Below are positions 1 through 64,000 of a DNA stretch of 64,000 bases, piece after piece (positions within the stretch are counted from its first letter, which is position 1; each line of letters begins with the position of its first letter). The stretch comes from Methanolobus profundi (GTDB lineage Archaea; Halobacteriota; Methanosarcinia; Methanosarcinales; Methanosarcinaceae). The stretch lies in the NCBI RefSeq assembly GCF_900114835.1, contig NZ_FOUJ01000001.1:992001-1056000 (forward strand). Direction: 5' to 3'. Under the pieces are notes generated by a model that saw only the letters and a list, made by a program, of their open reading frames with translations, searched no databases and was not told where the DNA came from. The position numbers were made by a program, and so were the translations under genes.

Positions 1-570
1 AGAGGTGCTTCACGTTACTACGATGAGCGCTACAGGGAAGGCTTCGCCCTTGAGTGCAAGGCCATGAAAAAAGTGAGAGATGAGATGGGACTGACCAATC
101 TCATACTGATGATCCCGTTCTGCCGTCGCATCGATGAAGCCAAAAAGGTTCTCGAAGAGATGAAGAAGAACGGTCTTGTCAGGGGAGAGAACGACCTCAA
201 GGTCTACATGATGACCGAGATCCCAAGCAATGTCCTGCTCATAGACGAGTTCAGCAAGTACTTTGACGGCTTCTCCATCGGCTCCAACGACCTCACACAA
301 CTGACCCTCGGCGTTGACCGTGATTCCGAGATCCTTGCATCCACCTTCGACGAACGCGACGAAGCCGTGAAGAAACTAGTTTCAATGGCAGTTCAGGGTG
401 CCAAAAGGAACAACAAACACAGCGGTCTCTGCGGTCAGGCTCCAAGCGATTACCCGGAGTTTGCTGAGTTCCTTGTGAAGGAGGGAATAGATTCGATCTC
501 GCTGAACCCTGATTCTGTGATGAAGATAGCAGTTAAGGTGCTGGAGGTTGAGAAGGGGATGGGGGAGTGA
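1..570 (+). CDS. ppsA: Phosphoenolpyruvate synthase, C-terminal part (5' end outside window)
   Basis: The reading frame is open from base 1 ([11 protein letters not shown]...) to a TGA at 568-570, so this is the last 189 codons of a larger gene. The PEP-binding TIM-barrel of the PEP synthase/PPDK/enzyme I family is visible: MIPFCRR, then [18 protein letters not shown] (substrate loop with the conserved SNDLTQ) and [15 protein letters not shown], which carries the conserved catalytic-site cysteine. The family makes PEP from pyruvate, ATP and water for gluconeogenesis, the expected direction in a methanogen fixing carbon through acetyl-CoA and pyruvate. A T-rich stretch at about 602-616 follows the stop. 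The call is sure; only the N-terminal nucleotide-binding and phosphohistidine domains are missing because of the window edge. Confidence 0.95.
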
Positions 571-597
571 ATTTATTATGGATTAAAAATTCAAATT

Positions 598-616
598 TAA
601 TCCCTCTTTTTTGATT
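598..616 (+). terminator. T-rich terminator after ppsA
   Basis: The stretch around 598-616 (TTAATCCCTCTTTTTTGATT) lies about 30 bases after the ppsA stop. Archaeal transcription commonly ends at such T-runs on the non-template strand. No hairpin was seen. Confidence 0.4.
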
Positions 617-734
617 AAGGGGATATATACAACTCAAATTATGGCAACGATTATTTAAAACATTCAGCACATCATAGATTATCATTGTAGGGTAGGGAAA
701 TATTTTAAATGTTTGAGACTCATTTTTTTCTTAA

Positions 735-2579
735 ATGGATGAAACTATCACTTGTAAACCTGCAAAATATCCATATAACGATACTTTGGAAAACAATGCT
801 ATTACAGTTTTGGAGTATATACTTGACCAAAATTTTGTGAAGACAGATTTGAATAAAAGAGATAAAGTACCTAATATCGATGGATATTTCGAAATTGTGG
901 ATATTGACCAAATTCCAATTGGAAAATTGGAAATACAAGTGAAGAAATTATCAGATAATAATTTAGAAAATCCAAAATATCAATGCAAAGTAGAATTTTT
1001 GAAATACTGCGAAGAAAGTGTTCTTCCTGTTTTTCTTATCTTGGTTGACATTCAAAACAATATTGCTTATTGGAAGCTATGCAATAATCTTTTTAAAGAA
1101 TTATCGATTAGCAAAAACGCCAAAACAAAAACTGTTAAAATTTTACCTGAAAAATATATTCGAAAAGGAGAAAGTGGTTATATCCAAGAATGGAAAGAAA
1201 TCATTGCAAATTACAAAATTAGAATAAGTTCGTATGAACCCTTAAAGGAAGAACTTCAACAACTAAAAGAAGATCATGATTTGCTTATCCATAACTCAGA
1301 GCCACTTTTAAATTCGGAAAGAGATGAATTTCAAAAAATTCATATTTTTTTAGATAATTTGAACTTTCATTTTGATACATATCTGAATAATATTAAAAAA
1401 ATACTTTACCCTAATTGTTGGAAGCTAGGACTTGCTTATAGTGGTTATGAAAAGGATTCGATTGCGTATATTTTATACCCAATTAATATGAGTAGTAATG
1501 ACTTGCAAATAAGGGAATTCTCAAGTAAACTAACGAATCAATTGGATAAAAGTGAGTTTGGATACACAACAACAATTTTCTATAGTGAAAACCCAATTCA
1601 AACTAGACCAAAAGAATATGCCACTGAATTGGCAAAAAAACAAGCTAAAGAAGTGTTGGAAAAAAAAGCACTAAATATACAAAATTTGCTTTTAGCTGAG
1701 GAATTGCTATTTTCTTTCATTGATAGAAATAATGAGTATTTAGGTTTGAAGATTAAAAATAAATATGATATTGACGAACTTGATTATGCTTTTTTCGTTT
1801 ATTTTCCTATTTTTATCGAAGAAACTGCAAAAAAAGTAAACCACAATTTAAGCCTTAACCCCATAATTAATATTGATTTATTAACAAGTAAAATAGCTGA
1901 AAATGACTTAAAGCTTATAATTGCAAATGTAAAAACAAGGCTTGAAAATAAGGATCGCTCTATTTTTGATATTTACCTTAAAAGCACGTTTTTCTCTTCA
2001 AATATGATGAACAATTTGTTTGATTTTATTAAGAATTCTAGGAGAAAAACAATAAATAGAGTCTATGTGCCACCTGATTTTTCTAGATTACAACAAGTAC
2101 AAAATAATATTTGGCATGCTTATTCATTAGAAGACATTCAAAGAAATGCAGAAATAATATATAAACAATCAGTTGAAGTTTATAATTTTGTGATAGAAAA
2201 ACATTTTCCTCTCTTAAAAGAGGAAATGTCTTTTTTTAAAAATTTTAATCGAATTATTTTTGTAATTGATAACAAAGAAAATCCTGAACAAAGACCTATT
2301 ATTACTACATATTACCTCCAAAATAAAGAAGTCCATGAGCAACGTATTGATGTATTTTTGAAAAATCAAGATCAAAATCCTTTTAAGTCTTTAAGTGACG
2401 TTCAGAAAAAGCGAGACAACTTAATTCTTGATGGACAAAAATATAAATTGATGACATTGTCAAAAGGGGTTAGTAAATATCTTTTTGACCCACTTCCAAT
2501 GCATAATTATATCTATGATTTATTAAGTGCAAAATTAGACCGAGTGGATTTTAATTCCGATCAATTGTTGCAAATATAA
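735..2579 (+). CDS. AT-rich acquired gene, DUF4365-like nuclease-fold N-terminus
   Basis: A 614-aa protein of unknown function. Residues 1-120 resemble the DUF4365 group of PD-(D/E)XK nuclease-like domains: a glutamate near 19, NIDGYFEI with D49, then LEIQVKK giving E66-x-Q-x-K70. I saw no known domain in the remaining 490 residues, which are rich in Lys, Asn, Ile and Phe and have coiled-coil-like stretches around 190-225. Base composition differs sharply from its neighbours: 15 G/C in the 60 bases 1681-1740, with A/T-ending codons throughout. That points to horizontal transfer, possibly of a defence-type gene. A possible TATA element lies near 698-710. Its 3' end overlaps a broken host-like fragment on the other strand. 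The nuclease assignment rests on one motif and is tentative. Confidence 0.7.
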   Translation: MDETITCKPAKYPYNDTLENNAITVLEYILDQNFVKTDLNKRDKVPNIDGYFEIVDIDQIPIGKLEIQVKKLSDNNLENPKYQCKVEFLKYCEESVLPVFLILVDIQNNIAYWKLCNNLFKELSISKNAKTKTVKILPEKYIRKGESGYIQEWKEIIANYKIRISSYEPLKEELQQLKEDHDLLIHNSEPLLNSERDEFQKIHIFLDNLNFHFDTYLNNIKKILYPNCWKLGLAYSGYEKDSIAYILYPINMSSNDLQIREFSSKLTNQLDKSEFGYTTTIFYSENPIQTRPKEYATELAKKQAKEVLEKKALNIQNLLLAEELLFSFIDRNNEYLGLKIKNKYDIDELDYAFFVYFPIFIEETAKKVNHNLSLNPIINIDLLTSKIAENDLKLIIANVKTRLENKDRSIFDIYLKSTFFSSNMMNNLFDFIKNSRRKTINRVYVPPDFSRLQQVQNNIWHAYSLEDIQRNAEIIYKQSVEVYNFVIEKHFPLLKEEMSFFKNFNRIIFVIDNKENPEQRPIITTYYLQNKEVHEQRIDVFLKNQDQNPFKSLSDVQKKRDNLILDGQKYKLMTLSKGVSKYLFDPLPMHNYIYDLLSAKLDRVDFNSDQLLQI

Positions 2580-2977
2580 TTCTGAACCAACACCTTCACC
2601 GCACCATGTTCATAATTGAGCTTCTTCCCCTGCTCAATTTCATCCTTAATCCACTTCAGTGTACTCCTATCCTCAATCCCCATTGGCAGTACATCTTTAG
2701 GTTTTAGAGAAAGCACCCATTCATGAAACTTATTGATATCAAGATATGTTTCAACTTTATTGCTTTCCAGTTCTTCCATTTCAACCTTGTTTGCCTCCTT
2801 GCCAATATATACACATCCTGTGAGCTTCAAATATCTCCTTTGTAGAATTCCAATATCCCCTTCAAACATGGCTTCAGGATGGTCTAAGTAATCAAGAAAT
2901 ACATCACTTAATGGCTTCCTGTATTCCTGTTTCTGACTCCTACCCACAATTATTCCAGAGCAAACTAAAAGAAACAA
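2561..2977 (-). pseudogene. Truncated remnant of an unidentified gene
   Basis: A 138-codon open stretch with ordinary, non-AT-rich codon use. The only possible start at its left end is a TTG at 2977, and the frame stays open upstream to a TAA at 3014-3016 with plausible coding content and no ATG. The last residues (NYICNN) are read from the 3' end of the AT-rich gene at 735-2579, so the native C-terminus appears to have been replaced. The body contains a Lys/Glu-rich region and a short segment (MGIEDRSTLKWIKDEI) that could be a small helix-turn-helix. I do not recognise the family. Reading: a gene fragment broken at both ends, with the right junction of the acquired DNA near 2580. Confidence 0.5.
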
Positions 2978-3102
2978 TGATCTGGAAGGACAAATATCAG
3001 AATTGACCGGATATTACCATTGATCAAATACACATTTACTTTATTACTTATTTTTATATATTATCCCAACATTTAATAATGTACAATTTAAGGGAATCGT
3101 AT

Positions 3103-3396
3103 ATGACAACACAATACATTAACAAGGTTGGAGTCTTCTCTCTCGGGAAGATACTTGGTGCAGTTTACGGAATACTCGGACTCATAATAGGAGCTATGAT
3201 GAGTCTTTTCTCCATTGCCATGGGTTCAATGATGGGAGAAATGGGATTTGCCAGTGGACTTATGTTCGGTGTCGGTTCGATAATAACCCTGCCGATCTTC
3301 TACGGAATAATGGGATTCATCAGTGGTCTGATAATAGCAGTGGTATTCAATGTGATAACCGGCTTCATAGGTGGACTGGAAGTAGATATCGAGTAG
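3103..3396 (+). CDS. Small membrane protein, paralogue of 6556-6816
   Basis: An ATG at 3079 is in frame, but the ATG at 3103 is preferred because AAGGGA sits 7 bases ahead of it. The resulting 97-aa protein begins MTTQYINKVGVFSLGKILG and has two long hydrophobic, Gly/Met-rich segments (about 13-35 and 48-88) with the motif PIFYGIMGFISG. This is the pattern of a widespread archaeal family of small integral membrane proteins of unknown function. The protein at 6556-6816 shares the same layout, and the two bracket the minus-strand cassette 3451-6232. A TATA-like element (TTTTTATATATTAT) at 3051-3064 fits transcription from just upstream. Confidence 0.75.
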   Translation: MTTQYINKVGVFSLGKILGAVYGILGLIIGAMMSLFSIAMGSMMGEMGFASGLMFGVGSIITLPIFYGIMGFISGLIIAVVFNVITGFIGGLEVDIE

Positions 3397-3417
3397 GTCG
3401 TTCATTTGAACGATTAA

Positions 3418-3450
3418 TCCTTTATTCTTTCTACTTTTTGTTTTTTATTA
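3418..3450 (+). terminator. T-rich terminator between convergent genes
   Basis: A pyrimidine-rich stretch with several T-runs (ATTCTTTCTACTTTTTGTTTTTTATT) follows the small membrane protein gene and precedes the convergent hydrolase stop. It should end plus-strand transcription. Confidence 0.45.
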
Positions 3451-4224
3451 TCAAGCAAATACAGATCTCAGATACCTTAGAACGATATCATTGAACTTGT
3501 CATATTGCTCGATCGAGCAGACATGCCCGCAATTATCGATTATCTCAACACGAGAATTGCTTATCCTCTTACTGTATCTCAAAGTATCCTTCAGGAAGAG
3601 ATGGTCCTCATCACCTGAGACATAAAGTACCTGGATATCATCATCAAGTTCATCCAGCCATGTGAGGCTGTCATTTGTTTGAGGGATGAGATCCACCCAT
3701 CTGCAGAACTCATCATAGCCTAACTTCTTCGCTTCGGTCACGAAGATAGAACGCGATCTCTTGTGATTGCTCCTTGGAAGTATGATGTAGGCGAAGAACC
3801 TGTACAGGATCATGTAATTGATCCATCTCTTGAACGTGATAGCAAGGTAAAGCAGGAACTTCGTCCTCAGGTTGAACTTGATTATCCCGCCTCCAAGGAT
3901 CAGCGAGCTGACCTTTTCAGGATAGAGCACAGCAAAGCGCAGGCATATCAGTGAACTGAAGGAAAAGCCCATGAAATGAGCCTTTTCGATATTGTGGTGT
4001 TCCAGCGTGCCAGCTATGAGCCTGCAAACCTTATCCAGCTCCAGTTCCCCGTGGACCTTCTCTTTGTGCATCTCCAGAACAAGCAGGTTATAGTGCTTTG
4101 AGAAGAACTCGGTCTGGTTCTTCCACGTCCTTGCACTGCCTCCAAAACCATGCACGAACACTATCCAGTCATTAGAACCGTCCTTAAGGTGAACCTCAGC
4201 ACTAAACCTTTTTCCTTCTGCCAT
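3451..4224 (-). CDS. Alpha/beta-fold hydrolase
   Basis: A 257-aa protein with the classical alpha/beta hydrolase features: oxyanion-hole loop FVHGFGGSARTW (24-34), nucleophile elbow GFSFS with Ser88, an acidic residue in the SGDEDHLF loop, and a late histidine in NCGHVCSIE. The cap region (about 120-170) is rich in aromatic and basic residues, which would suit a hydrophobic substrate. No signal peptide is visible, so it should be cytoplasmic. Its start overlaps the end of the radical SAM gene by 23 bases, so the two are translationally coupled and probably act in one pathway. The substrate cannot be told from sequence; esterase, thioesterase or C-C hydrolase are all possible. Confidence 0.88.
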   Translation of the reverse strand: MAEGKRFSAEVHLKDGSNDWIVFVHGFGGSARTWKNQTEFFSKHYNLLVLEMHKEKVHGELELDKVCRLIAGTLEHHNIEKAHFMGFSFSSLICLRFAVLYPEKVSSLILGGGIIKFNLRTKFLLYLAITFKRWINYMILYRFFAYIILPRSNHKRSRSIFVTEAKKLGYDEFCRWVDLIPQTNDSLTWLDELDDDIQVLYVSGDEDHLFLKDTLRYSKRISNSRVEIIDNCGHVCSIEQYDKFNDIVLRYLRSVFA

Positions 4225-5482
4225 CGGTCATTCCTTTCTTGAAAGCAAGGTACTTTAAGAACACAGGGAAGTTCTTCCGGTTATGCTCCGGCATCTTCTC
4301 GAAAAGTTCCTCTGATAATGCTTCCCATTCCAGGGCACGCTCATAGCTTTTCTCTGCAAGATGTTCAGGAGATTCAGGATTGGACAGATGGGTCGATCTG
4401 GCACCACCTTCCCTTACAACATCAACAATAGCCTGCGGGTTATCTATCAATGGACATGGCCTCAGCGGATTCTCTGAGAACGGCTGAGCAGCCCTGAAAG
4501 TGGTGAAGAACTTCGATCTCAGTGCATCAGCAAGTGAGACATCGTGTATATTGGAATCTGAATAATGACAGAAAGCACACGGCTCAACATCACCCTTGGC
4601 ATTGATGTGGGCAAAGCCAGTACCTGCACCAAGACAACCGAAACAGAGATGGCCGTTGTTCCAGAAATCCACTATCACATAATCATGCCTGTCGCAGTAA
4701 TCCCTTATCTTCTCCTGCACATACGCCCTCTGTTGAGCAGTACACACAAGAGACGTATCGGCATCACTACCCACCGGAATATACTGGAACATCCACCCGA
4801 ACCATGCACCCTTCTCACGCATCTTATCAAGGAACTCATCACTGGCGATGGTCCTGTAGTTCTTAGAATGATAGCACGCAGAGAAAGAGAAGCCGATATC
4901 TCTGGACCTCAGGATATCCATGGCCCTTATCGCTCTATCGTAGACACCTTCCCCTCTTCTGAAGTCGGTCTCTTCCTTTGTTCCCTCGATACTGATAAAG
5001 ACATTCAGATTACCAACTTTAACCATCTCGTCAGCAAATTCCTCATCGATAAGAGTGGCATTGGTGAACGCACCGAATGTCATACGGTCATGTTTCCTGC
5101 ACAACTTCAGGATATCATCTTTCCTGAGAAGTGGTTCACCACCTGTCATCAGGCAATCCAGAATACCTAGTTCTTCAGCCTGAGTCAATATGTCATCGAA
5201 CTTCTCATAGGAGATGTTATGTCCGCTCTCATAGTCCTGTGACCAGCAGCCCTTGCATCTGAGATTGCAATCGCTGGTCGGGTCGATGAGCAGGACCCTT
5301 GGAATAGAGCACTTGTGTTTGAAACCATTGTAGAGCTCTTTTAAGGTTATGAACTCTCCCATCGTAAGATGAGTGGCAATACCCTTCGCTGAGAAGAACT
5401 GCTTACTCCTGTAGACGTAAGCCTTATGGTGTGGAAATGGGGGTATCTCCTTTTTTTCCCCATTTACCATTAGATATTTCAA
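4202..5482 (-). CDS. Radical SAM protein with SPASM-like C-terminal cysteines
   Basis: A 426-aa protein. The radical SAM cluster motif is CNLRCKGC (Cys72, Cys76, Cys79), followed by the SAM-contacting MTGGEPLLR. The C-terminal half has further cysteines in a SPASM-like layout (HLCFGCLGAG, then INAKGDVEPCAFCHYSD, then LRPCPLID), which suggests an auxiliary iron-sulfur cluster. SPASM-type enzymes often modify peptides but some act on small molecules. The gene sits between a membrane-anchored protein gene upstream (16-base gap) and a hydrolase gene downstream (overlap), so all three are probably one transcript. No small precursor-peptide gene was found nearby. The reaction is unknown. Confidence 0.9.
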   Translation of the reverse strand: MKYLMVNGEKKEIPPFPHHKAYVYRSKQFFSAKGIATHLTMGEFITLKELYNGFKHKCSIPRVLLIDPTSDCNLRCKGCWSQDYESGHNISYEKFDDILTQAEELGILDCLMTGGEPLLRKDDILKLCRKHDRMTFGAFTNATLIDEEFADEMVKVGNLNVFISIEGTKEETDFRRGEGVYDRAIRAMDILRSRDIGFSFSACYHSKNYRTIASDEFLDKMREKGAWFGWMFQYIPVGSDADTSLVCTAQQRAYVQEKIRDYCDRHDYVIVDFWNNGHLCFGCLGAGTGFAHINAKGDVEPCAFCHYSDSNIHDVSLADALRSKFFTTFRAAQPFSENPLRPCPLIDNPQAIVDVVREGGARSTHLSNPESPEHLAEKSYERALEWEALSEELFEKMPEHNRKNFPVFLKYLAFKKGMTDGRRKKV

Positions 5483-5497
5483 ATCCTAACCTCTGCC

Positions 5498-6232
5498 TTA
5501 TTTCTTGGTTACAGAGACCTTTTGTGGAATGACACCATCAAAGACGAACTCGCCATTCTCATTGGAGTCAAGACTTGTGATCTCAAGCCCCGGAACAACA
5601 GTATAGATCCTCGGGAAGTATTCTTCCATTACATCCACACTTTCTTCTTCCATATACTTCTCAGGCAGAGAAACAGGGCCAAGATAGAATGATTCCGGAT
5701 CACCGCTCAACTGGTTATTGGTAACACTGATACGTCCTTTGCTGTAGATGTTCAATTTGTCAGGAAGAGGAAGCGGGACATCATCTGCAACATCTGAATA
5801 AAGGTCGGTCTTAAGCCTCCCGATATCTGCAGTGCTGGATCCTTCCATAGTACCATCAGGCAAAACCTTTACCTGAAGGTCATCGAACCACCAGAATCCA
5901 GGTGCGATCTCATTCAGCAGAGCCGTTGATTCTGCTGCGGTCAAAGTGAACTCCTTTCTTTCATAATCAGAGAACTCGAAATTGTAATCATTGATAGATT
6001 TCTTTTCTGCATTCTGTTTGTATTCTTCCAGCTCTTCACCGGTCATGCCTTCGAACTCTATCTGCATACCGGTCTTCTCCAGAGCGCTCAGATAGTCCTC
6101 ATGGGTATATTCGACCCCGAGATCCTTGGGTCCCAGTATCGAGAAACTGGCATAGACCCAGAATACACTTCCTAATATCACTACAGCTGCCGCTAAGAGT
6201 ACATACTTCAGATTTCCTTTTTCACTGCTCAT
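5498..6232 (-). CDS. Membrane-anchored extracytoplasmic protein of unknown function
   Basis: A 244-aa protein with a short basic N-terminus, one hydrophobic anchor (about 10-31, VLLAAAVVILGSVFWVYASF) and a roughly 210-residue acidic domain that should face outside. Parts of the domain (VLPDGTMEGSSTADIGRLK, KGRISVTNNQLSG, FDGVIPQKVSV) look like beta strands of a lipid-carrier or LEA/YceI-like fold, but I cannot name a family. It is the first gene of the three-gene minus-strand cassette with the radical SAM enzyme and hydrolase. The context suggests an envelope or lipid role; that is inference. Confidence 0.75.
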   Translation of the reverse strand: MSSEKGNLKYVLLAAAVVILGSVFWVYASFSILGPKDLGVEYTHEDYLSALEKTGMQIEFEGMTGEELEEYKQNAEKKSINDYNFEFSDYERKEFTLTAAESTALLNEIAPGFWWFDDLQVKVLPDGTMEGSSTADIGRLKTDLYSDVADDVPLPLPDKLNIYSKGRISVTNNQLSGDPESFYLGPVSLPEKYMEEESVDVMEEYFPRIYTVVPGLEITSLDSNENGEFVFDGVIPQKVSVTKK

Positions 6233-6555
6233 TGCACCACATCCATTTTTAAGATCATTAATACAACCACCTTCGCGCTATGCTATTTGATGAAGTATCC
6301 AACCCAGAACAGTCAAATATCAAGTGCGAGCCTCTGATAATGCCGTATCATGTAGAAGAAAAAGCGATACGAACAAAACCATGTTATTTCAGATGTTAAC
6401 AACCTGAATATATGTTTTACGATTTTATCCGCATCCGCTCAAATAAAATTTAATTTATATTAATAATTTTTAGCATTTATGAAAGATAGATAACTGTCAA
6501 CATCTTTTTATGCCAATATTGCACTATTTTATAATCGTGCGAGGATGAGCTTCAA
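6233..6555. other. Intergenic promoter region between divergent genes
   Basis: 323 bases without a gene separate the cassette start (minus) from the small membrane protein gene (plus). The right half is AT-rich with several TATA-like stretches, including ATTTTATAATC at 6527-6537 for the plus-strand gene. GAGGATGAG at 6541-6549 is a likely ribosome-binding site for the ATG at 6556. Nothing else is visible. Confidence 0.5.
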
Positions 6556-6816
6556 ATGCCAAATATACATATTACAAAGATAGATACAATAGCAATGGGA
6601 AAGAAAGTTGCGATCATCTTTGCAGTCCTGTTCGAACTTCTTGTGATAATTCTCGTGACACCACCATCAATATCAGATATCGGAAGTACCGAAATGTTAA
6701 TAGTAGCAGGAATTATCCCCCTTGCACCTTTATTCTATGGTGCACTTGGTTTTATTACAGGATCCATCATTGCAATGATGTTCAATATCGCCAGTGACCA
6801 TTTTGGTGATCAGTAG
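6556..6816 (+). CDS. Small membrane protein, paralogue of 3103-3396
   Basis: An 86-aa protein with a short polar N-terminus (MPNIHITKIDTIAMGKK) and two hydrophobic segments (about 17-37 and 48-80). The motif PLAPLFYGALGFITGSIIAMMFNI matches the second half of the protein at 3103-3396 (PIFYGIMGFISGLIIAVVFNV). Both therefore belong to the same archaeal small membrane family of unknown function. A good ribosome-binding site (GAGG) precedes the ATG. It lacks the Met-rich middle segment of its paralogue. Confidence 0.75.
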   Translation: MPNIHITKIDTIAMGKKVAIIFAVLFELLVIILVTPPSISDIGSTEMLIVAGIIPLAPLFYGALGFITGSIIAMMFNIASDHFGDQ

Positions 6817-6850
6817 CTCAAATTGAATAGATAATAGATCAAAAAGCATT

Positions 6851-7078
6851 TCAAGGTTCGATCCACACTTCCAGAACCCTGTCCTTTATCTCATAGTCCT
6901 TTACAGTGGTTATCTTCATGTCCTTGGGGTTCTCTATCCACCCGATATCATAATCCTTCTTTTCCCTTCCACCACAACAGACCTTCCTTGTGATGCCAAG
7001 GTTCAGTTTAACACGGTCGATACCCTTCTCATCGATCTCTTCAACATCGTCCTGATATCTTCTTTGTATTAAGATCAT
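6851..7078 (-). CDS. Small conserved-looking protein, function unknown
   Basis: A 75-aa mostly polar protein. Features are a CCGG doublet of cysteines in the middle (RKVCCGGREKKDYDIGWIENPKD) and alternating hydrophobic residues that suggest a small beta-rich fold. There is no signal peptide or membrane segment. It lies alone between the small membrane protein gene (convergent) and lrgB (same strand, 70-base gap). I do not recognise the family; codon use is normal for the region, which supports a real gene. Confidence 0.55.
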   Translation of the reverse strand: MILIQRRYQDDVEEIDEKGIDRVKLNLGITRKVCCGGREKKDYDIGWIENPKDMKITTVKDYEIKDRVLEVWIEP

Positions 7079-7149
7079 GTAAATTCCCCATTACAAGAAT
7101 AGTATCATTCATCGAGATAATCGTTTCCATGCAGGACAGGTCTCACAAA

Positions 7150-7854
7150 TTACATCAACAGCTTAGCCAGCAATGGTGCAAGGAACACAGTGATAAGTCC
7201 GGCAATGCCGATGGCCAGACCGCTCATAGCTCCTTCGGTCTCTCCAAGTTCCACCGCTTTGGTCGTACCAAGGGCATGGGATGAAGTACCGATGGCAATA
7301 CCTACTGCCACCTCGTCATCTATCCTGAACAACTTACAGACCATTGGACCCAGGAGAACACCTGCTATTCCGGTAAAGACTATGGCAGCCACAGTAATAG
7401 ATGGAATTCCACCAAGCTGGTTGGATATCTCGATACCTATAGGCGTTGTGACGGATTTAGGCAGCATTGAGATGCTGATAAGTTCATCAAGCCCGAACAT
7501 CTTACACATGACGATGATACTGGTTATGCCTGCAGCCGAACCTATACTGATACCTGCAATTATAGGAACGACATTCTCCTTCAGCAGACTTATCTTCTTG
7601 TATAAAGGCACAGCAAGGATAACTGTGGCAGGACCAAGGAAGAACGATATGAACTGCCCTCCCCTGTTGTAATCATCAAAACTTATATGGAAGCTCAGAA
7701 GCAGAGCTATTATCATCAGCATGCTCAGAACAAGCGGATTCATGAGTGGGGAACCTGTCCTTTTGTAGAGCAGTCCGCCTGCATAGAATGTCAGCAGGGA
7801 TATCCCTATGCCGAACACAGGTGACTGCAGGAACTGGGATATAAGTTCACTCAA
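7150..7854 (-). CDS. lrgB: LrgB/CidB family membrane protein
   Basis: A 234-aa polytopic membrane protein with about seven hydrophobic segments. The LrgB signature regions are present: SMLPKSVTTPIGIEIS near the middle, and VAVGIAIGTSSHALGTTKAVELGE in the C-terminal third. In bacteria LrgA/LrgB and their plant homologue are linked to murein-hydrolase control and to glycolate or pyruvate export. An archaeon lacks murein, so a transport role is more likely here. The gene overlaps lrgA by 8 bases, so the two should be co-translated and form one membrane system. Confidence 0.92.
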   Translation of the reverse strand: MSELISQFLQSPVFGIGISLLTFYAGGLLYKRTGSPLMNPLVLSMLMIIALLLSFHISFDDYNRGGQFISFFLGPATVILAVPLYKKISLLKENVVPIIAGISIGSAAGITSIIVMCKMFGLDELISISMLPKSVTTPIGIEISNQLGGIPSITVAAIVFTGIAGVLLGPMVCKLFRIDDEVAVGIAIGTSSHALGTTKAVELGETEGAMSGLAIGIAGLITVFLAPLLAKLLM

Positions 7855-8203
7855 GGGACTGCCTCCTTTTCATAAGGATCTGTACCGTTGCCCCGGTCAC
7901 AACTGCAATGATGAACGTTGAGACCACGGATATAATGAAAAGTGCGGTCCACTTCCCTTCAAGGATCGTAAAACATGTGATAAGTCCTACTGCTGCAGGT
8001 ATGAAGAAGAACGAGAGATGTTTCAGCAAAAAGTTACTTACATCCTCTATCATCGACAGTTCCAGTATACCTGTAAGCAGGAGAATAAGCAACAATACCA
8101 TTCCCAGAACGTTTCCCGGAATGGGAAGAGCAAGATAATTATGGATGAGATCACCCACATAGCAGATAGCGAGAATTATTGCGAATTGGATGACATACTT
8201 CAT
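7847..8203 (-). CDS. lrgA: LrgA/CidA family membrane protein
   Basis: A 118-aa protein with four predicted membrane segments. It has the family features LALPIPGNVLGMVLLLILLL after the first helix and HLSFFFIPAAVGLI in the third, the usual holin-like CidA/LrgA pattern and length. It is the first gene of the lrgAB pair. No dedicated regulator (for example a LytTR or LysR gene) lies next to it; the adjacent upstream gene is the RNA helicase, about 175 bases away on the same strand. Confidence 0.92.
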   Translation of the reverse strand: MKYVIQFAIILAICYVGDLIHNYLALPIPGNVLGMVLLLILLLTGILELSMIEDVSNFLLKHLSFFFIPAAVGLITCFTILEGKWTALFIISVVSTFIIAVVTGATVQILMKRRQSLE

Positions 8204-8378
8204 TCAAGGTCACTTTCGTTTTTGTAGATAAGCAGCACAATATATGTTCTGCTATGAAGCGGATATAAGGTCGGTAGCTGATATTAGCACTTTCGGTTCA
8301 TGCTGTGATCGATGCTACTGAAAGAACTAAGCAATGATCATCGATATTTCCGATGACCATTGAATTATCTATTTGGAA

Positions 8379-9824
8379 TTATCTTCTGGACTGAGGTTTG
8401 TTCCCGGAAGCCGGACTTCTACCGGTCTTGTTCCTGCCCTGCCCTTTAGGACCACTCTGGCCACCTTGTTTACTCTGACCGCCTTGTTTATTCTGTCCTT
8501 TACTTGGACCAGAAGACTGTGGGCTCTTTGCCTTTACGTTCTTCTTTTCCCTTCTGACAGGTTTCTTGCCGTCTTTAGCTTCGCCTTTCTTGCCCCTTCC
8601 CTGACCTCTTTTATGACCGGAACTTCCTCTTGGTCTGCCGCCCTGCTGTCTGGGAGCAGGTTTAGCGTCATTGCCAGTGGCATTCATGGCCTTATCGGAG
8701 TGATACTCATGCTCTGCAACCTCGATCTCCATCCTGATAAGCTTCTCGATCTCACGGAGGAAATCACGCTCATCGGCAGCACAGAAAGAGAATGCAGTAC
8801 CATCGGCACCTGCTCTTGCAGTACGTCCGATACGGTGTACATAACTTTCTGAAATGTTTGGAAGGTCATAGTTTATCACATGGGATATATCGTCGATATC
8901 GATCCCACGAGCTGCAATATCTGTTGCTACCAGTACACGTAGATGGCCTGACCTGAAGTCCTGAAGGGCCTTTGTACGGTGTGTCTGGGATTTGTTACCA
9001 TGTATCGCATCTGCAGGGATCCTGTTCTTGTTAAGCATCTGCGCTACTTTGTTGGCACGGTGCTTTGTACGGGTGAATATAAGAACACATTCAAGGTGTT
9101 TGCTTCTCAGAAGCTGGAGTATAAGCTCATTCTTGTCCTCCGAATCTACGAAAAAGACGAACTGATCGATACGTTCAACAGTTGTTGCCTGTGGAGTGAC
9201 TTCCACGGTGACAGGGTTTGTCAGCATTTTCTTAGCAAGCTTTGAGATCTCAGGGGACATGGTTGCTGAGAAGAAAAGGGACTGACGTTCTTTTGGCAAT
9301 AGTGCAACTACCTTGTACACATCATTGATAAAGCCCATGTCAAGCATCCTGTCTGCCTCATCAAGGACGAAATACTCCACGTCAGAGAGTTTTACATGAC
9401 CCTGGTCTACCAGGTCCAGTAATCTGCCAGGGGTCGCTACAAGGGAATCTACACCCTTAAAGAGTGCTCTGACCTGAGGACTCTGACCCACACCGCCAAA
9501 TACCACTGTATGCTTGAAGCGGGTGTATTTACCATAGGTTGAAAAACTGTCCCCGATCTGGGCTGCAAGCTCTCTTGTTGGTGCAAGCACGAGCACACGC
9601 GGACTTTTCGGACGTACCCTCTTCTTTGAAGCTGACATGTTGTGCAGGATAGGTAATATGAACGAAGCGGTCTTGCCTGTACCTGTTTGAGCGATACCTA
9701 TCATGTCCTTACCACTAAGAAGATGTGGTATAGAACTTTCCTGTATCGGAGTTGGATTTGTATAGCCTTCATCGGACAAAGCCCGTTGAAGCGGAAATAT
9801 TAGATTTAGATCATCGAATGACAT
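8379..9824 (-). CDS. deaD: DEAD-box RNA helicase with basic Gly/Lys/Arg-rich tail
   Basis: A 481-aa RhlE/DeaD-type helicase. The Q motif (PTPIQESSIP), motif I AQTGTGKT (45-52), PTRELA, TPGR, DEAD in VLDEADRMLDMGF, SAT, and motif VI HRIGRTARAG are all intact. After about residue 375 comes a tail of roughly 105 residues rich in Gly, Lys, Arg, Gln and Ser with repeats such as GGQSKQGGQSGPKGQG, an RNA-binding, disordered extension. Such enzymes unwind structured RNA. In the cold-adapted methanogen Methanococcoides burtonii a homologous helicase is cold-regulated and has a leader of about 110 nt. Here a TATA-like element at 9949-9957 (minus strand) would likewise give a leader of about 100 nt. Confidence 0.95.
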   Translation of the reverse strand: MSFDDLNLIFPLQRALSDEGYTNPTPIQESSIPHLLSGKDMIGIAQTGTGKTASFILPILHNMSASKKRVRPKSPRVLVLAPTRELAAQIGDSFSTYGKYTRFKHTVVFGGVGQSPQVRALFKGVDSLVATPGRLLDLVDQGHVKLSDVEYFVLDEADRMLDMGFINDVYKVVALLPKERQSLFFSATMSPEISKLAKKMLTNPVTVEVTPQATTVERIDQFVFFVDSEDKNELILQLLRSKHLECVLIFTRTKHRANKVAQMLNKNRIPADAIHGNKSQTHRTKALQDFRSGHLRVLVATDIAARGIDIDDISHVINYDLPNISESYVHRIGRTARAGADGTAFSFCAADERDFLREIEKLIRMEIEVAEHEYHSDKAMNATGNDAKPAPRQQGGRPRGSSGHKRGQGRGKKGEAKDGKKPVRREKKNVKAKSPQSSGPSKGQNKQGGQSKQGGQSGPKGQGRNKTGRSPASGNKPQSRR

Positions 9825-10539
9825 GGTTGTACCTCAGGTTACAGTGCAAAACTTCTTGGAAATCGCTTCCTGTCCAACCTTCATAATAAACAGTAACATT
9901 GTTTTTTCGGAAGAACACCGGGACTAATTCCACACAGTATAACGTCTGTAAATAAGATCATAGTTATTTTCTACAAGAACGACATCAATAGTTAACAAAC
10001 AGTATTTAACAAGAAAATACGAATATTAATTTCAATAATTTACTTGAAAATTTGTATGATGCTCCCGACGAGATCCAAAAATTCCCGCAGGCCCATAATT
10101 GAACATTAGATCAATGTATATATCGCATATATGTGTTAACGGTCGATCTGTAAAGATAAACTAGATAAGTTTTTTTAATCTCTCCATTATAATAAATTTG
10201 AGTTGCTTCCTGAACGGGTTTATGCTATTTAGCTCTATTCCATTTGGGAAATATCTATAGAACCGTAAGAAAGGACCTAAACATCATCAGAGAAACCAGG
10301 ATCGTTCACATTGACCATCTTAGGATATCTCAGAACTTCCACTTTGACCATCATTTTTCCTGAGTAGTATCAGACATTTAGAACGGATAATGAAAAACAT
10401 TGTTAATATCCCATATGATCATAACTGCCAGATCTGAATAAATGGTCAAGCTCAAAGCAATATCAGAATAGAATACCAGCTAATGATAGAAAGATCAGCT
10501 AATGGTAGAAAGATCGTTAGAAGAGCAGAGTAAAGAGAT
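9825..10539. other. Long intergenic region with helicase leader
   Basis: 715 bases with no supported gene. The left part holds the probable promoter and roughly 100-nt leader of the helicase: minus-strand TATA-like TCTTATTTA at 9949-9957, putative transcription start near 9926. The rest (about 9990-10480) is AT-rich, with short imperfect repeats (TTGACCATC at 10309 and again near 10351). I searched for C/D-box RNA signals and found no convincing pair. The right edge holds the 3' flank of the first tRNA-Glu. Confidence 0.5.
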
Positions 10540-10617
10540 TGGTGCTCCGGCCGGGATTCGAACCCGAGTCTTCGGCTCGAAAGGCCGGAATGATTGGCCG
10601 GACTACACTACCGGAGC
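10540..10617 (-). tRNA. tRNA-Glu (anticodon TTC), copy 1, CCA encoded
   Basis: The minus strand folds as a tRNA: acceptor GCTCCGG (10611-10617) pairs with CCGGAGC, anticodon loop CTTTCGA with anticodon TTC, T-loop TTCGAAT, discriminator A and encoded CCA (10540-10542). All stems pair, except that position 27 (C) opposes 43 (A) at the base of the anticodon stem, the same in both copies. A TATA element (GGTTTATAAAT on the minus strand, 10661-10671) lies about 45 bases upstream. The gene lies within a tandem duplication with 10816-10893. Confidence 0.97.
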
Positions 10618-10815
10618 ACGTTGATTTCGCTTTAGTGAGCACTCCAACATAGCATATATCATTTATAAACCTTTTGAGTGTATGTCCAAGAGCATTGCAA
10701 ATTGATCATATAGTTCCAACTAGCTGGTCGGAATATAGAACCATGGTTACAAGAGCTTACGAATAAAGAACCAGTTAATGATAGAAAAATTGTTAGAAAA
10801 GCAGAGTAAAAAGAT

Positions 10816-10893
10816 TGGTGCTCCGGCCGGGATTCGAACCCGAGTCTTCGGCTCGAAAGGCCGGAATGATTGGCCGGACTACACTACCGGAGC
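10816..10893 (-). tRNA. tRNA-Glu (anticodon TTC), copy 2, CCA encoded
   Basis: Identical in sequence to the copy at 10540-10617, including the C27/A43 mismatch and encoded CCA. It has its own TATA element (10939-10949) at nearly the same distance. Flanks are also duplicated: the upstream 60 bases match except for small changes near the junction, and the downstream AGCAGAGTAAA(A/G)AGAT is shared. It is therefore a tandem duplicate with a complete promoter, transcribed separately. Confidence 0.97.
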
Positions 10894-10959
10894 ACGTTGA
10901 TTTCGCTTTAGTGAAGCGACTCCAACATAGCATATATCATTTATAAACCTTTCGCTTGA

Positions 10960-11310
10960 TCAGCAAAATTCCCCTGCTTTTTCATCATCACTGATGTTTG
11001 CAACCCATGCAGTGATCTTTTCACAGCTCTCAGGCTGGCATGCATCTCTGCAACCAGCACATGGTGAGAACATCTCGCCGGACATCAGGAGATCGAAGCA
11101 TGGCTTCTCTTCTTCCTTGACCTTGAGAAGATAGGTCCTTGCTCCATTGGAGACAGCTTGCTCCCGGGTGATGAGGTCATCATCCAGAAGCTTCGACACA
11201 ACTCGTGAGCACTTACGGCTATCGATCTCAAGGACCTTCCAGAGCTCGTTCTGGAAAACCCCTTCTTTGCTGTCTCGAATGATCTTCAATGCAGTCTCTT
11301 CAATACTCAT
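10960..11310 (-). CDS. Winged-helix protein with C-terminal cysteine cluster
   Basis: The open frame extends upstream, but the ATG at 11310 (MSIEETALKIIRDSKEG) is the sensible start: the longer form would overlap the LSm gene with unrelated sequence. The 116-aa product has a winged helix-turn-helix (about 3-65: FQNELWKVLEIDSRKCSRVVSKLLDDDLITRE), like the MarR or TFIIIC B-block type. A C-terminal cysteine group follows (CFDLL, CAGCRDACQPESC) that could hold zinc or an Fe-S cluster. It follows the LSm gene by 19 bases, so they are probably one transcript. A role in RNA-linked or metal/redox-sensitive regulation is speculation. Confidence 0.82.
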   Translation of the reverse strand: MSIEETALKIIRDSKEGVFQNELWKVLEIDSRKCSRVVSKLLDDDLITREQAVSNGARTYLLKVKEEEKPCFDLLMSGEMFSPCAGCRDACQPESCEKITAWVANISDDEKAGEFC

Positions 11311-11329
11311 GTTAGTTTCCACTAAGTGT

Positions 11330-11554
11330 TTATTCTTCCATTGGAACAACAAGAATGATGTTGTTTCCACGCAACACCACAGAACCAAGGGAACGCAGGC
11401 GCTCACCGTCAGCCATCTCAACGGTGTCCACCATATGCAGATTCATATAATCATCTGCACTTTTCAAAGTTCCTTCGAGCAGGTGAAGGTCACCTTTCAT
11501 CTCAACCTGGACCTTAGATCCAATTAACTTCTGGACTTTCTTACTAGGGAACAA
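11330..11554 (-). CDS. lsm: Archaeal LSm/Sm-like RNA-binding protein
   Basis: A 74-aa protein of standard archaeal Sm length. Sm1 is seen as VQVEMKGDLHLLEGTLKSADDYMNLHM and Sm2 as VVLRGNNIILV, with the RNA-contacting ASP-type loop (DDYMN) and RGNN. Such proteins form heptameric rings that bind U-rich RNA and tRNA 3' ends. The next gene on the strand is the winged-helix/cysteine protein, 19 bases on. The start MFPSKKVQKLIG fits the family N-terminus. Confidence 0.95.
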   Translation of the reverse strand: MFPSKKVQKLIGSKVQVEMKGDLHLLEGTLKSADDYMNLHMVDTVEMADGERLRSLGSVVLRGNNIILVVPMEE

Positions 11555-11704
11555 AATTAATCCTCTCTTTTATTTAAAAGAATAATTTAAACATAACATC
11601 TGTCATGGTAATTGTCTGAATAACATTCATTTTCAGGCTAATAAAAATAGCCAATATCATATTTATTCTTGGCGACTTACCTGAAAACGAAATATCTTCA
11701 AAGT

Positions 11705-12106
11705 TTACATATAGCCTTGCAGATCAGTGCTGTCCTGTACAGGCTCTGCCTTCTTCTTAACAGCTCCTGCCTGTGGTTTAGTGATCTGACCGAATGCATT
11801 CTCATAGTTCTGTATATGCTGGTTCAGCCATCGTACGAGTTCCACCGCAGCCAGAGGAGAAAGTATGACCTCTGTCTCAAGTCTTCTCTGAATGACCTGT
11901 TCACCGCCGGACTTACCCATTGCCATAGGCATATCGTTGTAGAACCCTATCCTGAAATCATAGGGACTGTGACCTCCTACCGCTCCAATGGAATATACCT
12001 GTTTGAAGTCATCCGGCTTATACAGCTCTATTTTCACGCTCTTTTTCTTCTTTATCTCTTCCGGTTTATCGGTCATTATCTTACCTTCTGGTAGTTCTGT
12101 GTCCAT
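11705..12106 (-). CDS. DUF3467 family protein
   Basis: A 133-aa soluble protein. The central part shows the DUF3467 pattern: VYSIGAVGGHSPYDFRIGFYND, then QRRLETEVILSPLAAVELVRWLNQHIQNYENAFG. The family is small, found in bacteria and archaea, and has no proven function. The ends are low-complexity, with lysine-rich EEIKKKKSVK near the start and an Ala/Lys-rich tail. An internal ATG (residue 11, MTDKPEE) could be the real start. It is flanked by same-strand genes at 150 and 110 bases, so it may be its own transcript. Confidence 0.85.
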   Translation of the reverse strand: MDTELPEGKIMTDKPEEIKKKKSVKIELYKPDDFKQVYSIGAVGGHSPYDFRIGFYNDMPMAMGKSGGEQVIQRRLETEVILSPLAAVELVRWLNQHIQNYENAFGQITKPQAGAVKKKAEPVQDSTDLQGYM

Positions 12107-12215
12107 ACCACCATATCCTCAATGGGTTCTATCTGCATACATAACTATTATAATTTTTGATAGCCGGGTACGATAACACAGCATTACACCCGGGATCAAA
12201 GCGCAGGAGATAGCC

Positions 12216-14714
12216 TTAACCTTCCACAAGTTTTCTAAGATCACGGGCTTTGTATGCGATCTCCCTCTTTGAATAGGCAGAAGCTATCAGTTCCACCGCC
12301 TCAAGATTACGCACCACATTATCAAGATAACCCAGAACATCCCCCGGATAGGCAGTGATACCATAAAGGTGCTCAAGTTTCCTCACAATACCTTCCGGAT
12401 CGTACCCTTCTGCCCTGATGGATATTATCTTCTCAGAGAACTTGCGTTCCGCACAGCCACAATAAGGAGAATCACGACAGCTACACGTCAGGAAATCTCC
12501 GGCGAAATCAAGCAACTGGTCACGCAGGGTCACATCCAGTTTATCCATATTCTCCCCCTCAAATAGAATATCCAGTGAAGCACCCTGAAATACCCTTGAA
12601 GGAAGATTCACATTAAGAGCTGCAGAGACACGTGCAGCATATTTGTAGTAAACAGCATCGAAGAACTCAAGGTTCGATACAGTGACAATAGGTTCCTGGT
12701 CAATAAGAACTGAATCACGTATGAGGAAAGCCCTTGAAACAGACAGGAAATGTCCTGAAGCTATCTTTCCGAACCTTGTAAGGGCGATCAGGTCACCCTT
12801 CTTGTGCAGGAACTTATTCCTCGCAAGCTTATCAAGCAACATATCAACATTATAATCGGCCAGCATATAGGAATGGATCATCTTCAGATCGTTCCGGGAA
12901 GAGGTAACAGCAGCCGAAGCAAGGATCTCTTCCATCTTCTCATCATCCCCATAATCGACCTTTGTGTGCTGCATCTCCCCCTTTAGCAACTTCAGGGCAA
13001 CAGCATCCTCTGTATCTCCTTTGTCCCCGGAGTATTTCTTATTGGGAACAGCAAGCACCACTACCTCACCACGGTCGTGGTAATCAGGCCTTCCCGCACG
13101 TCCCAGCATCTGAAGGAAATCCTGCATTGTAAGCCACTCAATACCCATCGCCAGGGACTCGAATATTACCTGTGAAGCCGGAAAATCAACACCTGCCGCA
13201 AGTGCTGCTGTTGTAACCACAACAGGTAGCTTACCCTTGACGAATGCGACCTCCACCTTTTTCCTTTCCTGACTTGTAAGACCTGCATGATATGCAGAAG
13301 CTGAGATCGGGAGAGCCTCAGATATACGATGACAATTACGTCTTGAATTAGTGAATATAATGGTCTGCCCTTTATGACCCTTCGATGAGGTCGTCGAGAA
13401 TTCCTCTCTCACAAGACGTGCCATTATCTTTGTCTTGGAATGTTCAGGGCATAGAATGAGATGTCTCTCAATAGGTACCGGACGATACTCATATTCGATC
13501 AGTTTTGCGTTAAGCTGTTTGGCACGTAACTGGGGTTTTGCCACAGTAGCTGAAAGGTAGATGAACTGAGCACCGGCTGCAACGTACTTAAGTCGTGCAA
13601 TGACACCATCCAGGCGGTGACCCCTTTCAGAGTCCTCTATAGTATGGACCTCATCGATAACAACCGTCCCTATCTGACCAAGAAGATCAGCATTACCGGT
13701 CCTTAATATCTGATCAAGACCTTCATATGTTCCAACTATTATGTCAGAATCCAGGGTCCTCTTCATAGAGGCACCTTTCTTTGTCTTGATACGCTCGCTA
13801 CCTACACGTATAGATGTCTTGATACCCAGTGAGGAATATCTTTTCGTGAACTGGTCATATTTCTGATTGGCAAGTGCCACAAGAGGGACCAGATAGATCA
13901 GTCTTCCCTTTTTCCGAAGAATATTCTCGATACCTGCAAGCTCGGCTATCAGTGTCTTTCCGGTAGCTGTTACAGATGTGACAAGCTGGTTCTGGCCCTT
14001 GAGAAGACCATTCTCTACGGACAGTGACTGGACCGGCAGAAGAGTCTCTGACTTGGCAAGGAGGATCTTCTTAAAACCCTTATGTAAAGGCAGGTCCTTT
14101 ATCAGCCCTTTCGGGACGGAAGTGTTTGCAGCGATCGAATCGAACCTTGTAAGATCAGGGTCGATATCATCAGGACTTATCATGGCCATGGTCCTGTCAA
14201 GGTCCTTGGTCTTGAGCATTATATCCTCGAATCGCTCACATATTTCATCACTGTAATTTACATGGGAACTTTTCAGGGTGTTAAAAAGCTCTTCACGTCC
14301 ACAATCCTCACAGACCTTTTCCCTGTGATATCTTATGGAGCGCCTGTTCAGGAAATTGAATCTGTTCTTCAAAAGGCAGAACCTGCATGCATTGACAACA
14401 TCAGCACTCATCTGGAAACCCTGGAGCATTTCCACAAAACTGGCTGTCTGTCCTTCATCGCCACCCCTTGCTATCATTATACGATCTGTCTTCCTCAAAA
14501 GTTCAACGAATTCCGAAGGTGGTTTGAACTCACCTTTTCCATTATCCTTTACCTTGAACTTATGAGGACGAGGTCCTGCATCTGTATCTCTCAGGATGAG
14601 CTCACCGACAAAAAGAGGTTTTTTCTTTTTATCCCGTATCGGCAGGATTATTATCTTTGACCTTTCGGCGCTTGCAAGTATCCAGAGAGTCATTGCTGAC
14701 CTTTGATGACTCAT
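12216..14714 (-). CDS. DEVH-box superfamily 2 helicase with N-terminal zinc-finger domain
   Basis: An 832-aa protein. N-terminal region 1-230 (DUF5814-like) contains two CxxC pairs, CRFC (about 110) and CEDC (about 135), a likely zinc ribbon. The helicase core follows: Q-like motif, Walker A SVTATGKTLIAE, DEVH in VVIDEVHTIED, YLSAT, TNSRRNCHRI, GVDFPASQVIFE, and the QMLGRAGR motif VI. This is the Hel308/Ski2-like layout. A second cysteine group sits near the C-terminus (CSCRDSPYCGC). Hel308-type enzymes unwind stalled replication forks, but this archaeal subfamily is not well characterised. MTLWILASAERSK at 14693 is an alternative start. It is divergent from the KaiC-like gene, with about 90 AT-rich bases between them. 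Confidence 0.9.
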   Translation of the reverse strand: MSHQRSAMTLWILASAERSKIIILPIRDKKKKPLFVGELILRDTDAGPRPHKFKVKDNGKGEFKPPSEFVELLRKTDRIMIARGGDEGQTASFVEMLQGFQMSADVVNACRFCLLKNRFNFLNRRSIRYHREKVCEDCGREELFNTLKSSHVNYSDEICERFEDIMLKTKDLDRTMAMISPDDIDPDLTRFDSIAANTSVPKGLIKDLPLHKGFKKILLAKSETLLPVQSLSVENGLLKGQNQLVTSVTATGKTLIAELAGIENILRKKGRLIYLVPLVALANQKYDQFTKRYSSLGIKTSIRVGSERIKTKKGASMKRTLDSDIIVGTYEGLDQILRTGNADLLGQIGTVVIDEVHTIEDSERGHRLDGVIARLKYVAAGAQFIYLSATVAKPQLRAKQLNAKLIEYEYRPVPIERHLILCPEHSKTKIMARLVREEFSTTSSKGHKGQTIIFTNSRRNCHRISEALPISASAYHAGLTSQERKKVEVAFVKGKLPVVVTTAALAAGVDFPASQVIFESLAMGIEWLTMQDFLQMLGRAGRPDYHDRGEVVVLAVPNKKYSGDKGDTEDAVALKLLKGEMQHTKVDYGDDEKMEEILASAAVTSSRNDLKMIHSYMLADYNVDMLLDKLARNKFLHKKGDLIALTRFGKIASGHFLSVSRAFLIRDSVLIDQEPIVTVSNLEFFDAVYYKYAARVSAALNVNLPSRVFQGASLDILFEGENMDKLDVTLRDQLLDFAGDFLTCSCRDSPYCGCAERKFSEKIISIRAEGYDPEGIVRKLEHLYGITAYPGDVLGYLDNVVRNLEAVELIASAYSKREIAYKARDLRKLVEG

Positions 14715-14800
14715 AGGCTATAAATACTATTGTATATATGAAAAAGAAGATTTTTATAATATTAATCATAATATAATCAATTATTATTGAGGATAAAAAA
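14715..14800. promoter_or_regulatory. Shared divergent promoter region
   Basis: An 86-base, very AT-rich gap between the DEVH helicase (minus) and the KaiC-like gene (plus). It has TATA-like elements in both directions (minus CATATATAC near 14735; plus ATAATATTAATCATAATATAATC at 14756-14778). TTGAGG at 14788-14793 is a likely ribosome-binding site for the plus gene. Confidence 0.55.
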
Positions 14801-15634
14801 ATGTTCGATCCTAAAAACATAATGGAAACAGAAACCATTAGCCAGGAGGCTGAATCTGGAGATATGGGAGAGCCATCTTTGTATGACAGTCTTAAAAAGC
14901 AGGATCAGAGCCTTGTTATCGAAGAAGGTGTACGTCTTAGTACCACAGGGATCAATGTTCTCGACAGAACACTTGGAGGTGGATTACCTGCCGGTTCACT
15001 TACCTTTTTCTCAGCTGACCCAAGATCGATGTCAGAGGTATTCCTTTATCAGTTCACACAATCCAGGAAGACATACTATTTCACGACCTCCCGAAGACCC
15101 AGATACGTCCTGAATGATGTCATCAACCTTGGTTTCGACCCGTCAAATATCATTTTCGTAGATATATACAGCGAATATTACTGCACTTCATGTGGCGATA
15201 TGTCAGATAATGTCGGTAACGAGTTCATAGACTCTAAGATCATAGAGTTCACAGAGTACAATCTGCGCAATATAGCAAATGACTCCAGTGGAGAGGAAGT
15301 GAACATAATCTTTGATTCGTTCTCGTTCTTCATAGACCTTACTATTAACAAAAGTCTGGTAAAGCAACTGATCAACGTGCTCTACGAGACAACAAAAGAA
15401 CTTGGATGCCTTACATATCTCTATGCAACGAACACTAACAAGAATAGCGACATAGAGAATTTCACATACAGCTTATGTGACGTTATCTTTGAGTCAATGC
15501 TTGACAAAGGAGCTGACAAGGTGATCAGCAAACTGGCGATCCCAAAGATAAGGGGAATGATACCAAGTACGGAGATCATCAAGTTCAAGATAGGCGATGG
15601 TGTACAGATAGATACTTCCAGAGATATTGCATGA
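14801..15634 (+). CDS. KaiC/RAD55-like protein with degenerate P-loop
   Basis: A 277-aa protein with the KaiC/RadA layout: STTGINVLDRTLGGGLPAGSLTFF (about 46-70), then the Walker A position, a Walker B-like VNIIFDSFSFF, and C-terminal beta strands with IPKIRGMIPSTEIIKFKI. Where RecA-type ATPases have GxxGxGKT this protein reads SADPRSMSE, so the lysine and glycines are missing and ATP hydrolysis is unlikely. A CTSC pair (about residue 127) could bind metal. Such inactive RAD55-like proteins are common in euryarchaea, often beside signalling genes. Here it is divergent from a helicase, which leaves a DNA-related or a signalling role open. Confidence 0.82.
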   Translation: MFDPKNIMETETISQEAESGDMGEPSLYDSLKKQDQSLVIEEGVRLSTTGINVLDRTLGGGLPAGSLTFFSADPRSMSEVFLYQFTQSRKTYYFTTSRRPRYVLNDVINLGFDPSNIIFVDIYSEYYCTSCGDMSDNVGNEFIDSKIIEFTEYNLRNIANDSSGEEVNIIFDSFSFFIDLTINKSLVKQLINVLYETTKELGCLTYLYATNTNKNSDIENFTYSLCDVIFESMLDKGADKVISKLAIPKIRGMIPSTEIIKFKIGDGVQIDTSRDIA

Positions 15635-15647
15635 TATTCATGCAAAT

Positions 15648-15667
15648 CAATATTTTTTCACTTTTTT
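15648..15667 (+). terminator. T-rich terminator between convergent genes
   Basis: Two T-runs (ATTTTTTCACTTTTTTAAAG) directly after the KaiC-like gene stop and overlapping the end of the MTAP gene on the other strand. Archaeal-type terminator for the plus strand. Confidence 0.45.
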
Positions 15668-16460
15668 AAAGTTCTGAATCCAATGTTGCATACATACAGC
15701 TGCAGGAACAACTTTCAGGTAATGCCTGGATAACATCAAGCAGTACGACCTGTAATTTCTCATTGATAGCTGCAAGGGTATCCAATACTTCACTTACGGT
15801 CATTTTGCCATCACTAAGTCCACATGCATCATTGGTCACTGTACAGATAGATGCATAGCACATGTTCAGTTCCTTTGCCAGCACTACCTCAGGAAGACCG
15901 GTCATACCCACAACATCACCGAACTGTCTCATCATACGGATCTCAGCCCTGGTCTCGAACCTTGGTCCCTCGGTGCATACATAGACACCTTCTGAAAAAC
16001 CGATATTCCTGTTCACAAGTGAACCTTTCATAAGGTTGCGGATATCAGGACAATATGGTTCACTGACATCAACATGGACCGTCCTTTCATTGAAGAACGT
16101 CGAGGGTCTGGTCCTGGTGAGATCTATGAAATCATCAGGTAAAAAGAAACTTCCTACAGGGTGGTTCTTCATTGTCCCTACAGAGTTAGTAGAGATGACA
16201 TTCCTCACACCTAATTCATGTATAGCGTAAATGTTAGCCCGATAGTTGATCATATGCGGAGGTACATGTCTGTCACCATTCGCATGCCGGGAGAGGAACA
16301 CAACTCTCTTACCACCGATATCGGAAACATTTACCGGAACCTTACCATATGGCGTACTTACCGTAAGTTCTTCACATGAACTTGCAGAGGAAAATGCGAC
16401 ACCGCCAATAACAGCAGCATCAAGATGATATTCCTGATATTCCTTATCATTTTTCTGCAT
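15666..16460 (-). CDS. mtnP: S-methyl-5'-thioadenosine/thioinosine phosphorylase
   Basis: A 264-aa member of the MTA/PNP family. The phosphate-binding region is FLSRHANGDRHVPPHMINYRANIYA, followed by TEGPRFETRAEIR and the purine/ribose site VVGMTGLPEVVLAKELNMCYASICTVTND. The product of the reaction is methylthioribose 1-phosphate plus a base. In methanogens the annotated enzyme may prefer methylthioinosine formed by an MTA deaminase. The MTGLPE motif in place of the classical MTxxPE, plus Asn-Asp (TND) as the purine-contacting pair, leaves substrate choice open. The 15-residue N-terminal extension before the usual start is unusual. It follows the DUF373 gene by 6 bases. Confidence 0.9.
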   Translation of the reverse strand: MQKNDKEYQEYHLDAAVIGGVAFSSASSCEELTVSTPYGKVPVNVSDIGGKRVVFLSRHANGDRHVPPHMINYRANIYAIHELGVRNVISTNSVGTMKNHPVGSFFLPDDFIDLTRTRPSTFFNERTVHVDVSEPYCPDIRNLMKGSLVNRNIGFSEGVYVCTEGPRFETRAEIRMMRQFGDVVGMTGLPEVVLAKELNMCYASICTVTNDACGLSDGKMTVSEVLDTLAAINEKLQVVLLDVIQALPESCSCSCMYATLDSEL

Positions 16461-16466
16461 TATTCT

Positions 16467-17567
16467 CTACCTTTTTGACCTTTTGTCTTTGGGCTTTGGC
16501 ATACTTGAGACCTTGATACCTGCCAGTGCAAGTATAATAGCGAACACCACTGAGTACACAAATAACTGTATACCGGTACGAGGGTCACCATTGTCTGCAA
16601 GTACCGAGCTCATAGATATGAGATAACTTGTAGCTCCCCAGAACAGGAAACCTATGGACAGTATGAAGAAAGCCGGTATCAGATACATACGCACTGGCTC
16701 TCCACGTGTTCTGCAATCTACGATCTTCCCGGCATCTGCAAAGAGCAGTGCAAGGGCATAGATCCATACGGTCCTGTGGACAAAGGAAGTAAGCAACGGA
16801 ACTACTCCATAGTACCATATACCTTCTGCAGTGTAAAGTGACCATACATCCATAAGACCGAGTATTGTACCCAGTACCACAAGGAAACCTGCCGTAGCAT
16901 ATGTGAAAAAGGCCATCCTTCCTGAATAGAAGGAATCCTTCAATTTCTCCCAGTAGAGATCAACAGTATCGTTGAATCCCCTGTAAAGCATGTAAAGACC
17001 CACTGCTGCAAGTATTCCTATGATCGCACCCTGGGAATAATCGATCAGCAGGAAGAAAGCGTAAATAAGAGCAGCAAGTCCCAGCGGAACAAAGAATGTC
17101 TGGGATATTTTTGGGTCATTGAATGCATGTTTGATAATATAATAAGTACTTTCCAGATTCGCGCTCTGCATAACAACGATACGCCTCACGGAATCGATCT
17201 TCATCCGTGACTGGACAATAGGGATCAGTGTTTCATCCTCTGCACCATCGGATACGAATATTGCCGATTCTGCAGGGAACTTCTTCAGGATCATGTCAAG
17301 CTGGTTTGCGATCTTCTGATCGGATATGATACCGATGTTCTTGTCCCCGGCAAAAGTAACGATCTCCGCATCAACACCCTTAGCAAGCAGTTCATCAAGT
17401 ATCTTGACCCCGCCAAAGATAGTGTTGGTATCAGAATCTTCCGGGTCTGCTGTTGCCAGTTTCACAGCTGCCTCTATGTTGGCCTCCTTGCCAATAAGAG
17501 GTGCCTGGACATTTGCTTTATCCCCGAGATCGTTATCCCTGTCAATACAGATCACTAATGTTTCCAT
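16467..17567 (-). CDS. DUF373 family membrane protein
   Basis: A 366-aa archaeal protein. Residues 1-130 form a soluble alpha/beta domain (METLVICIDRDNDLGDKA, then VKLATADPEDSDTNTIFGGVKILDEL and IVTFAGDKNIGIISDQKI) that looks like a nucleotide- or phosphate-binding fold. Residues 170-350 hold about six hydrophobic segments. This soluble-plus-membrane layout is the DUF373 family, found almost only in archaea and of unknown function. It lies directly before the MTAP gene (6-base gap) on the same transcript, so a link to nucleoside salvage is possible. Confidence 0.9.
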   Translation of the reverse strand: METLVICIDRDNDLGDKANVQAPLIGKEANIEAAVKLATADPEDSDTNTIFGGVKILDELLAKGVDAEIVTFAGDKNIGIISDQKIANQLDMILKKFPAESAIFVSDGAEDETLIPIVQSRMKIDSVRRIVVMQSANLESTYYIIKHAFNDPKISQTFFVPLGLAALIYAFFLLIDYSQGAIIGILAAVGLYMLYRGFNDTVDLYWEKLKDSFYSGRMAFFTYATAGFLVVLGTILGLMDVWSLYTAEGIWYYGVVPLLTSFVHRTVWIYALALLFADAGKIVDCRTRGEPVRMYLIPAFFILSIGFLFWGATSYLISMSSVLADNGDPRTGIQLFVYSVVFAIILALAGIKVSSMPKPKDKRSKR

Positions 17568-17667
17568 GAAACTCCTGTAGCATATTTATAACGAAAATAT
17601 AAATAGATTCTGATAAAACAGTATCTGCAAGGAACTTAAAAAAAGATAAGAAAAAGTCCCGCTGATA

Positions 17668-18297
17668 TTAAGGAACGATCTTTTCTATCAGCATACGAGC
17701 CCATTTGAGCTTCTTTTTCTTGATAGGATCGACATCCTCATCATCAAAGTCAAAACCCATCAGGATTATACTGGAAGCCCCGAACTCCTTTGCCAGATAG
17801 ACACACCTGTCACCATCACTGAAACCCCCGAAATTATAGATGTTCTTCAAGGGTGCAGCCTGTGTACTACCCACAATTCTATTGAGACGCGGAACATAGC
17901 TCTCCAGTTTATCGATGTTATCACCGTGTCCATGGACCACCATGAGAGAACCTTCCCGGTTTGCAAGGATCTCTTTCTCAACATCACCATCAAGGTCTGT
18001 GACGATGATATCAGGGACCATGCACTTGTCCATGAGTACAGCTGTGGCTCCATCGGCAGCTATTATAACAAAATCATCCTGGTCGATAAGGTCAAGTTCT
18101 CCTTTAAGCACAGGAGCATTGCCGCAGACAAGGACATCCCTGCCTTCAACCAGTTCTCTTATTTCAGAAACATCGACCGAGTTAGAGGGTAAGAGCATAT
18201 CAGAGAGGATGAGAGCAGCCTGCTCATCACCTTCCCTGCTAAAGCCCATATCCTTTAAGATGGACTCGTAAATGGGTTCCCATTCTTTGAAGTCCAT
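17668..18297 (-). CDS. mptE: 6-hydroxymethyl-7,8-dihydropterin pyrophosphokinase (MptE type)
   Basis: A 209-aa protein of the DUF115/MptE family: VLVCGNAPVLKG, then IIAADGATAVLMDKCMVPDIIVTDLDGD, MVVHGHGDNIDKL, and a C-terminal FGGFSDGDRCVYLAKEFGASSIILMGFDFDDED. The DLDGD acidic motif binds metal and ATP. The archaeal enzyme transfers pyrophosphate from ATP to 6-hydroxymethyldihydropterin in methanopterin synthesis, supplying the cofactor used by mch (36512). It starts 7 bases after the ileS stop, so it is probably translated from the ileS transcript. Confidence 0.92.
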   Translation of the reverse strand: MDFKEWEPIYESILKDMGFSREGDEQAALILSDMLLPSNSVDVSEIRELVEGRDVLVCGNAPVLKGELDLIDQDDFVIIAADGATAVLMDKCMVPDIIVTDLDGDVEKEILANREGSLMVVHGHGDNIDKLESYVPRLNRIVGSTQAAPLKNIYNFGGFSDGDRCVYLAKEFGASSIILMGFDFDDEDVDPIKKKKLKWARMLIEKIVP

Positions 18298-18304
18298 TAT
18301 ATCC

Positions 18305-21300
18305 TCATTCAGCCTTTGTTATGCCGATGGTCATGGATATACCTTCGACATCCCAGTCCTTCTCAAGGGACCCGGAAGTATCCACATCAAGACCTATGAC
18401 CTGAACATTGGCACGTGTCTCTTTTGCAATATGCTGTTCGCGGTCAAGTACAAGATCAAGTACTCTCTCATCGTTGATCTGTATATGGGACCTGATGTTG
18501 TCATCCACTGCAAGATCGAGCTCTTTCCTCATATCCTGCACTCTGCGGATAACTTCCCTTGTGAAACCTTCTGACTCGATCTCACGAGTAAGGTTCGCAT
18601 CGACATATATTATACCTGCAGTTGACTGTGCACTTGCAACCATTTCAGGTAATGTCTCTGTAAAGTTAACCATTTCAGGTTTTATTGTAACTGAGCCGCC
18701 AGGGATCTCAAGCTCGAACTGGTCCTCAAGTGCCAGTGCCTTCTTCAATTCACTTGCATCTGCCTTTTTAATGGCACCAATTACCTTTCCGGCATCGCCC
18801 TTGAACACAGGACCGATAGCACCGGGATCAGGGTTTGCCTCGAAACCAAGCTCATCCCATGCCTCATCAATACCTGTGAGCACGATGTCCTTTGAGTTGG
18901 TCTGGTCCATGAGTACAGATTTAAGCTCTGTAACTGCATCTGCTGCCTGTTGGTTCATAGGTGTGAGTATGATACGTGATACCGGCCATCTGAGCTTCCT
19001 GCCTACCTTCTGACGTGCATTGGATGCTGATTCCACAATTGAACGTACCATAGCCATGTGAGTTTCGAGGTCCTTGTCAACAAGGCTCTCGTCCACCTGT
19101 GGCCAGTCGTTCATGTGAATAGTTACCGGTGCATCAGAGTACACATTCTTTACAAGGTTCTGATACATCTCCTCTGCCAGGTGCGGCATGAACGGAGCGA
19201 TCACCTTTGCGGTGAGAACGAAGACATCATACAGTACACGATATACTGCAAGTTTGTCAGGATCATCTGCCTCTACCCATGTCCTTGGCCTGATAAGCTG
19301 GATGTACCACCTTGAAAGGTCCTCAAGCACGAACTCATTGATAGCTCTCAGTGCCCTGTGCAGTGTGCACTTTGACATGGCATCGTCCACATCAGCCACA
19401 AGTGACTGTGCCTTTGAGAGTATCCATCTGTCCTCTTTACGCAGATGTGCTTCTATGGACTCGAATGATACCTTTGAAGGATCGAACTTGTCAAGAACCA
19501 TGTAAGGCAATGGGAAACGGTAGACGTTCCAGAGGATGTTCAGTGTCCTGTGGATGTTCTTGAGCTCATCCTCGGCGAATTTCAGGTCATCCCATGGTGC
19601 ACTTGATGATAATACGAAGCTCCTCATTGAATCAGCGCCGAACTTATCGATAACATCACCAGGAGCAACTACATTGCCCAGACTCTTGGACATTTTCCTG
19701 CCTTCACCATCAAGGGTAAAACCGTGCATTAGCACGCTCTTGTAAGGAGCCTTTCCAAAGGCCACCATACTGGCACCAAGCTGTGAATAGAACCATCCAC
19801 GTGTCTGGTCCTGTCCTTCTGTGATGAAGTCTGCAGGCCACCATTTATCGAAATCTTCCTGCTGTTGTGGGAAGCGCAATGTTGCCCATGAAGCTACGGC
19901 TGAATCGAACCAGACATCGAAGACATCTTCCACACGCTTCATCTTTCCGCCACATTCACAGTCCAGCAGGACCTCGTCCACATATGGCCTGTGAAGCTCG
20001 ATATCTTCAGTGACACCTGACATCTGCTGAAGTTCTTCCTTGGTACCGATAACATGCATCTTGTCACATGTACTGCATTTCCATACAGGTATCGGGATAC
20101 CCCAGTATCTCTGACGGGATACACACCAGTCACGTGCTCCCTCTATCCAGTCCTTGAACCTTGCAGAACCTGCCCATTCAGGATACCACTTGACCTTGGC
20201 GATCTCATCCAGCATCTGATCCTTGAGCTCACCTATCTTGATGAACCATTGTTCAGTTGCAAGATAGATTATAGGGGTCTTACAGCGCCAGCAGTGTCCG
20301 TACCTGTGGTTGATGGTCCCTTCTGAAAGAAGTCTTCCACGCTCAATGAGGTCCTCGATAATGACCTTGTTCGCCTCACGGATATGCATTCCTGCATACT
20401 CTCCGGCAGCTTCGGTGTAACGCCCGTCAGAACCTACAGGACAGAATATCGGCAAACCATTCTTCTTACCGACCTCAAAGTCGTCCATACCGTGACCAGG
20501 TGCGATGTGTACACAGCCTGTGTTCTCTGCGGTAACGAAATCTGCAAGATAGATGCCGTGCTCCATGGCTGCCTGTCTTGGCACCATATCAGCAAGCGGA
20601 CTTTCGTATGATAATGATGTAAGGTCCTCTCCAAGCATGGTCTCGATGATCTCATAATCGGTGTATCTTCCCTTTCTGAGTACGTTCTCCACAAGTTCAG
20701 ATGCAACTATAAGGACCTCTTCATTGCCGTCTGCTGCCACTGCCTTTACTTTTGCATATTCGAATGATGGGTGTACTGCTACCGCAACGTTGGATGGTAT
20801 GGTCCATGGTGTTGTAGTCCAGATGACGACAAAGGTGTTCTCCTCACCTTTTATCTTGAACTTGACGAAGATGGACGGATCGGTCCTGTCCTCATACTCC
20901 ACTTCAGAGTCAGCAATAGCTGTTTCGCATCGTGGACACCAGTTGACAACACGTTTACCCTGCTCAAGGAGATTCTTCTCCTGTGCCTGTTTGAGGGTCC
21001 ACCATGCAGCTTCGATGTATTCATCCCTGAGGGTCATGTAAGGGTCTTTCCAGTCAAGCCATGCACCAAGTACCTGGAACTGGTCGGTCATATCATTCTT
21101 CTGGTTGAGTGCGAATTCCTTACACTTCTCGATGAAATTACCTACGCCATAGCTCTCAATGTCCTTTTTGGATGTGAATCCAAGGGCACCTTCCACTTTT
21201 ACCTCGATAGGAAGGCCATGCATATCCCATCCTGCACGGTCAACGATATCAAAACCGTTCATGGAACGGTATCTCAGAATGGAGTCCTTGATGATCTTGT

Positions 21301-21481
21301 TCCAGGCAGTTCCAAGATGGATATGTCCGGTTGTATATGGTGGTCCATCTACGAAAAAGAACTTTTTCGCGCCTTTCCTGTGCTCACGTACTTTAGAATA
21401 GGCATCTTCCTCTGCCCAGAGGTCATGCACCTTCTTCTCTATTGTCTTTGGATCGTACTGATTGGTGATCTCCTCTATCAT
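18305..21481 (-). CDS. ileS: Isoleucyl-tRNA synthetase
   Basis: A 1058-aa class Ia synthetase of archaeal/eukaryal size. The HIGH motif reads GHIHLG (about 53-58, after DGPPYTTG), the editing domain follows ([17 protein letters not shown] and [14 protein letters not shown]), and the KMSKS motif is [10 protein letters not shown]. Zinc-binding cysteines are visible in CSTCDKM and in CECGGK. The C-terminal anticodon-binding region and the family's extension (about 880-1058) are present. It charges tRNA-Ile with proofreading of valine. mptE follows it directly. A pyrimidine tract sits in the 245-base gap upstream of the start. Confidence 0.98.
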
Positions 21482-21667
21482 TTAGGATTCTCCATGTAAA
21501 GGTCAATTATGATTAATGTATATGATGTGATCGTGATATTCCTACTGCAATATTCAATTTAAATATATTGCATTGACCGGATATATCATTTCATTTGACT
21601 GAACACTTTTTCAACTAAGGGCAGCATGGATTGTACTTAAAAGTTTCGAATTACAATATCACTAAAA

Positions 21668-21706
21668 GATAAGCAGACAAAAAAAGAAAGAAAAAGAAAA
21701 GAATTA
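21668..21706 (-). terminator. T-rich terminator after the SUMF1-type gene
   Basis: On the minus strand this is a run of T and C with blocks of 5-7 T (complement of AAAAAAAGAAAGAAAAAGAAAAG) starting about 20 bases after the stop at 21727. Archaeal-type terminator, no hairpin. Confidence 0.45.
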
Positions 21707-21726
21707 TAGGATACCCATAAAGGATA

Positions 21727-22578
21727 TCAGATCTCTTTTATAATACGGAAACCGACGTAGTCTGCACGGCTACCTTCACCGATACTATCTCTGACAGCAG
21801 AACGACAGTTGTCCTCTGAGTTTTCCCAGCTTCCACCACGTATCACTCGTCTGTCAACGCCGCCGGTCCATTCAGTTCCGTCAGTTGGTGCATCATTATA
21901 GTTGCTGTGATATTCATCAAGTACCCATTCTGCAACATTCCCATGCATGTCATACAGACCCCATGGGTTTGCTTCCTTCATACCTACAGGGCGGGTCTTA
22001 TCCTCGGAATTGTCATCGAACCATCCATAGTCCACCATCAGATCAGAGTCATCACCAAATGAAAAGGCAGTCTCTGTTCCAGCCCTGCATGCATATTCCC
22101 ACTCTGCTTCAGTAGGCAGACGATATGATTCGGTACCTTCCATTCCATTGAGCTTCTCTACGAACTCATTTGCGCTCACCCATGATATCTGTTCTACCGG
22201 CAGGTCAGCACCTTCGAACTTAGATGGCTCATCTCCCATTACTGCTTCCCATTGTTCCTGGGTCACTTCATATGCACCCATATAATAATCATAACCAATG
22301 GAAACATAATGTACAGGTCTTTCATTCTTGTCGCTGTAAGCCTCTTCAGAGGGAGCGCCCATGTAGAACTCCCCCTCAGGTATCTTCACAAATTCCATAC
22401 CTATGGAATTTGTATAGGTGCTGTCATCCACCTCAACCTCTTCAGGTGTTGTATCAGCTACAGGTTCTTCATATTCTTCTTCAGTACCTGTATCATTGGA
22501 GTCGGTACAGCCACTGCCAATTACCGCCAGGATAACAATGATACCAATTATAAATGTCAAATAGGATCTTTTGTTCAT
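21727..22578 (-). CDS. Lipoprotein with SUMF1/FGE-type domain
   Basis: A 283-aa protein with a hydrophobic leader ending in a lipobox-like GSGC (Cys24), then an acidic Thr/Glu linker and an FGE-sulfatase/SUMF1 domain (about 60-283): FVKIPEGEFYMGAPS, GAYEVTQEQWEAVMG, YRLPTEAEWEYACRAG, NPWGLYDMHGNVAEWV, and a final GFRII. In formylglycine-generating enzymes a cysteine pair sits in RGGSFLC...C. Here the first is replaced (RGGSWEN) and only the second remains (NCRSAVR), so true FGE activity is doubtful. Surface anchoring and loss of the cysteine suggest a binding or structural role, but that is inference. Confidence 0.88.
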   Translation of the reverse strand: MNKRSYLTFIIGIIVILAVIGSGCTDSNDTGTEEEYEEPVADTTPEEVEVDDSTYTNSIGMEFVKIPEGEFYMGAPSEEAYSDKNERPVHYVSIGYDYYMGAYEVTQEQWEAVMGDEPSKFEGADLPVEQISWVSANEFVEKLNGMEGTESYRLPTEAEWEYACRAGTETAFSFGDDSDLMVDYGWFDDNSEDKTRPVGMKEANPWGLYDMHGNVAEWVLDEYHSNYNDAPTDGTEWTGGVDRRVIRGGSWENSEDNCRSAVRDSIGEGSRADYVGFRIIKEI

Positions 22579-22689
22579 AAACTACCCTCTGTATAACAAC
22601 CAAAATATTATTTGTTCTATTCCAACACGTAATTTAAGTTCTTTGGTTTGAACCTGACAGAAGCAACTTGCCGATCTGACAGTAGAATA

Positions 22690-22746
22690 TGAAAAAAAGA
22701 AAGATATCAAAAGAAAAGGAGGGGCACCTTGTATAGGAAGATGCCC
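22690..22746 (-). terminator. Hairpin plus T-rich tract ending the cob operon
   Basis: GGGCA (22722-22726) pairs with TGCCC (22742-22746) and the stem continues with CTT/AAG after one mismatch. In the direction of cob transcription (minus) it is followed by a pyrimidine tract with T-runs (22690-22720). It lies about 120 bases beyond the cobY stop, so it is a probable terminator; a structured 3' RNA is possible. Confidence 0.5.
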
Positions 22747-22867
22747 GATGATGTCTCAACCACCCATGTAGCTGAGTGCCTCCAACCAGTTTCAGTTATG
22801 ACTGTTAGTGATGATGCAATATAAATTATACGGCAAGACTACTGATATATTCATTAACAATATTATA

Positions 22868-23500
22868 TCATTGAGTGGTCACAGGCCGGGAATCCCTCTC
22901 AAGAAGCATGTCCTTGCATCTTTTGAGATCGTCAGGGGTGTTGATATTAAGAGCGAACTCTGAATCATCCAGTACCAGACTGACATATTCCTGTTCGTGA
23001 TCCACATTGTTCCCGTCAAGGATATTGATACCAGATGGTACTATCAGTTCACCATCCCAGTTGAATACCGTATCCGGTCTTATTCCAAGACCCTTACATA
23101 CATGGATCGGTGAGAAGATCGACATAGCAGGTTTGCCGCACTCCTTATACTCCATAATGACCTTTTCAAGGAGTTCCGGATTCAGAAGTGGCAGGTCTGC
23201 CATAAGGATCAGAAGCGGTTCATTGATACCTGCGACCTTTACCGCATATACCATGTCACCAACATAGTTCCCTCCACCTGTCGGGATGACCTGTACTTTC
23301 CCTTCATATTCCTTCTGAACAAATGATGCTGTATTCGGGGTTGCAGGAGAGACAGCAACATATATGTCACCTATACTTTCCGTTCTCTGCAGAGTGTCTA
23401 TCACATAGGATATGAGAGGTTTTCCTAATAGTTCGACACAGGGTTTCTCACCCATACCAAGCCTGCTTCCAAATCCCCCTGCCATTATTATAGCGTGCAA
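22868..23500 (-). CDS. cobY: Adenosylcobinamide-phosphate guanylyltransferase, archaeal CobY
   Basis: A 210-aa nucleotidyltransferase. The glycine-rich GTP-binding start MHAIIMAGGFGSRLGMGEKP and the second-half motif LLILMADLPLLNPELLEKV are typical of CobY, the archaeal enzyme that replaces bacterial CobU. It transfers GMP to adenosylcobinamide phosphate. The start codon is TTG (23498-23500), supported by a strong GGAGG 6 bases ahead, whereas the next Met in the frame lies inside the nucleotide-binding loop. It is the last gene of the cobamide operon. Confidence 0.93.
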   Translation of the reverse strand: MHAIIMAGGFGSRLGMGEKPCVELLGKPLISYVIDTLQRTESIGDIYVAVSPATPNTASFVQKEYEGKVQVIPTGGGNYVGDMVYAVKVAGINEPLLILMADLPLLNPELLEKVIMEYKECGKPAMSIFSPIHVCKGLGIRPDTVFNWDGELIVPSGINILDGNNVDHEQEYVSLVLDDSEFALNINTPDDLKRCKDMLLERDSRPVTTQ

Positions 23501-23511
23501 ACGATACCTCC

Positions 23512-24321
23512 TTACATCAATACCAGCGTAATGGTGATCAATGCTATTATCCTTCCTACTTCATTAGATGCGCCAATGACATCGCCATTGACACCACCAA
23601 AGTGCCTGTTGCTTACGTTCAGTAATATAAATGTCGCGAAGATCGCTGCCATGAAAGCATAGATACCTGTAAGTCCGAGACCAAAGTAATATGATGCCCC
23701 AATGCAGGCGACGATACCCATTACAAAACCTATAAGGTATTTAGGTACTGTGGTATTGTTCACAAGTATAGAACCAAGTCCTTCATGGATAGACTTGCCG
23801 AATGCAGCTATTGTGAGCATTGATTGCATGGCGCTGACCTCTGACACGAACATGGCAAAGAAGAATATACGTGCGACCTCAGCAGTTGTGTACAGCAAAC
23901 TAACCTCACCATACAATGCTGTAAGGGATGCATAGAGTGCGATTATAATAAGAGCAGCATATGCAACACCACCTATGCCCAGGGACATATCTTTTAGCGC
24001 TTTTAGTTTCTTCTCCACCGAACCATGGGCTGTCAGACCGTCACCAAGATCTGCAACACCATCCAGGTGGTTAAGACCGGTAAGATAGTAAACAAAAGCA
24101 ATTATCAGTACGGCACTTATTGATATAGGCACATAACTTACCAATGCATAAGCAACTGCACCCATGATCAGACCAAGGACTATACCGACCACCAGATGGA
24201 GATATGTCCTTTTGAAGAACTCATCAAGTCCCTCCATTGTGATCCCCACAGGGATCGTTGACAGGAAACCAAAACTTGACCTTAGAGCTAGTAGAAATCC
24301 ATTCATTCTGCTATCACTCAC
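23512..24321 (-). CDS. cobS: Adenosylcobinamide-GDP ribazoletransferase CobS
   Basis: A 269-aa membrane protein with about seven hydrophobic segments, and the CobS signature YYLTGLNHLDGVADLGDGL (about 86-103) holding the metal-binding acidic residues, plus NRHFGGVNGDVIGASNEVGR near the C-terminus. It joins activated cobinamide to alpha-ribazole (phosphate), the last big step of cobamide assembly, in the membrane. The first codon is GTG (24319-24321); an internal ATG at 24306 is an alternative. It overlaps cobZ by 8 bases and precedes cobY by 11. Confidence 0.95.
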   Translation of the reverse strand: MSDSRMNGFLLALRSSFGFLSTIPVGITMEGLDEFFKRTYLHLVVGIVLGLIMGAVAYALVSYVPISISAVLIIAFVYYLTGLNHLDGVADLGDGLTAHGSVEKKLKALKDMSLGIGGVAYAALIIIALYASLTALYGEVSLLYTTAEVARIFFFAMFVSEVSAMQSMLTIAAFGKSIHEGLGSILVNNTTVPKYLIGFVMGIVACIGASYYFGLGLTGIYAFMAAIFATFILLNVSNRHFGGVNGDVIGASNEVGRIIALITITLVLM

Positions 24322-24886
24322 TTTCAGGTTCTTTTTTCTTAGACTTTCCTGCTGCCTCTGCCATGGCCCTTGTGTACATATTGGCAGAGACTCCGCCGAT
24401 AAGACCGCCTATTATATCGTCCATGAAAGGACCGAGCTCTGCAAGGATACCTGGCTTCTTTTTATCAAAGCGAACGAACTCGAACATACCTTTATCACCA
24501 CTGATGTATCTGGCGATGCTCGTTCCAAGTACCTCATCTGCTATTATGAACGTCAGGTCCTTTTCATAGGAGCTCTTACTGATATTAGGCAACCTGCCCT
24601 TCTGCCCCTCATTCTCCAGTAATACACCAGAATATACCAATAGACAGAGGTTAGGATCAGATATCGCGATATCCAGTTCCTCAAGGAACTTTGCCTCTGC
24701 AAGCTCTCTTGTTTCGATGCCAGGGTGAGGTGCATATAGTTCCAGTGCAGCATCAACAAGCATCTGGACTGTTATTCCTTCTTCTTCAAGGATCTCTATT
24801 ATATCCCTGGTGATCTCACCTTCCAGTTCCTTTGACTGGCCCTTTTTACGGTCTTCTGATTCAATATCCGATAATTTCATTGCCAT
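24314..24886 (-). CDS. cobZ: Alpha-ribazole-5'-phosphate phosphatase, CobZ type (PgpA fold)
   Basis: A 190-aa protein related to phosphatidylglycerophosphatase A. It has TFIIADEVLGTSIARYISG and GPFMDDIIGGLIGGVSANMYTRAMAEA with the acidic residues of that fold. In Methanosarcina mazei such a protein, CobZ, was shown to dephosphorylate alpha-ribazole phosphate or the cobamide phosphate, replacing bacterial CobC. The position between cbiB and cobS supports this over a lipid role. The start is uncertain: ATG at 24886, with GTG just ahead at 24889 and another ATG at 24880. No bacterial-type CobC is seen. Confidence 0.9.
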   Translation of the reverse strand: MAMKLSDIESEDRKKGQSKELEGEITRDIIEILEEEGITVQMLVDAALELYAPHPGIETRELAEAKFLEELDIAISDPNLCLLVYSGVLLENEGQKGRLPNISKSSYEKDLTFIIADEVLGTSIARYISGDKGMFEFVRFDKKKPGILAELGPFMDDIIGGLIGGVSANMYTRAMAEAAGKSKKKEPESE

Positions 24887-24921
24887 CACTTCGGGGAATC
24901 TATTAATGTTAATTTAGTCGG

Positions 24922-25902
24922 TCAGGAGTATGCTGTAATTATGAATGAAGATACAATTATTGCAAATAACGATGCCACAAGTATGATCCAGCTTGTTAGT
25001 TTTATATCCTCGGACATCGGGTAAACAAAACCCTCTCCAAGGACATAGGTATTGGGTTTCTCAAGTTTTACCTTGAGAGCACCTGCTATTGATGCCATTG
25101 GATAACCTGAGTTGGGAGATGGTGTTCCCGAGCCTTCGCCAAAACCTCTCTTGAAGGCACTTTTGTGATCGGGCACTTTCACCTTGCGATATACCAAACC
25201 TATCACAAGCGTCCCTGCTGTCAGGAAAAGTACAGAGAAGCGTGCAGGTATCCAGTTCAGTACATCATCAAGCTTTGCAGAGAACCATCCCACCTCACGG
25301 TGACGTTCATCCATATAACCAACCATTGAGTCGAGAGTACTTGTTGCTTTGAAGACATATGCTGCTATCAGACCACATGGTCCGAAACATGCATAGAACA
25401 ACAGAGGCGAAAGGATACCATCAACGTAGTTCTCTGATGTTGTCTCGATTATAGCTGATGAGACATGCGCTTCATCCAGTCTGGATGTATCCCTGCTCAC
25501 ATACATGGATAACTTCTGTCTTGCACCATCAAGCCTTCCGGCATCCAGCTCTACCCGTACTTCGTCAGCAGCCCCGGAGAGACACTTTATAGCGAATGTT
25601 GCCTTGAGGAAATAGGCTGCCACAAGGTAGCGCAAAGGTGAAGGGATGCTTTCGATCCCCATGAAGTACAGTACAAGATACGCTATGAGCGCGCCAAAGA
25701 GTATGGTTACAAGCCCCATGAATATTCCATAGAGCTTCCTGTTGGTCTTTGGTATGTTCTTTTTGAAAAAACCTATCAATCTGCCCATCCATACAACAGG
25801 ATGGATCGCAGAAGGTGGTTCGCAGAACAACAGGTCCAGGGCATAGGCCAGCAGGAGCACTATAACGAGATCCAATGCATCGGCCTGTACCGGTATTATC
25901 AT
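24922..25902 (-). CDS. cbiB: Adenosylcobinamide-phosphate synthase CbiB/CobD
   Basis: A 326-aa protein with four to five membrane segments. The family's signatures are LLFCEPPSAIHPVVWMGRLI at the start, YVSRDTSRLDEAHVSSAIIETTSENYVDGILSPLLF in the middle, and GYMDERHREVGWFSAKLDDVLNWIPAR after it. It attaches aminopropanol phosphate to adenosylcobyric acid. The ATG overlaps the end of cobD by 4 bases, so it is directly coupled to the enzyme that makes its substrate. Confidence 0.95.
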   Translation of the reverse strand: MIIPVQADALDLVIVLLLAYALDLLFCEPPSAIHPVVWMGRLIGFFKKNIPKTNRKLYGIFMGLVTILFGALIAYLVLYFMGIESIPSPLRYLVAAYFLKATFAIKCLSGAADEVRVELDAGRLDGARQKLSMYVSRDTSRLDEAHVSSAIIETTSENYVDGILSPLLFYACFGPCGLIAAYVFKATSTLDSMVGYMDERHREVGWFSAKLDDVLNWIPARFSVLFLTAGTLVIGLVYRKVKVPDHKSAFKRGFGEGSGTPSPNSGYPMASIAGALKVKLEKPNTYVLGEGFVYPMSEDIKLTSWIILVASLFAIIVSSFIITAYS

Positions 25903-27392
25903 AGGTTGTTCTCCATTACGGTTTCCCAGGCTTTCTTTATGCTTTCCTTGTTCAGTCCATCGGCCGTGAACACTGAAAGCAGATCATCAACAACCTTTTC
26001 CTCATGAACTATATTGCACTTAAGGCAGCTCCATACCTGCCCTCCACTGGAACTCTCGATCCAGTTCCCACCTGTGCGGGAATCCTCACAAGGATAGAAA
26101 GGACAGAAACAGAAAGTGCAGTCCTGGCCTTCGAAATGACATGGATAATAGTCGCAATCGGTGTTACTTCCCTTACGGCCGCAATCAGCAGCATCTTTTA
26201 TGTTCTCTGTGAGCTGTAACTCCGCCTGCTCCCTGCCCCATTCATAGATCACCTGACGGATGGTGGCTGCGATACGCTCATTCTCTTCCCTGGTGCGTAT
26301 AGCTATCCTGATATGGTCCTCCCCGATGTTCTGGAAAGAACTGCAATCACGGATAAGCACACCATGAGAGGCCATACGTTCTGCAAGTTCTGCAGAGTTG
26401 AGCGAGAGATCGGAGATATCCACAAAAATATAATTGACACTGCTCTCAAATGGTTTGAAACCCCTGCGAGAGAGCTTCTCCATAAGGAAAGCACGTTCTT
26501 TTGCTATGAACTCTCTGGAGTCCACAAGATATTTGCTGTTTGCACCGCCCTTCATGCTTAACAGTGCAGTTGCGATCGTATCTGAGATACAACCCATGTT
26601 CCAGGAAAGCCTTGCATTGTTCAATACGCATGCGAATCTTTTAGAGGCTACTCCAAAGCCCATCCTTATTCCGGGAATGGCAAAGGACTTTGTAAGGGAG
26701 CGCTGTATGAAAAGATAATCATTTTCTTCTACTAAATATGCGACACTCTGATCAGGATCTGCAAGTTCGATATATGCTTCATCAACAAAGAGAATGGTCT
26801 TGTTAGCCGCACACTTCTCTGCAAGTTGCTCCATCCTTTCCTTTAAGAACATCTCACCTGTAGGATTATTGGGATTGCATACAAAGATGATCTTTGCTTC
26901 ATCAAGGACCGCATCATCAAGGTCAAAGATATCTTTCTGGTCGATGTATCTGATCTTTGCACCCATTACCTGACACTGCATCTCATATTCACTGAATGTC
27001 GGTTTAGGTATGAGTACTACATCGCCTTCATCTATGACACATTCTGCAACCAGCCTGATTATCTCAGTTGAGCCATTACCAGGTATGATATTCTCATATG
27101 TAGTTCCCATACCTACAAAATCCGCTGCTGCGTTCCTGTATTCAAGATAACGATTATCAGGGTACTGTTCCATTTTCTCAAGCCCTGAACTGAGTAGCTC
27201 CTGTAGATCCAGTTCTGGCGCGGGTTGTTCAAATGGTGTTCCCAGCGGATTCAGACTGGCACTTGCATCCAGCATCTCGGACTCTGGGATCCCATATTTC
27301 TGGGAACTTTTTCTTATCAGTCCACCATGAACGCATGGTTCAAGGCTCAAAAGATATTTCTTTACCGGAAGAGGTGATCTTTGGTCAGTCAT
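25899..27392 (-). CDS. cobD: L-threonine-O-3-phosphate decarboxylase CobD with C-terminal cysteine-rich domain
   Basis: A 497-aa fold-type I PLP enzyme. Residues 20-380 have all key motifs: GNGSTE (105-110), NPNNPTGE (173-180), VDEAYIELADP (203-213, Asp204 and Tyr207), SLTKSF with the PLP lysine Lys235, and IPGIRMGFG. It makes aminopropanol phosphate from threonine phosphate. After about residue 405 comes a cysteine-rich tail (DYYPCHFEGQDCTFCFCPFYPC and SCLKC) that probably holds a metal or Fe-S cluster. From memory, the Methanosarcina mazei homologue is reported to have such a tail and an added threonine-kinase activity. The next gene upstream is a paralogue lacking Lys235. No separate pduX kinase gene is nearby. 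Confidence 0.94.
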   Translation of the reverse strand: MTDQRSPLPVKKYLLSLEPCVHGGLIRKSSQKYGIPESEMLDASASLNPLGTPFEQPAPELDLQELLSSGLEKMEQYPDNRYLEYRNAAADFVGMGTTYENIIPGNGSTEIIRLVAECVIDEGDVVLIPKPTFSEYEMQCQVMGAKIRYIDQKDIFDLDDAVLDEAKIIFVCNPNNPTGEMFLKERMEQLAEKCAANKTILFVDEAYIELADPDQSVAYLVEENDYLFIQRSLTKSFAIPGIRMGFGVASKRFACVLNNARLSWNMGCISDTIATALLSMKGGANSKYLVDSREFIAKERAFLMEKLSRRGFKPFESSVNYIFVDISDLSLNSAELAERMASHGVLIRDCSSFQNIGEDHIRIAIRTREENERIAATIRQVIYEWGREQAELQLTENIKDAADCGRKGSNTDCDYYPCHFEGQDCTFCFCPFYPCEDSRTGGNWIESSSGGQVWSCLKCNIVHEEKVVDDLLSVFTADGLNKESIKKAWETVMENNL

Positions 27393-27454
27393 AGTAATCG
27401 AAGCATGTTATGATCAGGAAAATAGAATACCTGCTCTTGCGACCTTTGGAAAGG

Positions 27455-28954
27455 TCAAAGCAGAGGTATTATTACCTCCTTCCATGCTCTCCTTATATTA
27501 TCATCAGTATCTCCGTCTGCCATCAGTGCATCAAGCACCATCTTGGCGACATTTGGTCTATGCAATAAAGTACAATGTTCGCAGCTCCAGACCTGCCCGC
27601 CTGTAGAGCTCTCGATCCATTTTCCACCTGTTCGTTCTTCCTCACAGGCATAGAAAGGACAGAAACAGAAAGTACAGTCCTGTCCTGTGAAATGACATGG
27701 ATAATATTCGCAGGAACCCCTGCCAGCAGTTGAAGCACCACCATGTTCAATGGTCTCCTCAAGTTTCTCCCTGGCATCCTCGCGGCTCATCTCGGCAAAT
27801 ACATCATCAAGGGTACGTATCAGTCTCTCGAACTCATCCCTTGGCCTTACAGATAGCCTTACATATCTTTTCTCACCGTTGAAGAGATCACTGCAATCAC
27901 GTATCATTATACCATGGGATGCAAGTCCTTCTGTGAGCCTGGCAGAATCCAGGAAAAGATCACGGATATCCACAAGCACATAATTTGCACTGCTTTCAAT
28001 AACATCGAAACCGTAGATCCCTGAGAAACGTTTACTGATATACTTGCGTTCCTTTTTGATAAGGTCCCTTGACATGGAAAGATATTCACAGTCGCTTCCT
28101 CCTTCCATTGAAAGGAAAGCAGTTCCAATGACCTCATCCACAACACCGATATTCCACGACAGACGGGCAGAGTTCAGTATCCCAGCCAGTGAACGGGAGG
28201 CAATACCGTAAGCCAGCCTTATACCCGGCATACCTATAATATTAGATACAGACCGGATCACCAGAAGATGATCGTTATCCAGTGCCAGGTCCACCATGCT
28301 CATATCAGGGTCTGAAAGCTCGATCGATGATTCATCGACTATAAGCAGGGTATTGTGCTCCGAGCACATCTCTGCAAGATGGATCAGGTCATCTTTCTGC
28401 AACAGTTCCCCTGTAGGGTCATTTGGATTCTGGATGATAAGCACACTTGCCCTTTCCAGAGTCATCTTAGGAAGGGTAAGCATTTCCTTTGAAGTAAATG
28501 AATGTACACGAGCACCGAATATACCTGCAATATGGCGATACTGCCCAGAAGAAGGTGAAGGGACTATTACCAGATCATCTTCTTTTACAACAGACTCAAC
28601 GGCCAGACGCAATATCTCACATGACCCACTGCCAGGCACTATATTGTCAAAAGTAACTCCATGACCTGTAAAGCCGGCAGCAGCATTCCTGAGCTCAAGA
28701 TACCTGTTATCAGGATATTGTTCGAACCTGTCCACCGAACTAAAGATAATCTGTTCCAGGTCGATGCTATCGTCCTTATAGTTGAAAGGTGTCCCCAGCG
28801 GATTGAGGTTTGAGCTGAAATCAAGAATACCTGATTCTGGAACGTCTAGTTCTTTTGCCAGATCACAAGCCCTCCCGCCGTGTTTCTTTGCTTGCAGTGC
28901 AAGCAAGTAGTGCTTCAAATGGAGTGGGAAATTTTTTCGGTACACACTTATCAA
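27455..28954 (-). CDS. CobD paralogue lacking the PLP lysine (probable pseudoenzyme)
   Basis: A 499-aa protein aligned along its whole length with the CobD at 25899-27392, cysteine tail included (EYYPCHFTGQDCTFCFCPFYAC and SCEHC). At the active site it differs: SVSNIIGMPGIRLAYG has Asn238 (codon AAT at 28241-28243) where CobD has its PLP lysine; VDEAY is VDESS (tyrosine lost); NPNNPTG is NPNDPTG; and the stacking region PTFSEYE is SPSSGQY. The PLP-phosphate loop GSGSCE and arginines are kept. It cannot form the usual Schiff base, so it is probably not a decarboxylase. The frame is intact, and the cysteine tail is fully conserved. The first codon appears to be TTG (28952-28954) with a GTG three codons on; a TATA-like element at about 28980-28990 sits close by. 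Confidence 0.9.
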   Translation of the reverse strand: MISVYRKNFPLHLKHYLLALQAKKHGGRACDLAKELDVPESGILDFSSNLNPLGTPFNYKDDSIDLEQIIFSSVDRFEQYPDNRYLELRNAAAGFTGHGVTFDNIVPGSGSCEILRLAVESVVKEDDLVIVPSPSSGQYRHIAGIFGARVHSFTSKEMLTLPKMTLERASVLIIQNPNDPTGELLQKDDLIHLAEMCSEHNTLLIVDESSIELSDPDMSMVDLALDNDHLLVIRSVSNIIGMPGIRLAYGIASRSLAGILNSARLSWNIGVVDEVIGTAFLSMEGGSDCEYLSMSRDLIKKERKYISKRFSGIYGFDVIESSANYVLVDIRDLFLDSARLTEGLASHGIMIRDCSDLFNGEKRYVRLSVRPRDEFERLIRTLDDVFAEMSREDAREKLEETIEHGGASTAGRGSCEYYPCHFTGQDCTFCFCPFYACEEERTGGKWIESSTGGQVWSCEHCTLLHRPNVAKMVLDALMADGDTDDNIRRAWKEVIIPLL

Positions 28955-28977
28955 CAGGTGGTTACGCAGAAGAGCTA

Positions 28978-28992
28978 TATTAAACTATTCAA
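28978..28992 (-). promoter_or_regulatory. Probable promoter of the cobamide operon
   Basis: On the minus strand the 146-base gap reads ...TTGAATAGTTTAATATAGCTC..., a TATA-like element about 25 bases before the first possible start codon of the cobD paralogue. The transcript would thus be leaderless or nearly so. No cobalamin riboswitch was recognised. Confidence 0.4.
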
Positions 28993-29101
28993 GTTGAGTT
29001 GTGCTACAGTCCGCAATTGATGCCCTTTCAGGATAAACCAATAAATAGGAGTAACACAGATCTATCAGAAGTTATTAAATTCATACATTGGAGGCTAATT
29101 G

Positions 29102-29884
29102 ATGGCAGATGAGATAGATTATAAGATAATTGGAAGTGAGATGCAGCTTGTGGAGATAGAACTTGACACTAATGAAGCAGTAAGAGCAGAAGCTGGCGCA
29201 ATGATGTACATGGGTCCCGGGATCAAGATGGAGACATCCACAGGTGGAGGACTCCTCAAAGGCCTCAAGCGCGCGTTCACAGGCGAGAGCTTCTTCATTA
29301 CCAGTTTCATCCACCAGGGAAATGATAAAGGATACGTTGCATTCGGTGCACCCTACCCCGGAAAGATCATAGCTCTTGACCTTGGCAAGTTCGGCGGAAG
29401 TTTCCTCTGTCAGAAAGATTCGTTCCTCTGTGCAGCAAATGGTATAGATATCGAAATGGCACTCACCAAGAAAATAGGAGCAGGACTCTTCGGAGGAGAA
29501 GGTTTCATCCTCCAGAGATTAAAGGGAGACGGACTTGCCTTTGTACATGCCGGAGGAACTATAGTAGAGAAAGACCTTGCACCTGGTGAGACGATACGCG
29601 TAGATACCGGATGTATAACCGCATTCGAAGAAAGAGTTACCTACGATATTCAATTGGCAGGTGGATTCAAGAATGCACTGTTCGGAGGAGAAGGACTTGT
29701 ACTTGCAAGCCTCACTGGCCCGGGAAAGGTCTATCTGCAAAGCCTCCCGTTCTCACGTCTGGCAGACAGGATAGTTGCTGCATCAAGATACAATACAGGC
29801 TCCCAGAGAGAAGAGTCCTCAGGAATAGCAGGCATAGGCAGCAATGCCCTTGGAGGACTGCTTGGTGGGGACCGCTCATTCTGA
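29102..29884 (+). CDS. AIM24/TIGR00266 family protein
   Basis: A 260-aa protein rich in short Gly-Gly motifs: VRAEAGAMMYMGPGIKMET near the N-terminus, then GGSFLCQKDSFLCAANGIDIEM, FGGEGFILQRLKGDGLAFVHAGG, and FGGEGLVLASLTGPGKVYLQ. This is the beta-rich AIM24 fold found in all domains; its function is not established. GGAGG at 29090-29094 supports the ATG at 29102 over a TTG one codon earlier. It begins a plus-strand group with a phosphoesterase 34 bases on. Confidence 0.9.
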   Translation: MADEIDYKIIGSEMQLVEIELDTNEAVRAEAGAMMYMGPGIKMETSTGGGLLKGLKRAFTGESFFITSFIHQGNDKGYVAFGAPYPGKIIALDLGKFGGSFLCQKDSFLCAANGIDIEMALTKKIGAGLFGGEGFILQRLKGDGLAFVHAGGTIVEKDLAPGETIRVDTGCITAFEERVTYDIQLAGGFKNALFGGEGLVLASLTGPGKVYLQSLPFSRLADRIVAASRYNTGSQREESSGIAGIGSNALGGLLGGDRSF

Positions 29885-29918
29885 GCCTTAATCAAAGAAC
29901 AACGGAGATCAACTAAAA

Positions 29919-30587
29919 ATGAGACTGTTCGCAATTGCAGACCCGCATGGGAACTATTCGAAGATAGAAGAGCTACTGAAGATAGCAGGAAAGGTCGATG
30001 TTGTGCTCATAGCTGGAGATATAACCAACTTCGGCCCGGATGAGAAAGCTCTTGAACTCTTCTCCCTGTTCGAACAGCCGATCCTCGCGGTACCGGGTAA
30101 TTGTGATCAGCGCTCAATAATTGATCTCATACATAATTCCCCTGCAACCGATCTTCACAGAAAGTCCGTGACCATCGAAGGAGTAAGATTCATAGGAATG
30201 GGAGGGTCTAACCCCACTCCATTCTGTACCCCTTTTGAGATACAGGAATGTGACTATGAAGAAAGTCTCGGAAAGATGACAGGGGAAAAACACGATCATA
30301 AAGAACCATTGGTGATCCTTACACATGCACCCCCGTTCGGAATACTTGATCAGGTCGGGGACGAGCATGTGGGATGTAAGGTCCTCACCGATCTCCTTGA
30401 CATTGCAGATCTGATGGTCTGTGGACACATACACGAGGCCAGAGGAATTGTGCTATCCGGAAAGACCACAATAGTAAATCCCGGAATGGCAGCATTGGGC
30501 TTTGCTGCGGTTATCGATATAGGATCAGATACCGAGGATCCCAATATAGAAGTAACACTTATAGAGGCAGGTAGAGAAGATATTTAA
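29919..30587 (+). CDS. Calcineurin-like metallophosphoesterase (YfcE/YvnB type)
   Basis: A 222-aa protein with all metallophosphoesterase motifs in order: DPHG (about 9-12), AGDITNFG (about 32-39), GNCD (59-62), THAPP and CGHIHEARG. The two-metal centre should be intact. The second residue of the motif is DPH rather than the more common DxH with small x, which is tolerated. Substrates of the archaeal YfcE-like group are phosphodiesters of unknown identity. It follows the AIM24-like gene by 34 bases and precedes a lipoprotein gene by 33. Confidence 0.92.
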   Translation: MRLFAIADPHGNYSKIEELLKIAGKVDVVLIAGDITNFGPDEKALELFSLFEQPILAVPGNCDQRSIIDLIHNSPATDLHRKSVTIEGVRFIGMGGSNPTPFCTPFEIQECDYEESLGKMTGEKHDHKEPLVILTHAPPFGILDQVGDEHVGCKVLTDLLDIADLMVCGHIHEARGIVLSGKTTIVNPGMAALGFAAVIDIGSDTEDPNIEVTLIEAGREDI

Positions 30588-30620
30588 CCATCGAAAATAT
30601 ATCATAATGCAGGTGATCTC

Positions 30621-31106
30621 ATGAAAGCAAAGATCTTGATAATATTGTTGATACTACTCTCATTCACGGTCATTGGATGTGTTGACGACGAAGAGGAAAC
30701 CACCGTCGTGAACGACACGGACAATGTAACCACCGAGGACGTTGTCGAGGAGACAACTAACGACACTGATATGAATGCGACCGTTGAAGAAGAAATGGAT
30801 GACCCTTCCGAAAAAGACGAACCAAAAATAATAGACTATGAGGGAGCAAAGACATATACTATCTATATGGAGAACTTCCTCGCACAGCCCAGCGATCTGA
30901 CCATCAATGAAGGTGACTCCGTCATGTGGTTCAACCGCAATGACCCTAAAAGGATATTCACCCTTATAAGCAATGAGGATCTCTGGGAGAACACTTCCAT
31001 GGGATATAGATTGTCCTTCACATACACTTTCAACGAATCCGGTACATACACATACAAAGTACTTGGTTGGGAAGAAAGGATGAAGGGAACCATTACCGTT
31101 AAATAA
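30621..31106 (+). CDS. Cupredoxin-fold lipoprotein without copper ligands
   Basis: A 161-aa protein: hydrophobic leader ending in VIGC (Cys20, lipobox-like), an acidic Thr/Asn/Glu-rich linker (20-72), then a plastocyanin-like domain (about 75-161): [18 protein letters not shown], and [21 protein letters not shown]. In copper-binding members the corresponding positions are H (after the ND), then C, H and M in the YxCxxH...M region. Here the first is in KRIFTL, the C is V, and the later H is W/E; only the Met remains. It is therefore unlikely to bind type-1 copper. It is anchored outside the cell. Confidence 0.87.
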
Positions 31107-31128
31107 GAAAGGATATTCAGGGAACCCG

Positions 31129-32283
31129 ATGAAAGTAAGGACTATCAAAGAAGGAGATACTGAAGTACTGGTTCCCGTCCCTGAGGAAGGGGCTAATTTT
31201 GCTCCTTCTGCAGCACCTGTTTTTTATAATCCGGCCATGGAGATGAACCGTGATATCTCCATAGCTGCTACATCTGTTTTTCTCAAGGGGATCGAACCGG
31301 ACCCTGAGAAGGTGATCACCTATGTGGATGCACTCTCAGCATCCGGCATACGCGGGCTCAGGCTGGCAAATGAGATCGGCGTTCATACCACGCTCAATGA
31401 CTGGAGTGAAGATGCCTGTGAGCTCATACAACAGAACATTGACAGGCTGGATATTGGAGATAAGGCAGTTGCAAGCCATAAGAATGCAAATGTCCTGCTT
31501 CATGAGAAACACTTCAATATAGTGGACCTTGATCCATTCGGGACTCCTGCACCATTTCTTGCAGCAGCTGCACGTTCCGTGGTCAACCTGCTTGCAGTGA
31601 CTGCAACCGACACTGCACCCCTTTGTGGTGCCCACCTCAATTCCGGCATCAGGAAATATGCAGCAATACCTTTCAATAACGAATATCACAGCGAGATGGG
31701 AGTGCGTATCCTCCTTGGAAAGATAGCAAGGGAACTATCACTCCATGATAAGACTATGAGACCACTTCTATCCCATGCTACAAGACACTACGTTCGTACA
31801 TATCTTGAGATAAAAAAAGGTGCAAAAAGAGCGGATCAGATGCTCAATGATATCGGGTTCATTGCTCATTGCCCATCATGCGGACACAGAGAAGCTATCA
31901 ATGGACTTGCTGTACCTATTGAGAAGAATTGCAGCAATTGTAGTGAAGAGAATATGATCGCAGGTCCTTTGTGGCTTGGAAAGCTCCATGATCCTGAATT
32001 TTGTAGTGACATTATTGCTGACCTGGAAGAGCGCAACTGCGGCACCGGACAGAAAGCGATCAAAATGCTGGAGTTCTGCAGGGATGAGCTTGACATACCT
32101 ATGTTCTACGATCAGCACCTGATATGTAAAAAACTTGGATTGTCAGCGTCTGAAATTGATAGAGTGATACAGGAACTTCGCGACAATGGATTCCTGGCAT
32201 CAAGGACACACTTCAGTGGTACATCTTTCAAGACGGATGCAAAGATCACGGATATAGAGAAAATTATCTCTAATATCCGATAG
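31129..32283 (+). CDS. trm1: tRNA (guanine26-N2)-dimethyltransferase Trm1
   Basis: A 384-aa archaeal Trm1. The N-terminal [16 protein letters not shown], the SAM region [20 protein letters not shown], the catalytic [12 protein letters not shown] and the C-terminal cysteines (CPSCGH and CSNC, a zinc ribbon) all match the family. It adds two methyl groups to G26 in tRNA. It starts 22 bases after the preceding gene, possibly in the same transcript. Confidence 0.96.
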
Positions 32284-32392
32284 AAATATATACTATTTTT
32301 ATTCTAATGATATATATTAAAATATATAATACAAGGTATTATGATACTTTTTCAAACAAAAGGGTTCAAATTGCTTGTAAAGGGGAAATATT

Positions 32393-32971
32393 ATGACGAA
32401 AGAATATGCTGAGCAACTTTTTTTACAGGAGAAACCAACTCTTGCCCTTCTGGCTATATGGTCCTTTCAAAAAACATATGCATCAGTGATCACAAAAGAG
32501 ATCAATTCGACTTTTGCCCATACAACCAAGATACTGTCTAAAATGGAAGAGCATGGTCTTGTTAAATTCACAGTAGAGGGACGTGTCAAATATGTGGAGC
32601 TCACTGACCACGGCTACAGAGTGGTCGAGGCCCTTAAGAATCTGATAATGGCCATCGAAGGTGAAACACCTGAGACCACCGAGGGAAGCGAAGGCGAGGA
32701 TACAGATGCCCCTGCCGAAGCCACAGAGGATGAAAAGAAACTCACCAGGGACCATATTGACAGGTTACATGAGCAGATAGTATCCACATACAATGATCTT
32801 TTCAATAATAGTTCAAAACCAGAGGAAATGAAGATGAAGATCGGTCCTTTTAGCCGGGATATCCAGTTACTCTTAAATTCTATAGAGAAGAATGAGGACC
32901 TTATCGATGATGAAGGTCTGGATAAGCTCGGTGAGATACAGAGCATCTTTGATACGGTTATGAAGCAATAA
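32393..32971 (+). CDS. Winged-helix transcription regulator
   Basis: A 192-aa protein. Residues 10-90 form a winged helix-turn-helix (YASVITKEINSTFAHTTKILSKMEEHGLVKF and VKYVELTDHGYRVVEALKN), MarR/ArsR-like. An acidic linker follows (95-125), then a helical C-terminal region of about 70 residues, possibly for dimerisation. An AT-rich promoter with TATATATTAAAATATATAAT lies at 32309-32330. It is followed 16 bases on by DUF2110, and this pair is common in methanogens in my recollection. Function unknown. Confidence 0.85.
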   Translation: MTKEYAEQLFLQEKPTLALLAIWSFQKTYASVITKEINSTFAHTTKILSKMEEHGLVKFTVEGRVKYVELTDHGYRVVEALKNLIMAIEGETPETTEGSEGEDTDAPAEATEDEKKLTRDHIDRLHEQIVSTYNDLFNNSSKPEEMKMKIGPFSRDIQLLLNSIEKNEDLIDDEGLDKLGEIQSIFDTVMKQ

Positions 32972-32987
32972 TTGAAAGGATAATAAA

Positions 32988-33674
32988 ATGGTCACTGTAA
33001 CACTATTATTGAACGTCTACGGAAATAAGGAACGTGCACTGCATTCTGCTGAGGTCCTCATAGACAACGAACTGAAAGAACTCGATGCATCTGCAAAACT
33101 CTCAATATCAGATGATAATTGGATAATAGCAGATATCAGCGGAGAGGACAGTGAGTTCGTTTCCAATTTCCTGATGCAGAAATACGGCACACCTGTTAAA
33201 AAGCTCATTAAGAATGAGACCTACATAGGCGTTATACGTCAGATACATCAAAGGGAAATGGTTGTTGATATAGGGAACCTTATAACCATCCCACAAAAGA
33301 ACCTTGCAATACTTGGAAGTGGAACTGCCGAACAGATCGCCACCCGCTTTGGAATAATAAGACACCTGCCGGTGAAGATCGAGATCACCGACGAGAAAGC
33401 GAGGCAGGGTACTTTTACCAAAGAGCAGGCAGACATCTGGTGGAACTGGAAGAAATCCGAGCAGGACAGAGTTATAGCTAATTCAGTTACACGTTCCGAG
33501 CTTAAGGCCGCAATCAAAAAGACAGGCCATTCAAGAGATATCTATGGCATAGAAAGACTTGGACTTATGGAACATATGATAACCTGCAGAGAGAACACTG
33601 ATGGACCGGGTATTGTTGCCGCCATTGGCAGGCTTGTTAAAGGTGAGCTAGGGGTTATCAGAACAGAGAAGTAG
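32988..33674 (+). CDS. DUF2110 family protein
   Basis: A 228-aa soluble protein of the archaeal DUF2110 family: MVTVTLLLNVYGNKERALHSAEVLI at the start, an S1-like beta segment YIGVIRQIHQREMVVDIGNLITIPQ in the middle, and a C-terminal helical tail. An S1-like motif suggests RNA or DNA contact, but the function is not known. It is probably co-transcribed with the winged-helix gene (16-base gap). A T-run (33681-33690) follows its stop. Confidence 0.88.
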   Translation: MVTVTLLLNVYGNKERALHSAEVLIDNELKELDASAKLSISDDNWIIADISGEDSEFVSNFLMQKYGTPVKKLIKNETYIGVIRQIHQREMVVDIGNLITIPQKNLAILGSGTAEQIATRFGIIRHLPVKIEITDEKARQGTFTKEQADIWWNWKKSEQDRVIANSVTRSELKAAIKKTGHSRDIYGIERLGLMEHMITCRENTDGPGIVAAIGRLVKGELGVIRTEK

Positions 33675-33678
33675 AACA

Positions 33679-33692
33679 GGTTTTTTTTTAAT
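33679..33692 (+). terminator. T-run terminator after DUF2110
   Basis: A run of nine T (GGTTTTTTTTTAAT) directly after the DUF2110 stop, between two convergent genes. Archaeal-type terminator. Confidence 0.45.
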
Positions 33693-33702
33693 AAAGGTCC
33701 GT

Positions 33703-34443
33703 TTAAAGTTCTATCATCTGGAAATGGCATGCATCGCAGTTCTCATCACATTTACCAAGCATCTGCATCACGCATTCCACACCCAGCTTTTCCTTGAAGA
33801 CACCTTCAAAGACACCCTGGGCAAAAGAGCATAATGTTTTTTCCTTGATCGGTATGGACCTGCAATCAAAAAAGTCATGAACAGCGATCTTTATCGGATC
33901 TTTACTTATAACAGTGAAACTTCCGATCTCATGGTCCGTCCAGAAGGTTACCATCTCATCAAGGATACTACCCATATCATTTGAAACGAAGTTCTTTGAA
34001 AGACTGGCACCAACATCGTTCCCTATTTTCCTCATAATAGGATCACAGTTCACACCATGGGCACGGAAACCATATTGTACGGCATGGAACAGACATTTAA
34101 GACAACCAAAAGAGTCCATTTCAGGAGAACCGATAACATCAAGCATTTCGCTATAGTGTTTCATTCCCGGTTCCTGAGAACATGCAACGTACTGACATTT
34201 TAAGAAATAGACCTTTTTCCTTTTGTCGTTGGCATCTGTTGCCTCTTCAAGAAGGTTCTGGGTCTTCAGGTCGTTGAGATGAACAGAGATCGTTGACTTG
34301 GCCTTTCCTGTATGCTGAACTATTTCATCAAATGATCTGCAACCGCCCTTTAGGAACTCAAGTATCTTTATCTTTACAGAACCATTAAGAGCAATAACTC
34401 CAATATCAGTGGAAAAAATAGCCGTGTTATCTCCGTTGTTCAT
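33703..34443 (-). CDS. MsvR-like regulator: ArsR-type helix-turn-helix plus V4R domain
   Basis: A 246-aa protein. N-terminal winged helix (about 20-90: VKIKILEFLKGGCRSFDEIVQHTGKAKSTISVHLNDLKTQNLLEE), and a C-terminal V4R-type domain (about 110-246) rich in cysteines: CLKCLFHAVQYGFRAHG, CDPIMRKIG, CRSIPIKEKTLCSFAQG, and CDENCDACHF. The architecture matches the methanogen-specific MsvR regulators, which sense redox state through cysteines in the V4R domain. A TTCG-N8-CGAA inverted repeat lies just upstream of its TATA element, and a perfect 14-base palindrome covers the start codon. Autoregulation is likely. Confidence 0.88.
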   Translation of the reverse strand: MNNGDNTAIFSTDIGVIALNGSVKIKILEFLKGGCRSFDEIVQHTGKAKSTISVHLNDLKTQNLLEEATDANDKRKKVYFLKCQYVACSQEPGMKHYSEMLDVIGSPEMDSFGCLKCLFHAVQYGFRAHGVNCDPIMRKIGNDVGASLSKNFVSNDMGSILDEMVTFWTDHEIGSFTVISKDPIKIAVHDFFDCRSIPIKEKTLCSFAQGVFEGVFKEKLGVECVMQMLGKCDENCDACHFQMIEL

Positions 34444-34455
34444 TCAATATTGAAT
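34442..34455. promoter_or_regulatory. Perfect 14-base palindrome at the MsvR-like start codon
   Basis: ATTCAATATTGAAT reads the same on both strands and includes two bases of the initiation codon of 33703-34443. It lies about 25 bases after the TATA element, i.e. at the expected transcription start. It may be a second operator for the same regulator. Confidence 0.5.
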
Positions 34456-34477
34456 ATTGCAACAATGTATTTAAATG

Positions 34478-34493
34478 TTCGCAATTTGACGAA
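34478..34493. promoter_or_regulatory. TTCG-N8-CGAA inverted repeat, putative MsvR operator
   Basis: TTCG (34478-34481), eight bases, CGAA (34490-34493). It lies directly upstream (minus direction) of a TATA-like ATTTAAAT at 34469-34476. From memory, MsvR binding boxes contain TTCG/CGAA half-sites. Its position over the TFB-recognition region would let a bound protein control initiation. Confidence 0.6.
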
Positions 34494-34602
34494 TGATTTA
34501 TAATCGATAGTCAAAGACTATATACAATTCCCTATTTAAAACCTTTTATTTTAATATATTTGAATAGATCCTCATAGAAAGAACCACCAAGAACAGATCA
34601 AT

Positions 34603-35616
34603 ATGAGAAAAGTCATTCGTGTACCAATAGAAGAAGCAGAGAGCCTAAGACTTGAAATTGCAAGCTCGGGCAGGCTCGACCAGGATAGAAGGATAAAGGT
34701 TATCGAACAGGAAGAACGCTTCCTTGAAATACCTGTCACTGAAGACATTGAGGGTTTTGAGACATATCTCCAGGAAGAACCAATATTCTACAACAAATGG
34801 CGATCCCTTGAAGACAGGATGAAAGGAATTGTTCCCAAAGATGAGATCGACCTGTTACCTTCTGGATGGCAGATACTGGGAGAGATCATAGTTATCACGA
34901 TCGATCCGAAGATCGAGCATCTGAAAGAGAGAGTTGCGGAAGGCCTTCTTCAAATGTATCCAACATGCAGTACAGTAATACGTGACCTTGGGATAAGCGG
35001 TCAGTTCCGGCTCCCTCAAAGAGAGATCATCATCGGAGAGACAACAGAGACCATCAACAAAGAGAATGGATGCCTGTTCAAACTTGATGTTACAAAGGTC
35101 ATGTTCTCCAAAGGGAACCTGCACGAGAAAGCCCTCATGAGCAACATAGGCGCCAATGAGACCATCATCGATATGTTCGCAGGCATTGGCTATTTCACGA
35201 TCCCAATGGCAGTACATGCAAGACCTGAAAAGATAATTGCGATCGAGATAAATCCACAGTCATACGCATACCTGAAGGAGAACATAGCTCTGAACCATGT
35301 AGAACACATAGTTGAAGCACTGAACGGAGACTGTGCACAACTTACTCCAAAAGGTGTTGCTGACAGGGTGATCATGGGTTACGTGAACACCACTCACCAC
35401 TATCTCGATCAGGGAATAGCTGCTTTGAAAGAAAGTGGTGGTATCCTGCATTACCATGAGACCACCCCTGAAAGTCTCCTGTTTGAAAGACCTGTGGAAC
35501 GTATCAAGCAGGCTGCATCAAAAGCAGGCAGAGATGTCGAGATACTCGAATGCAGGAAGATCAAGAAATATTCTCCCGGCGTCTGGCACGTCGTTGTGGA
35601 TGCCCGGATCAGTTGA
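34603..35616 (+). CDS. taw2: tRNA-Phe wyosine aminocarboxypropyltransferase Taw2
   Basis: A 337-aa class I SAM-dependent enzyme. FSKGNLHEKALMSN and the SAM site DMFAGIGYFTIPMAVHARPEKIIAIEINP are shared with Trm5, but the later motif is DRVIMGYVNTTHHYLDQGIAAL followed by GILHYHE, the Taw2 form (Trm5 has MNLP there). Taw2 transfers an aminocarboxypropyl group from SAM to demethylwyosine-37 of tRNA-Phe. It is not in an obvious operon. Hairpin repeats follow it at 35694. Confidence 0.93.
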   Translation: MRKVIRVPIEEAESLRLEIASSGRLDQDRRIKVIEQEERFLEIPVTEDIEGFETYLQEEPIFYNKWRSLEDRMKGIVPKDEIDLLPSGWQILGEIIVITIDPKIEHLKERVAEGLLQMYPTCSTVIRDLGISGQFRLPQREIIIGETTETINKENGCLFKLDVTKVMFSKGNLHEKALMSNIGANETIIDMFAGIGYFTIPMAVHARPEKIIAIEINPQSYAYLKENIALNHVEHIVEALNGDCAQLTPKGVADRVIMGYVNTTHHYLDQGIAALKESGGILHYHETTPESLLFERPVERIKQAASKAGRDVEILECRKIKKYSPGVWHVVVDARIS

Positions 35617-35693
35617 AGTTAAAAAGTCAGGGCTTTTGCTACCACCATTCAGAAAAAGAGCTAAGTAAAAAATATGTGTCATTTTTTAGGGAC

Positions 35694-35721
35694 GTGCCGG
35701 CTTTGCCGGACCCTCCGGGAC
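35694..35721 (+). repeat. Hairpin repeat R1, copy A
   Basis: GTGCCGGCTTTGCCGGACCC then TCCGGGAC: two adjacent hairpins, CCGGC-TTT-GCCGG and CCC-TCC-GGG. Copy at 59713-59740 differs at four bases; none of the changes is in a stem. Confidence 0.75.
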
Positions 35722-35822
35722 GGTTGAAGTTATACATGATCAGTGATCGGTCAAACTTAGTATCCCCTGCGTCCTTGTGTATCTTATAGTTCTGCAAAGA
35801 TCATTGGCAGACAAATAACAAT

Positions 35823-35851
35823 ATGACCATCCGCCGCAGGCGGCACGTTCC
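35823..35851 (+). repeat. Hairpin repeat R2, copy A
   Basis: ATGACCATCCGCCGCAGGCG followed by GCACGTTCC: hairpin CCGCC-GCA-GGCGG with a conserved ATGACCAT lead. Copy at 59562-59590 differs at two bases, one in the loop and one outside the stem. Confidence 0.75.
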
Positions 35852-35965
35852 TTTACTGCTATATTGCAGACTATCGAAATAGCGCAGTTATTGAAAATTG
35901 CTGTGTTCAAAGTTGCAGTTAGCAGAATCCCTACAGAACCTAAAAAAATAGAAAAATATAAGATG

Positions 35966-36439
35966 TCAGAGCTTTTTGACCTCATTGGTCATGTCTGCAT
36001 CGATTATGTAATCGAAGTCAATGTGTCCCGGCCAGTTGCAATTTATAAGCATTGACTGGAAGCACACACCAATGATGAGCTTCTCCTCAGCATCCTTCAT
36101 AAGATCATCAACAAGAACATTCATCTTTTCCGGCTCAACACCTATCTTTGGCATTGCAAGCCCACCCAGCAGAACAACAGTATCAGCAGAGGGGTCTGCT
36201 ATATCTCCAAGCTGCATTCCGTTAGTAGATGGAACTATCATGCGTGCTTCGTCTGAACGAAGATCAGGAAGGAACACCAGTTTTTTATCGGTACCTCTAA
36301 GGACAAATGCCATCAGCTCTGCAAATGGTGTGCAAAAACCTACAGTGCCGATAAATGTGATACTTTGAGAATCGTTAACGAGTTTTCTGAATTCGGTAAG
36401 CTGGCCACCGATACCTTTTGAAGTACTTATGATCTCCAT
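35966..36439 (-). CDS. DUF2124 family protein
   Basis: A 157-aa protein of a small methanogen family (DUF2124): ITFIGTVGFCTPFAELMAFVLRG, FLPDLRSDEARMIV, TVVLLGGLAMPKIGVEP, and IIGVCFQSMLINCNWPGHIDFDYIIDADM. The alpha/beta pattern suggests a Rossmann-like fold. Two cysteines (Cys-Thr-Pro and Gly-Val-Cys) are conserved in position. It lies upstream-adjacent to mch on the same strand (gap 72 bases after the mch stop), so a link to C1 metabolism is possible, but the function is unknown. Confidence 0.88.
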   Translation of the reverse strand: MEIISTSKGIGGQLTEFRKLVNDSQSITFIGTVGFCTPFAELMAFVLRGTDKKLVFLPDLRSDEARMIVPSTNGMQLGDIADPSADTVVLLGGLAMPKIGVEPEKMNVLVDDLMKDAEEKLIIGVCFQSMLINCNWPGHIDFDYIIDADMTNEVKKL

Positions 36440-36511
36440 ATACTGTCTCCAAAAGAAAAAAGTAATACAACCTTTAAGGTTGTATCGGTATTATTTGAGT
36501 ATGTTAAGTAC

Positions 36512-37474
36512 TCAGACTTCTTTTATGCCAAAGGATTCCAGAAGAATACCAGGGTTGATCCTTCCGCTTGTAAAGGACTTCTTTGTCTTGGTATCGTTCA
36601 CTGTGATCTTGGCTGGTGCGAACATTCCTGCATCTACCTTGAAGAAGTCGAACTCTGCTTCCTTGAAGGTGGTGTAGAATGGCTTACCGAAGTCCCTTGA
36701 GGTTGTGGATGGTGCCTTCTTGACGAAGTCCTCGAGCTTCTCAGCATCTCCGTACTCAACGGTGTAGTAGGTCTCACCACAGTAGATGATACAGTCGTTG
36801 GTGGATCCCATACATTTTGTATCGTCACCGACAACAGGTGCAATAGGAGCAACACCGAAACCGCTCTTGATGGTGTTGATGTCGTAGCCGATGGATTCGA
36901 GCTTGTGGATACCAGTCTCGACAACACGTGCTGAGATCTGTACGCATCCTGCAATTGAAGCTGTTGGTGCAACAGCGATGTAAACGTTCTCAGGGTCGAC
37001 ACTGCAGTGCTTTGCAATGTATTCAACGACTTCCTCGGTTGGTAATTCGCTTGATTCCATTACAAGAACAGCATACTCAGAGTCATCTTTGTAGCCTATT
37101 TCTTCGTAGAGCTCTTTTGGTTTAAGACCCAGTGCCCTTGCAGGACCTGAACCCATACCGAAGTATTTACCTACTGCAATTCTCCATCCTGCATACTGGG
37201 ATGCCATACATGCGATGGTTGGGTGGTCGGTAGCTATCTGGATAGCTGGTACTGGAAGACCATCAAGGTCGAACTTTGTGTAGCTTATGTCTGCAAGGTC
37301 TGCAAGACAGAGACGGGAAAGGTACATTCCTGCATCATATCCACCTTCTACATTCACACCACAGTCAATTACTGTAGCGCCATTCTCAAGTTCTGTGGAC
37401 TTGACCTTCAGTTCCTCTTCCCAGTCAAGCATTTCATCGATTATAGCTAATCCCTTTTCGTTGACACTTATCAT
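36512..37474 (-). CDS. mch: N5,N10-methenyltetrahydromethanopterin cyclohydrolase
   Basis: A 320-aa enzyme of the methanogenic C1 pathway: [42 protein letters not shown], and [35 protein letters not shown] match Mch throughout. It interconverts methenyl- and formyl-tetrahydromethanopterin, in methylotrophs in the oxidative direction to CO2. A longer form starts at 37483, but GAGTGAT a few bases ahead of the ATG at 37474 supports MISVNEKG as start. It is a strong marker for a methanogen or methanotrophic archaeon. Confidence 0.97.
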
Positions 37475-37647
37475 GTTTATCACTCTAAAGCTGTTGATCG
37501 AGTGATCATTGGGCAGTCAAGCATATATAATTGACGATTCTGCATGAAGGTGCGTATGTTGATTTTCGTCAAGCTGTAACTTATAGTCCCAATGTTGTCA
37601 CTATTAAGATCGATAAAAAGGAAAAATAGCTGCAAACAATAAAGTGA

Positions 37648-39123
37648 TCAGGCTTCTTTTTTAAGCGTGAGCCAGAAGATACTACCCTTGCCCTCAGGAT
37701 TGTCCTCCACACCGAACCCCTCTTTGTGAAGGTCCATTATCCGCTTTACAATGGCAAGACCAATGCCGGTTCCACGTATCTCTTGCTTATGAAGACGTTT
37801 GAAACGTTCAAAGATGGATGCCTTGCTGGAGTTGGGTATCCCATCGCCCTGATCGATGAAGCTTATCTTTAGTTTATCGCCATGGCTGGCAACCTCAATA
37901 ATAACAGTGCTGCCTTCGGGACTGTACTTTATAGAATTGGACAGGAGGTTGACGAACACCCTCTCTATCATAGGATTGGCAACAGCATAGGAGCCACTCT
38001 TTAACTGAAGCCTTACATCTATTTTCTTTTCTTCGGCCTGATGCATGAAACTATCAATAGTATCATGCAACATAGAATCAATATCGATCTTAACAAAACT
38101 TATATCATCTACTGATTCTAATTTTGCAAGATGTGCTGCATCCTCTATCATGGCAATGAGCTTTTCAGTAGACAAATTGACATTGGACAACAGTCTTTTT
38201 TTCTTCTCATCAGACTCCATTTTCAGAAGGATATCCACAAATGACTTGATAAGACCTGCAGGATTGAGCAGGTCATGCCGCATGACATCTGTAAAAAGGT
38301 CCTTCAGGTCGTTGGAACGCTTCAGTTCGAACGCATACTCCTTGAGCTGTTCTTCAGCAGCCTTTCTTTCTGTGATATCCTCACCTGATATGAGAATACC
38401 AACCGTATTACCCGAATCATCCCTGAGTGGAGAATCATACCATCTGTAAAGTCTTTCCTCTCCGCTGCTTATGATAACAGGGAACTCACAATATTCATAG
38501 GCCTTTGTTGCACCTGATATGAGTTTTTTGTAATGCTCACGAATAGCATTCAACGAATTACGTGGAATGAAGAACTCGATCCATTCTCTGCCAACCAGCT
38601 TCTCAGGACTATAACCCAGAAATTCAGAACCTTTCTTATTTATGTGAGTTACCTTAAGATCAAGGTCCAGGACAGCCACAAGTACACCAATATAATCGAG
38701 ATATTGATAGGCTTTGTTCTTCTCGGTCAGAAGAGTATCATGCTGGTCTTTTATCCTTAGAAGAGATGCTATCTTCTTATCAAGCTCGAACTTACCCACG
38801 GGTTTCTTTAAGAACTCATCAGCACCGGCATCTATACCCCTCTGATGATCTGCTTTGTCAGTGAGAGCCGTTACCATAATGATAGGTATGAAATCCATCT
38901 TGAACTCATTGCGGATCACACGGCAGACATCATAACCATCCATTTCCGGCATCATCACATCAAGAAGGACGAGGTCAGGATGTTCCGATTTAACCTTTTC
39001 AAGTGCATCCCTGCCATTGTAAGCTGTAACTATATCATATTCATCCCCAAGATAAACTGAAAGTAGTTCCACATTCAATGGTTCATCATCAACAATAAGG
39101 ATCTTGTGTTTAGAAGATGTCAT
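37648..39123 (-). CDS. Response regulator-PAS-histidine kinase hybrid
   Basis: A 491-aa protein with three modules in order. The receiver domain (1-120) has acidic pair Asp12/Asp13, phospho-acceptor Asp55 (LLDVMMPEMDG) and the lysine near 107. A PAS domain (about 140-255, with DITERKAAEE) follows. Then comes a kinase: HisKA with His283 (DVMRHDLLNPAG), N-box NLLSNSIKYSPEG (392-404), G1 DQGDG (425-429) and G2 GTGIGLAIV (451-459). There is no membrane segment, so it senses inside the cell or takes phosphate from another protein. The receiver in front of the kinase is the reverse of usual hybrids. No cognate output regulator lies beside it; the next gene, a membrane winged-helix protein, is divergent and 343 bases away. 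Confidence 0.94.
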   Translation of the reverse strand: MTSSKHKILIVDDEPLNVELLSVYLGDEYDIVTAYNGRDALEKVKSEHPDLVLLDVMMPEMDGYDVCRVIRNEFKMDFIPIIMVTALTDKADHQRGIDAGADEFLKKPVGKFELDKKIASLLRIKDQHDTLLTEKNKAYQYLDYIGVLVAVLDLDLKVTHINKKGSEFLGYSPEKLVGREWIEFFIPRNSLNAIREHYKKLISGATKAYEYCEFPVIISSGEERLYRWYDSPLRDDSGNTVGILISGEDITERKAAEEQLKEYAFELKRSNDLKDLFTDVMRHDLLNPAGLIKSFVDILLKMESDEKKKRLLSNVNLSTEKLIAMIEDAAHLAKLESVDDISFVKIDIDSMLHDTIDSFMHQAEEKKIDVRLQLKSGSYAVANPMIERVFVNLLSNSIKYSPEGSTVIIEVASHGDKLKISFIDQGDGIPNSSKASIFERFKRLHKQEIRGTGIGLAIVKRIMDLHKEGFGVEDNPEGKGSIFWLTLKKEA

Positions 39124-39466
39124 CCAGATGAGAATATAATTCTACATTTATATAAAGATGTCTAATTATTTAGATCACCATTTCATGAAATGGAAAATTA
39201 TGCATTCTCCAGCATAAATGCCTATAAGATCTATTATGTCTGCACACATTAAGAAATAATTATATCTAATTGTAAAATAATATTGTGCTGATGAATAGTA
39301 GATACATCAGGAACTGAGAGATCAAATGTTATGGCATCATCAAAAATCATCACCATGCAACGGTGGTTTCAATATTATGCAACGATCATACCGCCTGTTG
39401 CGGTCAAGATATATCATTTGTTTCATCCCTTGTAACAATTACCAACAGTGAGATGATGATCTGACA
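39124..39466. other. Intergenic divergent promoter region
   Basis: 343 bases between the histidine kinase (minus) and the membrane winged-helix gene (plus). It is AT-rich for the first 170 bases, with TATA-like elements (TTATATAAA complement near 39148, AATTATATCTAA at 39258). From 39300 to 39466 composition is normal, with no supported ORF. GTGAGATGATG precedes the ATG at 39467 as a weak ribosome-binding site. Confidence 0.45.
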
Positions 39467-40027
39467 ATGGAAAGGACAAAAATCATAGTCGCAACAGGAA
39501 TCATAATAATTGCTGGAATAATTGCAGTGAGCATACTGCTGCAAGAAGCACCTGTAGTGATACAGATAGAAGGAGAATCTTTCAAGATCATCGAGATCCC
39601 CTATTCGTACACTACTGGTGAAGCATATATGCTGTTGATATGTGGCCTTTTCTCCGGAATGGCATTGTATCAGATACTGATAAGTCTGAACATCCATCCT
39701 TTCGCAGGCGTGGACACCGGATCAATAGATAATAGAGGTTCTGATGTCAAGAATGATAATGAAGAACTTTTATCACCACCCACACTGAGCAGGGAACAGG
39801 TCATCCTCATGGCCCTTGAAGGGGATGAGAAAAGGACCGTCCGGACAATTGTGGACAATGGAGGGCAAATGCTCCAGAACGAGCTTGTCAATCGTCTCGA
39901 TTTTTCCAAGGCCAAAACATCAAGGATCATTTCAAATCTTGAGAGGAAAGGCATCATCAGCAAACAGAAATACGGCCTGACGAACTGCATCTCACTGACC
40001 GAAAAGATAAGGGGTGAGAACAGATGA
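39467..40027 (+). CDS. Membrane-anchored winged-helix protein
   Basis: A 186-aa protein with two membrane segments (about 5-26 and 52-74) separated by a short outside loop, then a polar linker and a C-terminal winged helix (about 105-180: EGDEKRTVRTIVDNGGQMLQNELVNRLDFSKAKTSRIISNLERKGIISKQKYGLTNCISLTEKI). The DNA-binding domain should face the cytoplasm. Such membrane-bound archaeal regulators are thought to act as one-component sensors. Its end overlaps the next gene by 4 bases, and that gene's end overlaps the HEAT-repeat gene, so the three are one coupled unit. Confidence 0.88.
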   Translation: MERTKIIVATGIIIIAGIIAVSILLQEAPVVIQIEGESFKIIEIPYSYTTGEAYMLLICGLFSGMALYQILISLNIHPFAGVDTGSIDNRGSDVKNDNEELLSPPTLSREQVILMALEGDEKRTVRTIVDNGGQMLQNELVNRLDFSKAKTSRIISNLERKGIISKQKYGLTNCISLTEKIRGENR

Positions 40028-40902
40028 GAAAAGTATTTCCATTGATCCTGGCAGGGATCATACTGATATCTGTCGTGATCTGGTGGCATTATGATAGTAC
40101 TGTTGATGTCAGAATAACTGGGATCGATGCACCCCGGACCCTGGGGGTAGATACCATCAGATCCAATAACATGAACGAGATAAAGATCACCATACAGAAT
40201 AATGAGACAAGGCCGGTAGAAATAAAAGTTGAAACTGAAAATGCCTTTGTTAATGCGGAAGGAGAAAGTGTCGATACATTCATTGTATTCGGTTATGACG
40301 GATACAGATACACTGACTATGTCTCAACACAGGATAAAATAAAGCTGGAACCTGGAGAGAACGAACTGACCCTTCTGCTTGGATACCAGGTGACAGGTGA
40401 ACAGGACGTCCACATAAGGATCGTGAACAACGAGGTCGTTCTGGATGAGGATTCTTTTACCGTCGAGGTCATGCCTCCGGAGATATCTGTGGAATTGGAT
40501 AACGAAATGATCATTCAGGATGAACTGGAGATCTACAATATCGATGCTTATGTGTTGAACAGCGGTATGGGGAGAGCTGAAGGTGTTGAAACAACTTTGA
40601 GTATCATCGATCAGGAAACGGGTGAAGTGATCTCGTCAGAGATAAGAAGCATTGTTGTTCCGGCGCATTCAAAAAGTGCTTTTAGCACATGGAAAGACTC
40701 GCCTGACGGAGTGATAGAACTAAGTTCAGGGGAGAATTCAGACGAGAGTTACATGCCAGTTCTGGCAGTAGCCAAAGGGAAAACAGGAGACCGATATGTT
40801 GTGAAACTTACCGCTATCTGGCAGGATCAGATAGCAGAAGGTGTGATACTGGTCCCCTACAATAATTCAGAAATTGGAGTTGAACTGGAGGTTGAACTAT
40901 GA
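40024..40902 (+). CDS. Signal-anchored beta-rich extracytoplasmic protein
   Basis: A 292-aa protein with an N-terminal anchor (about 5-24, VFPLILAGIILISVVIWW) and then about 265 residues of alternating strand pattern, in two Ig-like or CARDB-like repeats: TIQNNETRPVEIKVETENAFV, LEPGENELTLLLGYQVTGEQDVHIRI, then a second unit (YVLNSGMGRAEGVETTLSIID, RSIVVPAHSKSAFS). It is probably exposed on the cell surface. It resembles DUF7490-type archaeal proteins, but I could not fix the family. It is the middle member of the coupled trio 39467-42782. Confidence 0.78.
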   Translation: MRKVFPLILAGIILISVVIWWHYDSTVDVRITGIDAPRTLGVDTIRSNNMNEIKITIQNNETRPVEIKVETENAFVNAEGESVDTFIVFGYDGYRYTDYVSTQDKIKLEPGENELTLLLGYQVTGEQDVHIRIVNNEVVLDEDSFTVEVMPPEISVELDNEMIIQDELEIYNIDAYVLNSGMGRAEGVETTLSIIDQETGEVISSEIRSIVVPAHSKSAFSTWKDSPDGVIELSSGENSDESYMPVLAVAKGKTGDRYVVKLTAIWQDQIAEGVILVPYNNSEIGVELEVEL

Positions 40903-42782
40903 GAAGAACACAGGGATCGACACTTAGAACGATCGGACTATCATTACTTATTATAGGAGCTTCTCTGTTTGCACTTGTTTCTGTAGCCTGTGCTTTCAGT
41001 GAGCAGGGACATACTGATGATAATGATGTAAAAGTAATTAAGAATTCCAGTGCCCCATTATTTAAAATGGGGTTCAATTTTTCAGCAATAATAGATCATT
41101 TCCAGTCATTTATCCATAACGAAAGAAATGATAATGCTAGCCAATTGAAAGATATTACTCAAAATGGATCACAAAGTAAGGAAACTGACATTTCCCGTTC
41201 ATTCATCCTTAACGGCAAAAGTGATAACGTAAGCCAATGGATCGATGTGCTGGAAAATGAATCAGAGACCGAAGATAACAGGCATCATGCCGCATATATG
41301 CTTGGAGAGTCCGGAGACAGCAGAGCTGCAATACCATTCATAAAGATCATTGAAGATACTGAAGAAGAAGATCCCCTGCGTCAGTCAGTTACCAGCTATA
41401 TGGGAAAAGTAGGAAATGATAAGCATACCGATATGCTGATCGGACTTCTTGATGATGAGCTTTTAGACATACCTGCAACCACATCCATGGGGGACCTTGG
41501 AGATGAAAAAGCAGTAGGACCACTCATGGATATACTCGCAAATGAAAGCCAGTCAGAGAATATGCGAATGGCTGCAGCAAGGTCACTGGGACAGATAGGG
41601 GATGAGAGAGCAGTAGAATTGTTAATTGAATGTCTGGATGATGATTCCCCATATCTGAAAAGCGAAGTTGCCTGGGCCCTTGGAGAGATCGGAGATGAGA
41701 GAGCGGCCGAACCTTTAATCAATATGCTGGATGAAGAGTATGAATTTACAGTTACTAATTCAGCCGAGGCCCTTAACAAATTAGGAATATCAGCAGATGA
41801 AATACTCATCGAAAATCTTGATGATAGAGATGTCACTGTCAGAAAGAACTCTATCTATGCACTGAGTTCTGTCGGAGGACAAAATACCCATAGTGTCCTC
41901 CTGGAAATTGCAGAGGATAGAACAGAGGATAAAGATGTAAGAAGAGCTGCGATCTCAGCCCTTGGAAGATCAGAAGACCATGACATGATCGACCCACTCA
42001 CCGACATTATGGAAGATGAAAATGAGAAAAAAGACGTAAGAACTGCTGTTCCCAGGGCTTTATTGAATATAGATAAAGATAAGGCCATTACGATACTTGT
42101 AGAGGATCTCTCGATCGAGAACATGGAAGTCCGGGCAAGTATCGTATCCTCATTTAGAAAATTAGAAGAGGACAGGGACAAGGTTCCGATGGTCATCGAG
42201 CCTATTGGCTACCTATTACAGAACGACGAGGAATGGCCTGTAAGAAAACAGGCTGCAATAGTCCTTGCGGACATAGCCGGAGAAGATGCTTCCGGATATC
42301 TGGATCTGGCTTTGAATGACGAACACCATGATGTGAGGTCCATTGCAGCAAACAAGCTTGTAGCTCTTGCTGACAGGAATTCAACTTACCCTCTGATAAA
42401 GGCCCTTAACAATGAGACAAATGAGTATACCCGACGTTATATGACACTTGCACTTGTTCAGACAAATGACAGCAGAGCAGTGCCGACACTCATACAACTT
42501 ATGCAGGACAGGGAAGAATATCTAAATGTAAGGATGGAAGCTACTGAAGGACTTGGGACCATCGGGAACAGAACAACAAGCAGATCCCTGATGGAAATAC
42601 TCAAAAACAAAGATGATTCTCCAGAAATTAGAAACACGGCGGCAGTTTCACTCGGTCAGATAAAAGATCCGGCAGCAATAGAACTTCTTACTAAGATCGC
42701 AGATGATGAAGAAGAGTATCCTGCGATCAGGCAGAGTGCTGAACTATCGCTTGAAATGATCCAGGGGGCAAAAGCTTCCTGA
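40899..42782 (+). CDS. HEAT-repeat (PBS-lyase type) protein with N-terminal anchor
   Basis: A 627-aa protein. N-terminal hydrophobic segment (about 10-30), then from residue about 110 to the end a chain of roughly 14 HEAT-like repeats of the PBS-lyase kind, with recurring motifs such as GDERAVELLIECLDDDSPYLKSEVAWALGEIGDERAAEPLI. Such scaffolds bind other proteins. Because the anchor is N-terminal the repeats should lie outside the cell. It overlaps the previous gene by 4 bases. The trio winged-helix/beta-rich/HEAT suggests a signal-relay or envelope-sensing module. Confidence 0.88.
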   Translation: MRRTQGSTLRTIGLSLLIIGASLFALVSVACAFSEQGHTDDNDVKVIKNSSAPLFKMGFNFSAIIDHFQSFIHNERNDNASQLKDITQNGSQSKETDISRSFILNGKSDNVSQWIDVLENESETEDNRHHAAYMLGESGDSRAAIPFIKIIEDTEEEDPLRQSVTSYMGKVGNDKHTDMLIGLLDDELLDIPATTSMGDLGDEKAVGPLMDILANESQSENMRMAAARSLGQIGDERAVELLIECLDDDSPYLKSEVAWALGEIGDERAAEPLINMLDEEYEFTVTNSAEALNKLGISADEILIENLDDRDVTVRKNSIYALSSVGGQNTHSVLLEIAEDRTEDKDVRRAAISALGRSEDHDMIDPLTDIMEDENEKKDVRTAVPRALLNIDKDKAITILVEDLSIENMEVRASIVSSFRKLEEDRDKVPMVIEPIGYLLQNDEEWPVRKQAAIVLADIAGEDASGYLDLALNDEHHDVRSIAANKLVALADRNSTYPLIKALNNETNEYTRRYMTLALVQTNDSRAVPTLIQLMQDREEYLNVRMEATEGLGTIGNRTTSRSLMEILKNKDDSPEIRNTAAVSLGQIKDPAAIELLTKIADDEEEYPAIRQSAELSLEMIQGAKAS

Positions 42783-42814
42783 TATCTTAAATTTTGATAG
42801 AAAAATCTGGTACT

Positions 42815-44296
42815 CTAGAATTCATCATCCTGAGCATAACTTCTTCCCAATTTCAGAGCGAGTTCCGCTTTTTTAAGCTCCTGACCCAGATAGGCAGCAT
42901 GCTCCATTCTCGATACGAGTTCCATTTTAAGGATAGTATCCATGACCTCTCTTGCAGTCTCACCAACTATGGAAGCACTTTCATGTTCTGCAAGGATCTG
43001 CCCTCCTTTCATCCCATAGGGACCAGGGATTATACTGACCCTGATACTTCCCTTTGGATCAAGTGTCCACATCTTATTTTTCTCTGCACGTATGAAGGTT
43101 TCAGGGAGCATTGAATCAGTACGTCTTCTTTTCTCTTTAGCTTCGATAAGGTCGATCCCAAGGTCCTTTGGAGAACTCTCACGTTCCCTTGCAAGCATCA
43201 TCATCTGGGAAGCCCGTTTAAGTTCGTTGATCGAGCCCTGGGTCTTGTTGCTGTACTCGGGAGTGAAGAGGATGCTTGCACCAAGGTCTGCACCTATACC
43301 ACAGAGAGTAGCATTCACACCAGTAGAATCGGCATCGATAAGTTCTGTGACATTGCCGATCCCGAAGAAAACCGGGATATCAGGATTCTGCTCATGGAAC
43401 TCCATATACCTTACAATTGAGCCACCTATGCCATGACCTATCGGGTCAAGAACAGGATCTGCTATGAGTTCCTTAACCCCTGCTTCACGGGCAAGTTCCA
43501 TATTCCTGATGAGGCTATCAAAACCCTCTCCCTGATCAGGTATCACAACAGCAGGCACCCCTGCTTCTGCAATGTGAGGACCAACAATAGATATATTGCT
43601 GCTGTCAAGGCTCAATACCAGGTCTATACCACTGTCAAGGGCAGCATTGATCAGTTCGGGATCAAGTGTGTCTATGCTCAGTGGAAGAGAAGTCGTATCA
43701 CGTGCTATTCCTATTGCACGCTGTACATCCTCAGGCGTTGCATGGAGAGATGCACCCAGGTCGATCATGTCAGCACCTTTCTTCTCAAAGCTGCTTATCC
43801 TCAGGGCAAGGGTCTCCTTATCAAGTCCTGTGGCATCCACAACCTCTGCCAGCACCTTCATGCGGGAATCACCACCTACCTTCATTCTGCCTAATTCCAT
43901 TGGAGCTACAGCAGCATCTTCAAGTTCCTGTACCTTCTCAAGAGCCATCTCCCTGCGGATATCTGCAAGTAGCTCACAGGCAGGCACTTCCGTGGAGAAA
44001 TCCATCTTATCCGCAAAAGGAAGCACAAAACCCAGATCATAGGCATGTTTCGGACCAAGGCGTACCTTGCATCCGAGTTCAGCTTCAACCTTTATGAAAT
44101 CACCTGCCACAAGACCTGGGATAAAAATAAGATCATGATCAAGGTCACTGATATACTGATCAATGGCCGCAAGCAGTTTGCGAGGAGTGATGAATGCAGC
44201 GACCTTTGTGTCAGCAACAACAACATCAGCATGGTCCCCAACTGCACTTCTTACAGTCTGTTCAGCAAGTGTGCCTGTAGCTACAAGAATTTTCAT
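42815..44296 (-). CDS. Archaeal dihydropteroate synthase-like protein (TIGR00284) with DUF4346 tail
   Basis: A 493-aa protein. The N-terminal 130 residues (MKILVATGTLAEQTVRSAVGD, then FIPGLVAGDFIKVEAELGCKVRLGPKHA) precede a pterin-binding TIM barrel (about 150-380: DMIDLGASLH, TTSLPLSIDTLDPELINAAL, IADPVLDPIGHGIGGSI). The C-terminal part (KMWTLDPKGSIRVSIIPGPYG) is the DUF4346 domain. In archaea this family is linked to methanopterin biosynthesis. Unlike folate DHPS it is much longer and its substrate has been debated. The longer frame to 44341 is unlikely because MKILVATG at 44296 is the family start. Confidence 0.9.
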   Translation of the reverse strand: MKILVATGTLAEQTVRSAVGDHADVVVADTKVAAFITPRKLLAAIDQYISDLDHDLIFIPGLVAGDFIKVEAELGCKVRLGPKHAYDLGFVLPFADKMDFSTEVPACELLADIRREMALEKVQELEDAAVAPMELGRMKVGGDSRMKVLAEVVDATGLDKETLALRISSFEKKGADMIDLGASLHATPEDVQRAIGIARDTTSLPLSIDTLDPELINAALDSGIDLVLSLDSSNISIVGPHIAEAGVPAVVIPDQGEGFDSLIRNMELAREAGVKELIADPVLDPIGHGIGGSIVRYMEFHEQNPDIPVFFGIGNVTELIDADSTGVNATLCGIGADLGASILFTPEYSNKTQGSINELKRASQMMMLARERESSPKDLGIDLIEAKEKRRRTDSMLPETFIRAEKNKMWTLDPKGSIRVSIIPGPYGMKGGQILAEHESASIVGETAREVMDTILKMELVSRMEHAAYLGQELKKAELALKLGRSYAQDDEF

Positions 44297-44341
44297 GATT
44301 GGAAATAGCAGTGAAAGTAAAAAAGAATAACTGCCGGTCAA

Positions 44342-44373
44342 AAATTGAACGGCATGTCCGACATATGCCGGAC
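44342..44373 (-). terminator. Hairpin terminator after ftsZ
   Basis: CGGCAT (44350-44355) pairs with ATGCCG (44365-44370), and an alternative stem GTCCG/CGGAC exists inside. On the minus strand it is followed by TTCAATTTTT. It lies just past the ftsZ stop at 44388 and before the DHPS-like gene start at 44296. Confidence 0.6.
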
Positions 44374-44387
44374 AGCTTGCTTAAAGA

Positions 44388-45611
44388 TCAGTGAATTATG
44401 TCGATTATCGAACCGCCATTGCTTCTGGTCTGGATAGGCTCGACTACCGGACGGCTTACTCTGTTCATTGAGGTGCTTGCACGCCTGTATGAACGTGGTG
44501 CCTCTGATTCCCTGTTTGAAACCGGTGCACTCTCATAAGCGATGTTTGCCTGTGGATGTCCGAGTATCTGTGCTGACTGGACACCTGTCATGATAGCCAT
44601 TACACGTACCTTGCCCTCATACTCAGGAGTTATACGTGCTCCCCAGATAACATTTGCACTGGATGAAAGCTCGTATGTGAGTGAAGCAGCGATCTCCTCA
44701 GCCTCTTTAAGACTAAGGTCAGGGCCACCTGTGATGTGTACAAGACTGCCTGTTGCGCCTCTGTAGTCCACATCAAGAAGTGGGTGGTTGAGTGCTGCGC
44801 GAACGACATCGTCGCTCTTGTCCTGGTTCTTGCTCTCACCTACAAGCATTACTGCAACGCCGCCACAGCCCATGATAGCTCTGATATCGGCATAGTCGAT
44901 ATTGATGAGTGATGGCTGTGTGATGGTCTCTGTGATGCCCTTTACGGTCTCAGAGATGATCTGGTCCATTACTGAGAATGCCTGGTCGATAGGAAGGTTA
45001 GGTACGTACTCAAGGAGTCTGTTGTTGTCAAGTACGATAACGGTATCTGCGGCACGGCGGAACTCTTCAAGTCCCTCTTCTGCCTTAACTGCCCTTGCTC
45101 TTTCAACTCTGAAAGGACTGGATACCATACCTACAACGATAGCTCCCTGTTCCTTTGCTACCTCAGCGACAACAGGTGCGACACCGGTACCGGTTCCTCC
45201 ACCCATTCCAGCTGTAACGAAAACAAGGTCTGCATCCTTGAAGATCTCCTCAAGAGTGCCACGTGCAAGTTCTGCTGCCTTGGCACCTACCTCAGGATAA
45301 CCACCTGCGCCAAGACCACGTGTAAGTGTCTTGCCCACAAGTATCTTCTTGTCTGCACGGATAAGGTCAAGGTGCTGCTTGTCAGTGTTTATTGCCACTG
45401 TCTCTGCGCCCTCGATACCCATGTTGTAAAGTCTGTTAATAGTATTGTTACCTGCTCCACCACATCCGACGATCATGATCCGGGGTTGCCCAAGGATATC
45501 GAATTCGTCATTAACTGCGATCGAACGGCGGTACTCTTTCTCTTTCTCTGTGTGTTTTAATGCTTCCTGAACTATTGACTGCACTTTCATCCCCTCACGG
45601 ATTTGTGTCAT
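44388..45611 (-). CDS. ftsZ: Cell-division GTPase FtsZ
   Basis: A 407-aa FtsZ. The GTPase features are [14 protein letters not shown] (48-61), AINTDKQHL, the G-box GMGGGTGTG (135-143), [16 protein letters not shown], and the T7 synergy loop [11 protein letters not shown]. The C-terminal variable tail (from about 365) is basic and Ser/Arg-rich. It polymerises in the mid-cell ring. Archaea of this family often carry two ftsZ copies; the second is not in this window. A GTP-binding N-terminal extension of about 40 residues is typical. Start: ATG 45611, or ATG 45590 ([14 protein letters not shown]), which matches relatives better but has GAGGGG immediately adjacent. Confidence 0.97.
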
Positions 45612-46098
45612 TTCGGTATAGTGTTCTGGTTTTTCAGTTGCTGCTCAATTTTACTGTAACCATTTATCAACGTTTATTAACGTTCTGGAATTCTGTAATT
45701 GCTATATTTCCTTTATTCTTTTTATACTTATCCTTTTATGCAAGTTATAATTGGCATCAGACCAGACCATGAAAATCACAGAACAACTTGCTTAATGAAG
45801 TTGATCCTGATCCACATGGGACAGATCCTGCCACATTAACATGCATTCGGTCCAAATAAAGGACCAGGGCGTATAACGGACCTTTGCCAGATATTACATT
45901 TAAATAAGTAACTATATAAATTTAACCTGACAAATTATTATATTAGTCCTTTGTATATAAACATGCGCCCCCAGTATTTACCCATATAGTCCCGCATGAA
46001 AATATATATGGCATTTAATACATTACTGTAACAAACATATATACCCGATTAAAAGAATTAGAACCTTATTCGATCAACACTAACGCCGGAGAGTTTTT
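45612..46098. other. Intergenic region between divergent ftsZ and M50 protease genes
   Basis: 487 bases without a gene. Upstream of ftsZ is AACGTT-TATT-AACGTT (45669-45684), a possible operator made of two palindromic hexamers. Several TATA-like stretches precede the plus-strand protease gene (ATATATATGG near 45999 and AACATATATACC at 46033-46044). GGAGAG (46088-46093) is the ribosome-binding site for the TTG start at 46099. Confidence 0.5.
45669..45684. promoter_or_regulatory. AACGTT-TATT-AACGTT repeat upstream of ftsZ
   Basis: Two copies of the palindromic hexamer AACGTT four bases apart, about 60 bases upstream of the ftsZ start. This is the size and symmetry of a dimer-binding site. No protein is implicated by the sequence. 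Confidence 0.35.
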
Positions 46099-47838
46099 TT
46101 GGACGGAACAAATATTGCATTAACACTCTTTTTCCTTTACTGGCTGGCTGTAATAATGCTGGAAAGAAAGGGAATATTGAAAAAGTATAATATAAGCACA
46201 TACGGGCCTGTCCTTATGATAAGGACAACACATGGCCTGAAACTTCTGGATAAGCTCGCCATCCCAAAGAAAGCCTGGCGTGTCTACGCGGACATAGGTA
46301 TCAGACTGATGTTCATAGGAATGATAGCAATGTTCCTGGTCATCATCTTATCAGATCTTGCCATGCTGGCATCGATCGGTGATAATTCGATGCCTGAACC
46401 CGGGAAGTTCAATGAAGCAAGGAACATCTTCCTGATACCTGGTGTCAACGAGTTCATACCATTGACATGGGGTATTATCGCACTTGTTGTCACTCTTGTA
46501 GTACATGAGTTCTCACATGCCATATTATGCCGTGTAGAGAACATCAGGGTGAAGTCCATGGGAATATTGCTTGCAGTGGTCCCTATTGGAGGATTTGCAG
46601 AACCTGATGAAGAGGAACTTTTTGGAAAGAAGGAAGAAGAGATAACTTATGAGAACGACCCCTACGGCGACCGACGTCTTGGAATAACGATCAATGATGA
46701 TGAACCTGAAAAGAAGGTCGTAAAGACAGATGAGAAGATAGCCACCCGCACACAGAGAGCCAGGATCCTGGCCGCAGGAGTAATGGCTAACTTCGTGGTC
46801 GCACTTATCGCATTCACTTTACTCTTCGGCCCTGTCCTGGGTGCAATGTCACCCCTCGGAGACACAATGATCGTAGATGTTGCTGAGGACAGTCCGGCCT
46901 ATGCAGCAGGTATTCGCGAGAATATGGTCATCACGCAGATAGATGATACACAAATAGGCAATGTCAATGATATGCTAGAATACCTTGAAGGACTGGACAC
47001 AGGAACCATGGTCACGCTCCATGCGGCATCTGACCGGATAATATCTACATATGATGTCGAGGTCATAGACCCGGATATAGAACCATCAGGAATATCGATC
47101 CAAAGTATAGTTGAAGATTCACCGGCATCTGCTGCCGGACTTGAAGCTGGCACCAGTATCATGTACATAGATGGCAGTCCCATACGCTCTTACACAGATT
47201 TCCAGTCCATAATGAACACCAGCGTACCTGGCCAGGAAGTCACTGTTGAGATAGGTAGAGAGGACACAGAAGGTACCACCAGCTACAATGTCACTCTGGC
47301 ACAACATCCGGATGTTGAGACAAAGGGATTCCTCGGTGTTGTCACAAGTTATGACGGACAGGTAGCTACATCCCTTGGAATATCAGTTGGAGAATTCCCT
47401 GCAACAGCATATCTTGAGCTCTTCAAGAGCATACCACAGATGCTAAAGGGACTTGCAGGATGGATCATCCTTCTCGGATTACCGATCATTGGCTTTGCAG
47501 GAGAAGGATTCCCAGGATTCAGCGGCACCCTGGCACAGTTCTATGAACCTGTAGGATGGGCAGAACCTTTCGGAATAGGCGTATTCTGGCTTGCTAACGC
47601 ACTCTTGTGGATCGGATGGCTCAACTTCTATGTAGGGCTTTTCAACTGTCTGCCTGCAGTGCCACTTGACGGAGGACACGTATTCAGAGATTACATGAAC
47701 GCATTCCTATTCAGGGTCACAGGAAATGAGGAAAAAGCAGAACATCTTTCAGCACTTGTGGCAGCGACCTTTGCAATGCTGATACTAATGTCATTCCTGT
47801 TCATGATATTCGGACCGTACATCGTGCACGGGTTCTAA
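46099..47838 (+). CDS. Site-2 protease (M50) with two PDZ domains
   Basis: A 579-aa protein starting at TTG (46099-46101), supported by GGAGAG seven bases ahead. About six to seven membrane segments. The zinc motif is HEFSH (136-140) in VTLVVHEFSHAI, and the second catalytic motif is LDGGH in CLPAVPLDGGHVFRDY near the C-terminus. Two PDZ domains lie between (about 250-330 and 335-405: EDSPAYAAGIRENMVI and EDSPASAAGLEAGTSIM). Site-2 proteases cut anchored regulators inside the membrane. An acidic insertion (DEEELFGKKEEEITYEND) follows the active site. The gene is followed 52 bases on by a K+ channel gene. Confidence 0.95.
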   Translation: MDGTNIALTLFFLYWLAVIMLERKGILKKYNISTYGPVLMIRTTHGLKLLDKLAIPKKAWRVYADIGIRLMFIGMIAMFLVIILSDLAMLASIGDNSMPEPGKFNEARNIFLIPGVNEFIPLTWGIIALVVTLVVHEFSHAILCRVENIRVKSMGILLAVVPIGGFAEPDEEELFGKKEEEITYENDPYGDRRLGITINDDEPEKKVVKTDEKIATRTQRARILAAGVMANFVVALIAFTLLFGPVLGAMSPLGDTMIVDVAEDSPAYAAGIRENMVITQIDDTQIGNVNDMLEYLEGLDTGTMVTLHAASDRIISTYDVEVIDPDIEPSGISIQSIVEDSPASAAGLEAGTSIMYIDGSPIRSYTDFQSIMNTSVPGQEVTVEIGREDTEGTTSYNVTLAQHPDVETKGFLGVVTSYDGQVATSLGISVGEFPATAYLELFKSIPQMLKGLAGWIILLGLPIIGFAGEGFPGFSGTLAQFYEPVGWAEPFGIGVFWLANALLWIGWLNFYVGLFNCLPAVPLDGGHVFRDYMNAFLFRVTGNEEKAEHLSALVAATFAMLILMSFLFMIFGPYIVHGF

Positions 47839-47890
47839 TGAGCAGCACACAATAGAATTAAGAACAGGCTACAATGTGAAGGTGAGCTGA

Positions 47891-48904
47891 ATGAGAGTAA
47901 AGCACCTATGGCATATGACAGTACTGAAATCAGTAGCTGGAGCTCTTGCTCTCATATTGTTCTATATGCTGCTGTTCATAAAGATAATGACCTACGAAGG
48001 TCAGACCGAGTATGCAAACCTTTATGATGCATTCTACTGGGTGATCACCACCCTTACAACTGTAGGCTATGGCGATATCATAGTTACCTCTCATATAGGG
48101 AAAATATATTCGGTCTTTGTTCAGCTATCCGGGATACCACTGGTATTTGGAGTTCTCTTCACCCTGGTCATAATACCGTGGATGGAGAAGATGATCCATT
48201 CCAACATACCCACCAAAGCTTCAAAGAAACTAAAGGACCATATCATCATATGCGGATATAACAAACTCATAGAGACACTTATCGAGGAGCTAAAAGAGAA
48301 TGATGTACCTTACATCCTTATAGAAGAGGATACCGGACTTGTAAAGGACCTGCTTAAAAGGAACATCCAGACCATATTTGGTGCAGTGTATGAAGAAGAG
48401 ACCCTCAAAAATGCAAACATCAGAGATGCACGTTTCCTGATCGCTAACCGTTCTGACGAGATGAATGCGAATATAGTACTGACAGCACGTAACATCAGTG
48501 AACTTAACATAATAGCCATTGTCGAGGACAGGTCCAATAAGAAATACCTGAAATATGCCGGTGCAACAAGCGTTGTATCACCAAAGGAGATGTTTGGCAG
48601 GTTCATTGGAAGAAAAGCCGCAGATCCTTTTGTTAACAGGCTTACAGGAGCCACCGAGTTCTTTGAAGGTGTCAGTATTGTGGAATTACCGATCTACCCG
48701 AAAAGTCCCCTTATAGGAAAGACCATGAAAAATGCAGCTATCCGGGAAAAGACAGGTGCTAATATAGTAGGTATGTGGAAAGGAGGAAGCCTGACCTTTA
48801 TCATCAGATCTGATGAAGTGATCAAAGACAACTCAGTGCTACTTGCAATAGGTTCTACTGAGCAACTGTCCCGTCTGAAGAAACTGACACAACATATGGA
48901 GTGA
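47891..48904 (+). CDS. Potassium channel with RCK domain (MthK-like)
   Basis: A 337-aa protein: two membrane helices flank the selectivity filter TTVGYGD (56-62 in WVITTLTTVGYGDIIV). A cytoplasmic RCK domain (about 110-250, DHIIICGYNKLIETLIEEL with a nucleotide-type glycine motif) and a TrkA-C domain (about 260-337) follow. The layout is that of MthK, a ligand-gated K+ channel. The adjacent gene encodes a free RCK protein, so they may form one gated system. The start ATG has GGTGAG nearby. Confidence 0.95.
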   Translation: MRVKHLWHMTVLKSVAGALALILFYMLLFIKIMTYEGQTEYANLYDAFYWVITTLTTVGYGDIIVTSHIGKIYSVFVQLSGIPLVFGVLFTLVIIPWMEKMIHSNIPTKASKKLKDHIIICGYNKLIETLIEELKENDVPYILIEEDTGLVKDLLKRNIQTIFGAVYEEETLKNANIRDARFLIANRSDEMNANIVLTARNISELNIIAIVEDRSNKKYLKYAGATSVVSPKEMFGRFIGRKAADPFVNRLTGATEFFEGVSIVELPIYPKSPLIGKTMKNAAIREKTGANIVGMWKGGSLTFIIRSDEVIKDNSVLLAIGSTEQLSRLKKLTQHME

Positions 48905-48910
48905 AACTCA

Positions 48911-49612
48911 ATGGAAGATACGACCAAAAGAGATGAACTGGTAGTGCTCGGATGCGGTGATGTTGGCAGACGTGTGGTGGAAACTCTCAAATATGCAGAT
49001 ATAAAGTTCACAGTTGTAGATTCCAATGAACAGAACTTCGAGAATGCAGATTATAATTATGTTGTTGGGAATGCAACAGAGGAAGATGTGCTCATACAGG
49101 CAGAAGTTCCAACTGCTTCCACTGTTATCGTATCCCTCAATGATGATACAGATGTCATGTTCGCTACACTCATTACAAGAGGATTGAATCCAAGTTCAAC
49201 CATAATAGCACGGGCAAACTCATACAGATCGATCGATAAGATATACAAGGCCGGTGCTGACTACGTTGCGGCATTGCCCATAGTTGCCGGCCAGATGCTT
49301 GCAAAAATGACATCATCCTGTCTTGCTGTCTCATGCAATAAAATGGATGAGGATATCATGCTCTATGAAGGCATAGATATTGAAAAGCACACCGTTATAG
49401 GTGACAGAGGTCTTGCTAACAAAACCGTATTGGACATCGATCTGCGAAACAGATTCGGATGTACCATAATAGGCATAGAAAGGAATGGAACAGTTATCAC
49501 TGATATCCTCCCTTCAACAGTGATCAGGGAAGGAGATATTGTGGCTGTGGTTGGTGGCAAGGAAGAAATAGCGAAATTCAAGGAAAAGTATGTAAAGGTC
49601 AAGTTATACTAA
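48911..49612 (+). CDS. TrkA/RCK domain protein, partner of the K+ channel
   Basis: A 233-aa soluble protein with a TrkA-N (Rossmann) domain (about 10-130: LVVLGCGDVGRRVVETLKYADI, VVDSNEQNF, VGNATEEDVL) and a TrkA-C domain (about 150-233: IGDRGLANKTVLDIDLRNRFGCTIIGIERNGTVI). The protein lacks membrane segments. It starts 6 bases after the channel gene, so it is co-translated and probably forms mixed gating rings or serves a Trk transporter. Confidence 0.93.
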   Translation: MEDTTKRDELVVLGCGDVGRRVVETLKYADIKFTVVDSNEQNFENADYNYVVGNATEEDVLIQAEVPTASTVIVSLNDDTDVMFATLITRGLNPSSTIIARANSYRSIDKIYKAGADYVAALPIVAGQMLAKMTSSCLAVSCNKMDEDIMLYEGIDIEKHTVIGDRGLANKTVLDIDLRNRFGCTIIGIERNGTVITDILPSTVIREGDIVAVVGGKEEIAKFKEKYVKVKLY

Positions 49613-49641
49613 GGGAAGACCACCTTTACGGATCGTGACAA

Positions 49642-50391
49642 ATGGAAATAATAATTCTCGCTCTTATTGTATTCTGTACATCTACGCTTTTCTCAATGAT
49701 CGGACTGGGAGGAGCCATATTCTATGTGCCCTTCTTCTACTGGCTCACGGGAGATTTCATCTCATCGGTTACGATCGCACTTCTTTTGAACACGGTGACA
49801 TCAGGCTCTGCAGCCATCACTTACATAAGAAAGGGCATGGTCGATTTCAAGGTAGCCATCCCTTTTATCATTGCATCCATGACAGGTGCCCAGATAGGAG
49901 CATATTTCACACAGGTGATACCAGTTAGCTTGCTTCTTTTTGCACTGACCATCCTGATGATATTTGTCGGAGAGGAAATGATATTCTCAAAGGCACAGTT
50001 ACTGTACAAGGGTAAGCATTTCAGTGACCATAGAAGATATCCGGCCATAATTGTTGCAGGTTTTGTGATAGGGACCATAGCAGGAATGATCGGAGTGGGC
50101 GGAGGAACCTTTGTAGTACCATTGCTATTAGTATTGGGATTCACGATCAAGCGGGCTGCAGCAAGTTCAGGCTTCATTGTGCTCTTCACATCCCTCTCAG
50201 CCTTTGTCGCACATGCAAGCTCATGGGATCCTGAGATCCATATGCTGGCAGCTGTGGCGATCGCCTCGTTCTTTGGTGCACAGCTGGGTTCACATATAAT
50301 GCACAGCAGGATCAGACCGGAGACACTGCAAAAGATGTTTGGGGTCATACTCTGGATAATGGCACTCAAAATGCTGTCAGGAATGATATGA
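49642..50391 (+). CDS. TauE/SafE family permease
   Basis: A 249-aa protein with eight hydrophobic segments. The family's repeat signature is seen twice: LFSMIGLGGAIFYVPFFYW near the start and IAGMIGVGGGTFVVPLLLVLG in the second half. Family members carry sulfite, organosulfonate or other small anions. The next genes give no metabolic clue. It follows the RCK gene by 29 bases. Confidence 0.92.
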   Translation: MEIIILALIVFCTSTLFSMIGLGGAIFYVPFFYWLTGDFISSVTIALLLNTVTSGSAAITYIRKGMVDFKVAIPFIIASMTGAQIGAYFTQVIPVSLLLFALTILMIFVGEEMIFSKAQLLYKGKHFSDHRRYPAIIVAGFVIGTIAGMIGVGGGTFVVPLLLVLGFTIKRAAASSGFIVLFTSLSAFVAHASSWDPEIHMLAAVAIASFFGAQLGSHIMHSRIRPETLQKMFGVILWIMALKMLSGMI

Positions 50392-50457
50392 GAAGCATTT
50401 TTATCGCAAATGATAGAAACCTTTAATACAAGATGCAGCAATCAGTAGTTGCTTTGC

Positions 50458-50554
50458 GGGCCTGTAGGGTAGCCAGGATATCCTGATGGGCTTCGATGTG
50501 ACCATAATGGTCCGGAGATACCCATCGACTCGTGTTCGAATCGCGGCGGGCCCG
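50458..50554 (+). tRNA. tRNA-Arg (anticodon TCG) with 23-base intron
   Basis: Acceptor GGGCCTG (50458-50464) pairs with CGGGCCC (50547-50553), discriminator G; CCA is not encoded. Anticodon stem ATGGG/CCCAT, loop CTTCGA then intron then A, anticodon TCG at 50493-50495. T-loop TTCGAAT. The intron (50497-50519) sits at the canonical 37/38 position. A full bulge-helix-bulge is present: CTTC pairs with GGAG (50514-50517), bulges are GA|T and AT|A, and the intron hairpin is GACCA-TAA-TGGTC. Confidence 0.96.
50497..50519 (+). other. Archaeal tRNA intron with bulge-helix-bulge
   Basis: 23 bases (TGTGACCATAATGGTCCGGA then GAT) that the tRNA splicing endonuclease should remove. Four-base central helix and two three-base bulges are exactly spaced. 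Cuts fall after A37 and after T50519, leaving A38. Confidence 0.9.
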
Positions 50555-50732
50555 TTCTTTTGTTATATTTGTTTTCAAATTCTTTTTAAAGTTATATTTA
50601 TCACTGGAGTTGATACTATCGCTCCTTTAGCATCCAGCAAACGTAAAAAATTAAAGTGCTGCTTTTTAACACTGATACCAACATCTTAATTAAATTTCAG
50701 TAAATAGTGATATTTGAGAGGTATTACTAAAA

Positions 50733-51317
50733 ATGATCCGAATATCAAACACTTTGAAATGGCAGATACTGTTGATCTTATTGTTTGTATTATTATCCAG
50801 TTTGGTGGTAGCGAGTGAAAATAATGAGGAGAATTTTTCATATATAAATGACAGTATTTTTTCTGACTATGGAACTGTTATTTTTGAAGATCTAGAAAAT
50901 GATCCTGATATGATTGCTATCCGAGGAACGATACCTGAAATAAAGAATTCAGAAGAACTAAAAGAATGGGATGCGGAGCTTCGTGGTCATAGAGAAAATA
51001 TAGGGTCTTTGATCGAACCATATATGACCTCAAATGATGGTCCGGTAGTGGCACTTGCATATAATAGTGATGGATACATGCGTGTATACCTGGATAAATA
51101 TCTAGAAACGGAAATTAATGATACAACAATTGACATGCTTTATCAAATAATTGAAGAAGAGTATGAGCAAGAAGGAATTGATAATGTCCCTGTAGCTTTT
51201 ATTTTTAGATATAGAGCCATTGAAACAATCGAAAAAGAAACATATTTATCTGGATTTAGTTCACTTTTATGTTTATTAGTTATTATGTGTTTGATAGCAT
51301 TAAAAAAGTATAATTAG
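50733..51317 (+). CDS. Exported protein with PGF-CTERM-like C-terminal anchor
   Basis: A 194-aa protein with a signal peptide-like N-terminus (about 1-27, LLILLFVLLSSLVVAS), an acidic domain of 140 residues and a C-terminal SGFSS plus hydrophobic helix ending in KKYN. That tripartite end resembles the PGF-CTERM sorting signal processed by archaeosortase. The gene is visibly more AT-rich than the neighbouring genes. The acidic domain is not recognised. A perfect 8-bp hairpin (51375-51394) follows. Confidence 0.7.
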   Translation: MIRISNTLKWQILLILLFVLLSSLVVASENNEENFSYINDSIFSDYGTVIFEDLENDPDMIAIRGTIPEIKNSEELKEWDAELRGHRENIGSLIEPYMTSNDGPVVALAYNSDGYMRVYLDKYLETEINDTTIDMLYQIIEEEYEQEGIDNVPVAFIFRYRAIETIEKETYLSGFSSLLCLLVIMCLIALKKYN

Positions 51318-51374
51318 TTGTTATTCAGTTAGAACGAGTTATTTTATGAGTTCCTAACATGAACTTGCAAAGTT

Positions 51375-51394
51375 ATGGCTCTCTACAGAGCCAT
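51375..51394 (+). terminator. Perfect 8-bp hairpin terminator
   Basis: ATGGCTCT-CTAC-AGAGCCAT: eight paired bases, four-base loop, followed by TTTAAG. It lies 58 bases after the stop of the anchored-protein gene and before the convergent pheT stop (51445). Confidence 0.6.
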
Positions 51395-51444
51395 TTTAAG
51401 CCTATAATTTAAAAAAGTATTATTAAAAAAGTAATTATGACCGA

Positions 51445-53061
51445 TCAGAGAAGATCGATCTCAAATCCTACAACAGGTTGTCCAAGTCCGAAATTAACTA
51501 TGACCTGTGGGAACAGTTCTCCCATGACACCTATCTTTTTACCGTCAACGATAATGTCAGCTCTCCTGCCTTCCATGAAAGCCGGATCCTCTGACTCAAC
51601 GATCTCGTACTCGATAAGTCTTTCACGCATAAGAGCTTCCACGAGCTCCCTTACTTCAGTAAAGTTAGCCTGAGCATTGATGGAAACACCTGCAAGGTGA
51701 AGGCCGTTCTTGCCACTAATGACAACATCCCCGGCTTCGAATATACGCTGTGGGAGTTCCCTGTGCTGGTTCATGGAAAGGATCTCCATGAGATTTGGCA
51801 ATATGGTTGTCCTGACCATTGTCTGGTCCTCACTGATAGGATGCATGACATAGGTCACATCATCGGTCTTTTCCCTGCACATCCAGTCAAAGTGAACCCT
51901 TTCGCTTGTAAGAGTGAATGGCATGACCTGTGAATAACCAAGACCTGTCATTATCTCACGCATATCTGAACTGATGTCGGAGAGCATGTGGGACTTACCT
52001 ACAGTAGCATTCATAGGGAATACCGCAGGGATCTTATCAAAACCGTATCCTACTGCAATGTCCTCAATGATATCCGAGTTGTCAAGAATATCCGCTCTGT
52101 AGCGTGGGATCTGTACCTCGATACGTCCGTCATCGAGTTCCTTTGCACCAAAGCCCATCCTGTTGAGCTGCTTAACGATCTCATCCACAGGAAGGTCCAT
52201 GCCAATAAGACCATCTATCTCAGCTCTTTCGAGGATCTTTGTCCTTGCGCTGAGGTCAAGAGGAATATTCTCCGTGCCATCCGCACCAATGACCTTCACA
52301 TACTCGATCTGTCCACCACGTTCTGCAAGAGCAGTTGTGACGATGTTAAGAGCTGTGTACACCTCATTGCTAAGTCCGGTAACATCCACCAGAAGGTCAG
52401 TGGTATCCTCAGTTACCATTGTAAGAGTACCGTTGATTATTGGCGGGAATGAAAGCACATTGTCATTTGCATCAAGAATAAGCGGATACTTGTCGAACCC
52501 ATCAAGGATATGAGCAAAGCGTGTTCCCTTAGGATGTTTCTCAAGGATCTCCTTCATGGTCATAGGTTCTGTGAAGTCAAGAGGAACAAAGCTGAAATCA
52601 GGGTCTGCTGCGATATAGCGGAAAGGAGCCTGTACCTTTGACAGGTCGTGCACACCTATTGATACCTTCTTACGGTCACGTCCAAGTCCCCAGTGAAGGG
52701 ATTCCTGAAGGTCCATAAGTGTCTTGATGGCACTGGAACTAAATTTGACACCACGGACGACCGCACATCCGAAAACAGGACGTACAGAATCAATGGAATC
52801 ATCCTTTGTGATCTCTATTGTGTAAGGTTTTACCTCATATTCGCAGAAACCTGGCTCTATGTCAAGGAAACCACGAATTGCACGTGCAACACCCTCCACA
52901 CTGTAAAGGTCCGGACGGTCCGGGAAGAATTCGATATCTATGGATTCCTCTTCAATACGCTCTATATCTGCCCCGATCATGGGTATGCGTTCTATAATAG
53001 TATCTTTATCTGTTCCGGTTAATTGTTCAAGGTCATCGTATGGTAGGGTAATGATCGGCAT
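51445..53061 (-). CDS. pheT: Phenylalanyl-tRNA synthetase beta subunit
   Basis: A 538-aa protein of archaeal PheT length. [27 protein letters not shown] starts the family N-terminus; the open frame runs 42 codons further but the ATG at 53061 has GGAG ahead. [26 protein letters not shown] belongs to the B3/B4 editing module, and [22 protein letters not shown] to the B5/core region. It forms the alpha2-beta2 enzyme with PheS; pheS is not in this window. The gene is separated from the upstream prenyltransferase gene by 126 bases on the same strand. Confidence 0.96.
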
Positions 53062-53187
53062 CGGTATCTCCTCTTTCCTTCCCTGTTCTCTTCTAGCAAG
53101 ATCAACCAGAACATATCTAACTTTCCATTTAATGTTTTTGTTCAGATACCGAGCTCTGATAAATGAAAATAGGAAGGTTGACAGCAC

Positions 53188-54096
53188 TCACATTACATTA
53201 AGAGCAGTAATGTAGCGTCCTGCGAAGATGAGCATCATCCACATAATAGGTTCGCATGCTGCATATACATAGGATGTATAGTTCTTCTTTGAGGTCAGTA
53301 CTTTGTTGATATAATTTACCCCATAATAGAATACCGGAATTATCGCCATGGCAATAACAGGAAGAAAACCCTGAATAACACATGCAGCAACGAACAGGAT
53401 AGATACGAGATTGATCAGTTTCAGGATGAACGGATACTTCTTCTCACCGAATATTGCAGGTATGGTCAAGAGTCCGTCTGCCCTGTCACCTTCTACATCC
53501 CTTACATCAAAGAGTATCTGGATGTTCATCATCCTTATAAAAATGAAAAGAGCAAGCATCAAAGCTCCATAAGTGATCGGAAGTGAATAATAGACGAATA
53601 CGAAAAGAGCCATGAAGGACCAGACGATCGAAACAAAGATGTTCTTGAAAGCAGGTATCTTCTTTGTGAGTTTCTTGAAATGGCTTCCGTACAGAAGTCC
53701 CAGTATCAAAATTCCGATCGAAACAATAGTTGTAAGGACCGTTGTAAATGTAAAAAGAGAGATGATCAGAAGTGCTGAAGCTGCAATAACTATACACGTG
53801 CTCTTATTCTTACACTGAAGATATTTAGCTCGCGTTCCATTGGTCAGCTCATCTGATGATGCACCTTTCGAGTAATCATAAAGATAGATCGCATAGAACA
53901 TCATATAGGATGTAAAAAGAATATCCCAACTCAGAGGGACCATGAACAATGTGGCACATGCTACTACTACAGCCATTGAACCAGTAGCAAAGAGGTGGCC
54001 ACCAAATATGACCTCTTTCCATAGATGCTCAACAAGCTTTACAATATCATTTTTAAATCCAAACCCTGAACCGACTGCATGTACATTGGAATCCAT
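53188..54096 (-). CDS. UbiA-type prenyltransferase
   Basis: A 302-aa protein with seven to eight membrane segments and the UbiA acidic motifs: YAIYLYDYSKGASSDELTN (about 65-84) and DVRDVEGDRADGLLTIP (about 197-213, the second DxxxD-type site). Polar heads of acceptors differ widely in this family (quinones, hemes, archaeal lipid precursors), so the substrate is open. An archaeal ether-lipid or methanophenazine role is possible. It lies alone, upstream of pheT. Confidence 0.88.
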   Translation of the reverse strand: MDSNVHAVGSGFGFKNDIVKLVEHLWKEVIFGGHLFATGSMAVVVACATLFMVPLSWDILFTSYMMFYAIYLYDYSKGASSDELTNGTRAKYLQCKNKSTCIVIAASALLIISLFTFTTVLTTIVSIGILILGLLYGSHFKKLTKKIPAFKNIFVSIVWSFMALFVFVYYSLPITYGALMLALFIFIRMMNIQILFDVRDVEGDRADGLLTIPAIFGEKKYPFILKLINLVSILFVAACVIQGFLPVIAMAIIPVFYYGVNYINKVLTSKKNYTSYVYAACEPIMWMMLIFAGRYITALNVM

Positions 54097-54370
54097 AAAA
54101 ATAGGTACTTTTGAACATGCATGTTAAAATAATGAATATATATGTAGTTTTATAATAAGTTTTATGTACATTGCGTATATACCATTGAACATACACTATG
54201 CAGCAAGACATCTAAAATAGAAAACGGTGAGCGATGATCATATGCATTTTATGGTAAAAACGCACATCCGGACAATAACTTTAATAACCATTATAATTAT
54301 AATATGTTCATGATATTTATATCGGGTCTTAAGTTCCCATGAACCCTCAGACCCATATATCGGACCTATT
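54097..54370. other. Divergent promoter region, UbiA versus secretion ATPase
   Basis: 274 AT-rich bases with several TATA-like stretches (minus TATTAT near 54140, plus ATATTTATATC at 54311-54321). Nothing else is visible. Confidence 0.4.
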
Positions 54371-54388
54371 GTGTCAGACGGTGAAACA

Positions 54389-56584
54389 ATGGACGATACT
54401 CAATCAAGCACTCCAGGAAAAGAGCATTCCAAAAATAGAGTTCAAGGCGATGATCCGGAGTTATCAGATCACAAATTATCAAAGGGTGAGGACCCATCGT
54501 TAGAAGTAAACGGGGAAAAGGATGATGGTATGCAGGGTGATGAATTAGTAGACAATGAAACATCTGAGGATGAAACTTCAAGTATTCTGGAAGAGATCTC
54601 TAAAATAAAGGAAGAAGAGGAGAAATTCGAAAAGGATTTCGCACATATTCTGGAAAAGGCTGAAAAAGGACCTGCAGATGACGAAACCTCTGAAGAGAAC
54701 GAAGACGATAGCTCAGAGAGTGATACCGAGGAAGAGGATACAGAAGAAGAGGAAGAGATCGGTATACTGCTTCCAAGGTCGCCTAACTTCGGCCCACCCA
54801 AAAAACCACTTATCGATATTGAAGATAAAGAGGAAGAGGTCACCCCTGAAGAAGAAATAGAGAAGACCATCTTACCTGATGAAGAAAAAGAAGGACCGAT
54901 CCTCACTGAAGAAGAAGTACCAGTAACAGATGAAGAGGAAAAAGAACTTCTTTCTGATACTATCGAAGAAGCTGAGGCTGAGAAGGTAGAACTAGAAGAG
55001 AAAGAAGAGAAATTAGGTCCTATTGAAAAGATCAAACAGCTCTTCAAACATAAAGAGATGGTGATCGAGCCTTATGACCCTGAAGAACATGGACCTATAA
55101 CAGAGTTCAATGGCCTTGAAGGATATGAAGAGATCGAGCGTTATTGGGTCAATGAACCATATGCATTCATTGTCATTTTGTACAATGAGGACAAGAACAA
55201 TCATCTTTACTATATAGTCGAACCGGAACTCACTGATTTTGAGAATACCTTCCTCCATGAAATAAAGGACAGGCTCAGGGATGTACTTCTTGTGGAAGAG
55301 ATCGATGAGGAAGAGGACGATAAAGAAGCAGTCCTTGAATCAAAGATCCGGTCGATCATTCAGGATTATACTATTGAGATCACACCACCAATGCTTGAGA
55401 AGATCTCATATTATATCAAAAGGGATTTTGTCAGGTTCGGAAAGATAGATGCGCTTATGATGGACGATTCCATTGAAGATGTATCAGGCAATGGTCATGA
55501 TGTAGCGATATTCCTGTATCACAGGGTACATCAGAACATTGCGACAAACGTTATCTACCATGAGGATGAGCTCAACTCGTTCATTATCCAGATGGCACAG
55601 AGAAGTGGAAAACACATCTCAGTAGCAGAACCAATGGTAGATGCTACCATGCCTGACGGTTCAAGGATACAGATGACACTTGGTACAAGTGTGACCGCAC
55701 ACGGAAGTACCTTCACCATCCGTAAGTTCAGTGACACACCTATTACACCGGTGGACCTGATCAGATGGGGAACTTTCTCGTCAGAATCCATGGCATATCT
55801 CTGGTTATGTATCGAGAACAACAAGAGTCTTATCTATGCAGGAGGTACCGCTTCCGGTAAGACATCCTCACTTAACGCTGTATCTTTGTTCATTCCTGAA
55901 AAAGCAAAGGTCATCTCCCTTGAAGATACAAGGGAACTCAAGCTGCCTCATCCTAACTGGATCCCAAGTATCACCAGGGATTCATTCACAGCAGATGAGA
56001 GAGGTGCAGTCGATATGTATGACCTCCTGAAGGCAGCGCTCAGACAAAGACCAGAGTTCCTGCTTGTGGGTGAGGTAAGAGGTAAAGAAGCACTCACACT
56101 CTTCCAGGCAATGTCCACAGGTCACACCACATTCTCAACCATGCACGCTGATTCAGTAGCATCTGCAATTCACAGACTTGAGAACCCACCTATCAGCGTA
56201 CCACGTACTATGATCCAGGCACTTGATATCATGAGCATCCAGTCCCAGACATACACCAAGGGTAAACGTGTCAGAAGGAACATCAAGCTGGTAGAGATCA
56301 TCGATATCGACCCTAACACAAGAAACATCAGGACTAATGATATCTTCGTGTGGGATTCGGAATCAGATATGTTCATCCGTACAGGAGAATCAAAGGCATT
56401 GTTCGACATCAAGATGAGACGTGGATGGGGACAGGGCAGGGTGGATCAGGAACTGTACTATCGCCAGAAGATACTGGAACACATGGTGAACAACAATATC
56501 AACGATTTCCAGGAGATATCGGATATTATCAACGCTTACCAGTCTACACCTGAGAAGGTCCTGAGGAAACTTAAACTGGAATGA
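54389..56584 (+). CDS. Type II/IV secretion ATPase (FlaI/TadA-like) with acidic N-terminal extension
   Basis: A 731-aa protein (737 if GTG at 54371 is used; the ATG at 54389 is preceded by GGTGA). Residues 1-225 are very rich in Glu, Asp and Ser and predicted disordered. A FlaI-like core follows: N-terminal domain, then Walker A GGTASGKTSS (about 485-495), Walker B-like DTRELKLPHPNW, the Asp/His box QRPEFLLVGEVRGKEALTLFQAMSTGH, and TFSTMHADS. It should drive assembly of a type IV pilus-like fibre or archaellum. The next gene, a TadC/FlaJ-like platform, overlaps it by 4 bases (if read from 56581). No pilin or archaellin gene is near, so the fibre is unidentified. Confidence 0.93.
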   Translation: MDDTQSSTPGKEHSKNRVQGDDPELSDHKLSKGEDPSLEVNGEKDDGMQGDELVDNETSEDETSSILEEISKIKEEEEKFEKDFAHILEKAEKGPADDETSEENEDDSSESDTEEEDTEEEEEIGILLPRSPNFGPPKKPLIDIEDKEEEVTPEEEIEKTILPDEEKEGPILTEEEVPVTDEEEKELLSDTIEEAEAEKVELEEKEEKLGPIEKIKQLFKHKEMVIEPYDPEEHGPITEFNGLEGYEEIERYWVNEPYAFIVILYNEDKNNHLYYIVEPELTDFENTFLHEIKDRLRDVLLVEEIDEEEDDKEAVLESKIRSIIQDYTIEITPPMLEKISYYIKRDFVRFGKIDALMMDDSIEDVSGNGHDVAIFLYHRVHQNIATNVIYHEDELNSFIIQMAQRSGKHISVAEPMVDATMPDGSRIQMTLGTSVTAHGSTFTIRKFSDTPITPVDLIRWGTFSSESMAYLWLCIENNKSLIYAGGTASGKTSSLNAVSLFIPEKAKVISLEDTRELKLPHPNWIPSITRDSFTADERGAVDMYDLLKAALRQRPEFLLVGEVRGKEALTLFQAMSTGHTTFSTMHADSVASAIHRLENPPISVPRTMIQALDIMSIQSQTYTKGKRVRRNIKLVEIIDIDPNTRNIRTNDIFVWDSESDMFIRTGESKALFDIKMRRGWGQGRVDQELYYRQKILEHMVNNNINDFQEISDIINAYQSTPEKVLRKLKLE

Positions 56585-56598
56585 TACCTGGTGATGAT

Positions 56599-58782
56599 AT
56601 GACCGAGATCGAAGAAACTCCGGAGGAACTGGTAATGAATGACCAGGAAGATGATGTTTCAGTTGAGACTCCGGACATCCAGGAGACCATGACCGAAGAT
56701 GTTGGAAATGGCAAGAAGAAAAAGTCAAAGAGACCTAAGAAGAAGTTCGACGTTGATGATTATACTAAAAAAGCACTTATTTACATCAATATTCTGAAGA
56801 GGATCCCATTCGTCCTTATAGGCGACAGGATAAAAGCTAAAAAAGAAAGCTATGAGAATCTTCAGAAACAACTGAACCAGGCAAGGATACCGATCTCACA
56901 CGAGATGTATATCTCAAATGCGATATTCTATTCACTGGTATCCGGCATTGTAGGAGCACTCATCGGACTTTTCCTTACATATACAGTGATCGTTCTGATA
57001 GGATTACCTGAGCAGATAACCAACCTGACATTCGGACCGAGGCTGGCACCACTTCTTGCATTCAAGGAAATATTCCTTGGGTTCTTCATGACCATTGTAT
57101 TCACAATAGGAATGGGCGGTGTGGTATATGCTCTCTTCATGCTATTCCCGGGATTCCAGGCAAGTGAGAGGAAAGCCAAGATAGATATGCAGCTTCCATA
57201 TGCTGTCACTTTCATGTACGCTTTGAGCAAGGGTGGTATGAATATCATCGATGTGTTCAGGGCTATTGCAGATTCTGAGGACACCTATGGAGAGGTTTCC
57301 AAAGAGATAGATTCTATTGTCAGGGACATGGACTATTTTGGACATGACCTGAGAAATGCACTTACCAATGCGTCTGAGATCACACCATCCGACAGGTTCC
57401 AGGACCTTATGTACAACCTTCTGACCGTCATTGACAGCGGAGGTAATATCCCAAATTATTTCCGTGACAAGTCAGAACAATATCTTATCAAATCAGAAGT
57501 AGACCAGAAAGGATTCCTGGAGACACTGGGACTTCTTGCAGAATCATATGTGACTGCTTTTGTTGCAGGTCCTTTGTTCATTATCATCATGGGTGTCATG
57601 ATGGCCGTAATGGGATCTGGAACCTCTACAATGGTATATGCCATTATCTACGCGGTCCTTCCTGTAGGCTCGATCATGTTCGTTGTCATGATCAGTATCA
57701 TAACACCTACTGAAATGGGCGAGCCAAGATTACTTCCAACCACCGAAACACTTGATCATGGGATACCAGATGTACCGAAGTACCTCGAACCGGTCTACGA
57801 TGAAGATGGAGAGCTCATAGACGAGACTGAGGACAAAGTACGTAACAGAGGTTACTTTGAAGATTTTATCAAGTCAAAGAAGTCACTTGCACTCAAGAAC
57901 ATAATCAAGAACCCTCTTGCACCGATGTTCAAGAACCCACTTGCAACTCTTGTGATAACAGTACCTCTTGCAATACTGGTAATAATGATCCCATTGCTCA
58001 TGAACATTGACAGACTTCGCAATCCTGTATTACTTGTGGATTTTGTTGATGATCTGATCGTTTTCGCATTGTTCATAGTAATCATCCCACTTTCTATATT
58101 CCACGAGATAAAGGCAAGGAAGAAGAGAAAGCTGGAAAATAACTTCCCTGATTTCCTCAAGAAGCTTGCCAGTACCAATGAGACCGGTATGACATTAAGG
58201 GATGCCATCAGGCTTATGGCAAAGTCAAAGACAGACAGCCTGAGCAGTGAGATCAGAAAGATATGGCATGATATCTACTGGGGACTTGAGATCAATGACG
58301 GACTGATAAGATTTGCGAACCGCCTGAGGACCCAGGTCGTTACAAGGTCACTTTCACTGATAACCAAAGCTAACGAATCCAGTGGTGACATTGGAGAAGT
58401 GCTTATGGTAGCTGCAAGGGATGCAGCCTCCGAACAGGGAATGAAAAGAGAACGTGCCATGAGCATGATGATCTACATTGTCATTATCTACATATCTTTC
58501 ATGGTATTCGTTGGTGTTATCTTTGTTATATCAACAACTTTCCTTTCCGAGATGGCAGAAGCAGGTCAGCAGATGGCGGCTTCAGGTTCATCAGCAGGAG
58601 GATTCCTTGGTAACTTCGACCTTGAGGCATACACACGTCTCTTCAAACATGCAGCCATCATCCAGGGACTCAGTTCAGGGCTTATGGCAGGTGCAATGGG
58701 TGAAGGCAGTGTTATGTCAGGACTCAAACATTCAACAATAATGATAGCCATTGGTTATACGATATTCACATTGTTCATCTAA
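56599..58782 (+). CDS. Type IV pilus/archaellum platform protein (FlaJ/TadC-like), two fused GspF domains
   Basis: A 727-aa membrane protein; the frame reads from 56581, but GGTGAT ahead of the ATG at 56599 makes that start likely. About eight to ten membrane segments. Two GspF-type domains are visible: residues about 100-310 (LPYAVTFMYALSKGGMNIIDVFRAIADSEDTYG) and 515-640 (FPDFLKKLASTNETGMTLRDAIRLMAKSKTDSL). A single protein with both is typical of the archaeal platform. The N-terminal 60 residues are acidic, then basic. It works with the ATPase before it, which ends 4 bases into this frame. Confidence 0.92.
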   Translation: MTEIEETPEELVMNDQEDDVSVETPDIQETMTEDVGNGKKKKSKRPKKKFDVDDYTKKALIYINILKRIPFVLIGDRIKAKKESYENLQKQLNQARIPISHEMYISNAIFYSLVSGIVGALIGLFLTYTVIVLIGLPEQITNLTFGPRLAPLLAFKEIFLGFFMTIVFTIGMGGVVYALFMLFPGFQASERKAKIDMQLPYAVTFMYALSKGGMNIIDVFRAIADSEDTYGEVSKEIDSIVRDMDYFGHDLRNALTNASEITPSDRFQDLMYNLLTVIDSGGNIPNYFRDKSEQYLIKSEVDQKGFLETLGLLAESYVTAFVAGPLFIIIMGVMMAVMGSGTSTMVYAIIYAVLPVGSIMFVVMISIITPTEMGEPRLLPTTETLDHGIPDVPKYLEPVYDEDGELIDETEDKVRNRGYFEDFIKSKKSLALKNIIKNPLAPMFKNPLATLVITVPLAILVIMIPLLMNIDRLRNPVLLVDFVDDLIVFALFIVIIPLSIFHEIKARKKRKLENNFPDFLKKLASTNETGMTLRDAIRLMAKSKTDSLSSEIRKIWHDIYWGLEINDGLIRFANRLRTQVVTRSLSLITKANESSGDIGEVLMVAARDAASEQGMKRERAMSMMIYIVIIYISFMVFVGVIFVISTTFLSEMAEAGQQMAASGSSAGGFLGNFDLEAYTRLFKHAAIIQGLSSGLMAGAMGEGSVMSGLKHSTIMIAIGYTIFTLFI

Positions 58783-58853
58783 AACCTCTGGCAATTACTT
58801 TTTTTAGGATCAACTGCATCTGATAATGATAGTTGATACCAGGGAACGATAAG

Positions 58854-59516
58854 ATGAAGATAGCCGGAATAGATGAAGCAGGGAAAGGACCGGTAATAGG
58901 GCCTATGTGTGTTGGAGGCGTGCTGCTGGATAATACGAGGAACAGTACACTGAAGAACCTTGGTGTGGCAGACTCGAAGAAGATCAGCCCCAAGAAAAGA
59001 ACACACCTTGCAAGCCAGATAGAGAAATACTCTGAAAAGGTCTTCGTTCTGGAAATATCGGCCGGTCAGGTAGATGAACTGAGAAAGCTCATGAGCATGA
59101 ACGACATCATGGTAGTCGCTTTTTCAAAGGTGCTTGCTGAGCTTCATCCTGAGACCGCTTATGTTGACGCTGCTGATGTGAACGAGGAAAGGTTCGGTAT
59201 GCGACTTCTGGATGAATACAGAAAGACATATCCCAAACAGGCCGATGAACTGACAATTGTTTCAAAACACCGTGCTGATGCCACGTATCCTGTCGTCTCT
59301 GCTGCTTCTATAGTAGCCAAGGTAAAAAGGGACCAGTTGATAGAGGAACTAAAAGTAGAACATGGTGTTGACTTTGGAAGTGGTTATCCTTCCGACCCAA
59401 AAACAAAGCAGTTCCTTGCAGACTGGTACAGGGAACATGGTGACCTGCCTGATTTTGTGAGACATTCCTGGAAAACTGCGGAGAATGTTGTGAAAAATTA
59501 TGAAGCTGAGGATTAG
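58854..59516 (+). CDS. rnhB: Ribonuclease HII
   Basis: A 220-aa enzyme (start ATG 58854, MKIAGIDEAGKGPVIGP; the seven codons before are unlikely). The active-site motifs are DEAGKGPVIGP with the first acidic residues, then YVDAADVNEERF and KHRADATYPVVSAASIVAKVKRD. It removes RNA primers and ribonucleotides from DNA. The gene is followed by hairpin repeat R2 copy B at 59562. Confidence 0.95.
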   Translation: MKIAGIDEAGKGPVIGPMCVGGVLLDNTRNSTLKNLGVADSKKISPKKRTHLASQIEKYSEKVFVLEISAGQVDELRKLMSMNDIMVVAFSKVLAELHPETAYVDAADVNEERFGMRLLDEYRKTYPKQADELTIVSKHRADATYPVVSAASIVAKVKRDQLIEELKVEHGVDFGSGYPSDPKTKQFLADWYREHGDLPDFVRHSWKTAENVVKNYEAED

Positions 59517-59561
59517 CAGGAATGATAAGTTCTCAGCAGAAATAAAAACTACAAGAACGAA

Positions 59562-59590
59562 ATGACCATCCGCCGAAGGCGGCACATTCC
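59562..59590 (+). repeat. Hairpin repeat R2, copy B
   Basis: ATGACCATCCGCCGAAGGCG then GCACATTCC: hairpin CCGCC-GAA-GGCGG. It matches 35823-35851 at 27 of 29 positions. Confidence 0.75.
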
Positions 59591-59712
59591 GATGCAGCTA
59601 TACAGAAGAAATTACTGACTATTTTTAGATTTTTCCCTGATAAATAATATCAGTTTGCGAAGAAAATCTTTTATGATATTCCATAAAGTCTTATATTTGA
59701 TCTTGTAGAAAA

Positions 59713-59740
59713 GCGCCGGCTTCGCCGGACCCTTCGGGAT
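59713..59740 (+). repeat. Hairpin repeat R1, copy B
   Basis: GCGCCGGCTTCGCCGGACCC then TTCGGGAT: hairpins CCGGC-TTC-GCCGG and CCC-TTC-GGG. It matches 35694-35721 at 24 of 28 positions, with all changes in loops or outside stems. Confidence 0.75.
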
Positions 59741-59816
59741 AAAATAAGTTAATCACAAGCCTACTATAAAGAACCAGAACCTTAAGAAAGAACAACTAAA
59801 AATTGAGTTGAATTAA

Positions 59817-59840
59817 ATTAAAAATTAAATTAAAAAAGAA
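59817..59840 (-). terminator. T-rich terminator after purQ
   Basis: On the minus strand, TTCTTTTTTAATTTAATTTTTAATTT starts just past the purQ stop at 59846. Archaeal-type terminator. Confidence 0.45.
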
Positions 59841-59845
59841 AAGGA

Positions 59846-60541
59846 TCATTTGTTGGAGATGAACTCCACCATTGATTCGAATATCCTGAGACCGTCCTTT
59901 GAACCAAGGATCTCCTCGGATGCTCTTTCAGGATGAGGCATCATACCAAGTACATTCTTTTTTGCACTTACAATACCTGCGATATTCTCCTGTGAGCCGT
60001 TAGGATTTGCCTCATCTGTTGCTTTTCCATCTTTGTCAACGTATCTGAAAGCTACCTGTCCGTTGTCCTCAAGGCTTGAAAGTGTGGATTCGTCCGCATA
60101 GAAGTTACCTTCCATGTGAGCTATAGGAATGCTGACAACTTCTCCCTTTTTGAATTTAGAAGTGAAAGGTGTGTCTGTGGTCTCTACCCTCAGATATTTT
60201 GGTTCACATCTGAATTTAGGGTATTCATTGGTTGTCAATGCACCTTCAAGGAGACCTGATTCTGTGAGAACCTGGAAACCATTACAGATACCTACAACAG
60301 GTTTACCTTCTTCAGCAAGCTTCTTGACAGATGTCATGATAGGCGTACGTGCTGCGATGGCACCTGCTCTGAGGTAGTCACCGTATGAGAATCCTCCGGG
60401 GATGACGATACCTTCGAAGCGTTCCAGACTTTCTTCCTTGTACCATACAAGTTCAGCGTCAACTCCGAGAACGTCCTTCAGGACATGTAACACGTCGAGG
60501 TCACAATTGCTGCCACCGAATTGTACAATACCTATACTCAT
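59846..60541 (-). CDS. purQ: Phosphoribosylformylglycinamidine synthase subunit PurQ
   Basis: A 231-aa glutamine amidotransferase. FGGSNCDLDVLHVLKDV, the nucleophile Cys87 in VGICNGFQVL, and the catalytic His-Glu in GMMPHPERAS match PurQ. It supplies ammonia for FGAM synthesis in purine biosynthesis. Its start overlaps purS by 4 bases (ATGA), so it is translationally coupled. The large subunit purL is not in this window. Confidence 0.95.
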   Translation of the reverse strand: MSIGIVQFGGSNCDLDVLHVLKDVLGVDAELVWYKEESLERFEGIVIPGGFSYGDYLRAGAIAARTPIMTSVKKLAEEGKPVVGICNGFQVLTESGLLEGALTTNEYPKFRCEPKYLRVETTDTPFTSKFKKGEVVSIPIAHMEGNFYADESTLSSLEDNGQVAFRYVDKDGKATDEANPNGSQENIAGIVSAKKNVLGMMPHPERASEEILGSKDGLRIFESMVEFISNK

Positions 60542-60789
60542 TGTAATTCCCTCAGGGATATGGAATAATTGTGAATGATCGGGTTAGCGATAAGTTTCTG
60601 GCACATCTCTTCTACTGTTTCTCTTGCAGCATGGATGTTCTCTGCCTGAAGATCGATCGTGTATTTCTTTGCTGTCTTGACACTGTTGGTCTCGTATCCC
60701 AGGTGTTCAAGTGCCCTTTCGATGGTGGTACCTTCAGGGTCAAGCATACCGGTCTTAAGTTCAATGGTTACATCTGCTTGATATTGCAT
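60538..60789 (-). CDS. purS: PurS, small subunit of FGAM synthase
   Basis: An 83-aa protein of PurS size: MQYQADVTIELKTGMLDPEGTTIERALEHLGY and then AARETVEEMCQKLIANPIIHNYSI. The family bridges PurL and PurQ. It overlaps purQ by 4 bases. Confidence 0.93.
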   Translation of the reverse strand: MQYQADVTIELKTGMLDPEGTTIERALEHLGYETNSVKTAKKYTIDLQAENIHAARETVEEMCQKLIANPIIHNYSISLRELQ

Positions 60790-60933
60790 TTGGAATCCTC
60801 ATCTCTCATTTGATGATGTTTATATGATGTCTATAATTATAAGATATTATAAGATAAACTAAGCCATAGATAATAACGCCTGATATTATAACCTTTGCAT
60901 TGAAAACATTATCCTCTCATCTTTTCATACATC

Positions 60934-61521
60934 TCATGCAAGTGCCTTCTTTGCATGGAGCACACGTTGTACTATCGTAATGTGTGTAAGGACCACTATA
61001 ATGACCACGGACTCACCAAGATAGCCTGTAAGTGCACCTGCTACAAGAAGGATCATCCTCTCAGGTCTTTCAGCAATACCTATATTCATGGAACTGACAC
61101 CTGCAGCCTCTGCCCTTGACCGTATGTAGCTCACAAGGTAAGAGCCGATCATGGCGAATATTACCCAGACCCACAGATCAACTTCCATAAGTGTTGTCTG
61201 CATGATGGAACCTGTGATGGACCCGTAGATGATACCAATGAAGATGATAGCATCTGCATATCGGTCACATACGGAATCAAGTACTGCACCAAAAGGTGTC
61301 ATACAGTCCTTTGCTCTGGCAACTGCACCATCGATCATATCGAAGAACCCGCTGAAGAGTATCAAAAGAGCGCCACCGAAAAGATCACCTTTAGCAAATT
61401 GATATGCGGCCCAGATACTTACCAACAGACCAATGATCGTCAATGAATTCGGAGATAATGGTATCCAGCTTACAAGTGGTAATATCGATGCCCTTATGTT
61501 ATTCTTAAGATCATTGAACAT
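60934..61521 (-). CDS. CDP-alcohol phosphatidyltransferase (archaetidylinositol-phosphate synthase type)
   Basis: A 195-aa protein with about five membrane segments. The family signature is complete: DMIDGAVARAKDCMTPFGAVLDSVCD (D-x2-DG-x2-AR-x8-G-x3-D-x3-D). In archaea this size group makes archaetidylinositol phosphate or another polar-head ether lipid. The length and the start MFNDLKNNIRASIL fit archaetidylinositol-phosphate synthase. Position is 145 bases upstream (minus) of purS, so it is probably a separate transcript. Confidence 0.92.
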   Translation of the reverse strand: MFNDLKNNIRASILPLVSWIPLSPNSLTIIGLLVSIWAAYQFAKGDLFGGALLILFSGFFDMIDGAVARAKDCMTPFGAVLDSVCDRYADAIIFIGIIYGSITGSIMQTTLMEVDLWVWVIFAMIGSYLVSYIRSRAEAAGVSSMNIGIAERPERMILLVAGALTGYLGESVVIIVVLTHITIVQRVLHAKKALA

Positions 61522-61792
61522 ATATTCCCGGTCCTTCTTATTCTACAGGCTTTTAGAAGTTCTTTCTATTTCAGATATTGCCCCTGAATTTAAAAGCATT
61601 CACATTGCAAACATGATATATCATTATAATGATACTCATTGGATAGTAAAGTGAAGATAACTTTATATAGTAGATTGAGAAAACCATCAATTGTAGATAC
61701 AAACACGATAGATCGTAACTAAACTACGATCCATGATTTGCATAATTTATCTGTGTATTTGGTTTCTGCAAAAAACATACAGAGGCAATCAA

Positions 61793-62179
61793 ATGAAGAC
61801 TGAGCGCAAGATACTGGTTTGTGAGAACGGAAAACTGGTACTTAAGAAGATATCAATGGCATACAAGGGTTCAAATGGAGAGACTGCCTACCTGTTCGAG
61901 CCTGAAAAGAAGGTAGAAAGTAAAATAGATAATGTTTATCAGCAAATTGAGAACAATTTCCTGCTAATAGGCCTTCTTAAAAAAGCAGATATGTCATCAC
62001 TCACCAATGAAGAGGTTGAGGCTCTGATGCTCAGAAAGCACGAAAAGGAAGAGCGTTTCCTTAAGGCCGGAAGGGCAAAAGGATACAAGCTCGATGTAGA
62101 TATCAACCCGGATGACATCCTTAAATTCTACATATCCCTCAATCCGGAAGAACGTGTTGCTCTTGAATGTAAGCCCTGA
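61793..62179 (+). CDS. Small conserved protein of unknown function
   Basis: A 128-aa protein; the frame reads from 61733, but GAGGCAATC ahead of the ATG at 61793 (MKTERKILVCENG) sets the start. The first 45 residues look like beta strands (KILVCENGKLVLKKISMAYKG, ETAYLFEPEKK) and the rest is helical (LTNEEVEALMLRKHEKEERFL). The protein is soluble and acidic. I do not recognise a family. Intergenic distance is 161 bases to the next gene, and T-runs follow (about 62193-62220). Confidence 0.7.
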   Translation: MKTERKILVCENGKLVLKKISMAYKGSNGETAYLFEPEKKVESKIDNVYQQIENNFLLIGLLKKADMSSLTNEEVEALMLRKHEKEERFLKAGRAKGYKLDVDINPDDILKFYISLNPEERVALECKP

Positions 62180-62340
62180 GCATATCCTTCTTCCTTTTTA
62201 GTTCTCCTATTTTTATTGATGTTCAGTATATGCAGGTTATTTAAATTCCTGTCACTCAGCTATTTATTATATATGTATTCAAAGCCTTTATCAGGCTGGA
62301 ATACCCTTCTGAACTAAAAATACATCCATTAGCTGAAAAT

Positions 62341-64000
62341 ATGTGCTCTATTACAGGTTTTTTTGATAACGATAATGCAATTGGATATACCCTTGATGCC
62401 CTCGAGATAACAAAGAACAGAGGACTGGACGGTATAGGTATACGAACCAGAAATGATATCTGCCTTGGGAAGAACGTCGAGTCTCTGAATATTGAAAGTG
62501 ATGTTCAGGAAATGAATGTCCTTGGACATCGGCTGCATTCCATGGTTAACTTCGTACTCCAGCCAATTGCCTATAAAGGAACGATCGTGGCCAACTGCGA
62601 GATATATAACTGGAAGGAACTTGGGATCAAATATGGTATCGAGGCACAGAACGATACCGATCTCCTGATACAACTTATTGAGAAACAACTCGCTGACAAG
62701 GTAACCGATACAGTTTCCATTAATGATACGCTCCGAACAATTGATGAAGTTCTGCTCGAGGTCATCGGGGTCTATGCTTTTGCTTACTGGCTCGATGATA
62801 CGGTCTATATAGCAAGGGATATCGTTGGTATCAAGCCGCTGTGGTATAGCAGTTCAACAGGCTTTGCATTCGCATCCGAGAAAAAAGCACTTGCAAAGAA
62901 CGGCTATACAGACATCAAGGAACTAAACCCCAGAGAGATCCTTGCATATAGAATAGGGGATGGCAGCATTGAGAAATTCAACCGCGAGTTCTTCTCGATC
63001 ACACCGGAACATGAAGGCAGCATAAGTGAAGTTGAGGCTAAAATGCATGAACTTCTGGAAGATGCAGTGTCCATACGAATGCCTGAAGAGAAGTTCGGGA
63101 TCCTGTTCTCCGGTGGTCTTGACTCAACTATAATCGCACACATGTGCAAACTCATGGGAAAAAGACCAGGAATTGATTTTACATGTTATACAGCAGGTCT
63201 GTCTGAAGTACAACTGCCACCTGATGTCGAATACGCTAAGAGGATGGCAGAAGAGCTTGGACTTGACCTGAAGATTAAAAGTATCGGCCTGGAAGAGGTT
63301 GAAACATACCTGAAGGACGTGGTCCCTCTTGTTGAGGACAGCAATGTGCCAAAGGTCGGGGTTGCACTTACAATGTATGCAGCCTGTGTAGCTGCAAAGG
63401 AAGATGGTATCAGGGTCATGTTCTCTGGTTCCGGTGCTGACGAGATATTCGCAGGTTATGACCGTCATAAACGTTCCACTGATATCAGTCGTGACTGCTA
63501 TGCCGATGTATTGAAGATCTACGAGAAAAATACCTATCGTGACGATGTTGTTTCAATGAACAATAACATCGAACTACGTGTTCCATATCTTGACAAGAGG
63601 TTCGTGGACTTTTGTCTGAAGATCCCGCCTGAATACAAGATCAGCGAAGAGCAGAACAAGCTCATACTCCGCATGCTCGGTGAAAAGATAGGGATCCCGG
63701 AAGAGGTCAGCCAGCGTAGAAAACAGGCAGCACAATATGGAAGCAGATTCGATAAGGCCATCGGTAAACTTGCAAAGAAGGCAGGGTGCAAGACAAAAAC
63801 AGAATACCTGAAGCAGTTCTACGACCAGCCAAATCTGAAACTGGGCGTGCTTTTCAGCTCAGGAAAGGACAGTAACTATGCTATGCACGTGATGCAACAG
63901 CAGAACTATTCCATTGAATGTCTTATCACGATCAAGAGCCAGAACCTTGACTCATATATGTTCCATACTCCTAACATCGACCTTGCACGCTTACAGGCAG
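62341..64000 (+). CDS. Asparagine-synthetase-like protein fused to a PP-loop (Dph6/DUF71-like) domain, 3' end outside window
   Basis: Open from ATG 62341 to the window end (553 codons). N-terminal glutaminase: MCSITGFF with catalytic Cys2, then glutamine-site loops. Asparagine synthetase domain: FSGGLDST (256-263), FSGSGADEIFAGYDRH, ELRVPYLDKRFVDF. A second ATP-pyrophosphatase P-loop follows, FSSGKDSNYAMH (505-516), then IKSQNLDSYMFHTPNIDLARLQA, which matches the N-terminus of DUF71/Dph6-type (diphthine-ammonia ligase-like) proteins. So one polypeptide carries two amidation or adenylation units. Whether the fused half performs the last step of diphthamide synthesis is inference. Confidence 0.9.
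   Translation, partial: MCSITGFFDNDNAIGYTLDALEITKNRGLDGIGIRTRNDICLGKNVESLNIESDVQEMNVLGHRLHSMVNFVLQPIAYKGTIVANCEIYNWKELGIKYGIEAQNDTDLLIQLIEKQLADKVTDTVSINDTLRTIDEVLLEVIGVYAFAYWLDDTVYIARDIVGIKPLWYSSSTGFAFASEKKALAKNGYTDIKELNPREILAYRIGDGSIEKFNREFFSITPEHEGSISEVEAKMHELLEDAVSIRMPEEKFGILFSGGLDSTIIAHMCKLMGKRPGIDFTCYTAGLSEVQLPPDVEYAKRMAEELGLDLKIKSIGLEEVETYLKDVVPLVEDSNVPKVGVALTMYAACVAAKEDGIRVMFSGSGADEIFAGYDRHKRSTDISRDCYADVLKIYEKNTYRDDVVSMNNNIELRVPYLDKRFVDFCLKIPPEYKISEEQNKLILRMLGEKIGIPEEVSQRRKQAAQYGSRFDKAIGKLAKKAGCKTKTEYLKQFYDQPNLKLGVLFSSGKDSNYAMHVMQQQNYSIECLITIKSQNLDSYMFHTPNIDLARLQA

Follow-up and report, generated by a model that had tools for sequence, protein, structure and literature searches.

A conserved CobD paralogue without the PLP-binding lysine in the cobamide operon of Methanolobus

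Why should a cobamide operon carry two CobD genes side by side, one of them encoding a protein that lacks the PLP-binding lysine of the decarboxylase? The question is raised by a stretch of 64,000 nucleotides from Methanolobus profundi (the window), in which a gene at 27455..28954 (-) encodes a CobD paralogue of 499 amino acids and its neighbour at 25899..27392 (-) a Lys-type CobD of 497 amino acids. The two proteins can be aligned over their whole length and are 46% identical, and both combine PF00155 with a PF04071 tail, matching the MM2060-type architecture; no other PF04071 domain is present in the genome. The adjacent CobD carries K235 (codon AAG, 26688-26690) and, with 292.8 bits, passes the TIGR01140 (CobD) equivalog cut-off of 290.55 bits, which the paralogue fails with 223.9 bits. 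At the position of the PLP-binding lysine expected of CobD (EC 4.1.1.81; K216 in S. enterica), the paralogue has Asn238 (codon AAT, 28241..28243 (-)). Checking of the codons confirmed what a preliminary description had read from the letters: the gene is a full-length CobD paralogue in which Asn238 replaces the PLP lysine. Its start is ambiguous, either TTG at 28954 or GTG at 28945, the GTG being common to nearly all Methanolobus copies.

The paralogue stands at the head of six co-directional minus-strand genes and is followed by cobD, cbiB, a cobZ-type gene, cobS and a cobY-type gene. The cbiB gene (adenosylcobinamide-phosphate synthase, 24922..25902 (-); PF03186, 288 bits) overlaps the end of cobD by four bases. 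The gene at 24314..24889 (-) encodes a PgpA-family protein (PF04608), which we take to be a CobZ-type alpha-ribazole phosphatase from knowledge of the archaeal pathway and from its position; cobS (23512..24321 (-), PF02654) and a nucleotidyltransferase gene called cobY-type from its context (22868..23500 (-), PF12804) complete the series. Upstream of the paralogue, a TATA-box-like element, TTTAATATA, was spotted by eye at 28976..28984 (-) and is conserved in Methanolobus, and the block that contains it, positions 28940-29000 of the window, is strongly conserved in the genus. The mRNA of the paralogue may be leaderless or nearly so. An Rfam search around the operon found neither a riboswitch nor any other RNA family, and a search for plasmid-borne relatives gave nothing close.

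The substitution is not confined to this genome, the case in which the preliminary description would have given up its reading. All 27 Methanolobus genomes searched have a second CobD copy and all 27 second copies have lost the lysine, with Asn at the position in most, and Arg, Gly and Asp in one each; five Methanomethylovorans-type copies all have His. On the tree, the Lys-less copies of Methanolobus and Methanomethylovorans form one clade with full support, and in both groups the copy adjoins the Lys-type gene and opens a cobD-cbiB-cobZ-cobS-cobY operon, so that the clade with a conserved gene position that had been proposed as a check was indeed found. In Methanosarcinales and relatives, 109 distinct CobDs are of the Lys type, and Lys235 is present in 100% of them; as this set is defined by the lysine itself, the informative point is that the tree contains no intermediate or mixed clade. 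None of the 36 distinct paralogues from the two methanogen lineages without the lysine has it. Neighbouring genera with one CobD gene have a protein about 47% identical to the paralogue.

We then asked what the loss of the lysine has left of the active site. Besides K235, the Lys-less paralogues have lost F133 and A206, and in some lineages also S108 and R243 on the phosphate side. In parallel, each of the four main Lys-less lineages replaced F133 (by Ser, Pro, Ala, Cys, Asn or Thr) and A206 (by Ser or Thr), the two residues that, judging from the homologous aspartate aminotransferase, should grip the PLP ring from both sides. Retained are E205 and R362, largely D204 and S232, and mostly N48 and R348. 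Both substrate-side arginines, R348 (S. enterica R323) and R362 (R337), are present in 100% of Methanolobus paralogues. Y77, which corresponds to Y56 of the S. enterica enzyme and Y55 of E. coli HisC and acts across the dimer interface, is Tyr in 100% of the Methanolobus and Methanomethylovorans paralogues. In Methanohalophilus paralogues, R348 is partly Lys, Y77 mostly Phe and W264 mostly lost. An AlphaFold2 model of the paralogue (mean pLDDT 83.7) has S. enterica CobD as its top four Foldseek matches (best E 2.6e-27, TM 0.87 on the target) and so has the fold-type-I fold of CobD. Residue conservation indicates that the pocket for the PLP ring has been eroded and that the fold and the substrate-side residues have been retained.

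Two further changes named in the preliminary description proved less general than the loss of the lysine. The DESS motif (Ser209-Ser210, codons at 28325..28330 (-)) does replace DEA[FY] of the Lys-type CobD, but the Tyr described there as conserved is not, since Phe takes this place in 100% of the single-copy CobDs, 72% of active copies and one third of Methanolobus paralogues; the recurrent change is that of the preceding residue, Ala206 to Ser. Likewise, Asp stands for Asn in the NPNNPTG motif of this protein (NPNDPTG; Asp179, codon GAC, 28418..28420 (-), at the position of S. enterica N157), yet only 30% of Methanolobus paralogues share the change.

Some fold-type-I enzymes work without the lysine: the dehydratase ColD has His in its place. 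By analogy, the paralogues might carry out PLP or PMP chemistry of this kind, and His in all Methanomethylovorans copies and the largely kept D204 and S232 would suit it. Against this, the other lineages have Asn, Asp, Arg, Gly, Thr or Tyr, and the two presumed ring-flanking residues are gone, so that we think such chemistry very unlikely. Across lineages, the replacing residue is variable (N, D, R, G, H, T, Y), which argues that the position has lost its role and was not given over to a new catalyst.

Slow decay without function is disfavoured and, to us, the least probable account of the gene. The median dN/dS in Methanolobus is 0.11 for the paralogue against 0.054 for the active CobD (medians, here and below, of simple pairwise Nei-Gojobori estimates with dS under 1.3), and this twofold higher ratio, together with N-terminal stops in one species, is what decay would predict. 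A ratio of about 0.11 nevertheless points to purifying selection on the paralogue, the frame is open in 26 of the 27 members of the genus, conservation of the tail is perfect, and loss of the lysine has recurred independently, as described below. The Lys-less copies of Methanomethylovorans and Methanohalophilus have medians of 0.13 and 0.20, respectively. The exceptional species, Methanolobus Soudan_27 (L010/L039), has a TGA and a TAG within the first 25 codons (L039:6001-6043). Methanolobus uses pyrrolysine, which does not rescue this copy because the TGA still breaks the frame; the species may be losing the gene. The conserved clade, its gene position and the selection on it bear out the earlier view of a maintained pseudoenzyme, where "pseudoenzyme" would apply to Lys-dependent PLP chemistry only.

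The phenomenon is wider than the preliminary description had proposed. In 8 of 8 Methanohalophilus genomes, the operon (cbiB-cobZ-cobS-cobY) starts with a Lys-less CobD, and a Lys-type copy is found some 24 kb from it; the operon context was read in two of the genomes. On the tree, these Lys-less copies cluster with the Lys-type second copies of Methanococcoides, and two separate lysine losses within the Methanosarcinaceae are supported. A single origin of all methanogen Lys-less copies was considered and rejected (AU p=0.0046 against one clade, for a grouping picked after the first tree). In Methanococcoides, both CobDs are of the Lys type; an additional CobY-like nucleotidyltransferase gene separates them, and apparent pylBCD genes lie alongside (L057:5971-9809, L056).

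Outside the methanogens, a Haloferax-like genus (g94), so called from its gene order, has a Lys-type cobD1 and an Asn-type cobD2 in 10 of 10 genomes. Its CobD2 has the motif HSVTNVFG without the PLP lysine in all ten (L252:2140-3150 (-), L253, L254, L258-L267) and lacks the PF04071 tail. The dN/dS is 0.17 for CobD2 and 0.185 for CobD1. In the genome that was read fully, cbiZ lies between cobD1 and cobD2, and the genes follow the order published for HVO_0587-0593 of Haloferax volcanii (PMC8305020); HVO_0593, annotated as cobD2, is likely to be without the PLP lysine as well. Isolated Lys-less copies occur in two more haloarchaeal genomes, with Lys to Thr in G127 and Lys to Asn in G415; as each sits on a long branch, it is uncertain whether they arose separately. 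In G415, the Lys-less copy is the sole CobD-like protein found (L225:1489-2562 (-)); it has Asn at the lysine position, in RSLTNIFG, and an otherwise largely intact PLP pocket. Taken together, at least three independent origins of Lys-less CobD are supported.

The haloarchaeal copies also bear on the tail. In the paralogue of the window, PF04071 (27518..27718 (-)) retains all 20 invariant tail residues, in agreement with the cysteine-rich tail having been described as fully kept, and the same 20/20 holds in each of the three methanogen Lys-less groups, against 37 (Methanolobus), 32 (Methanomethylovorans) and 19 (Methanohalophilus) of the 51 PLP-domain residues that are invariant in Lys-type CobDs. 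Between matched genomes, the PLP domain has diverged 1.7 times as far in the paralogue as in the active CobD, and the tail 0.94 times as far. Elsewhere, PF04071 occurs alone, fused to the adenosylcobinamide amidohydrolase CbiZ in other archaea (L163:2383-3249 (+), L160:1465-2373 (-)), which makes the tail a portable module of cobamide enzymes, or fused to a glycerophosphodiester phosphodiesterase (GDPD; L166:2935-3957 (-)) with no obvious cobamide context. The protein might accordingly be kept for this putative iron- or other metal-binding domain, with the PLP fold as a mere platform. We consider this improbable: purifying selection acts on the PLP domain too, and as a general explanation the idea was dropped, since the Lys-less CobD2 of the Haloferax-like genus has no tail. 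Reportedly, the tail of the M. mazei protein is inactive by itself, and the protein without it retained some of both its L-threonine kinase and its decarboxylase activity.

Independent recurrence, and the keeping of the twin in all close relatives, make it very probable that the paralogue has a job of its own. The reading that we tentatively put first, and that may well prove wrong, is that of a retired decarboxylase which has kept the site for threonine and threonine phosphate and supplies the L-threonine kinase half of a bifunctional CobD. It fits the loss of PLP features with the substrate side kept, against the background of MM2060, the Methanosarcina mazei CobD, which is cited in PMC9986279 as a bifunctional L-threonine kinase and L-threonine-phosphate decarboxylase with metallocentres. 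The Lys-less duplicate would be unable to form the PLP internal aldimine and would not be expected to decarboxylate L-threonine-phosphate; it could instead bind L-threonine and ATP and make L-threonine-phosphate, or hold it and pass it on, and the neighbouring Lys-type CobD would convert this to aminopropanol-phosphate for CbiB. Such a split of labour after duplication would be the most economical reading, in which a function as kinase, and any association of the protein with CobD, are inference. Several findings count against it: one CobD suffices for the single-copy relatives, both copies of Methanococcoides have stayed Lys-type, the Soudan_27 copy has its two N-terminal stops, and Methanohalophilus departs at R348 and Y77. 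Nor did the Lys-type partner show a clear reciprocal loss: among residues that the paralogue shares with single-copy CobDs and that the partner has lost, we found no clear active-site signature, only positions such as F43A and R410N without a known catalytic role.

In the main rival account, the paralogue would act as a non-catalytic partner or regulatory subunit that forms a heterodimer with the Lys-type CobD and completes or tunes one active site per dimer. Fold-type-I PLP enzymes have their active sites at the dimer interface, and LCB1 provides a precedent (PMC3794620). In Methanolobus and Methanomethylovorans, the cross-interface Y77 is invariably kept while K235, F133 and A206 of the same subunit are lost, and the two genes are adjacent. 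For Methanolobus, because of the kept Y77 and the adjacent genes, we regard this account as nearly as likely as the kinase split; the distant Lys-type copy of Methanohalophilus, with Y77 mostly Phe and W264 mostly lost in its Lys-less one, makes it a poorer fit there. Over all lineages, such a subunit seems to us a possibility on the doubtful side.

Repeated loss of one catalytic lysine, in a twin usually kept in the cobamide operon, points to one PLP-independent function. That archaea repeatedly converted the duplicate of a PLP decarboxylase into a cobamide-assembly protein that does without PLP, perhaps a fold-type-I scaffold turned dedicated L-threonine kinase, is a generalisation that we offer with considerable reserve. 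A dedicated kinase, if real, would fill a missing step of haloarchaea, as EC 2.7.1.177 (L-threonine kinase) is a gap in the Haloferax pathway, for which two cobD genes are annotated (PMC8305020). Given this gap and the kinase activity of M. mazei CobD, the Lys-less twins would be natural separation-of-function variants that could locate the kinase activity within CobD. If the paralogue is a partner subunit instead, the assembly of archaeal CobD needs revision. Genome annotation now calls such copies ordinary CobD, an example being Haloferax cobD2, which was entered as a CobD (PMC8305020).

Lys-less pseudoenzyme partners of PLP enzymes are already known; we found no description of a Lys-less CobD in the open-licence literature searched. 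M. mazei MM2060 shares the PF00155 and PF04071 architecture of the paralogue, whereas single copies of its type keep the PLP lysine and the paralogue has neither the lysine nor an unaltered PLP-ring pocket. S. enterica CobD (PDB 1LC5/1LC7/1LC8/1LKC), the best fold match, has its R323, R337, Y56 and H8 equivalents kept in the paralogue, which differs in having Asn for K216 and an extra cysteine-rich tail, at 24% identity. The second CobD of the Haloferax cobamide cluster (HVO_0593; PMC8305020), Lys-less in its Haloferax-like counterpart, resembles the paralogue in its setting and differs in its missing PF04071 tail, its separate origin and the cbiZ gene between the two copies. LCB1/SPTLC1 of serine palmitoyltransferase is likewise a Lys-less fold-type-I paralogue beside a catalytic homologue (PMC3794620); LCB1/LCB2 belongs to another family with another reaction, and its heterodimer has been demonstrated, whereas for the Methanolobus paralogue a heterodimer is a proposal.
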